A DNA stretch of 37,422 nt from the NCBI GenBank assembly GCA_003138975.1, contig PLHQ01000096.1:1-37422 (forward strand), given 5' to 3'. The stretch's first letter is position 1. Every line of letters begins with the position of its first letter. Source of the DNA: Acidobacteriaceae bacterium (lineage in GTDB: Bacteria; Acidobacteriota; Terriglobia; Terriglobales; Acidobacteriaceae). This document shows, piece by piece, positions 1 through 37,422 of this stretch. A program made the translations under genes and the position numbers. Under the pieces are notes generated by a model that saw nothing but the letters and a program-made list of their open reading frames with translations, was not told where the DNA came from and did no database searches.

Positions 1-591
1 TTCAGCGCCGAATTTCTGCAACGTCATGCCAAGGACTACACGCGTTTGGCCAAGGCTTCCGCGGACGCGATTCGTGCGCACGACCCACAGCGCTTAGTAG
101 TGACCGATGGTTATCCCGGAGGAGGCTCGCCGATTCCGGACCTCTTCGGCACGGGGATGATGCAGAGTTGTCATACCTACAATCCCATTCAAGTCACGCA
201 CCACAACTGCGAGTGGGTACGGGGCATCCTCAACGGATCAGAACCCATACCTACATGGCCTCTCAAGGATGAAAAAGAGAAAGTCATCTACGACCGCCAA
301 ACGCTGGAAAGGAACTGCCATCCCTGGGCGGGCCTTTCAGTTGAGGGAGTGCCCATACACTTCGGCGAGATGGGATGTTATAAACACACTCCGCCCGATG
401 TTGTGTTGGCGTGGTTCAGCGACACTCTCGATGTTCTTGGTGAATTGAACTCTGGCTGGGCCTTGTGGAATTTCCGGGGACCGTTTGGCGTGCTCGACAC
501 GGAACGCCAGGGAACAAAATTCGAGGACTGGCAAGGACACAAGCTGGATCGGCCGTTACTCACGCTCTTGCAGAAGAAGATGAAAGCATAA
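1..591 (+). CDS. Glycoside hydrolase family 5-type protein, C-terminal part (5' end outside window)
   Basis: The reading frame is open from base 1 to the TAA at 589-591, giving about 196 residues of a protein that begins upstream of the window. The segment HFGEMGCYK has the form of the GH5 nucleophile motif (Glu inside GExG-like context), and the C-terminal stretch WALWNFRGPFGVLDTER is typical of the last beta-alpha unit of GH5 cellulase-like barrels. Family knowledge: these are retaining beta-glycanases (cellulase, mannanase and relatives). The acid/base NEP motif would lie upstream and cannot be checked, so the substrate is unknown. No signal peptide is visible because the N-terminus is missing. 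It is not evidently linked to the purine genes. A TTG at 46 is only an internal codon of this frame. Confidence 0.75.
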   Translation, partial: FSAEFLQRHAKDYTRLAKASADAIRAHDPQRLVVTDGYPGGGSPIPDLFGTGMMQSCHTYNPIQVTHHNCEWVRGILNGSEPIPTWPLKDEKEKVIYDRQTLERNCHPWAGLSVEGVPIHFGEMGCYKHTPPDVVLAWFSDTLDVLGELNSGWALWNFRGPFGVLDTERQGTKFEDWQGHKLDRPLLTLLQKKMKA

Positions 592-673
592 CCGCTCGCC
601 ACGCTCGCCGTTTTAGTGGACTCCGCGGCCTGAATGACTCCATACTCGAACCATGCACGGGCGGAGCGCATCC

Positions 674-3295
674 GTGAGATGGGTATTTGTGTTAGCGCTG
701 GCGGCGTGGTGCGTGATGTCGTCCGTGGCGCAGACGTCTTCATCGTCTTCCTCTTCACAATCGTCCTCTCCACAACGGGTAGCTTCCGACCATGCTTCCT
801 CGGAACACGTTGGGACAGGGCAGAAACTTGCTATTACGGTGACGGACGAAAACGGAGTGGCCGTCGGATCCGCGCGCGCCCAGTTGCAACCCCCGCCGCC
901 TGACATTCCATTGCGCTGCGAAACCGATTTTGCAGGCCACTGCGAATTCACCAACCTCTCTGCCGGGGCTTACGAACTCCGCGTGGAGAAAACCGGCTTC
1001 TATGCAATTTCTCAAAGCAACGTGCAGGTTGGCGCGACTGCAAATGTGGATGTAATTCTTTCTCATCAGCAAGAGTCGCGCGAAGTCGTGGACGTGGTTG
1101 AATCCTCCCCGGCTATAGATCCGTCGCAAGTTTCCACCAAAGAGGAGCTCACCGGCGCCCAGATTGTCGATATTCCCTATCCGGGGACACACGACTACCG
1201 TAACGCGTTGATTTTCATCCCCGGAGTTACACCCGACGCCTTTGGCCAGCCCCACGTGGCGGGCGCCGAGAGCTACCAAACGCTGGTCTTGCTGGATGGT
1301 TTCAACGTGGCTCAGCCAACGAATGGCCAGCTGGTCGTGCGGACGAGCGTCGAGTCATTCCGCTCCATCGAGGTGACCCCGAGCCGCGAGCCGGCGGAGT
1401 TTGGCAAGGGTTCCGGCGGCGTGCTCGCCTTGAACACTCGAATGGGCGACGATCACTTTCGGGTTACCTCCATGGACTTCGTCCCCGGACTGCAGACCAT
1501 TAAAGGGATCTCGATCGGTCAATGGGTGCCCCTTCTCACCATGTCCGGACCGATTCGCAAAGGGAAAATGTGGTTGATTGACTCGCTTGACGGCGAGTAC
1601 GACAACAACATCATTCAGCAATTGCCATCCGGTTCCGACAGTGACCACGTCTGGCGCGTGGATAACCTGGCAAAGCTGCAGTCCAACCTGACAACGCGCA
1701 ATATTGTGACTGTCAGCTTTTTGTCGAACTACTATCACGACCAATATTCCGGACTATCGTTTCTTCAGCCTCAGTCAACCACCCAGACTGACGCGGAAAC
1801 TTCTTATATAGGTTCGCTCAAAGACCAATATTATTTCCGCGGCGGCGCGCTTCTCGAAACCGGCTTTGGCGCGGATCAGTACAGCGTTGCGCTGACTCCT
1901 CAAGGCAGTGGTCCGTATATCCTGACAACCCAGGCGGCTGCGGGCAACTATTATCTGCGCCAGAACACCTCGGCCCGCAGATTGCAAGGTTTGGCGAACC
2001 TGTACTTTCCGCCACATCAGTGGCACGGACGGCACGACATCAAAGTTGGCACAGACTTGGACCGTTTGAGCTACGACTCGCAATTCCTGCGGCAGTCAAT
2101 TTCGTTTCTGCAGCCGGATGAGCCGCCGCCGAACCAAGCGCCGCAGCCGTGTGCAACCGGCGCAGATGGCATTCCTGTGGTCCCGTCCATTTGCGCGCGC
2201 TATTCGGTTTTCTCCGGAGGCAATTACTCCACAACTCATAACGCGGAGGCCAGCGCCTATGCTGAGGATCGGTGGCTGGTCACGAATCGTGTGCTGCTCG
2301 AGCCGGGGCTACGCCTGGATTGGGATGAAATCGTGCGGGCTCCGCTGTTCTCGCCTCGCCTCGCCGGAACTTACATTCTCGACGATGAAGGCAATACCAA
2401 GCTCTCGGCGGGAGTTGGAATTATCTATGACACAACCAACCTGGGATTGATCGACCAACCCTTCAATGGGCAGAGGGTCGATTACTTTTTCAATTCGAGC
2501 GGAAATCCGACAGATGCGAACGGGAAAGCGACCAGCGTGCCAGTACCCGTGCCGACCACGTTCTCTGTGAACCGGAACAATCTGGCAGCGCCACGATACT
2601 TCAACTGGAGCATTGGCCTCGAGAAGAAGCTGCCAGCGGCCGTCTTTCTGAAAGTAGAGTTCCTCGAAAAACGCGGAGTGCATGGTTTTGCTTACAACAC
2701 GCTGAATGGAGCGGTGGACGGTAACTACTTCCTCGAGAATGGACGCGATGATCGCTACGATGCCTTGCAGGTCAGCCTGCAGCGCCGCTTTCGCCAGCGT
2801 TATGAGGTCTTCGGCGCGTACACTCGCTCCCGGTCGCATACCAACCAGGTATTCGATTTCAGTTTGGATATTCCGCTGTTGAGCCCGCAGTTGCCCGGTC
2901 CGTATCCGTGGGATACCCCGAATCGCTTCGTCGGCTGGGGCGTGCTGCCCTTTTTCAAGCTGCCCATCCTCCACAAAGTGGATATGGTCTATTCCGCCGA
3001 AGCGCGCACCGGTCTGCCCTTCAACGCGACGACCGATCAGGGAGAAATCGCTCCGGGTTATCCTCCGGGAACTTTTCGTCTTCCTACTTACTATTCAGTA
3101 AATCTGCAGTTCGAAAAGCGCTTTCATCTGTTTGGACGCTATTGGGCTCTACGTGGGGGCTTCGATAACGTTACCAACCACGCCAACGCTGCGCTGGCAA
3201 ACGGCATTATCGATCCGACCCACCCGTTTCCGACTTACATCGACGGCAACGGGCGTGCCTTCACCGGCCGCATCCGATACCTGGGGGGAAAGTGA
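674..3295 (+). CDS. TonB-dependent outer-membrane receptor, Oar-like, with carboxypeptidase-regulatory-like domain
   Basis: About 873 residues. I favour GTG at 674 because GGAG at 663-666 sits 7 bases upstream. An in-frame ATG at 653 would add seven residues but has no ribosome binding site. The N-terminus has a signal peptide (RWVFVLALAAWCVMSSVAQ) followed by a serine-rich linker. A carboxypeptidase-regulatory-like beta-sandwich follows (roughly residues 45-110, 'ITVTDENGVAVGSARAQL'), then a plug domain (about 125-250, with 'VLLDGFNV' and 'EFGKGSGG') and a long outer-membrane beta-barrel. The family imports large or scarce solutes across the outer membrane using TonB energy. The substrate is unknown. 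Its stop faces the purine permease gene 50 bp away, so a role in purine uptake is only positional inference. The protein ends in RIRYLGGK rather than the aromatic residue usual for barrels. Confidence 0.85.
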   Translation: MRWVFVLALAAWCVMSSVAQTSSSSSSSQSSSPQRVASDHASSEHVGTGQKLAITVTDENGVAVGSARAQLQPPPPDIPLRCETDFAGHCEFTNLSAGAYELRVEKTGFYAISQSNVQVGATANVDVILSHQQESREVVDVVESSPAIDPSQVSTKEELTGAQIVDIPYPGTHDYRNALIFIPGVTPDAFGQPHVAGAESYQTLVLLDGFNVAQPTNGQLVVRTSVESFRSIEVTPSREPAEFGKGSGGVLALNTRMGDDHFRVTSMDFVPGLQTIKGISIGQWVPLLTMSGPIRKGKMWLIDSLDGEYDNNIIQQLPSGSDSDHVWRVDNLAKLQSNLTTRNIVTVSFLSNYYHDQYSGLSFLQPQSTTQTDAETSYIGSLKDQYYFRGGALLETGFGADQYSVALTPQGSGPYILTTQAAAGNYYLRQNTSARRLQGLANLYFPPHQWHGRHDIKVGTDLDRLSYDSQFLRQSISFLQPDEPPPNQAPQPCATGADGIPVVPSICARYSVFSGGNYSTTHNAEASAYAEDRWLVTNRVLLEPGLRLDWDEIVRAPLFSPRLAGTYILDDEGNTKLSAGVGIIYDTTNLGLIDQPFNGQRVDYFFNSSGNPTDANGKATSVPVPVPTTFSVNRNNLAAPRYFNWSIGLEKKLPAAVFLKVEFLEKRGVHGFAYNTLNGAVDGNYFLENGRDDRYDALQVSLQRRFRQRYEVFGAYTRSRSHTNQVFDFSLDIPLLSPQLPGPYPWDTPNRFVGWGVLPFFKLPILHKVDMVYSAEARTGLPFNATTDQGEIAPGYPPGTFRLPTYYSVNLQFEKRFHLFGRYWALRGGFDNVTNHANAALANGIIDPTHPFPTYIDGNGRAFTGRIRYLGGK

Positions 3296-3345
3296 TTCTG
3301 AAAGGAGCACGACCTGCCTTGCACGAACCCAAAACCGAGAGGGTC

Positions 3346-4641
3346 CTATGCTGCGGCCAGATAGACGTAGCGCAGAATAAAGAGGATCGTGAGGATCCAA
3401 ACGAGCGCGTTGATTTCGTGGAGCTTCCCAGCCGCAATTTTCACGACGGTGTAGGAGATTAAGCCGAGGCTGAGGCCGGTCGCGATGCTGAATGTAAGCG
3501 GCGTGGCCAGCATCGTGATGAATGCCGGGACGGCTTCGCTGAAGTCCTGCCAAGCGATTTGCGCAATGGATTGCGTCATCAGAACACCAACCAAAATCAG
3601 CGCGGGGGCGGTTGCGTAGGCCGGAATCGCGGTGGCCAGCGGTGAGCAGAACATGGCCAACAGGAAGAGGGCGGCGACGGCGACATTGCTTAGACCGGTA
3701 CGTGCCCCGGCGGCAACGCCGGCGGCGCTTTCGATGTAACTGGTCACAGTGGAAGTTCCCGTCAAGGAGCCGAACACGGTTCCTACGGCATCTGCAACCA
3801 GAACACGGCCCACTCGGGGAATCTTGCCATCCTTGACGAAGCCGCCTTGTTCGCACACCCCTACCAGGGTGCCAACATTATCGAAGAGATCCACAAACAA
3901 GAACGCGAACAGGATTTCGAGTAAGCCGAGGTGGCTGGCTCCGCGAAAATCAAGCTGCAAGAAAGTGGAGGAGGGGTGTGGCATGGAAAAGATTGCGACG
4001 GGCCAGTTCGCAATCCCGCGCAACATCCCGAGCAGTGCGGTGCCAAAGATACCGATTAAGATTGCGCCATGCAGCTTTCGTGACATGAGGATCAGCGTCA
4101 GGACCAGGCCGAAGCAAGCGGTTTGCACTTCTTTGTCGGCAAAGCTGCCAAGGCCTACGTACGTAGCCGCATTCGCCACTACGAGCTTTGCGTTACGCAG
4201 TCCTACAAAGGCGATGAACATTCCAATCCCCGCGGCAGTTGAGTGCTTCAAGCAGTCGGGCATGCCGTTGACGATCTGCTCGCGAACGCGCGTCACCGTG
4301 AGAACAAGGAAGAGAACGCCTGAACAAAAGACCACGGCGAGTGCCGTGCGCCAAGGGACATGCATGGCGATGCAAACGGAGTAGGTAAAGTAGGCGTTCA
4401 GAGACATTCCCGGCGCCAACGCGATGGGATAGTTGGCGTAGAGCCCCATCACCAAAGTAGCGACTGCGGCAGAAACGCAAGTTGCAAAGACTACACCGTC
4501 GGGCGGCATTCCGGCCTGTGCGAGAATCTGGGGGTTCACGACGATGATGTAGGCCATCGTGACGAAAGTGGTGAGGCCACCCAGCATCTCCTGTTTCACG
4601 GAGGTTTGGTTCTCGGCAAGTTTGAAATAGCGATCGATCAA
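3346..4641 (-). CDS. NCS2/AzgA-family purine base permease (adenine/guanine/hypoxanthine type)
   Basis: 431 residues, the usual length for AzgA/PbuG/GhxP proteins (COG2252). The N-terminus 'FKLAENQTSVKQEMLGGLTTF' and the following 'MAYIIVVNPQILAQAGMP' are hallmarks of this group, and the rest is a run of hydrophobic segments consistent with 12-14 membrane helices. 'SLTGTSTVTSYIESAAGVAAGARTG' is split here as SLTGTSTVTSYIESAAG and GARTGL, both conserved substrate-site segments. The start is TTG at 4641: an in-frame TGA lies directly upstream, so no longer product is possible, and a GGGGG ribosome binding site lies a few bases further up. The gene follows guanine deaminase by 39 bp on the same strand, which implies one transcript for uptake and deamination of guanine. 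Exact base preference cannot be read from sequence. Confidence 0.9.
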   Translation of the reverse strand: MIDRYFKLAENQTSVKQEMLGGLTTFVTMAYIIVVNPQILAQAGMPPDGVVFATCVSAAVATLVMGLYANYPIALAPGMSLNAYFTYSVCIAMHVPWRTALAVVFCSGVLFLVLTVTRVREQIVNGMPDCLKHSTAAGIGMFIAFVGLRNAKLVVANAATYVGLGSFADKEVQTACFGLVLTLILMSRKLHGAILIGIFGTALLGMLRGIANWPVAIFSMPHPSSTFLQLDFRGASHLGLLEILFAFLFVDLFDNVGTLVGVCEQGGFVKDGKIPRVGRVLVADAVGTVFGSLTGTSTVTSYIESAAGVAAGARTGLSNVAVAALFLLAMFCSPLATAIPAYATAPALILVGVLMTQSIAQIAWQDFSEAVPAFITMLATPLTFSIATGLSLGLISYTVVKIAAGKLHEINALVWILTILFILRYVYLAAA

Positions 4642-4680
4642 TCATTCCCCCTGTTGAGATTGGTGGGTGCTCGAACAGAC

Positions 4681-5163
4681 TCAATACTCGATCTTGTTAG
4701 GCTTGTTTTCCCAGGCACGAAACGCTGCCAGTGCCTCTTCGCGCATCATTTGAATCATTGGTATTTTGCGCTGCGAATGCGGGTGCGCGATTTCGCGGTA
4801 GATCAATGAATCGTCAAAGCCAATCCTGGAAGCGTCGGCATCGGCATTGGCAAAATAGACGCGAGAGAGGCGAGCCCAATAGATTGCGCCCAAGCACATG
4901 GGGCACGGCTCGCAGGACGTATAGATCTCGCAGCCTTCAAGATCGAAAACGCCAAGCTTCTTGCAGGCGTTGCGAATAGCGAGCACTTCGGCGTGCGCGG
5001 TGGGATCATTCGCGGAAGTGACCTGATTCGCTCCTTCGGCAATGATGGCGCCGTCTTTCACTACCACGGCACCGAAGGGGCCACCGCGTCCGGAGTGGAC
5101 GTTGTCGATCGAGAGCTGAATCGCGCGGGCCATGAAAGGATTGTCCATGTGTTCGCTCATCAT
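4681..5163 (-). CDS. guaD: Guanine deaminase, cytidine-deaminase-fold type (GuaD)
   Basis: 160 residues. Zinc site of the CDA fold: HAE (His57, catalytic Glu59) and PCPMC (Cys87, Cys90). The C-terminal tail ENKPNKIEY and the segment FDDSLIYREI match the Bacillus-type GuaD subgroup, in which the swapped C-terminal segment closes the active site. The reaction is guanine + water to xanthine + ammonia, which feeds the xanthine dehydrogenase encoded nearby. It is the first gene of a two-gene minus-strand unit with the purine permease. The start at 5163 is one of two adjacent ATG codons. No Shine-Dalgarno sequence is visible; a perfect 12-bp palindrome occupies that place (5170-5181). A tRNA adenosine deaminase is the main alternative, but the tail and context favour GuaD. 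Confidence 0.87.
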   Translation of the reverse strand: MMSEHMDNPFMARAIQLSIDNVHSGRGGPFGAVVVKDGAIIAEGANQVTSANDPTAHAEVLAIRNACKKLGVFDLEGCEIYTSCEPCPMCLGAIYWARLSRVYFANADADASRIGFDDSLIYREIAHPHSQRKIPMIQMMREEALAAFRAWENKPNKIEY

Positions 5164-5169
5164 GCGTAA

Positions 5170-5181
5170 ATCGTTAACGAT
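5170..5181. repeat. 12-bp perfect palindrome in the guaD/allB divergent intergenic region
   Basis: ATCGTTAACGAT reads the same on both strands and ends six bases before the guaD start codon. It could be an operator for the divergent guaD-permease and allantoinase units. Palindromes of this length are expected several times by chance in 37 kb, so only the position makes it notable. Confidence 0.25.
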
Positions 5182-5292
5182 ATGCCGGTGCCAGCAAACC
5201 GCGAACCCGCAATTCAGTCGACATGGACCCTTTGGCAGCCGCTTCGCTGAGAAGCGAGTATATGCTGGGACTTAGAAGTTCGTAAATGTTGT

Positions 5293-5320
5293 TTGATTCC
5301 GGTGAAGCGTGCATTGTAAA
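5293..5320 (+). promoter_or_regulatory. Possible sigma-70-type promoter for the allantoinase/purine cluster
   Basis: TTGATT (5293-5298) and TGTAAA (5315-5320) are separated by 16 bases and lie 57 bases before the allantoinase start. Each matches the -35 or -10 consensus at four positions. This is the best candidate in the divergent region but it is weak. Confidence 0.25.
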
Positions 5321-5326
5321 AGAGGA

Positions 5327-5357
5327 GGGGCCCGAGTACGCTCTGCCTCCAGGCCCC
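5327..5357 (+). promoter_or_regulatory. Inverted repeat in the allantoinase leader
   Basis: GGGGCC (5327-5332) and GGCCCC (5352-5357) can pair over a 19-base loop. The right arm ends five bases before the AAGGAG ribosome binding site (5363-5368) of the allantoinase gene. Such a stem would sit in the 5' leader and could affect translation. No known riboswitch was recognised. Confidence 0.3.
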
Positions 5358-5376
5358 AATCCAAGGAGCGGACATT

Positions 5377-6753
5377 TTGAGTTTGCAGGCCTTCTTCTCT
5401 CGCCGCGTAATCACTTCTGAAGGAATCCGGCCAGCGGCCATCCTGGTGGAAGGAGAACAAATCCGGGCGATTGTTTCTGCCGATCAAATACCTGCCGACG
5501 GTTGCCAAATCCATGATTTCGGCAAAGCTGCCATTCTCCCGGGGCTCGTCGATTCCCACGTGCATATCAACGACCCGGGCCGTGCGCAATGGGAGGGCTT
5601 CGAAACGGCGACACGGGCAGCGGCGGCGGGAGGCTATACGCTGCTTGTCGACATGCCCCTGAACTGTCTTCCCGCGACCACGACGGTCGTTGCGCTTGAG
5701 GTCAAGCGCGCAGCCGCAAAAGGCAGATGCCGCGTCGATTGGATGGCTTGGGGCGGGGTGGTCCACGATAATCAAAACCACATCGAAGCTCTCGCGGCCG
5801 CTGGAGTGCCGGGGTTCAAATGCTTTCTGATCAATCCTGGTATCGATGGCTTCACCATGGTGACGGAGCAGCAGCTGCGAGCGGCCCTGCCTCACGTTGC
5901 CCGGACTAGCCTGCCGCTGCTGGTGCACGCAGAACTTCCCGGCCCAATCGATCAGGCAACGGACGCTCTGGCTGATGCTGATTGGAATTGTTATTCGACG
6001 TATCTCGAATCGCGGCCCGATGAGGCGGAACTGGCTGCTATCCGGATGATGCTGTCGTTGTGCCGCGAATACGGCTTCCGCTTACACATCGTCCATCTCT
6101 CGACCAGTCAGGCGCTTCAGGAGCTGCGCGCTGCGCGCTCTGACGGACTTCCCGTGAGCGTGGAAACCTGCCCGCACTACTTGCACCTGTCTGCTGAAAC
6201 AATCGCAAACGGGGCGACGCTGACCAAATGTGCTCCGCCGATTCGAAGCCGCGAAAATTGCGAAGGATTGTGGGAAGGTCTACGAGATGGGACGATCGAT
6301 ATGGTGGTGACTGACCATTCGCCGTGTCCTCCGGCGATGAAGCAGCTCGCCGAGGGCGATTTCCGGACCGCCTGGGGTGGTATCGCAAGCCTTTCGGTAG
6401 CGCTGCCTCTGATGTGGACTGAAGCCAGCAGGCGCGGATTCACGCTGCTCGATCTGGCACGCTGGATGGCAGCGGCGCCGGCTCGACTAGCTGGTTGCGA
6501 TTCGCGCAAGGGTCGAATTGCCGCGGGATACGACGCGGATTTCGTTGTGTTTGATCCTGACCGCGAATTCACTGTGACAGAAAACCGGTTGCACTACCGG
6601 CATCCAGTCTCTCCGTGCCTGGGAGAGACGGTGCGCGGCGTGGTGAAGGCCACCTATCTGCGAGGAAACGCTGTCTTTGCGGAAGGAGAGTTTCCCGGTG
6701 AGCCTGGCGGGCGGGAACACGCTGCGAATAGAAGTCGGCGATCAACCGCATAA
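5377..6753 (+). CDS. allB: Allantoinase (cyclic amidohydrolase family)
   Basis: 458 residues, close to the usual 450. It hydrolyses (S)-allantoin to allantoate in the cytoplasm using a binuclear metal centre. Ligands visible: His61 and His63 (SHVHIND), the carboxylated Lys148 (GFKCFL), His184 (LVHAE), His240 (IVHLS) and Asp313 (VTDHSP). The allantoinase-like context 'ETCPHYL' and 'KCAPPIR' distinguishes it from dihydroorotase and hydantoinase. The TTG start at 5377 is supported by AAGGAG at 5363-5368, eight bases upstream. The gene is divergent from guaD and precedes the xanthine dehydrogenase genes by 125 bp. Although it is encoded first, its step comes after urate opening. The tail after about residue 440 (GGREHAANRSRRSTA) is hydrophilic and probably disordered. 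Confidence 0.92.
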   Translation: MSLQAFFSRRVITSEGIRPAAILVEGEQIRAIVSADQIPADGCQIHDFGKAAILPGLVDSHVHINDPGRAQWEGFETATRAAAAGGYTLLVDMPLNCLPATTTVVALEVKRAAAKGRCRVDWMAWGGVVHDNQNHIEALAAAGVPGFKCFLINPGIDGFTMVTEQQLRAALPHVARTSLPLLVHAELPGPIDQATDALADADWNCYSTYLESRPDEAELAAIRMMLSLCREYGFRLHIVHLSTSQALQELRAARSDGLPVSVETCPHYLHLSAETIANGATLTKCAPPIRSRENCEGLWEGLRDGTIDMVVTDHSPCPPAMKQLAEGDFRTAWGGIASLSVALPLMWTEASRRGFTLLDLARWMAAAPARLAGCDSRKGRIAAGYDADFVVFDPDREFTVTENRLHYRHPVSPCLGETVRGVVKATYLRGNAVFAEGEFPGEPGGREHAANRSRRSTA

Positions 6754-6878
6754 GCTTTTTCTGTTTCGCTTTGCAATACTTTCACTCCATTGTGACCTAG
6801 TCTGTCATACACTATCCCATCCGCGGGTCTCGGCGTCCCCGCCAGGTTACGGTAGTCTCGCGGTCAGATTGGGTCGGG

Positions 6879-9143
6879 ATGAACAGCGATCGCATCGTCG
6901 GAAACTCGGTCCCGCGGAAAGAGGGACGCGACAAAGTAACCGGAAGGTCGCAGTACGTCGACGATATGGTTTTACCGAACATGCTCTTCGGAGCAACGGT
7001 TCGCAGCCAGATTCCGCGCGGCCGGATCAAGAAGATCACATTCGGTCCGGGAGTTAGCTGGGATGAATTCGTGATCGTCTCCGCGGAAGATATTCCCGGG
7101 AAAAATTGCATCTCGTTGATCGAAGACGATCAGCCATGCCTGGCAAGCGAGTTCGTGAATCATCCCGAGGAACCAATTCTGCTGTTGGCTCATCCGAATC
7201 GCTATCTTCTTTCCAAGGCGGTTGAGGCGGTATCAGTCGAATACGATCCCTTGCCTGCCATCTTCACGATTGAAGAAAGCGAGCGCCGCGCGGAAATTAT
7301 TTGGGGCGAGGACAACATCTTCAAAACTTACTTGATCGAAAAGGGCGACGTCGATGGCGTTTGGGAAAAAGCCGCTTACATCGTGGAAGGCGAGTACACG
7401 ACTGGAGCGCAGGAGCAGCTTTACATCGAGAATAACGGGATGATCGCGACCTTTGACGGCACGCAGGGAATCACCGTGTGGGGCTCACTGCAATGTCCTT
7501 ATTACGTTCACAACGCGCTCATGGCTCTGTGCAATTTGCCGGCAGAAAAAGTTCGTGTCGTGCAGAAGGAGACCGGAGGCGCTTTCGGAGGGAAGGAAGA
7601 ATATCCGTCGATGATCGCCGCGCATGCTGCGCTGCTGGCAATCAAATCCGGAAAACCCGTGAAGATTATTTACGACCGCATGGAAGACATGGCGGCGACC
7701 ACGAAGCGACATCCCTCGCGCACGCGCCAAAGGACGGCGGTCAGCAGGGACGGCAAGATTCTGGGCGGAGAGATTGAGTTCACGATTGATGGTGGAGCGT
7801 ATGCAACTTTGTCCTCCGTAGTCCTATCCCGCGGGGCGATACACGCCGGGGGACCGTACCACTGGCCGAGCGTTCGCATTCGTGCGAAGGCGGTCGCCAC
7901 CAACGCGCCACCCCACGGAGCTTTTCGTGGTTTCGGAGCACCGCAGAGTCTGTTTGCGATGGAACGGCATATGGATCGCATCGCGCAGACAGTAGGTCTT
8001 TCTCCCGTTGAAATCCGCCGCAGGAATTTCCTGCAACTTGGGCAGACCACTACTACAGAGCAGGTTGTGCGCGAACCAATCAGTCTCGGGAAGTTGCTAG
8101 ACCGTGCTCTGGACGCTTCGGACTATCACTCTAAAAAACAGCGGTTCGCAAACCATAATGAAAGCGACACCACCCGGAAAGGCATGGGCATTGCTGCGTT
8201 TCTGCACGGTGCGGGATTCACCGGATCGGGCGAGCGTTATCTCAGTTCGGTAGTCGGGGTAGAGGGTTGTGCCGATGGCAGTGTGCGCGTGCTGGTTTCG
8301 AGCACAGAATTTGGTCAGGGGACGAATACCGTTCTCAGCCAGATTGCCGCCGAAGCGCTCAGTCTGCCCTACGAGAACGTCAGCATGGTTCAGCCGGATA
8401 CTCAGCAAGTGCCGAACAGCGGCCCAACCGTTGCGTCGCGCACCGTAATGGTGGTTGGGAAGCTGGTGCAGTCCGCAGCTTTGGGAATTAAGCAGACACT
8501 GATTTCATCCAACCTGCTCAGCGAATCCTATACCGCGGAGGAGTTTCGTGCCGCCTGCCAGCACTACGTTTCCGAGCATGGCCAATTCCGGTCCTGGTCG
8601 CGTTACGAGGCGCCAGACGGCATTTTCTGGGACGATCAAAAGTATCGAGGAGAAGCCTACGCGGCATTTGCTTGGGCGGTTTACATCGCGGAAGTCACGG
8701 TGGATCTGACGACGTATGGCGTATCGGTGGACGACTTCGTCGCGCTCCAGGAAGTTGGCAGAGTTCTGCACCCGCTTCTCGCAAGAGGGCAAATCATCGG
8801 TGGCGTTGCCCAAGGGATCGGATTCAGCCTTTATGAAAAAGTAGTTTGGCAGAACGGACGCATGCAGAACGGCCAAATGACGAATTACATCATGCCGACT
8901 TCAGCCGACCTGCCGCCCATTCGTGTGTTCTTCGAAGAGTTGGGGAATATTTACGGGGTGTACGGTGCAAAGGGCATCGGCGAACTCCCGATGGACGGTC
9001 CGGCACCGGCAATCGTCAATGCGGTGGAAGACGCGCTCGGAATTCATTTCGATTCTGTTCCGTTGCTTCCGGAAGACATCATGGATGGGCTCGTGTCGCA
9101 GTTCAGCGACGGCGGTGTTGGCTCCAGGGGCGGGACCCGATGA
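6879..9143 (+). CDS. Xanthine dehydrogenase, molybdopterin-binding subunit
   Basis: 754 residues, the length of the large subunit of three-part xanthine dehydrogenases. It hydroxylates hypoxanthine and xanthine to urate at a molybdenum centre. Visible residues include Glu240 (GGAFGGKEE) and Arg350 (GAFRGFGAPQ), equivalent to the purine-binding Glu802/Arg880 pair of bovine xanthine oxidase. The catalytic base is Glu702 (AKGIGELP). Having both purine-binding residues argues for xanthine dehydrogenase over aldehyde oxidase or CO dehydrogenase. Its stop overlaps the start of the 2Fe-2S subunit (ATGA at 9140-9143). The 125-bp gap upstream contains TTGTGA...TATCCC with 17-base spacing, a poor promoter match. 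No XdhC-type cofactor insertion gene is present in the window. Confidence 0.93.
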   Translation: MNSDRIVGNSVPRKEGRDKVTGRSQYVDDMVLPNMLFGATVRSQIPRGRIKKITFGPGVSWDEFVIVSAEDIPGKNCISLIEDDQPCLASEFVNHPEEPILLLAHPNRYLLSKAVEAVSVEYDPLPAIFTIEESERRAEIIWGEDNIFKTYLIEKGDVDGVWEKAAYIVEGEYTTGAQEQLYIENNGMIATFDGTQGITVWGSLQCPYYVHNALMALCNLPAEKVRVVQKETGGAFGGKEEYPSMIAAHAALLAIKSGKPVKIIYDRMEDMAATTKRHPSRTRQRTAVSRDGKILGGEIEFTIDGGAYATLSSVVLSRGAIHAGGPYHWPSVRIRAKAVATNAPPHGAFRGFGAPQSLFAMERHMDRIAQTVGLSPVEIRRRNFLQLGQTTTTEQVVREPISLGKLLDRALDASDYHSKKQRFANHNESDTTRKGMGIAAFLHGAGFTGSGERYLSSVVGVEGCADGSVRVLVSSTEFGQGTNTVLSQIAAEALSLPYENVSMVQPDTQQVPNSGPTVASRTVMVVGKLVQSAALGIKQTLISSNLLSESYTAEEFRAACQHYVSEHGQFRSWSRYEAPDGIFWDDQKYRGEAYAAFAWAVYIAEVTVDLTTYGVSVDDFVALQEVGRVLHPLLARGQIIGGVAQGIGFSLYEKVVWQNGRMQNGQMTNYIMPTSADLPPIRVFFEELGNIYGVYGAKGIGELPMDGPAPAIVNAVEDALGIHFDSVPLLPEDIMDGLVSQFSDGGVGSRGGTR

Positions 9144-9637
9144 CCCATTCTCGGGAGGGATGCGCCAAAGCCGAGATTTCATTCACGGTTAACGGTGAGC
9201 TGAAAACGGCGCATGCTTACCCGATGGAGCGCCTGCTCGACGTGTTGCGGCAACAACTCCAATTGACCGGCACGAAGGAAGGTTGCGGAGAAGGCGAGTG
9301 TGGTTCGTGCTCTGTACTGATGGACGGCATACTCGTAAATAGTTGCCTCGTACCAGTACTCCAGGCTCAAGGGTCCACCATTGTGACGATCGAAGGACTG
9401 GCGACAGGAGAGACGCTACATGTCTTGCAGGAGGCGTTTCTCGATTGCGGCGGCGCGCAGTGCGGAATCTGCACGCCGGGAATGATTCTGGCATCCGCTC
9501 ATTTATTAAATGGAAAGCCGGAACCGACGATCGAGGAAATCCGGGAGGGCCTCTCCGGCAATCTCTGCCGCTGTACTGGCTACAGCCAGATCATTGAAGC
9601 TGTGGCGGAAGCGGCGCGCCGCAGGACGATCGCATGA
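9140..9637 (+). CDS. Xanthine dehydrogenase, 2Fe-2S subunit
   Basis: 165 residues from ATG 9140, which overlaps the upstream stop by four bases; a longer open frame begins earlier but lies inside the large-subunit gene. The N-terminal plant-ferredoxin-like domain has the cysteines of [16 protein letters not shown] plus NSCL. The C-terminal helical domain has [13 protein letters not shown] and CRCTGYSQI, which hold the second [2Fe-2S] cluster. The two clusters pass electrons from the molybdenum site to FAD. The length is typical of CoxS/XdhC-type subunits. The gene ends in another ATGA overlap with the FAD subunit (9634-9637), so the three subunits are almost certainly translated together. Confidence 0.95.
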
Positions 9638-11058
9638 GATCGAATCCCTTGGACTACGAAATGGTCGCGCCCGGCAGCTTGCATGCGATTGTTTCTTTGC
9701 TGGCAAAGGACCCGGGCATGTGGCTGCCGATCGCCGGAGGCACCGATGTAATGGTGCAGTACGCGGCCGGGAAGCTTGTGGCGCGGAAGCTGGTCAGCAT
9801 TTGGAATCTCCCCGAATTACGGCGCATCGAGGTCACTCCTGACGAGGTTCGGATCGGTGCAGGATGTACTTACACCGACCTCCGCAAGCATGAGGCCATT
9901 GGACGCGAGTTTCCTCTCTTGTCGAGTGCCGCCCGGTGGACCGGCGGAATCGCGAACCAGAATCGAGGAACGATCGGTGGAAATATTGTGAATGCATCGC
10001 CGGCTGCGGACTCGCTGCCCTCACTGCTGGTGTACGACGCCGACTTGGTTCTGGTGTCAGTGCGAGGCGAGCGTCGGTTGCCCTACGCAGGCTTTCACAC
10101 CGACTACAAGAAGACGCTGATGGCGCCGGATGAGTTGATTCAAGCGGTATGTCTGCCCCGACGATTTCTAGGATATCTAAGCTATGCCCGCAAGGTCGGA
10201 GCCCGGCATGCGCAGGCTATCTCCAAGGTCTGTATAGCAGCGCTGGGCCGACTTGCAAATGGCGTGATTGCAGATGCCCGCATCGCTCTCGGAAGTGTGG
10301 CGCCTGTCCCGGTCCGTTTGACGGAGACTGAGCAAGCCGTGAGGGGAAAGGCGATTGATTCCGATCTGTGGCTCTTGGCGAAAAAGACAGTAGCTGCTGA
10401 GATCAGACCGATTGACGATATTCGATCTACCGCCAAGTATCGCGGCGTGGTGGCGGGCAATCTTGTAGCTGAATTCTTGAATCGGTTGAGTGCGGCATCC
10501 GCCGAAAGAGACGGGCTGAAAGACACTCTGGCGCGATGGAACGATCTTCCGATCGACGACGCCATCAAAATGATCCTACCCTGTTGCGGATCGAAGGCCT
10601 GGGCTCAAGGGATGGCGGCCAGACGACCGCTCGCGGATGAAGCTGCGCTGCTGGCTGCGTCCAACGAAACGTGGCACAATCTGGCGCGATCAGAGTGGAT
10701 GGAAGCGTTCCACAGTCATCCACGAATCGGAGAGTCTCGACCGGCTAACTCTTCGTCAACCCAGTCTCTGCCAGTCTTGTCCTCGATAGATCAGTCTGTA
10801 GAATGGTCGGCGCAGGAACAGCGGAACATAGGAGATGCCGAGGCTGTCGTGAAGACCGCTCTGGCGGATGCAAATCGAGAGTACGAGCAACGTTTCAATC
10901 GCATCTTCATCGTATGCGCCACCGGTAAGTCTGCGTCGGAGATTCTAGAAACTCTTCGGCGCCGGCTTAAGAATGACGCAGAAACTGAACTTCACGAAGC
11001 AGCTGAGCAGCAGCGGCACATTACGCAGATCCGATTGAGGAAATGGCTTCAAGAATGA
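9634..11058 (+). CDS. Fusion protein: xanthine dehydrogenase FAD subunit + OHCU decarboxylase
   Basis: 474 residues with two parts. Residues about 5-290 are a CoxM/XdhB-type FAD domain, with flavin-binding PIAGGTDVMV and TIGGNIVNASPAADSLPSLL and the C-terminal CO-dehydrogenase flavoprotein domain (STAKYRGVVAGNL). Residues about 297-474 are a 2-oxo-4-hydroxy-4-carboxy-5-ureidoimidazoline decarboxylase, with 'MEAFHSHPRIGE' (His362 in HPRIGE), the downstream SAQEQ and the tail 'RIFIVCATGKSA'. The first half transfers electrons from the iron-sulphur subunit. The second performs the last step to (S)-allantoin. The coding frame is continuous, with no stop or restart at the junction, so the fusion is real unless the assembly is wrong. 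The start overlaps the upstream stop (ATGA). A hydrophilic linker is not obvious between the halves. Confidence 0.92.
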   Translation: MRSNPLDYEMVAPGSLHAIVSLLAKDPGMWLPIAGGTDVMVQYAAGKLVARKLVSIWNLPELRRIEVTPDEVRIGAGCTYTDLRKHEAIGREFPLLSSAARWTGGIANQNRGTIGGNIVNASPAADSLPSLLVYDADLVLVSVRGERRLPYAGFHTDYKKTLMAPDELIQAVCLPRRFLGYLSYARKVGARHAQAISKVCIAALGRLANGVIADARIALGSVAPVPVRLTETEQAVRGKAIDSDLWLLAKKTVAAEIRPIDDIRSTAKYRGVVAGNLVAEFLNRLSAASAERDGLKDTLARWNDLPIDDAIKMILPCCGSKAWAQGMAARRPLADEAALLAASNETWHNLARSEWMEAFHSHPRIGESRPANSSSTQSLPVLSSIDQSVEWSAQEQRNIGDAEAVVKTALADANREYEQRFNRIFIVCATGKSASEILETLRRRLKNDAETELHEAAEQQRHITQIRLRKWLQE

Positions 11059-11399
11059 AACGCATTTCGACCCACATTCTGGACATTGTTCAAGGCAAGC
11101 CTGCCGGGGATGTGCCTGTGCGGCTAGAGCAACAGAATGCGCACGGGGATTGGCGATTGTTGACTTCGACGCGCACCGATCACGATGGCCGGTGCGCTCA
11201 GTTGCTGCCGGGAGGGGACGATCTGTCTGCAGGAGTCTATCGTTTGATCTTTGAGACGGGAAGTTACTACGCACTGCAAAAAGTCGATGCATTGTATCCG
11301 GTGGTGGAAGTTACGTTCCAGGCACGAGAGGGCGAATCCCATTTTCATATTCCGCTGCTCCTGAGCCCGAATGGATATACGACTTACCGGGGAAGCTGA
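11055..11399 (+). CDS. 5-hydroxyisourate hydrolase (transthyretin-related)
   Basis: 114 residues from ATG 11055, which overlaps the upstream stop as ATGA (11055-11058), the same coupling as at the previous junctions. An in-frame ATG at 11043 would add four residues but leaves only two bases after its GAGG. The family signatures are present at both ends: N-terminal ISTHILDIVQGKPA and C-terminal YTTYRGS, with the catalytic His of STHILD and the Arg/His residues in between (HFHIPLLLSPNGY). It hydrolyses 5-hydroxyisourate, the product of urate oxidation, to OHCU, which the decarboxylase domain of the preceding gene consumes. No signal peptide is seen, so it should be cytoplasmic. Confidence 0.95.
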   Translation: MKRISTHILDIVQGKPAGDVPVRLEQQNAHGDWRLLTSTRTDHDGRCAQLLPGGDDLSAGVYRLIFETGSYYALQKVDALYPVVEVTFQAREGESHFHIPLLLSPNGYTTYRGS

Positions 11400-11433
11400 A
11401 CGGCGAGGGGTTTCTCGAGATGGAGTTGACAAA

Positions 11434-12252
11434 GTGACTTCGTCAATCCGCGAATGGCTGAATCTGCTGGTCCGCTGGTTTCACGTTTTTGCGGCAATCA
11501 TGTGGGTTGGCCAAACCTACTATTTCACGTGGCTGGACGGCCAATTTGGCAAGCTCGCGAAAAATTCTGCTGCTGATGCCGCAAGTTCGGCGATCTGGAT
11601 GGTCCATAGTGGCGGCTTCTACACCGTTGACAAACAGAAATCGCTGAGGGTCGGCCCCGAGCAAGTTCATTGGTTCCGCTGGGAAGCGTTAATGACATGG
11701 CTGAGTGGAATGGTGCTGCTTTTTCTCGTTTACTATTCCAGCAGTGGACTCATTGACCCCGATGTTGCTGGGATCTCCCAACTGCGTGGCGTAGCCATCG
11801 GACTGGCTGTACTGGCTGGTGGTTGGGTCGTCTATGATCTGGCGGTGCGGTCATCTCTGGGCAGGTCGGCAACCATGTTTGCTGTATTCTCTCTGCTGAT
11901 GATTGCCGTGCTCGCTTGGGGATTGATGCACGTGTTCAGCGGACGCGCGGCCTACATCCACGTTGGAGCGGTGTTGGGCACGATTATGACGGCTAACGTT
12001 TGGTTCCGAATTCTTCCCTCGCAGCGCAAAATGATCGCGGCGGCGGCAGCCGGGGAAACCTTCGATGCGTCTCTCGGGGCTCAAGCCAAGCTGCGCTCCA
12101 AACACAATACTTTTATGGCAGTTCCCGTTGTCTTTATCATGATCAGCAATCACTTTCCTGTTGCAACCTACGGGAACACATTCGGTTGGGAGGTCCTCGT
12201 AGTTCTCGTTCTTCTCGGCTGGACGGCGGCAAAAATTATCCGCGAAGCTTAG
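11434..12252 (+). CDS. Membrane-bound urate hydroxylase PuuD-type domain (DUF989), without cytochrome c domain
   Basis: About 272 residues from GTG 11434, chosen because GGAG lies eight bases upstream and because family members start just before the 'EWLNLLVRWFHV' segment. The open frame extends to ATG 11371 but that would overlap the hydrolase gene and lacks a binding site. Several hydrophobic helices and the conserved 'IMWVGQTYYFTWLDGQF' and 'HNTFMAVPVVFIMISNHFP' segments identify the PuuD/DUF989 membrane domain. Family knowledge: PuuD oxidises urate to 5-hydroxyisourate and, where characterised, carries a C-terminal cytochrome c that accepts the electrons. That domain, and any CxxCH, is absent here. 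The gene sits exactly where a urate oxidase is needed, and no cofactor-free uricase or HpxO was found. Confidence 0.88.
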   Translation: MTSSIREWLNLLVRWFHVFAAIMWVGQTYYFTWLDGQFGKLAKNSAADAASSAIWMVHSGGFYTVDKQKSLRVGPEQVHWFRWEALMTWLSGMVLLFLVYYSSSGLIDPDVAGISQLRGVAIGLAVLAGGWVVYDLAVRSSLGRSATMFAVFSLLMIAVLAWGLMHVFSGRAAYIHVGAVLGTIMTANVWFRILPSQRKMIAAAAAGETFDASLGAQAKLRSKHNTFMAVPVVFIMISNHFPVATYGNTFGWEVLVVLVLLGWTAAKIIREA

Positions 12253-12292
12253 GGCCGCCTGGCGCGCATTTGTTGCCAGTGAATAGAATCCA

Positions 12293-13555
12293 GTGCCAAC
12301 AACTGTGACCACAACTCGCGCTCACGAAGTTATGGCACGGTGCCTGAGACTGGCTTCTTTTACTGAGGACGCTGGCAGCATCCGCCGGACGTTCCTCACG
12401 CCGCCAATGCGAGACTGCCACCAGGAAATTGCTCGATGGATGGAGCCGCTCGGAGTCCACGTAAGAGTCGATGCCGCAGGAAATCTCCGAGGACTTTATT
12501 CGGCCGCACAGCCCCACGCTCCGCGTCTCCTGATCGGATCGCACCTCGATACTGTTCCTAACGCCGGTGCTTATGACGGCATCCTCGGAGTTGTGCTTGC
12601 CGTTGCGTTGCTGGAAGAGTTGCAAGGACGAAGGCTTCCCTTCAGCATCGAGGTGGTCGGCTTCTCCGAAGAGGAAGGAGTACGTTTCGGCACTGCTTTC
12701 ATCGGCAGCCGTGCTTTGGTTGGCAGGCTCGATCAGGAACTCTTGGACGCTAAGGATGCGCAAGGGATATCCGTACGGAAAGCGCTCGACAATTTTGGAT
12801 TGAATCCCGAGGAGATTCCTCAAGCCGAGTTGGGAAGCGATACGCTCGGCTATCTTGAGTTTCACATCGAGCAGGGACCGGTGTTGGAGAGCGTAAGTCA
12901 GCCACTCGCTGTGGTCGAGGCGATTGCCGGCCAGAGCCGGCTTGAGTTCACGTTTTGCGGTTCCGCCAATCATGCGGGCACGACGCCCATGCATCTTCGC
13001 TGCGATGCCATCGCAGGTGCGGCGGAGTGGATTGGCATAGTGGAACGAGTAGCTCAGGAAGTCCCTGGTTTGGTCGCGACTGTCGGAAAGATCGAAGCCA
13101 AACCCGGGGCGGCGAACGTGATCGCAGGCGAGGCGCGGCTCACACTCGACGTTCGTCACAGTTCCGACGAGATTCGCACTCTTGCGGTCGAGGACCTTAC
13201 TCGTCAAGCGCAAGGAATTGCCACGCGCCGCGGATTAACTGTACGGGAGAATACCCTGTTAAGTCAGCGGGCAGTTGCGATGGATCCGTTCTTCATTGGG
13301 GAGATAGAACAGGCAATCCTCAAGACAGGATGCAAGCTGCATCGGATGGTGAGCGGCGCCGGTCATGACGCCATGATCCTGGCGGAAAAGGTTCCTGCCG
13401 CAATGATCTTCCTGCGGACTCCGGGCGGCATCAGCCACGACCCCGCGGAATCCGTCGCAGGCGCGGACGTCGAGAAGGCGATCGAGTGCGGGTTGCATCT
13501 TCTCGATCAACTCGCCTCTTCGCCCGAATTTCACAAAAGGATAAACCGTGCATAA
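12293..13555 (+). CDS. allC: M20-family amidohydrolase, probable allantoate amidohydrolase
   Basis: 420 residues. The di-metal M20 motifs are present: His84 (GSHLDTVPNAG), Asp95 (AYDGILG), Glu126/127 (FSEEEGVRFG), His191 (FHIEQGPVLE) and the C-terminal His in ISHDPAES. The sequence type covers allantoate amidohydrolases, N-carbamoyl-L-amino-acid hydrolases and beta-ureidopropionases. Its position between urate oxidation genes and ureidoglycine aminohydrolase makes allantoate the likely substrate, giving (S)-ureidoglycine, CO2 and ammonia. GTG 12293 is taken as the start; GTG 12305 is also possible and neither has a strong binding site. The stop overlaps the next gene's GTG by eight bases. The substrate assignment rests on context more than on any single residue. 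Confidence 0.82.
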   Translation: MPTTVTTTRAHEVMARCLRLASFTEDAGSIRRTFLTPPMRDCHQEIARWMEPLGVHVRVDAAGNLRGLYSAAQPHAPRLLIGSHLDTVPNAGAYDGILGVVLAVALLEELQGRRLPFSIEVVGFSEEEGVRFGTAFIGSRALVGRLDQELLDAKDAQGISVRKALDNFGLNPEEIPQAELGSDTLGYLEFHIEQGPVLESVSQPLAVVEAIAGQSRLEFTFCGSANHAGTTPMHLRCDAIAGAAEWIGIVERVAQEVPGLVATVGKIEAKPGAANVIAGEARLTLDVRHSSDEIRTLAVEDLTRQAQGIATRRGLTVRENTLLSQRAVAMDPFFIGEIEQAILKTGCKLHRMVSGAGHDAMILAEKVPAAMIFLRTPGGISHDPAESVAGADVEKAIECGLHLLDQLASSPEFHKRINRA

Positions 13556-14294
13556 TCTTGGTCGCACACGAAGTTCCCAACAATCGAATCATCTATTGCT
13601 GACTGCGGACACCTTCGTGCGTACTGCTCTGCCCGGAATGAAGGCGTGCTCCGCAGTTGTGCACGCCGGCCCAGCATTGGGCACCAAGTTCACGGAGTAC
13701 ACCGCCGAGTTTGAAGCAGGAGGAGAACTGGGCGGAACATCGGCGCAGCGTTTCATTTTTGTGGTCGAGGGTGGCGTGAAGTTGGAAGTTAATCGCAAAT
13801 CGAAGCAGCTGGGCGCGCGGGGCTACGCCTATCTCCCCGAAGGCTTGCATCACCGAGTGACTGCCAGGAAGGCGAGTCGTGTGGCTGTCATTGAGAAGCC
13901 CTATCAGGCTCTCGGGTCGGTGGAAACGCCAAAGTTGATTATTTCCAACGAAGACGCGGTCTCCTCACATCCGCTCGGCGATGATCCCAGCTTGCAGGTG
14001 AAATGTCTGCTTCCCGATGAGATGAGTTTCGACTTCGCAGTGAACACGATGGTCTACCAGCCGGGAGCCTCACTGAGTATGGTCGAAATGCATGTGATGG
14101 AACACGGGCTCATGATGCTCGAAGGCGGTGGAATTTACCGCCTTGGCGATTCCTGGTATCCCGTTACAGCAGGAGACTTCATCTGGATGGGGCCGTGGTG
14201 TCCGCAGTGGTTCGGGGCGATCGGTAAGGTGCCGGCAAAATATCTCATCTACAAAAACTGGAACCGGCATCCTTTGGCAGGCCCGCAGCGATGA
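13548..14294 (+). CDS. allE: (S)-ureidoglycine aminohydrolase (bicupin)
   Basis: 248 residues, two cupin domains. The C-terminal cupin carries the manganese ligands with the spacing of the Arabidopsis enzyme: Glu180, His182 and His186 in VEMHVMEHG, and Gln220 in CPQWFG, exactly 40 residues after the Glu. The tail YKNWNRHPL is a family signature. It converts (S)-ureidoglycine to (S)-ureidoglycolate and ammonia. Without it ureidoglycine decays spontaneously, so its presence implies a stereospecific downstream enzyme. The GTG start at 13548 is preceded by AAAGGA and overlaps the amidohydrolase stop. The stop overlaps the next start as ATGA (14291-14294). Confidence 0.94.
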   Translation: MHNLGRTRSSQQSNHLLLTADTFVRTALPGMKACSAVVHAGPALGTKFTEYTAEFEAGGELGGTSAQRFIFVVEGGVKLEVNRKSKQLGARGYAYLPEGLHHRVTARKASRVAVIEKPYQALGSVETPKLIISNEDAVSSHPLGDDPSLQVKCLLPDEMSFDFAVNTMVYQPGASLSMVEMHVMEHGLMMLEGGGIYRLGDSWYPVTAGDFIWMGPWCPQWFGAIGKVPAKYLIYKNWNRHPLAGPQR

Positions 14295-15529
14295 GTCTTA
14301 CCATCAACCGAGATCGCCTCCTTTCCGAAATCGAAGCGCTGGCCTCGATTTCCGAAGCCGAGCCCCCTGTCGTAACTCGAATTGTTTTCAGTCCCTCCGA
14401 TCTAAAGGCCCGTGGGTGGATGAAAGCGTGTTGCGAGGAAGCCGGGCTCACGGTGCGCGAGGACGCCGTCGGAAATACCTTCGCTCGCTGGGATGGGTCT
14501 GAACCGGCCGCGTCAGTTGTCGGGACCGGCTCGCACATCGACGCCATTCCGAACGCCGGGAAATACGATGGCGTCGTGGGCGTGCTGGGAGGTTTGGAAG
14601 CGATACAAGCTTTGCGGCAAAGTGGATTTCGTCCAAAGCATTCGATTGAGCTCCTTATTTTCACTGCTGAAGAGCCAACGCGGTTTGGAATTGGGTGTCT
14701 CGGAAGCAGACTACTGTCTGGCACTCTTTCTGCCGATGCGGCAAGGAAGCTGACGGATAACGGCGGCGCCACTCTCGATGAGGTTCGCCGTGAGGCTGGA
14801 TTCACAGGAGAGCTTGAACAAGTGAAGCTACCCGGTGGCTACTACAAGGCCTTCATCGAATTGCACATTGAACAAGGTCCATTACTGGAGCGTCAGCAAA
14901 TCCCTCTCGGTATCGTCACGAAGATCGCGGCACCGGCGAGTCTGCGAGTTTTGATTGAAGGTTCGGGCGGACACGCCGGTGGTGTCTTGATGCCCGACCG
15001 CCATGATGCTCTTTGCGCGGCGGCCGAGATGATTCTGGCGATCGAGAGCGCGGCACGCACTAGCGGAGCCATTGATACGGTGGCAACCGTTGGCATCTGC
15101 GATGTGTTTCCCGGCGCGGTCAATAGCATTCCCAGCAAGGTTCGCCTTAGCGTGGACATCCGCGATACAGACCTTCAGCGGCGCAACATCGTAATGCGCA
15201 CGATTGAAGCCGCGTGCCATTCGATTTCAGCCAAACGGCAAGTATCGACTCACAACGAGTTGCTGAATGCCGACTCGCCTGCCGACTGCGCTCCCGCTAT
15301 CATCGAAGCGCTTTCCCAATCCTGCCGAAGGCACGAACTGAAATTTCTTCCCATGGTCAGTCGTGCCTATCACGACTCGCTTTTCATCGCGCGCATCGCT
15401 CCGGTGGCGATGTTGTTCATCCCCTGCCGCAACGGATACAGCCATCGTCCAGACGAGCACGCATCCCCGGAAGATATCGTTCGGGGAACGCTTGTACTGG
15501 CCGAGACTCTCGCAACCGTGTCCAGGTGA
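14291..15529 (+). CDS. Ureidoglycolate amidohydrolase, plant-like M20 family
   Basis: 412 residues. It is a second M20 enzyme but differs from the one at 12293 and resembles plant ureidoglycolate amidohydrolase in long segments: GSHIDAIPNAGKYDGVVGVL, EEPTRFGI.CLGSRLL, FIELHIEQGPLLE, GGHAGGVLMP, GAVNSIPSK and 'MVSRAYHDSLFIARI'. Metal ligands: His82, Asp93, Glu127/128 and His192. The plant enzyme hydrolyses (S)-ureidoglycolate to glyoxylate, CO2 and two ammonia. The gene is joined by an ATGA overlap to ureidoglycine aminohydrolase, which makes its substrate. No ureidoglycolate lyase or dehydrogenase is present to compete for the role. It is the last gene of the plus-strand run and converges on the NUP gene 21 bp away. 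Confidence 0.88.
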   Translation: MSLTINRDRLLSEIEALASISEAEPPVVTRIVFSPSDLKARGWMKACCEEAGLTVREDAVGNTFARWDGSEPAASVVGTGSHIDAIPNAGKYDGVVGVLGGLEAIQALRQSGFRPKHSIELLIFTAEEPTRFGIGCLGSRLLSGTLSADAARKLTDNGGATLDEVRREAGFTGELEQVKLPGGYYKAFIELHIEQGPLLERQQIPLGIVTKIAAPASLRVLIEGSGGHAGGVLMPDRHDALCAAAEMILAIESAARTSGAIDTVATVGICDVFPGAVNSIPSKVRLSVDIRDTDLQRRNIVMRTIEAACHSISAKRQVSTHNELLNADSPADCAPAIIEALSQSCRRHELKFLPMVSRAYHDSLFIARIAPVAMLFIPCRNGYSHRPDEHASPEDIVRGTLVLAETLATVSR

Positions 15530-15550
15530 TGTTTTCAGCGCCAGCTTTGA

Positions 15551-16624
15551 CTACGGGGCGTGAGGAATAATGGATTCCCGCTCGCCCCAATGCTCCACGA
15601 GGTCTTGCACCACTTTGTCTCCAACGATCTGCGCCGCTTCCAAGGCTGGCATATACGCCGAGTAGTTCCCGGAAACCATTTCTTGCAGGCTTTCCGCTGC
15701 GGGTACGCCTGGCGCTTCGCGGTCGTAGTTGCTGACCGAGCGCAGCACCAGCACTCGGCGCAGATCAACGCGCCCAGCCTGGCTCAGGAACGTGAGAGCC
15801 TGCAGCGTGCCAGAATCCTCCATGGCAGCCACCATGTAATTGCCTTTGCCGCTTGTATAGTAGCGAGTCCATGCGTTGGCCCACTCGTCCATCTTAGAAC
15901 CGTGCCAGAACGTGCTTGCCGATAGCGTGTCGCCCCTCGCTACAAACGGCGGCTTCAGCGCATTTGGGAAGCCGGCGAACCGCGCCCGTGACTTGCGCAG
16001 GGAGTCGGAGTCGGCCAGCGGCAAGTCTTGTGTAAGGCGAAACGCCCAGCCCACCAGTTCCGGGTTCAGCGTGTACATTTCGCCGTATGAGTCGTCGGCG
16101 GGTTGCTCGTAAGGTGTTCCCTTGCGCAGCGGCAGGTAACCTGTCGGCCAGCTTTCAGGAATTTGACGCGCATCGATCTCAAACGCAAGATCGCCGTCAA
16201 CAACGTGGTCGGCCCAAACCGCGGACCCGACCGAAACGTCCGCCGGGTCTCCGCCGCCAATGCCAGCGACGATCCAATACGCTTTCGAGAGGTCGAAACG
16301 TGAGTCGAGCCCCAGTGCCATTACTGACGCGGTGGCCTTAGCGGTTCCGACTCCTGTCACCATGCCGAGCACGCCGTCCTTGTTCAAGCGGACGTGGTGA
16401 TAGCCCGAAGGCAGTGGAAGAATCTGGTCGAGATGCTCACGCTCCACCCAAAGCTGAAATTCCCCGGGAGCATCGCCGGTGTCTTCGCCGCGCTCGAACA
16501 TGGTGACTACGACAACTTTGACGCGGATCGGGGCAGTCGGCGAAGCGGCCTGGGCAGTAAGGGAGCGAGAACAGAGCGCGGATAGCGCGAGAGTGAGGAT
16601 TAACCTCCTAGCAAGACTGCACAT
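15551..16624 (-). CDS. Exported NUP-family protein (purine nucleoside permease family; nucleoside-phosphorylase-like)
   Basis: 357 residues with a signal peptide (about 1-26, LILTLALSALCS then SLTAQA) and no membrane helices after it. It belongs to the NUP family, named from a fungal purine nucleoside 'permease'. The motifs look like a nucleoside phosphorylase/nucleosidase fold: GVLGMVTGVGTAKA, then a glycine loop 'WIVAGIGGGDPADVSVG', then AAMEDSG (Met268-Glu269, the ribose-binding ME pair) and VLRSVSNYD (Ser298-Asn299, where MTA nucleosidases have Ser-Asp). A soluble exported protein of this type more likely cleaves or binds nucleosides in the periplasm than transports them. It starts 14 bp after the adenosine deaminase stop, in the same unit. 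Confidence 0.8.
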   Translation of the reverse strand: MCSLARRLILTLALSALCSRSLTAQAASPTAPIRVKVVVVTMFERGEDTGDAPGEFQLWVEREHLDQILPLPSGYHHVRLNKDGVLGMVTGVGTAKATASVMALGLDSRFDLSKAYWIVAGIGGGDPADVSVGSAVWADHVVDGDLAFEIDARQIPESWPTGYLPLRKGTPYEQPADDSYGEMYTLNPELVGWAFRLTQDLPLADSDSLRKSRARFAGFPNALKPPFVARGDTLSASTFWHGSKMDEWANAWTRYYTSGKGNYMVAAMEDSGTLQALTFLSQAGRVDLRRVLVLRSVSNYDREAPGVPAAESLQEMVSGNYSAYMPALEAAQIVGDKVVQDLVEHWGERESIIPHAP

Positions 16625-16638
16625 GAAATCTCCGTGTG

Positions 16639-17739
16639 CTATGCAGATTCAGAAGACGTCTTTGCTACGGTCGATTCACGGACCCTGGCGTATCCAGGCT
16701 TAATGGCGGAATAGATAAAATCGCAGCGCTCTTTGTAGGGCAAAAAGGCACTCTTCATTGCATTGATCGTGATCTTCTCAAAATCTGCCAGCGACAAGCC
16801 AAATGTGTCCGCAGCGGCTTCGAATTCCTTGGTCATTGTGGTATGGCTCATCAACCGGTTGTCTGTGTTCAGCGTGACGCGGAATTTCTCCTGATAGAGA
16901 ATCCTGAAAGGATGTTTCGCCAGACTCGGAGTGGCACCGGTGTGAACGTTACTCAATAAGCAGATTTCCAGCGGGATGCGCTTGTCGAGAACATATTGTG
17001 CCAGATCGCCCAACTTCACTGCCTTGCCGTCTACGACTGCAATATCATCGATCAGCCGCGTCCCGTGCCCGATGCGGTGCGCCCCACAATACTGAATCGC
17101 CTGCCAGATCGATTCTTTTCCGTAACCCTCGCCCGCGTGAATCGTAATGTTGAAGTTCTCGCGCTGGATGTAATGAAAAGCATCCACGTGCTTCTTCGGG
17201 GGATAACCGCCCTCTTCGCCCGCCAGATCGAAGCCAACCACGCCGCGCGCGCGAAAATCAACTGCGAGCTCCGCCATTTCGAGAGAGGTGTTCATGTTGC
17301 GCATCGCGCAAATGATCAAACCGGAGGAGATCCCGAAATCTTTTCGTCCTCGTTCCAGCCCTTTCAGGACTGCCGAGACAATCTGCTGATGGGTTAATCC
17401 TTTCTGGGTATGAAAGACTGGCGCAAAGCGAGTCTCGAAATAAACAATCCCGTCCCGACTCAAATCCTCGGCTTGCTCATACGCGACCCTCTGCAGCGCA
17501 TCTTCTGTCTGCATTACCGCAATGGTATGAGCAAAGCCTTCCAGGTATTTGGCAAGGCTTCCTTGATTTGCTCCACGGAAAAACCACTGGGCGAGTGCCT
17601 GAGGGTCATTCGTTGGAAGATCTTTGTATCCCGCATCTCGAGCCAATTCAATTACAGTTTGCGGCCGCAGCACGCCGTCCAAGTGCTCGTGCAAAAGGAC
17701 TTTGGGAAGACTCTGCAGTACCTGTTTATCGAGTTTCAT
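16639..17739 (-). CDS. add: Adenosine deaminase
   Basis: 366 residues from ATG 17739. A longer frame continues to 18138, but that extension is non-homologous and antisense to the permease gene. Zinc-site and catalytic residues: His17 and His19 (LLHEHLDG), the HAGEGYG glutamate, His in RIGHGTRL, and Asp in LNTDNRLMS. The TDNRLMS form is typical of the actinobacterial/bacterial ADA1-like group rather than adenine deaminases, which usually have TDDP. It hydrolyses adenosine or deoxyadenosine to inosine or deoxyinosine. There is no signal peptide, so it is cytoplasmic, while the NUP protein downstream is exported. The two form a minus-strand pair that is divergent from the APC permease (174 bp apart). 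An isolated GGA lies five bases before the start. Confidence 0.92.
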   Translation of the reverse strand: MKLDKQVLQSLPKVLLHEHLDGVLRPQTVIELARDAGYKDLPTNDPQALAQWFFRGANQGSLAKYLEGFAHTIAVMQTEDALQRVAYEQAEDLSRDGIVYFETRFAPVFHTQKGLTHQQIVSAVLKGLERGRKDFGISSGLIICAMRNMNTSLEMAELAVDFRARGVVGFDLAGEEGGYPPKKHVDAFHYIQRENFNITIHAGEGYGKESIWQAIQYCGAHRIGHGTRLIDDIAVVDGKAVKLGDLAQYVLDKRIPLEICLLSNVHTGATPSLAKHPFRILYQEKFRVTLNTDNRLMSHTTMTKEFEAAADTFGLSLADFEKITINAMKSAFLPYKERCDFIYSAIKPGYARVRESTVAKTSSESA

Positions 17740-17886
17740 CGGATCCGGTTCCCCCAGCCGAGGCAGTGTCCATCGAACCGGGGGAAACTTTGCAAGATGA
17801 TACACCACCAGGTCATCCCTCCATTGTCTGCCGCTTCGTGTTGTACAATCCGACGCCAGTCTGATTTGCGGAAGGTTCGGCCCAGC

Positions 17887-17907
17887 AATAATCGGCCCAG
17901 TGTGGAG
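17887..17907 (+). promoter_or_regulatory. Possible -10 element and ribosome binding site of the APC permease gene
   Basis: AATAAT (17887-17892) matches the -10 consensus at five positions and lies 22 bases before the GTG start. GGAG (17904-17907) is a clear binding site six bases before it. The -35 candidate TTTGCG (17865-17870) is poor. Confidence 0.3.
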
Positions 17908-17913
17908 CGGACA

Positions 17914-19293
17914 GTGAACGAGCATTCTGAGAATGCAGACTATGGGTTGCGTCGCGAGATTCTCTCTCCGATGGAAACATTGGCGCAGTCTGTCTCCACG
18001 ATGGCTCCCACCACCACGCCTGCGGCCACCATCCCGCTGGTTTGCGCGCTTGCCGGCAATGGCACCTGGCTCGCATATGTGCTGGCAACAGTGGCTGTAT
18101 TGCTCGTCGCGTTGTGCATCAGCCGCTATGCTCGCCATTCATCATCGCCCGGATCACTCTATGCCTATGCCTCGATGACGCTTCCACCGTGGCTTGGTGC
18201 GACCGTTGCGTGGAGTCTGTTGCTCGCTTATGTGGCTACGGGATCCAGTGTCATCGGTGGTTTCTATCACTACGCGAATTTGCTGCTGCGCGATGCGACC
18301 GGCCATGTCTACTCGGCTGTATTGCTAGCCGTGCTGGTCACGGCAGTTTCCATATGGATTGCCTATCGTGACGTAAAGATTTCCGCGCGCCTTATGCTGT
18401 GGATTGAGGCCGCCTCCGTCACAGTGATCGTGATTGTGGTAACGCTTTTGCTGGTGCGCCACGGCTGGCACCTGGATGCAGAACAACTGCATCTCCGCGG
18501 TATGACCGGCAGCGGACTCCGGCTAGGATTGGTGCTGGCGCTGTTCAGCTTTGTGGGTTTCGAGAGCGCGACTACGCTGGGCTCCGAGGCGCGAAATCCA
18601 CTGAAAACGATTCCTCGCGCCGTCATCCAAAGCGCGATTCTTGCCGGAGCTTTCTTCACGATCTGTGCCTACGCGGAAGTGTTGGGCTTCCACACTGCGG
18701 GCCAGGATTTAGGCGCGAGCCAAGCCCCGATGTACCTATTGGCCCGAGTTGGCGGTGTCCCGGTCCTTGGTCTTCTGATCGATATCGGCGCACTCGTGAG
18801 CCTGTTTGCTGGAACTCTGGCATGCATCACAGCAGCGGCACGCGTGCTAATGCTGATGGCGCACAACGGGCTTGCCCACAGCTCTCTCGGCAATACGCAT
18901 GTCCGGAATCGAACTCCAAGCCGGGCGGTCGTCATCACCGGCGTTGCCGCACTGCTCCCCGTGGCAGTGCTGGCGGCCCGTGGTGCCAGTGGTTTGGATG
19001 TCTACGGCTGGCTGGGTTCGCTGGCGACCTATGGCTTTATCGTGGCCTATGCATTGGTTTGCGTCGCATTGCCGCGCTACTTGCGCGAGCACGGTGTCTT
19101 TCGTCCAGGAGCGCAGCTTGTTCCCTGGCTCGCAGGCATCGCCATGCTGCTCGCGCTGGTTGGCAATTTCTACCCGGTGCCCGAAGGACCGTATGGCAAA
19201 CTTCCTTACGTCTATCTCGCTTATTTGACGGCGGGACTGCTTTGGTTTGCGTTTCGCGCACGCGGTAAAGACGAGGCGCTGGCTGAGAGCTAG
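17914..19293 (+). CDS. APC-superfamily amino acid/amine permease
   Basis: 459 residues from GTG 17914, supported by GGAG six bases upstream. The open frame runs back to 17410, but that part is antisense to adenosine deaminase and contains nothing permease-like. About 12 hydrophobic segments are visible, with APC signatures such as 'FSFVGFESATTLGSEARNP' in helix 6 and the following KTIPRAVIQSA. The family exchanges or imports amino acids and amines across the inner membrane. The substrate is not readable from sequence, and its place between purine genes is suggestive only. The N-terminus is short before helix 1 (PTTTPAATIPLVCALAGNGTW region), so part of the usual first helix may be altered. 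A small hairpin directly follows the stop. Confidence 0.82.
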   Translation: MNEHSENADYGLRREILSPMETLAQSVSTMAPTTTPAATIPLVCALAGNGTWLAYVLATVAVLLVALCISRYARHSSSPGSLYAYASMTLPPWLGATVAWSLLLAYVATGSSVIGGFYHYANLLLRDATGHVYSAVLLAVLVTAVSIWIAYRDVKISARLMLWIEAASVTVIVIVVTLLLVRHGWHLDAEQLHLRGMTGSGLRLGLVLALFSFVGFESATTLGSEARNPLKTIPRAVIQSAILAGAFFTICAYAEVLGFHTAGQDLGASQAPMYLLARVGGVPVLGLLIDIGALVSLFAGTLACITAAARVLMLMAHNGLAHSSLGNTHVRNRTPSRAVVITGVAALLPVAVLAARGASGLDVYGWLGSLATYGFIVAYALVCVALPRYLREHGVFRPGAQLVPWLAGIAMLLALVGNFYPVPEGPYGKLPYVYLAYLTAGLLWFAFRARGKDEALAES

Positions 19294-19539
19294 GGCATCC
19301 GATGCCCGCGACACCGAAAAACGTCACCCCCATGAAAATATTGAATCTGCGGCAAAGGAATTTTCACTGAAAGGAAGGCTTTCGTTCCGTCCGACACTCG
19401 TGTAAAGTCATCCCGTTATTTTTCGGGCGTGCAGAACAGACCATCTCGGCTGCGGATATCGTTTGCACAACACCACATAAGCGGTTCGGCGGCGCGCAGG
19501 CGGTCCCGCACGAGTGTACTTGCTTGCACGAGGTCATTG
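19294..19539. other. Intergenic region between APC permease and TonB receptor
   Basis: 246 bp without a recognisable gene. It begins with a perfect six-base-stem hairpin (19293-19307) that lacks a T-run, so terminator function is doubtful. A nine-base inverted repeat, ACACTCGTG (19394-19402) and CACGAGTGT (19509-19517), brackets the likely promoter and leader area. An open frame begins at 19429 but its 37 codons before the signal peptide look non-coding. No convincing promoter pair was identified. Confidence 0.4.
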
Positions 19540-22500
19540 ATGTTCAAGAGAATTAGACCGGTCGCTTTGCTGGTCGCTCTATCCCTGTGTAAACCGTTTA
19601 GCTTCACCCCGTACGCTCACGCTCAGCAAACACTCGGCGGCATCACGGGTACAGTCACCGACAAGACTGGAGGGGTTCTGCCGGAAACGGTGGTGACGAT
19701 CGTAGGGGACCAGACGAAACTCACGCGCACCCAAAAGACCAACGCGAACGGCAGCTACGATTTCGTAAATCTGCCCATCGGCACCTTCACGCTTACCTTC
19801 ACCCATGATGGCTTCCAGACCCAGAGGGTGCCTTCCATCACGGTTCAGGCGGATCGCACTGCGACCGTCAATGCCGTACTGCCGATCGGCCAAGTGGGGA
19901 CCGTTGTCGAGGTGCAGGCGGATCCTTTGATGAACTCGGTGGACACCACCAACGGCTACATCTTAGACAAGAACCAGATCGACGCCGTGCCATTGCCTAC
20001 CGGGAGCTTCACCGGGCTTGCCATTCTTTCCCCGGGAGTGAATGCCGAGCTTCCAGGCGGTACAGGAGCCAATAGCGGCCTAGGAAACCAGCCGATCTGG
20101 GCTAATGGGCAACGCGATACCAGCAACAGCTTTCTGCTTAACGGCGTCGATGCCAGCAACCTGTTCAACGGCAAGAGTACGAGCCAGGTGGCCTCCGCTC
20201 GGATCGTCAACAACACTGGCGTAGCGAACGCTGCCAGTACCAGCGCAGCTCCAATTCAGAGTACCGCGTCAGTCTACTTGGCCATCGGCCAGGCATTGCC
20301 CACGCCTGCCCCCGAAACGATCACGGAACTTCGCGTCAACACCTCGATGTACGACGCGCAGCAAGGTTCTACCAGCGGCGCTCATATCGACATGAGCACT
20401 GCCTCCGGTACGAACGCTATTCACGGCAGTGGTTACGTTCATCGCGGCACGGATTGGCTGAATGCCGCGCCGTTCTTCTACAAGCAAGATCCCAACATTC
20501 CCGCCAACGACAAGGTTCCGCAGTTGCATCGCTACACTGCAGGCGGAACCTTGGGCGGCGCGCTCATCAAAGACAAACTATTCGGGTTTGTCAGCTATCA
20601 GCACCTCCACGACTCGGATCAGGAAATCGGACTGTCACGCATGCTCGTCCCCTTCGGACTCAGCGATGACCGCTCGCCGGCGGCTCTGGCCACTATTTCA
20701 AACACGTACTGGGGTACGAGTCTCACCGGGAACGGCGATCTCAATCCCATAGCTGTTGCACTCTTCCAATACAAATTACCCAATGGTCAGTATTTGATTC
20801 CTTCGTGGGACGGGCAGACTGCTACACCGATTTTTCCAGAAAACGCGATTAGCCCCGGGACGGCTTACTTCACCTCCGACCAGGCAGTGACCGATCTGGA
20901 CTGGAACAAAAGCGCCAAAGATACTGTCTCGGCGAAATACTATTACCAACACGATCCAAGCATCGCTCCGTACGCTTACTCCAACGTCGCCGGCTTTTCT
21001 CAGCATCTCGATGCCGGCAGCCAAGTTGCATCGCTCACCAATACGCAGGCGCTCAGGTCCAACCTGAGCGTCACGGAAGTTCTCGGGATTCTTCGAGAGA
21101 AGGTCTACAGCACCATAGCGCAGCCTTTTTCACCACAGTCGTTTGCCGCTCAAACGGGGACCACGCCAATCAACACATTCGGCTCATCGTTCTTTCCCGG
21201 CATCACCATTGTGGATCCCCTGGGATTGTTTAGCGCCGCGAATACCGGCGGCATCGTCAATCTGCAGTTTCTGACCATCGGTCAAGGCGCCGCTTCCCAG
21301 GGCGCTTTTACCGGAGTGTTTCAAAACCGCATTATGCCGTCCGCAAATGCCATCTGGAATCATGGCAAGCACACTGTTACATTCGGCGGCAGCTATGCCT
21401 ACACCCAGCTCAATACCCGCGATGAGAGGACGAACCAAGGGATTATTTCTACGGCGGATTTCTCGCAGTTTATTCAGGGATTCGTTACCACCAACGATGA
21501 CTTCACCACCACCAAGTTTCTTCAAGGCAACGCCAACCGCTACTACCGTGCTGGTCAAGCCGGGGCGTATGTACAAGACAAATTTCAGTTTCGGTCCAAC
21601 CTCAGCTTGACCGCCGGTCTGCGCTTCGATTGGGATGGTGGCCTCACCGAGAAATACGGTCGCGTCTTTAATTTCGACCCTTCGCTGTACTCTTATAACG
21701 CAACCACCGACACCCTCGCTTCCAATGGTTTTATCATCGCAGGTAACAACAAGCTTTTCCCCACCAAGGGTGTCAGCAACACGACGCTTACCGGCAGGCA
21801 ATGGGGATTGGCGCCGCGACTGGGCGTTGCCTGGAGTCCCAGAAAATTCAACGACAAACTAGTCGTCCGTGCCGGCACGGGAATCTACTACGATCGCGGC
21901 GAACTGTATTCCTACCTCTCGCCCGGCTTCGCCGAAGGCGTGATTAATGGCGGACCGTTCGGCGTGAATCAGACCCCGCCTTACGTGAATGCGCAGTCTT
22001 GCCAAAGCGATCCGAACGTTTACTACTACTTGGGCTATATCCCCACATGCCCTTCCTCTGATGGCTACTCCCTCGCCAGTCCGTGGGGTGCCACGCTCGG
22101 TCCTGCTCCCAGCGGTAATCCGGCCGATATCACTCAGTACCTGCCGAATACCGGAACGCCAGGGACCGGAGTAGCGGCAGGAATCGCGCAAGGACAGCAG
22201 CTCTTTTCATTTGCAACCTATAATCGCGCTAACAAACTGCCCTATACCATCAACGACACGCTTGACTTTCAATGGCAGCCGCGGAATGACCTAGCCATCG
22301 AGATCGGTTACGTGGGTAACTTCGGCCGCCACGAAGTAATTCCGATTCCCTTCAATCAGGCGGGCATTGCCACCCCCACCTCGCCTATCCGTCCCGGCAC
22401 TCCTTTCGAGCAGGATTACACCTACGGCTACACGGTGCAGACGGCATCCAGTTGCTCTCCGTTTTGTCCAATCAATTTGCCCAACGGGCAGCCTATGCAA

Positions 22501-23490
22501 GTCAACTACGAAGGCGGCAACGTTGACTTACGCGTGCCGTATATCGGGTATTCGGCGGAATCAGAAACCTACAAAGCAGCTGGCGTCTCGGCGTACAACG
22601 CGCTGCAGACGCACGTGGAAAAGCGCATGAGCCACGGGCTGCAGCTGGGTTTCTCGTACACTTACTCCCACGCGCTAGATGAACAAAGCGGCATGGGCCT
22701 GTTCTTCAACGGCAACAATCCTCTGGATTTGCGCTCAGCCTACGGATCCTCTGATTTTGACCGAACCCATGTCTTCAATTTCAGCTACGTCTACCAGCTT
22801 CCCAAGTTCTACTCCGCGTCCACGCTCAAAGGTAAAATAGCGGATGGCTGGGCCATTCAAGGAATCACCGTGCTCCAGAGCGGCCAGCCGTATAGCATCA
22901 TCGACTACACAGGCGCGGTAGGAAGCATCTTTTACAGCGTCTACGACGGCATCACCAACCCAATTGTCCCGCTTGCTCCCGGTTGCACACCAAAGAATGC
23001 GCTCACTGGCGCCTCGGGCGCATACGCCAACTCCAATCCCTCGGACCCCAGCCTCTACGCGCTCAAACAAAGCTGTTTCACCTTGCCCCTGCTGAGTCCC
23101 GGCGATCTCGGGGGCGCAATTCCCGCCGGCGACACTTTCGAGACCAACTTTACTACCGGACAGCGCAACATCTTCCGCCAAGCCTGGCAGAGGCGCGCCG
23201 ATATCTCCTTTGTGAAGGTCACCCAGCTCACTGAGCGAGTCGCGCTGAAATACAGCTTCGATATCTTCAACGTGACCAACACCACCAGCTTTGACATCCC
23301 CATCGATGATGTTTCGCAGAATGCAGCCTACAATCAATTCCCGGTAGTGGGGACAACTCCATTGCCTGCTGGGTGCAGCACTCCCACTCCCACTAATGGT
23401 TTTTACAACTGTCCCTCGGGTCTGGGCGCCGTCAATAAAACCATCGGCAGCCCACGCCAAATACAGATGACGCTGCGGGTCGAGTTCTAG
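19540..23490 (+). CDS. Large TonB-dependent receptor, Oar-like, with carboxypeptidase-regulatory-like domain
   Basis: 1316 residues from ATG 19540. The start is chosen because GAGG lies about seven bases upstream and a signal peptide follows at once (MFKRIRPVALLVALSL, cleavage near AHA-QQ). Residues about 30-120 form the carboxypeptidase-regulatory-like domain (GGITGTVTDKTGGVLP, GSYDFVNLPIGTFTLTF). Then comes a plug (about 125-280, with QRDTSNSFLLNGVDASN) and a very long barrel ending in LRVEF. The terminal Phe is the usual barrel-assembly signal. Proteins of this length and plan are abundant in Acidobacteriota. The ligand is unknown. Its place between purine genes and cytosine deaminase invites a role in nucleoside or nucleic-acid fragment uptake, which is inference only. 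Confidence 0.9.
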   Translation: MFKRIRPVALLVALSLCKPFSFTPYAHAQQTLGGITGTVTDKTGGVLPETVVTIVGDQTKLTRTQKTNANGSYDFVNLPIGTFTLTFTHDGFQTQRVPSITVQADRTATVNAVLPIGQVGTVVEVQADPLMNSVDTTNGYILDKNQIDAVPLPTGSFTGLAILSPGVNAELPGGTGANSGLGNQPIWANGQRDTSNSFLLNGVDASNLFNGKSTSQVASARIVNNTGVANAASTSAAPIQSTASVYLAIGQALPTPAPETITELRVNTSMYDAQQGSTSGAHIDMSTASGTNAIHGSGYVHRGTDWLNAAPFFYKQDPNIPANDKVPQLHRYTAGGTLGGALIKDKLFGFVSYQHLHDSDQEIGLSRMLVPFGLSDDRSPAALATISNTYWGTSLTGNGDLNPIAVALFQYKLPNGQYLIPSWDGQTATPIFPENAISPGTAYFTSDQAVTDLDWNKSAKDTVSAKYYYQHDPSIAPYAYSNVAGFSQHLDAGSQVASLTNTQALRSNLSVTEVLGILREKVYSTIAQPFSPQSFAAQTGTTPINTFGSSFFPGITIVDPLGLFSAANTGGIVNLQFLTIGQGAASQGAFTGVFQNRIMPSANAIWNHGKHTVTFGGSYAYTQLNTRDERTNQGIISTADFSQFIQGFVTTNDDFTTTKFLQGNANRYYRAGQAGAYVQDKFQFRSNLSLTAGLRFDWDGGLTEKYGRVFNFDPSLYSYNATTDTLASNGFIIAGNNKLFPTKGVSNTTLTGRQWGLAPRLGVAWSPRKFNDKLVVRAGTGIYYDRGELYSYLSPGFAEGVINGGPFGVNQTPPYVNAQSCQSDPNVYYYLGYIPTCPSSDGYSLASPWGATLGPAPSGNPADITQYLPNTGTPGTGVAAGIAQGQQLFSFATYNRANKLPYTINDTLDFQWQPRNDLAIEIGYVGNFGRHEVIPIPFNQAGIATPTSPIRPGTPFEQDYTYGYTVQTASSCSPFCPINLPNGQPMQVNYEGGNVDLRVPYIGYSAESETYKAAGVSAYNALQTHVEKRMSHGLQLGFSYTYSHALDEQSGMGLFFNGNNPLDLRSAYGSSDFDRTHVFNFSYVYQLPKFYSASTLKGKIADGWAIQGITVLQSGQPYSIIDYTGAVGSIFYSVYDGITNPIVPLAPGCTPKNALTGASGAYANSNPSDPSLYALKQSCFTLPLLSPGDLGGAIPAGDTFETNFTTGQRNIFRQAWQRRADISFVKVTQLTERVALKYSFDIFNVTNTTSFDIPIDDVSQNAAYNQFPVVGTTPLPAGCSTPTPTNGFYNCPSGLGAVNKTIGSPRQIQMTLRVEF

Positions 23491-23531
23491 TTCACGCGTG
23501 AAAGACAGGTGGGGAGAAAAGCGGCCGCGGG

Positions 23532-23984
23532 TCACTCCTCCCCAATGTCCTCGTTCCAAGTCTCAGGGTTCAGGCGAATATACTCGCCCAACATCGACGC
23601 ACACTCTTCCGAATCGAGGTCGATGACCTTTACGCCGAGCCGACGCAACCACTCCACGCCGCCTTGAAAGTTACGGCTTTCACCGACAACTAGCGTGCCA
23701 AAGCCAAACTGCCGCACCAGCCCGCTGCAATACCAGCAGGGCGCAAGCGTCGTGACCATGATGAGCTTGCGATAACTGCGCTGGCGTCCCGCATTGCGGA
23801 AGGCATCGGTTTCGCCGTGCAATGAAGGATCGCCGTTCTGTACGCGCCGGTTGTGGCCGGCGCCAAGAAGTTTGCCGCTCCCGTCAAAAATCGCGGCACC
23901 GATAGGAATGCCGCCCTCAGCCAGCCCTTGGCGGGCCTCTGCAATCGCCACCTCGAGCATGGCTGAGTAATCGGAACTTCGCAT
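23532..23984 (-). CDS. Cytosine deaminase, yeast Fcy1-like (CDA fold)
   Basis: 150 residues. Zinc site: His56 and Glu58 (LHGETDA), Cys83 and Cys86 (APCWYC). It resembles the yeast enzyme over its whole length, including GHNRRVQNG (Asn45 equals the substrate-binding Asn51 of yeast) and the C-terminal WNEDIGE, where Trp143 and Asp146 equal Trp152 and Asp155, which contact cytosine. The reaction would be cytosine to uracil plus ammonia. This differs from the usual bacterial CodA, which is an amidohydrolase barrel. The gene converges on the TonB receptor, 41 bp from its stop. A perfect TATAAT lies so close to the ATG that the message may be nearly leaderless. Other nucleoside deaminase activities cannot be excluded. 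Confidence 0.85.
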   Translation of the reverse strand: MRSSDYSAMLEVAIAEARQGLAEGGIPIGAAIFDGSGKLLGAGHNRRVQNGDPSLHGETDAFRNAGRQRSYRKLIMVTTLAPCWYCSGLVRQFGFGTLVVGESRNFQGGVEWLRRLGVKVIDLDSEECASMLGEYIRLNPETWNEDIGEE

Positions 23985-23992
23985 GGTCCTCG

Positions 23993-23998
23993 ATTATA
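23993..23998 (-). promoter_or_regulatory. Consensus -10 hexamer immediately upstream of cytosine deaminase
   Basis: On the minus strand this reads TATAAT, followed by eight bases and the ATG at 23984. Transcription would start about one to three bases before the codon. No good -35 is present at 17 bases; TTGACT occurs only nine bases upstream. A GAGG lies three bases before the ATG, too close for ideal use. Confidence 0.35.
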
Positions 23999-24522
23999 TG
24001 GGGTGCAAGTCAAAGATCTGCCCTCGCATATTGCACCAGGCCCGTTCAACTGGAAGGATTTCCGAGTTGAGATCCTTACCCGGTCTCCCGTTGTGCTCCT
24101 GACGCATCTGCTTCCGTAGGCTAGACCGAACCAGATGCGTGCGGTTCCCGAGGCAGCTATACTCCATGCGCCATGAATCCACGAACGAAGCCACGCTCTC
24201 GATGCCCGGTGCTATTTTTGCGCCGCGGCATGCATGCTGGTCTCGGCTTTCCTTTTCGGGCAAGACCTGACCGTTCCCGTCTTCTCTCGCGCCGCAAGTG
24301 TGCTCGATTCGATGCCGGTCGCCGACGCACACCCAGTCTGAGGGCGCGTTGAAATTTACATACACTGCATCGAAATTCTGAATTGTACTTGTCGACGGCG
24401 AGGGCTTATCACAGAATTGACGGAATATGCTTGGAGTGGGGTGTGGGCTGCGCCCGCAGCCTTTGGCTCGAATCCAGGAACAACCGATTCGTGTAGCAAT
24501 TCACCTGTAGGGAGACGCCGCG
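23999..24522. other. Non-coding region upstream of gltB, with a possible gene remnant
   Basis: More than 500 bp with no intact recognisable gene. The minus-strand frame at 23994-24365 (123 codons) has no family features. On the plus strand, ATG 24173 opens with a basic start (MNPRTKPRSR). A second frame, from ATG 24234, continues with a signal-peptide-like stretch (MLVSAFLFGQDLTVPVFS) and stops after 35 codons. Joined by one frameshift these would look like the N-terminus of a secreted protein, so this may be a decayed gene. Near 24446 there is a GC-rich hairpin. No tRNA or known riboswitch was recognised. Confidence 0.35.
24446..24461 (+). promoter_or_regulatory. GC-rich hairpin in the gltB leader
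   Basis: GGCTGC-GCCC-GCAGCC forms a perfect six-base stem with a four-base loop and is followed by TTT. It ends 61 bases before the gltB start. It could be a terminator for an upstream transcript, an attenuator, or a leader structure. The short T-run argues against strong termination. Confidence 0.35.
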
Positions 24523-27500
24523 ATGTCCCGCATAAGCCATATAAATGGCATCCCGCCGGCGCAGGGTCTGTACGATCCCGCGCAGGAGCATGATGCCTGC
24601 GGGATCGGATTCGTGGCCAGTATCCGCGGCGAAAAGAGCCACGACATCGTTCGCAACGGCATCCAGGTGCTGCTGAATCTGGCGCACCGTGGCGCTTGCG
24701 GTTGTGACTCCGAGACCGGCGACGGTGCGGGCGTGCTGATTCAGATTCCGCACAAATTCTACGCACGTGACTGCGCTAAATTGGGATTCGAGTTGCCGCT
24801 CCCCGGCTCCTACGGCGTCGGAATGACATTCCTGCCGGTGGAAAAACACGCCCGGTTGCAGTGCGAAGGGGTTCTTGAGCGAATCATCCGCGAGGAGGGT
24901 TTGTCGGTTCTGGGCTGGAGAGACACGCCGGTCTATGCTTCGGCGACTGGCCGTGTGGCGCGAGCCTCGCAACCTTATATACAACAGATCTTTGTCGGCT
25001 GCCGGCCAGGTCTCGACCAAGACGCTTTCGAGCGCAAGTTATACATCGTCCGTAAGCGCGCAGAGAATGAAATGCGGAAGTCGGACCTTGAGGACGCAGG
25101 AATGTTTTACATTCCCTCGTTTTCTTGCCGCACCGTTGTTTACAAAGGGTTGCTGCTGGCTTCTCAGCTCACGAGCTTCTACCGCGAGCTTTCCGATCCG
25201 GACGTGGTCAGCGCTCTCTGCCTGGTGCATCAGCGTTTTTCGACGAACACGTTCCCGAGTTGGCAGCGCGCACATCCATATCGGTACATCGCTCACAACG
25301 GCGAGATCAATACGCTTCGCGGCAACGTTAACTGGATGCACGCCCGGCAGTCGTTGCTGGCATCGCCACTCTTTGGCGACGATCTGAAGAAACTTTTTCC
25401 GATTACAGAGCCGGAAGGCAGCGACTCCGCCAACTTCGACAATGCGCTGGAGCTTCTGCTCCAGGCCGGGCGCAGCCTGCCGCACGCGATCGCCATGCTG
25501 ATTCCGGAAGCCTGGGCCGGAAATCCGCACATGAAGCCGGAAAAGCGGGCCTTCTATGAATATCACGCTTGCCTCATGGAACCATGGGATGGCCCGGCGG
25601 CGGTTGCGTTCACCGACGGTCGCGTCATCGGAGCCACGCTTGATCGCAACGGCCTGCGGCCCGGGAGATACGTCGTTACTCATGATGAGGTTGTGATCAT
25701 GGCCTCGGAAGCCGGTGTGCTCGACGTTGCCCCGGAACAAGTGAAGATGAAGGGCCGTTTGCAACCAGGAAAAATGTTTCTGGTGGATACGGTCGAAGGC
25801 CGCATCGTTTCGGATAAGGAGATCAAGCGGAGCCTGGCCTCACAGCAGCCGTATGTGCAATGGCTCAAGGACAACCAGATAACGATGAATCAGTTGCCCG
25901 AGCCTTCAAGGACTCATCCGCCTGATCCGGAGACTCTTCTTCGCCGGCAGCGCGCCTTCGGATATACAGACGAAGATTTGAAGATGATCCTCGTGCCCAT
26001 GGCCTCGGCCGGGGAAGAGCCGATTGGCTCGATGGGCACAGATACGCCGCTCGCATGTCTTTCGGACCAACCTCAGCCTCTGTTCAATTACTTCAAACAG
26101 TTGTTCGCGCAGGTAACAAATCCTCCCATTGATCCCATTCGCGAAGAAATGGTGATGTCGCTGATCAGCTACATCGGCAGCGAGCGCAATATTCTCGAAG
26201 AGGCGCCGGAAAACTGCCACATGTTGAAGCTGGAGCATCCTCTGCTGACCAATCGCGAATTGGAAAAGCTGCGGCGCGTCTCGACCAGGGATCTGCTCGC
26301 CACCACCCTGCCTGCGCTGTTCCGGGCTAGCGAAGGAGAAGCTGGACTGAAGCGGGCATTGGATGAGCTATGCCAGAGAGCGTCGTTGTCGGTCAGGGCA
26401 GGATACTCTCTGCTGATTCTCTCCGATCGAGGAGTAGGTAAAGACTACGCGCCGATTCCGAGCTTGCTGGCTCTTGCGGCGGTGCACAACCTGCTCGTCA
26501 GGGAAGAGACTCGCACTCAGGTTGCTCTCATTACGGAATCAGGCGAGCCGCGCGAAGTGATGCATTTCGCCTTGCTCAGCGGATACGGAGCCAGCGCAAT
26601 CAATCCTTATCTGGCGCTGGAGACGGTGGAGAATCTTGCCTGGCGTGGCGAATTGGCCGATGGCATTACGCCTGAGACCGCCGTCAAGAATTTTATGAAG
26701 TCGGTCAAGAAGGGCCTGTTGAAAACCTTCGCGAAAATGGGCATCTCGACATTACAAAGCTATCAGGGAGCGCAAGTTTTCGAAGCGATCGGACTGAACA
26801 AAGAGTTGGTGGAGGCCTATTTCGCGGGCACAACATCGCGCCTGGAAGGCCTGGGGCTCGACGTCCTCGCTCGCGAATCACAGCTAATGCACGAGCATTC
26901 CCTGCGCCCGGTCACGGAGTTCGAGACCGAGCTTTCAGTGGGAGGCAACTACCATCAGCGGACGAATGGCGAATATCACTTGCTGAATCCGCTGACCATT
27001 AGCAAACTGCAGCAAGCCGTGCGCCAAGAGAGCTTTCAGACCTTCCAGGAATACTCCGAGCTGATCGACAAGCAGAGCAGCAATTTGTGTACGCTACGCG
27101 GTTTGATGAAGTTGAAGAAGAGCGACAAGCCCATTCCGATTGAAGAAGTCGAGGCGGCAAAGGAAATCGTGAAGCGCTTCAATACCGGCGCGATGTCATT
27201 CGGCTCTATCAGTAAAGAAGCCCATGAGACCCTCGCGGTTGCGATGAACCGCATTGGAGGCAAGTCGAACACCGGCGAGGGGGGAGAAGATGAAGAACGG
27301 TTCACGCCGGATGCAAACGGAGACCTGCGGCGCAGCGCGGTCAAGCAGGTGGCTTCGGCGCGGTTTGGCGTAACAGCGAATTATCTGGTGAACGCGGACG
27401 AATTGCAGATCAAGATGGCGCAAGGCGCGAAGCCCGGTGAGGGCGGGCAACTTCCCGGACATAAAGTAGACGAAGTGATCGCTCGTTTGCGGCACTCCAT

Positions 27501-29127
27501 AGCAGGAGTTGGGCTGATCTCGCCGCCGCCGCATCATGACATTTACTCCATCGAAGATCTGGCGCAACTGATCTACGACCTGAAGAACATCAACCCGCAA
27601 GCTCGTATCGCCGTGAAATTGGTGGCCGAGTCGGGTGTGGGGACGGTGGCCGCAGGCGTAGCTAAAGCGCATGCCGACGTGGTTCTGATCAGCGGGGACA
27701 GCGGTGGGACAGGAGCTTCGCCGCTGAGTTCCATCAAACACGCGGGCATCCCGTGGGAGTTGGGTCTGGCCGAGACACAGCAAGTGCTGCTATTGAACGA
27801 CCTGCGCAGCCGTATTCGCGTGCAAACGGACGGCAAGTTGCAAACGGGCCGGGATGTTGTGATCGCGGCATTGCTCGGAGCTGAAGAATTCGGTTTTGCT
27901 ACAACGCCGCTGATTGCGATGGGCTGCGTCATGATGCGCAAGTGTCACCTCAACACATGCTCGGTCGGCATCGCCACGCAGGATCCGGTTCTGCGCAAAC
28001 AGTTTCAAGGTCAGCCTGAGCACGTAATCAATTTCTTTTTCTTTCTTGCGGAACAAGTTCGACAGTACATGGCGGAGCTGGGGTTTCGCAGTTTCGATGA
28101 GATGGTGGGGCGCGTTGACATGCTCGATGTTGAACCCGCTATCGATCACTGGAAGGCGCGGGGCCTCGATTTTTCGACCATTCTCCATAGTCCCCCGCTC
28201 CCATCGCGCGTGGCTCGGCGATGCGTGCAGGCGCAGGATCACGGTCTGCAAGAGGCGCTCGATCACAAAATTCTTGCTGCATCGCGCGCAGCGATTGATA
28301 CGCTTATTCCCGTCGAGATCGACTTGGCGGTGCGCAATGTGCACCGTAGTGTTGGAACGATGTTAAGCGGGGAGATTGCCCGCAAACACGGTTCCGCGGG
28401 ATTGCCCGACGATACTATCCAGATTCGCTTGACGGGATCGGCGGGACAAAGCCTGGGTGCCTTCCTGGCGAACGGCGTGACCCTTACGCTCGAGGGCGAA
28501 GCCAACGACTACGTCGGCAAAGGCTTGTCTGGTGGACGCCTGGTTGTGTACCCGCCGCGCGCTTCCAGCTTCGCTGCGGAAGAAAACATCCTGATCGGAA
28601 ATGTTGCGCTCTATGGCGCAACCAGCGGAGAAGCCTTTTTCAACGGAGTCGCCGGCGAGCGATTTGCCGTCCGCAACTCGGGGGCGACCGCCGTGGTGGA
28701 GGGCGTTGGGGACCACGGCTGCGAATACATGACGAAAGGAATGGTGCTGGTGCTCGGATCTTGCGGAAGGAATTTCGCTGCTGGCATGAGTGGCGGTGTC
28801 GCCTATGTTTTTGACGAGAGCCGTACCTTCACGGAAGAGTGTTGCAATCTTGACTCTGTCGATCTTGAACCGGTAGTCGAAGCGCAGGATGCTCAGATCG
28901 TGAGAGAGCTCGTGAGCCGCCATCTGGAGCTGACCGGCAGCCGCCGCGCGAAATGGATTCTCGAAAATTGGCCCGAGACATTGCCGCGCTTTATCAAGGT
29001 TTTCCCACACGAATTCAAGCGAGTGCTGGGAGTGGGCCGAAGCCCGAAGCATTATGTCCCTAGCCAGGCGCTGGTTACTCTCGCCCATGCAGAGCAAGCG
29101 CAGCATGCGCAGGTGCAGAATGGGTAA
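24523..29127 (+). CDS. gltB: Glutamate synthase, large (alpha) subunit
   Basis: 1534 residues, full length for the NADPH-type enzyme. The glutaminase (class II amidotransferase) domain begins at Cys26 (EHDACGIGF), so a 25-residue propeptide is expected to be removed. A central domain follows, then the FMN-binding synthase barrel (about 810-1200; '[16 protein letters not shown]' and '[15 protein letters not shown]'). The [3Fe-4S] cysteines are Cys1135, Cys1141 and Cys1146 in [13 protein letters not shown]. The C-terminal beta-helix ([26 protein letters not shown]) closes the protein. It makes two glutamates from glutamine and 2-oxoglutarate. GGGAG lies eight bases before ATG 24523. It overlaps gltD by eight bases. 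The location right after the purine genes suits assimilation of the ammonium they release. Confidence 0.97.
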
Positions 29128-30574
29128 GACCACCGGCTTCCTGGAATACTCTCGCGAGCTTGCTCCGCGCCGTCCCGTTACCCAGCGTGTCAATGACTGG
29201 TTCGAAATTTACCTGGATCTTCCCGAGGAGACTCTCAGGAAACAGGGCGCGCGCTGCATGGATTGCGGTGTACCTTTCTGTCAGACAGGATGTCCTGTCA
29301 ACAATTTGATTCCCGACTGGAACGATCTGTTGTATCGCGGGCGTTGGAAGGACGCGGTTCGGCAGCTGCACGCGACCAACAACTTTCCGGAATTTACCGG
29401 TCGCATCTGTCCAGCACCGTGTGAAGCGTCGTGCGTGTTGGGCATCAATCAACCTGCGGTGACAATCAAGCAAAACGAAAAGAATATCGTCGAGCGTGGA
29501 TTCATGGAAGGCTGGATCCGGCCCGAGCCGCCGATGCTTCGCAGCGGAAAGAAAGTCGCGATTGTGGGCTCCGGACCAGCTGGGCTGGCGGCAGCCCAGC
29601 AGCTATGCCGTGCCGGGCATGCGGTGGTGGTGTTCGAAAAAGCGGACCGCATCGGTGGATTACTGCGCTACGGCATTCCGCAATTCAAGCTGGAGAAACA
29701 CGTCATCGATCGCCGCCTGGAGCAGATGTCGGCCGAAGGCGTGAAGTTCGTTACTGGTGCGGAAGTTGGGAAAAATGTTCCCGTGGAGGATCTGCGGCGC
29801 GACTTCGATGCCATCGTACTCGCGGGCGGGGCTGAACATCCGCGCGATCTCAACGTTCCGGGACGCGAGCTAAAGGGGATTCATTTTGCGATGGAGTACC
29901 TGCCGCAGCAGAACCGGCGCTGCCTCGGGGATACGGTCGAGCCTGAAGGCGAGATCCTGGCGACGGGCAAGCGAGTGGTCATCATCGGGGGCGGCGATAC
30001 TGGAGCCGACTGCCTTGGTACCTGTCATCGGCAGAAGCCCCTCTCGGTGCACCAGTTCGAGATCATGCCAAAGCCGCCCGACGAGCGATCGCCACAAACT
30101 CCCTGGCCGCTGTGGCCGATGCAACTGCGCACCGAAGCCGCGCACGAGGAAGGCGGCATTCGCGACTGGAGTATCGCCACGACGAAGTTCAGCGGCGGCG
30201 CAGCAGGAGTCAACCAGCTGCATGCCGTGCGCGTTGGTCCTCCGCCTAAGTTCGAGCCCATTCCCGGCAGCGACTTTACGCTGGAAGCAGACTTGGTGCT
30301 TATAGCGATGGGCTTCCTGGGTCCGGTGCGGAATGGGATGATTGAACAACTGGGCGTGGCGCTCGATCGGCGAGGCAATGTGGCGACGGATCAGAATTAC
30401 ATGTCTTCGGTGCCGGGAGTTTTTGCGGCTGGTGACATGCGGCGAGGCCAATCCTTGGTGGTGTGGGCCATTTCCGAGGGCCGCAAGGCGGCAGCGGCCG
30501 TCGATACTTACCTCAGAGCCGCGGCCGTGCATTCTACTCACTTAGTTTCCACAGTACAGCAAATCGCCTCATGA
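29120..30574 (+). CDS. gltD: Glutamate synthase, small (beta) subunit
   Basis: 484 residues from ATG 29120 ([13 protein letters not shown]), the normal N-terminus of the family and overlapping the gltB stop by eight bases. The open frame starts earlier, at 29054, inside gltB. Cysteine clusters [14 protein letters not shown] and CPAPCEASC hold two [4Fe-4S] centres. [11 protein letters not shown] is the FAD-binding loop and GGGDTGADC the NAD(P)H-binding loop. '[21 protein letters not shown]' is the conserved C-terminal flavin contact. The subunit oxidises NADPH and passes electrons to GltB. The dinucleotide preference was not tested. It is followed after 51 bp by the threonine dehydratase gene on the same strand. 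Confidence 0.97.
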
Positions 30575-30625
30575 TCATCGATGTCGGCGATGGTCCCAAG
30601 TATTTAAGATAACTGCGCGAACGCT

Positions 30626-31834
30626 ATGATTGGGATCCAAGATATCCAAACGGCGATGGGCCGGATACGCGAGGCCATTCGCGTTTCTCCTTGCACGCAC
30701 TCGGAAACCTTTTCCGCAGTTACCAAGAGCGAGATATTTCTCAAACTCGACAATCAGCAGCGCACAGGAGCTTTCAAAGAGCGGGGCGCGCTGAATAAAT
30801 TGCTCACGCTCACCGCCGAAGAGCGAGCCCAAGGAGTGATTGCCGCTTCTGCTGGCAATCATGCGCAAGGGGTGGCCTATCATGCGGGCCGGCGAGGCAT
30901 CCGTGCGCTCATTTACATGCCCTTGCCTACACCGCTCACGAAAGTGTCAGCTACGCGCGCTTACGGAGCGGAAGTCGTTCTGCACGGCACGAACTACGAC
31001 GAGGCGTACGAGAAAGCGGTTGAGCAAAGCCAGCAACACCATCTCACGCTGATCCACGCCTTCGACGATGACGCCGTCATTGCTGGGCAAGGGACACTGG
31101 GGTTGGAAATCCTGGAACAGCAACCTGATATTGAGGCAATCGTTGCTCCGATTGGAGGAGGCGGGCTGATTGGCGGCATTGCCTGTGCGGTGAAAGAAAT
31201 GAATCCGGCGGTCCGAGTCTTTGGAGTACAGCCGGCCAAACTGCCTTCCATGAAAGCTGCGGTCGCGCAAGGAAAACCTGTAACTCTTAAGCCTGCCGCG
31301 ACGATTGCCGACGGAATTGCGGTGAGGCGAGCCGGCGAACGGACGTTTCCACTGGTTCAGAAATATGTGGACGACATTGTCACGGTCGAAGAAGAAGAGA
31401 TCGCGAATGCAATCCTGCTCCTTCTGGAGCGCGAGAAGACTCTGGCGGAAGGCGCGGGCGCCGCGTCCATTGCTGCGGTGCTGAATCACAAACTGCCACT
31501 GGAGGGCAAAAGAGTTGCGGTGCTGGTGTGCGGCGGCAATATCGATGTTACTCTGCTCTCTCGGATCATCGAGCGCGGCCTCGTAAAAGATGGCAGGCTG
31601 GTCCGTTTGCGTGTCCATTTGCCGGACTATCCCGGCGCGTTGCACCGGCTAACGGGAATTCTGGCCGAGCATCGCGCCAACATAGTCGAAACCGCTTACG
31701 ATCGCGCCTATCATGGGGTCAACCTGGGCGACACCGCCATTGACATCACAATGGAAACCCGAGGTCCCGCCCACATTGCCGAGCTGCTGGCGGCGTTGCT
31801 GGCGGCCGGCTACGCCCACGAAAGAATTCTGTAG
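30626..31834 (+). CDS. Threonine ammonia-lyase with C-terminal ACT-like domain (TdcB/IlvA-short type)
   Basis: 402 residues. The PLP lysine is Lys51 in TGAFKERGA, the phosphate loop is GGGGLIGG, and SAGNHAQGVAYHA is the substrate loop. The last ~75 residues (RLRVHLPDYPGALHRLTGIL onward) form one ACT-like domain, as in the 400-residue catabolic-type dehydratases; biosynthetic IlvA is about 510 residues with two. It deaminates threonine (and serine) to 2-oxobutyrate (pyruvate) and ammonia. It may supply isoleucine synthesis or release nitrogen. The ACT domain suggests allosteric control by an amino acid or nucleotide. No clear ribosome binding site precedes ATG 30626. Placement between gltBD and amt fits a nitrogen theme. 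Confidence 0.92.
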   Translation: MIGIQDIQTAMGRIREAIRVSPCTHSETFSAVTKSEIFLKLDNQQRTGAFKERGALNKLLTLTAEERAQGVIAASAGNHAQGVAYHAGRRGIRALIYMPLPTPLTKVSATRAYGAEVVLHGTNYDEAYEKAVEQSQQHHLTLIHAFDDDAVIAGQGTLGLEILEQQPDIEAIVAPIGGGGLIGGIACAVKEMNPAVRVFGVQPAKLPSMKAAVAQGKPVTLKPAATIADGIAVRRAGERTFPLVQKYVDDIVTVEEEEIANAILLLLEREKTLAEGAGAASIAAVLNHKLPLEGKRVAVLVCGGNIDVTLLSRIIERGLVKDGRLVRLRVHLPDYPGALHRLTGILAEHRANIVETAYDRAYHGVNLGDTAIDITMETRGPAHIAELLAALLAAGYAHERIL

Positions 31835-31839
31835 GAGTC

Positions 31840-31852
31840 TGTAAAGTTTACA
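31840..31852. promoter_or_regulatory. 13-bp perfect palindrome upstream of the ammonium transporter
   Basis: TGTAAAGTTTACA lies five bases after the threonine dehydratase stop and 267 bases before the amt start. It has the shape of an operator half-site pair. Palindromes of this length occur by chance, and no other full copy was seen in the window. No regulator gene is nearby. Confidence 0.3.
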
Positions 31853-32119
31853 CAATCGGCTGACAGCGTTATTAGAGAGTCTGATAGGCGACAGAAGAAA
31901 TTTGAATTGGACTCAGTTGATTCCTCCCGTTATCGTTTGCGGAATAGGGAGAGGACTGCGATTGAACGCAAATGGCGCTCGTCGGGGTCGGCTCTTTCCT
32001 GGGTCAGCCCTTCCCTCAAAGTATTCAGGTGTGCGGTCGTCGGCATCTGCTGCGCTGTTCCAGTCACCGTACGGCCGCCAGAGCATTGCCCACCCTTCAG
32101 AAACAGGAGCAAGCAAAAT

Positions 32120-33814
32120 ATGATAAAGCGAGCAGGCAGGCACTCGCTACGCCTGTCGTTAGTGTCGGCCGGTGCCGCAATCATTCTAGCCGCCGGATTA
32201 TTGGCAGGGCTATCGACGCCATGCTTTGCCGACGATGGGCCGAAACCGGACCCATCTGGTACCGCCACCGGCGACAAGACTACCGCCGTGGACGCCGCCG
32301 GCAATCCCTTTGTTGTCCCTGAGCCAACCGACAAGACCGCTCCAGACTACCCCGCGAACAAGAAGGCGTTCGATGACTATCAAGCTCAGGCGGCCAAAGA
32401 GCCGCTCGCGGTCAAGCTGGCTGACAGCGTTGGGCACGTTCGCGTCGCAACCAACTTCGCCTGGACTTTGAACACCGGCTACCTCGTCCTGTTCATGCAG
32501 GCAGGTTTTGCCCTGCTCACATGCGGACTGGTTCGAAAGAAGAATGCCGCCCATTTAATGATGCTGAATTTTGCGGCCTATGTATTTGCCTTCCTGGCCT
32601 ATTACGCAGTCGGATACGCGTTCCAGTTCGGAGCTGTTGCCATCAATGCCGCGCCCACCAACCTGGGCGGCATCCCTACACTCAACCACTTTCTCGTGGG
32701 GAGCGGTCAATGGGGGTTCGTGGGTGGGAAGGGTTTTTTTCTCGTCGGTCCCGCCTATGACACTGCCAGCAACTGTTTAACACTGTTCGAAGTCGTGTTC
32801 ATGGAGACTGCCGGCTACATTATTGTCGGCGCGGTGTGCGAGCGGATTACCTTCTGGGCATTCCTTCTTTGTGAGCTCTTCATCGGAGCGATCCTTTACC
32901 CAATCTCCGGCTGTTGGACGTGGGGAGGAGGTTGGCTGTCCCAAGTCGGCTCCACATTGAATCTGGGTCACGGCTATGTCGACTTTGCGGGATCGACGGT
33001 AGTCCACGCGGTGGGCGGTTTCTGCGCCATGGCTCTCGCCATTATCTTGGGTCCGCGTGTGGGTAAATATGGTCCAGGGGGGAAAATCCGCGTCTTTCCC
33101 GCTCATAACATCGTGTACGTCGTGTCCGGCACATTCATCCTGCTTTTTGGATGGATGGGGTTCAACCCTGGTTCCACTCTCGGAGCTACCGACCTTCGCA
33201 TCTCCGTAGTTGCAGTAAACACCAATCTGGCCGCTGTTGCAGCCTCCGCCGCTGCAATGCTTCTGTGGTATTTCCTGTTTGGCAAGCCCGACGTGACCAT
33301 GGCCTGTAACGGAATGCTGGCGGGATTAGTCGCGATCACTGCGCCCTGCGCCTTTGTGTCTCCGACTTCTGCGACAGTCATCGGCTTACTTGCGGGATGC
33401 CTAGTTTGTCTCGGCGTTCTCTTCAACGACCGGGTTCTCAAAATCGATGATCCCTGTGGTGCGATTTCCGTGCACGGCTATTGCGGCTGGCTCGGGGCCG
33501 TCAGCGTTGGTATCTTTGCCGACGGGGCCTACGGTGCTGGATGGAACGGCGTGGGGGCAACATCCTACCTGGGACGAGCGGGCCAAGGCGTGACAGGTTT
33601 GCTACACGGCGATACGCGTCAGTTCTTGTGCCAGCTCATGGGAGCGACTCTGTATGCCGTCTGGGCGTTCGGTGCAACCTACGCTGTCTTCTGGTGCGTT
33701 AACAAAGCGAAGAGCATGCGAGTATCACCCGAAGTGGAAGAAGAAGGTCTCGACGTTCCGGAGTTCGGAATGGAAGGTTATCCGGAAGACGCTGTGGTCA
33801 CGGCTTCGTACTAA
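32120..33814 (+). CDS. amt: Ammonium transporter (Amt/MEP family) with extended N-terminus
   Basis: 564 residues from ATG 32120, with AGGAG about ten bases upstream. The longer open frame from 31907 has no family features before the signal peptide. Residues 1-38 are a signal peptide (IILAAGLLAGLSTPCFA). About 70 hydrophilic residues rich in Asp, Pro, Lys and Thr follow before the first transporter helix (ATNFAWTLNTGYLVLFMQAG). The two pore histidines are His296 (TVVHAVGG) and His452 (SVHGYCG). The cytosolic tail EEEGLDVPEFGMEGYPE matches the Amt C-terminus except EFG where EHG is usual. It carries ammonium into the cell for GltBD. A GlnK partner gene, common next to amt, is not present. The 285 bp before it hold only the palindrome and no gene. 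Confidence 0.93.
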   Translation: MIKRAGRHSLRLSLVSAGAAIILAAGLLAGLSTPCFADDGPKPDPSGTATGDKTTAVDAAGNPFVVPEPTDKTAPDYPANKKAFDDYQAQAAKEPLAVKLADSVGHVRVATNFAWTLNTGYLVLFMQAGFALLTCGLVRKKNAAHLMMLNFAAYVFAFLAYYAVGYAFQFGAVAINAAPTNLGGIPTLNHFLVGSGQWGFVGGKGFFLVGPAYDTASNCLTLFEVVFMETAGYIIVGAVCERITFWAFLLCELFIGAILYPISGCWTWGGGWLSQVGSTLNLGHGYVDFAGSTVVHAVGGFCAMALAIILGPRVGKYGPGGKIRVFPAHNIVYVVSGTFILLFGWMGFNPGSTLGATDLRISVVAVNTNLAAVAASAAAMLLWYFLFGKPDVTMACNGMLAGLVAITAPCAFVSPTSATVIGLLAGCLVCLGVLFNDRVLKIDDPCGAISVHGYCGWLGAVSVGIFADGAYGAGWNGVGATSYLGRAGQGVTGLLHGDTRQFLCQLMGATLYAVWAFGATYAVFWCVNKAKSMRVSPEVEEEGLDVPEFGMEGYPEDAVVTASY

Positions 33815-34106
33815 GAGCGAGGGGACGCCTCTGCGCCACGAGGTTTTCGGTCGTCGATAATTTCTGACGGTGTCAGATTGCCCGCCGTTGGCTCGGTTTG
33901 TGATCAAAATACGTTCGCCTGATAGACTCTGTGAAGCTTGGATACTGAAGCGATTGTGTCCAGGCGGCGTGCATCGGTTCTTTTCCGCTCAAGCCTCGTC
34001 GAAAACACAGAAGCGAATTCCAATCAAGATGATGAGACACTTGAGTCTGTTCGTCGATACGTTGGCCTTTACAGCCCCGCCCGCGCACCCGCGCCCCAAA
34101 CCGGGA

Positions 34107-34122
34107 TGTGATTGAAATCACA
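34107..34122. promoter_or_regulatory. Perfect CRP-type palindrome upstream of DAHP synthase
   Basis: TGTGATTGAAATCACA matches the CRP core TGTGA-N6-TCACA exactly, and the symmetry extends to seven bases on each side. It is centred about 75 bases before the DAHP synthase start. A CRP/FNR-family regulator of this organism may bind here; which effector it uses is unknown. Confidence 0.5.
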
Positions 34123-34129
34123 AATAGTT

Positions 34130-34147
34130 TAGTAGTTTCTTAGTAGT
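34130..34147 (+). repeat. Tandem TAGTAGT direct repeats
   Basis: TAGTAGT occurs at 34130-34136 and 34141-34147, a start-to-start distance of 11 bases, about one helical turn. They lie directly downstream of the CRP-type palindrome. Such spacing suits a dimeric regulator, but the motif is short. Confidence 0.35.
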
Positions 34148-34189
34148 GATTGGCTGCTCGCAGCTGCGTAAAATTGCGGGTCGCCATTC

Positions 34190-35071
34190 ATGAATCCCAA
34201 ATGGAACGGTCAGTTCTCGTGCTTCGATCTAGTAGCCAAGACCGACGTGTGCGCCAGCAGCGTCGTCCGGGCTGGCAGTGTAGAGATCGGCGGCGGCGAT
34301 TTCGTCGTGATGGCAGGGCCGTGTGCAGTCGAATCCGAGCGGCAGTTGCTGCGGACCGCCGAAGCTGTAGCGGAAGCGGGCGCGCGCCTCCTGCGCGGAG
34401 GCGCTTATAAACCCCGCTCATCGCCTTATGCGTTCCAGGGACTGGGTATCGAAGGCCTTAAGATTCTGCGCAAAGCGCGGGAAGAAACCGGGCTCGCAAT
34501 CGTCACTGAAGTGATGAGCGAGGAAGACGTCGACTTGATCGCAGAGTATGCCGACCTCATGCAAGTGGGCACGCGAAGCATGGAGAACTACGCTCTGCTG
34601 GAAAGATTGGGCGGATGTGGACGGCCGGTGCTGCTGAAGCGAGGGATGACGGCTACGTTGGAAGAGTTGCTGCGCTCCGCGCAAGTGATCGCGATGAATG
34701 GCAATCGGCAGATTGTTCTCTGCGAGCGCGGCATTCGAACTTTTGAAACGGCGACGCGGAATACGCTGGACATCGCAGCGGTGCCGGTACTGAAGACGGT
34801 TTCGCATCTGCCCGTGATTGTCGATCCCAGTCACGCCGCTGGAGTGCGTTGCCTGGTTCCGGTTCTGTCGCGGGCCGCGGCGGTCGTGGGGGCGGATGGT
34901 CTGCTGGTCGAAGTGCACCCATCCCCAGATCAGGCGTTGAGCGACGGGGCGCAGTCGCTCACTTTCCGCGGTTTCCGCGACATGATGGACGATCTGCAAC
35001 CTTATCTTGCGATTCGAGATGCTTCGCGGCGGCTTGTTCCACAACTGGTCGCAGTCGGGGGAGCAGACTAG
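34190..35071 (+). CDS. aroF: 3-deoxy-7-phosphoheptulonate synthase (DAHP synthase, type I-beta)
   Basis: 293 residues. Motifs in order: [72 protein letters not shown] and [10 protein letters not shown]. The metal ligands Cys (AGPC), His (PSHAAG), Glu and Asp ([14 protein letters not shown]) are present. It condenses PEP and erythrose 4-phosphate, the first step of the shikimate pathway. The protein lacks the ~65-residue N-terminal ferredoxin-like regulatory domain seen in some I-beta enzymes (e.g. Thermotoga, about 338 residues), so feedback control by that domain is not expected. ATG 34190 has no strong binding site. The stop TAG shares its last base with the GTG of the next gene, implying coupled translation. 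Confidence 0.93.
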
Positions 35072-36432
35072 TGCGGGCGCGGCCCATCACGGTCGGGCTG
35101 CTCTCTTTCCTTATCATTACGATTGTTGGATTTGCGCCCACGCGCTCTGTTCTTTCCTCGGGCAAAGATTCTCCTGCATTCCTTTTCACGGTTGCGAAGC
35201 AGTACGAGCCGCTCGCATGGATTCACGGCGCCGACCGATTCAGCTCCGACGCAACCATATTTATTCAAGACGCGAACGGTCGACATCCGCTGATCCCAAA
35301 TTTCGCGGTTGCGGCCGATCCAACCGTTTCGTTCGACGGGAATAGAGTGCTGTTTGCCGGCAAGCAAAAGACTCAGGATCCATGGCAAATCTGGGAACTT
35401 ACCTTGGCCGGCGGGGAACCACGGCGCGTCACTTCGTGCGTCGAGGACTGCGTTCGTCCCTTCTACTTGCCGGAAGATCGCGTTGTCTATGCGAAGAGGA
35501 GCGACGGCCGTTTTGTCATTGAGGCCGCCGACCCAGCGGACAGGAAAACCATCCAGTTAGCCTGGAGTTCAGGAAACTCTTTACCGACGGATGTTCTCCA
35601 TGATGGCCGCATCTTGTTTGAATCAACATACCCACTCGGAACCACCGGCGCACCGGAACTCTATACCGTTTATTCCGACGGGAGCGGGGTTGAGTCTTAT
35701 CGTTGCGATCATGGCAAGGCGCGCCACTCCGGCAAGCAGGTCGCATCGAGCGACATAGTATTCGCTTCTGGTTCTGGCCTCGGGCGGTTCACGTCAGCCC
35801 TGTCAGAAGAGGTTCACATCTCGGCTCCTGCTGGAGAATACGCCGGAGACATCGCTGAGACTCCGTCGGGCGAATGGCTAATGGCGTGGCGAAATGGGAA
35901 GGCTCCCTTTCAATTGATGTGGTGGCGACCAGGCGCCGCTGCTCTGCGGCTAGCAGTAGCGGAGACGAACGCGAATGTGGTGCAGCCGACGCTGGTAGTT
36001 GGACGGACTGTGCCGAATCGTCATCCCTTAGGACTGCACGACTGGCCAAACGCCAACCTTCTTTGTCTGAATGCTTACACCTCGAAATACAGGTTCGCAG
36101 CCGGATCCATCAGCTCGGTTCGGCTGTACACGCGGGATAGCGCGGGGGCGATAAGGTTGCTGGGCTCGGCGCCGGTGGAGCACGACGGATCGTTTTTTGT
36201 TCAAGTCCCAACCGAGCAGCCGCTGCAGATGGAGCTGCTCGACGGCTCCGGCAAAACCTTGAAGCGGCAGGCGGGATGGTTCTGGATGCGCCGCGGTGAG
36301 CAACGGGCGTGTGTGGGATGCCACGCGGGACCGCAAACTGCACCCGAGAACGCGGTGCCCATGGTTCTGTTGAAGTCTACGACTCCCGCTGACATGACCG
36401 GCGCTGTCCGGGGTTCCGCAGGGGGGAAATAA
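35071..36432 (+). CDS. Exported beta-propeller (TolB-like) protein with C-terminal CxxCH heme motif
   Basis: 453 residues from GTG 35071, with GGGGGAG eight bases upstream; the open frame extends back to 34849 but only within the DAHP synthase gene. A signal-anchor-like N-terminus (ITVGLLSFLIITIVGFAP) is followed by repeats resembling TolB/WD-type blades (SFDGNRVLFAGKQ, QIWELTLAGGEPRRVTS, LPEDRVVYAKR, HDGRILFEST, ELYTVYSDGSG). Near the C-terminus, CVGCH (Cys414, Cys417, His418) is a c-type heme attachment motif. The layout recalls the middle and heme domains of hydrazine-synthase-alpha-like proteins, which are widespread beyond anammox bacteria. The function is unknown: probably a periplasmic redox or substrate-binding protein. 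It is followed within two bases by the CRTAC1 gene. Confidence 0.7.
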   Translation: MRARPITVGLLSFLIITIVGFAPTRSVLSSGKDSPAFLFTVAKQYEPLAWIHGADRFSSDATIFIQDANGRHPLIPNFAVAADPTVSFDGNRVLFAGKQKTQDPWQIWELTLAGGEPRRVTSCVEDCVRPFYLPEDRVVYAKRSDGRFVIEAADPADRKTIQLAWSSGNSLPTDVLHDGRILFESTYPLGTTGAPELYTVYSDGSGVESYRCDHGKARHSGKQVASSDIVFASGSGLGRFTSALSEEVHISAPAGEYAGDIAETPSGEWLMAWRNGKAPFQLMWWRPGAAALRLAVAETNANVVQPTLVVGRTVPNRHPLGLHDWPNANLLCLNAYTSKYRFAAGSISSVRLYTRDSAGAIRLLGSAPVEHDGSFFVQVPTEQPLQMELLDGSGKTLKRQAGWFWMRRGEQRACVGCHAGPQTAPENAVPMVLLKSTTPADMTGAVRGSAGGK

Positions 36433-36433
36433 C

Positions 36434-37422
36434 TTGAAAACGCGAATCTTAATCATGCAGAGCTGGGTCATGCGAACCGCGATCGTGCTAACCCTTGGAT
36501 TCTCACTGATGTCAGCCGCTCTGCTGGCGCAATCGCCGTCGTCGAGCACGCTGAGTCCGATCCGCTTCGAAGACGCTACCGCGAAGTCGGGGATTCAGTT
36601 CACGCACAGCTTCGGGGCGCAGGAGCTAGGCTCTCTGCTGGAAGGCACAGGGGCAGGGTGCGTCTGGTTCGACTACAACAATGACGGACTCCCGGACCTC
36701 TATGTAGTCAGCGGCAAGCCGCTCGAAGAGGGCATGCATCCCTACCCGCTGAAGCAGCCTCCGGCGGTTGCGCCACACAATCATCTCTACAGAAATAATG
36801 GCGATGGCACGTTCACGGATGTCACCGAGCAGGCTGGAGTAGCCGGCAACCTTTACGGCATGGCCGCGATTGCCGCCGACTTCGACAACGACGGGTTTGT
36901 CGATCTATTCGTCACCGGCTACGGGCGAGCGATTCTTTATCGCAACCGCGGCGACGGCACGTTCGAAGACGTGACCGAAAAAGCCGGCATCAAAGTTGAC
37001 GGCTGGTCGATCGGTTCCGCGTGGCTGGACTACGATCGTGACGGCTGCGTCGATCTATTCGTCGGCCGCTATGTGAAGTTCGATCCCAAGTATCGGAACT
37101 ACTACGCCGCCGACAACTATCCCGGTCCGCTCGACTACGCCGCCGACACGAACCGTCTTTTTCATAACAACTGTAACGGCACCTTTACCGACGTGACCGA
37201 TAAGTCGGGAATCGGCGCCTACAAAGGTCGCGCCATGGGCGTCACGGCAGCGGATTTTGACGGCGACGGTTATCCCGACATCTATGTTGCCAACGACAAG
37301 ACGGAGAACTTTCTCTTCCGCAACAAGCGCGACGGCACGTTTGAGGAGGTCGCCAACGATCTCGGAGTCGCATACGGGCAGAACGGCGAGAACACTTCCT
37401 CGATGGGCCCGGTGTTTGCCGA
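36434..37422 (+). CDS. CRTAC1-type FG-GAP/VCBS repeat protein, 5' part (3' end outside window)
   Basis: The frame is open from TTG 36434 to the window end (about 329 residues). TTG is preferred because GGGGGG lies seven bases upstream; ATG 36455 in the same frame is the alternative. A signal peptide (TAIVLTLGFSLMSAALLAQ) is followed by repeats carrying calcium-binding Asp loops: DYNNDGLPDLYV, DFDNDGFVDLFV, DYDRDGCVDLFV and DFDGDGYPDIYV, each followed by NGDGTF- or RGDGTF-type turns. This is the CRTAC1 family, normally ending in an ASPIC/UnbV domain beyond this window. The proteins are secreted or surface-located and often sit beside cytochrome or TPR genes in Acidobacteriota. The precise role is unknown. 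Confidence 0.88.
   Translation, partial: MKTRILIMQSWVMRTAIVLTLGFSLMSAALLAQSPSSSTLSPIRFEDATAKSGIQFTHSFGAQELGSLLEGTGAGCVWFDYNNDGLPDLYVVSGKPLEEGMHPYPLKQPPAVAPHNHLYRNNGDGTFTDVTEQAGVAGNLYGMAAIAADFDNDGFVDLFVTGYGRAILYRNRGDGTFEDVTEKAGIKVDGWSIGSAWLDYDRDGCVDLFVGRYVKFDPKYRNYYAADNYPGPLDYAADTNRLFHNNCNGTFTDVTDKSGIGAYKGRAMGVTAADFDGDGYPDIYVANDKTENFLFRNKRDGTFEEVANDLGVAYGQNGENTSSMGPVFA

Follow-up and report, generated by a model that had tools for sequence, protein, structure and literature searches.

OHCU decarboxylase has already been described as one half of a fused protein in plants. In Arabidopsis TTL it forms the N-terminal part of a chain whose other part is 5-hydroxyisourate (HIU) hydrolase, the enzyme of the directly preceding step, and both activities of the fused protein were shown in vitro according to PMC2834698. 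FAD subunits of xanthine dehydrogenase (XDH) are known from XdhB, PucC and the FAD half of Rhodobacter XDH chain A (1jro), all of which carry FAD_binding_5 and CO_deh_flav_C domains. Here we describe a gene that combines both kinds of protein, found in a stretch of 37,422 nucleotides from an Acidobacteriaceae bacterium (contig PLHQ01000096.1 of assembly GCA_003138975.1), hereafter called the window. Like TTL, it joins OHCU decarboxylase to another enzyme of the urate pathway; unlike TTL, its partner is an XDH-type subunit that carries the same two domains as XdhB, PucC and 1jro, and the decarboxylase is C-terminal (Table 1).

The fused gene is one frame running from ATG to TGA without internal stops. 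Under the curated cut-offs of Pfam, FAD_binding_5 scored 141.1 bits (cut-off 27) and CO_deh_flav_C 75.9 bits (cut-off 25.5), and OHCU_decarbox (PF09349) reached 135.7 bits against a Pfam cut-off of 24. These matches bear out the earlier note, which had read the frame as an FAD subunit followed by a decarboxylase, had placed the boundary at about residue 297, within a few residues of where the decarboxylase match begins, and had pointed to an HPRIGE motif, found at residues 362-367. In NCBIfam, the OHCU decarboxylase model UraD_2 (TIGR03180) was matched at 157.6 bits, above its cut-off of 139.4, and in the 5.45 Mb genome of the window the fused gene is the sole OHCU decarboxylase match. The NCBIfam model for the XdhB equivalog was hit at 191.2 bits, below its cut-off of 310, and the N-terminal half is therefore described as an XdhB-like subunit and not as an XdhB equivalog; it has both domains of an XDH FAD subunit, and the molybdenum and [2Fe-2S] subunits are encoded alongside, as is the case for bacterial XDH FAD subunits. 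The decarboxylase half has equivalents of zebrafish His67, Glu87 and Arg161, which we take to be the catalytic residues of OHCU decarboxylase, and none of the three varies among the 27 fused and 42 separate genes compared below. Moreover, the molybdenum subunit has aligned equivalents of bovine Glu802 (the Glu in FGGKE) and Arg880 (Arg318), the bovine numbers being counted off the alignment with 1fiq chain C; we assume that these two are purine-binding residues and mark purine hydroxylases. MoCoBD_2 was matched nine times genome-wide, and therefore other molybdenum hydroxylases are present in this genome. AlphaFold2, run on a 3-row alignment, gave a mean pLDDT of 32.5.

Table 1. Features of the purine-degradation cluster and of the fused gene (positions in the window).
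Feature	Positions	Strand	Basis
Xanthine/uracil permease family protein	3346..4641	-	Pfam
Deaminase, cytidine/deoxycytidylate type	4681..5163	-	Pfam
Allantoinase AllB	5377..6753	+	NCBIfam
XDH-type molybdenum subunit	6879..9143	+	NCBIfam, Pfam, alignment
XDH-type [2Fe-2S] subunit	9140..9637	+	NCBIfam, Pfam
Fused gene, XDH-type FAD subunit and OHCU decarboxylase, 474 aa	9634..11058	+	Frame, NCBIfam, Pfam
FAD-subunit half (FAD_binding_5 residues 8-176, CO_deh_flav_C residues 186-284)	9655..10485	+	Pfam
Linker and start of decarboxylase part	10486..10539	+	Alignment of relatives
CTGA, relic of ancestral 4-base ATGA overlap	10516..10519	+	Alignment with unfused relatives
OHCU decarboxylase domain, residues 303-469	10540..11040	+	Pfam, profile search of genome
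His362 of HPRIGE	10717..10719	+	Aligned with His67 of zebrafish chain 2o70
Glu395	10816-10818	+	Assigned by motif (alignment with 2o70 gapped there)
Arg467	11032-11034	+	Alignment with zebrafish chain 2o70
HIU hydrolase	11055..11399	+	NCBIfam, Pfam
PuuD-type membrane urate oxidase domain	11371..12252	+	Pfam
Allantoate amidohydrolase	12293..13555	+	NCBIfam
(S)-ureidoglycine aminohydrolase	13548..14294	+	NCBIfam
Hydantoinase/carbamoylase-family amidase	14291..15529	+	NCBIfam

The fused gene sits within a purine-degradation cluster in which the permease and the deaminase lie on the minus strand and the rest on the plus strand. From its context the deaminase is perhaps a guanine deaminase, and from its position the amidase is perhaps a ureidoglycolate amidohydrolase. 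ATGA overlaps are found between the molybdenum and Fe-S genes (9140-9143), between the Fe-S and fused genes (9634-9637) and between the decarboxylase and HIU hydrolase, the start of the latter being set by its overlap with the stop of the fused gene (the listed ORF begins at 11043). HIU hydrolase, which in TTL is part of the chain, is absent from the fused protein and encoded by this next, separate gene. The urate oxidase that accompanies the fused gene varies, being of the PuuD type in the window and a soluble uricase (PF01014) in the relative L043, and the fused protein is therefore not tied to one route of urate oxidation.

The PuuD-type domain of the window covers positions 3-262 of the 295 in its profile and comes without a cytochrome c at its C-terminus, and none of 37 PuuD-hit frames from 36 loci, the window's included, has a CxxCH motif. 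According to PMC4562309, all full-length DUF989 proteins carry cytochrome c and shorter ones without it occur in other gene contexts; set against the contexts of short forms given there, the window has a PuuD domain without cytochrome c in a purine cluster. At L077:9941-11542 the PuuD domain runs on into about 230 further residues, with a carboxypeptidase-regulatory-like domain at the end in place of cytochrome c, and the PuuD frame of L079 is of the same length.

Searches with PF09349 gave matches in 53 of 396 genomes from the phylum, 18 of 45 from the genus and 143 of 398 from the family. Loci from the family and genus (140) together with palsa_423 made up 141 classed loci, among which palsa_423 (L032) and G402 (L100) have identical protein rows and could represent a single genome entered twice. 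Four of the 143 matching family genomes (G729, G541, G607 and G727) had fragments only and were left out, as was a second fragment in G685, and L104 was left unclassed, having no BLAST hit to the decarboxylase of the window. In 69 of the 141 classed acidobacterial loci, the decarboxylase is immediately preceded by an FAD gene; the two share one frame in 27 of these 69, window included, and are separate genes in 42. By genus, 14 fused loci belong to that of the window (g1), seven to g236, three to g4 and one each to g246, g2 and g232, and in the window's genus 4 of the 18 decarboxylase-bearing genomes keep the FAD and decarboxylase genes separate. In seven fused relatives (L043, L087, L107, L136, L142, L163 and L204), which together span the other six fused groups on the tree presented below, the order of the three domains was confirmed by Pfam. 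One of the 27, L090 (G398), has a broken FAD half, of which only about the last 41 residues are in the fused frame; either the gene itself or its assembly has a frame break.

Outside the family of the window, the FAD fusion was found in none of the 32 matching genomes of the phylum sample, four of which match over 45-48 profile positions only. The long decarboxylase frames there comprised six allantoicase-decarboxylase fusions identified by Pfam (L042, L045, L049, L055, L060 and L072) and one allantoinase (AllB)-decarboxylase fusion of 717 aa (L067:5595-7745). Within the family, BLAST identified allantoicase-decarboxylase fusions at five loci (L106, L110, L121, L148 and L187), and in one g4 genome (L133:2132-3118) the decarboxylase and HIU hydrolase form one chain, ordered as in plant TTL. 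The earlier note had named fusions with HIU hydrolase or allantoinase-like proteins, a list that proved incomplete, as in this phylum allantoicase and allantoinase are also partners and HIU hydrolase is one only once. Beyond the phylum, tblastn against plasmids gave 660 records, in none of which a single place covered 80% of the query, and a scan of contigs from all phyla by exact peptide patterns, which reaches close relatives only, returned two loci, both acidobacterial.

The unfused loci show how the two genes became one. In 38 of these 42 loci the stop of the FAD gene and the start of the decarboxylase gene (ATG, GTG or TTG) overlap by four bases, and in G084 and palsa_423 this overlap is ATGA. 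In the window, CTG now stands where the decarboxylase gene used to start and is read in frame. The former stop, TGA at 10517-10519, has dropped out of frame, since the sequence upstream of it exceeds that of G084 and palsa_423 by 7 or 10 bases. Seven codons before a conserved Trp, xTGA occurs in 13 of the 27 fused genes (window included) and in 37 of the 42 unfused ones, and the background rate of TGA in the frame of the relic is 254 in 12665 codons (2%); no relic stop was seen in the other 14 fused genes. In the fused clade of the window, the linker between the anchors has 19-25 residues and is always in frame. The direction of change, from two genes to one, is given by the relic stops and by the unfused state of the surrounding loci, not by an outgroup, and the tree presented below is a gene tree. 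The fused state is thus derived from two genes with an ATGA-type overlap, through frame-changing indels just upstream of the overlap.

In a maximum-likelihood tree built from 68 rows of joined FAD and decarboxylase sequence, 26 of them fused (L090 was left out), the fused label needs seven changes, six of which are forced by starred branches, and shuffled labels need 21 on average. A single clade of all 26 fused rows was rejected (p-AU 8.5e-9). A single clade of the 13 fused rows from the window's genus was not rejected (p 0.098), and for this reason we count six to seven origins and not firmly seven. The same two neighbouring genes hence appear to have fused independently several times, with about six to seven origins.

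We consider that the product is probably a bifunctional subunit, in which the N-terminal half would serve as the FAD subunit of a three-part XDH whose other two subunits come from the two upstream genes, and the C-terminal half would be an OHCU decarboxylase held on a short linker. Should the FAD half still be built into XDH, each complex would carry decarboxylase domains at a fixed 1:1 ratio; tethering of the decarboxylase to XDH, as put forward in the earlier note, is expected only if the FAD half assembles with the molybdenum and Fe-S subunits. The benefit may be a locked stoichiometry and a decarboxylase kept within one purine-degrading assembly, where short-lived OHCU could be captured and decarboxylated stereospecifically. 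PMC4562309 gives OHCU a half-life of 9.6 min and reports that, in vitro, allantoin comes out racemic when the later enzymes are missing. Direct channelling of the XDH product to the decarboxylase is unlikely, since urate oxidation and HIU hydrolysis intervene, in agreement with the earlier note, which had stressed that the two steps are not consecutive. Against the bifunctional subunit stand the 42 of 69 loci and the 4 of 18 genomes of the genus that keep separate genes, the 14 of 27 fused genes without a relic stop and the score of the FAD half below the XdhB equivalog cut-off, and the other upstream partners, allantoicase and allantoinase, would fit a decarboxylase that tolerates many partners. 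In an XDH dimer, the two FAD domains lie far apart. Taken together with the dimer formed by the OHCU decarboxylase domain in its crystal, as described in PMC2834698, this arrangement might allow decarboxylase pairing to bridge XDH dimers into filaments or lattices, a repeatedly evolved assembly for purine degradation; we regard this as a long shot, weakened by PMC2834698 itself, which argues that plant TTL, dominated by the tetramer of the partner, probably lacks this pairing.

Other explanations have to be weighed against a bifunctional subunit. The earlier note itself had named an assembly error joining two genes as grounds for giving up the fusion, and the genome of the window is indeed assembled in 223 contigs. 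However, the two domains lie in one frame in 26 other genomes, several fused copies come from assemblies of 10-20 contigs (G036, G415, G577 and G726), and in the window the ancestral ATG itself is lost; a sequencing or assembly frameshift is hence rejected as extremely improbable on account of the fused relatives, 14 of the 27 single-frame loci being in the window's genus. It is also very unlikely that the fusion is a matter of translational convenience, in which an internal start would additionally yield free decarboxylase and the join would mainly tune expression. Eight of the 27 fused genes do keep an ancestral start followed by A (ATGA in two, GTGA in five and TTGA in one), yet the window has CTG at this place, although an in-frame TTG is present ten codons upstream at 10486, and the linkers, whatever their length, preserve the frame, which is what one would expect were the full-length protein important.

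A neutral origin deserves more weight, even if we hold it to be rather unlikely. Here chance indels would join overlapping genes, both halves would tolerate the join, and it would be harmless without having a function; with this overlap geometry a single frame-changing indel is enough for fusion, linkers are short and differ between copies, and several different upstream genes became partners of the decarboxylase. Yet other junctions of the cluster, often with the same overlap, rarely fuse. At the same 69 loci, fusion was seen at none of 67 assessable Fe-S/FAD junctions (42 with a 4-base overlap), at 1 of 69 decarboxylase/HIU hydrolase junctions (62 with the overlap) and at 1 of 36 assessable Mo/Fe-S junctions (32 with the overlap), where locus counts are not counts of independent events and the tolerance of gene ends to extension may differ between junctions. 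Fusion at the first of these junctions is normal in other XDHs, and fusion at the second exists in Arabidopsis according to PMC2834698. The lone fused Mo/Fe-S junction (L032:2-1412, palsa_423) lies at a contig edge. Allantoinase and decarboxylase genes adjoin in 58 of 140 loci and are never fused, but as only four of these have a 4-base overlap this junction was dropped as a control. As neighbouring junctions, often with the same overlap, so rarely fuse, the preference is for the FAD/decarboxylase pair, provided that the other genes are no less tolerant of extended ends.

These bacteria offer a repeated natural experiment, in which two non-consecutive enzymes of one cluster became one protein about six to seven times, while the adjacent junctions, many of them overlapping in the same way, remained separate. 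This hints at a physical link between the XDH that makes urate and the last enzyme forming allantoin. Close relatives with fused and unfused genes allow testing whether purine catabolism is an organised assembly.

In comparison with known proteins, the matches of the window to XdhB, PucC and 1jro end at about residues 278-287 and cover none of the decarboxylase. In 1jro it is residues 202-452 of chain A that match the FAD half, the first part of that chain being presumably its Fe-S half. NF010373 (PRK13799, 'Unknown domain/N-carbamoyl-L-amino acid hydrolase fusion protein') is matched by the decarboxylase of the window at N-terminal positions 104-171 with 27.7 bits against a cut-off of 1087; it seems to join the same kind of domain to a hydrolase, with another partner and another order. 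NF010371 (PRK13797), named allantoicase, is matched at positions 338-518 of its 521, from which we infer that it includes a decarboxylase placed C-terminally on a purine-pathway enzyme, as in the window. The whole-protein score was 160.8 bits against a cut-off of 814 and, unlike the partner in the window, that of NF010371 acts after allantoin and is not a subunit of a redox complex. For the earlier note, a wide previous description of the architecture would have counted against its claim: among the matches listed, no fusion of OHCU decarboxylase with an XDH subunit appeared in titles or abstract openings of the open-licence literature searched, yet the architecture is common in the window's family, and sequence databases surely hold these fused proteins. 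OHCU decarboxylase fusions are known with other partners and, with phyla beyond Acidobacteriota hardly sampled, the XDH subunit probably adds a new partner to this known kind of fusion.
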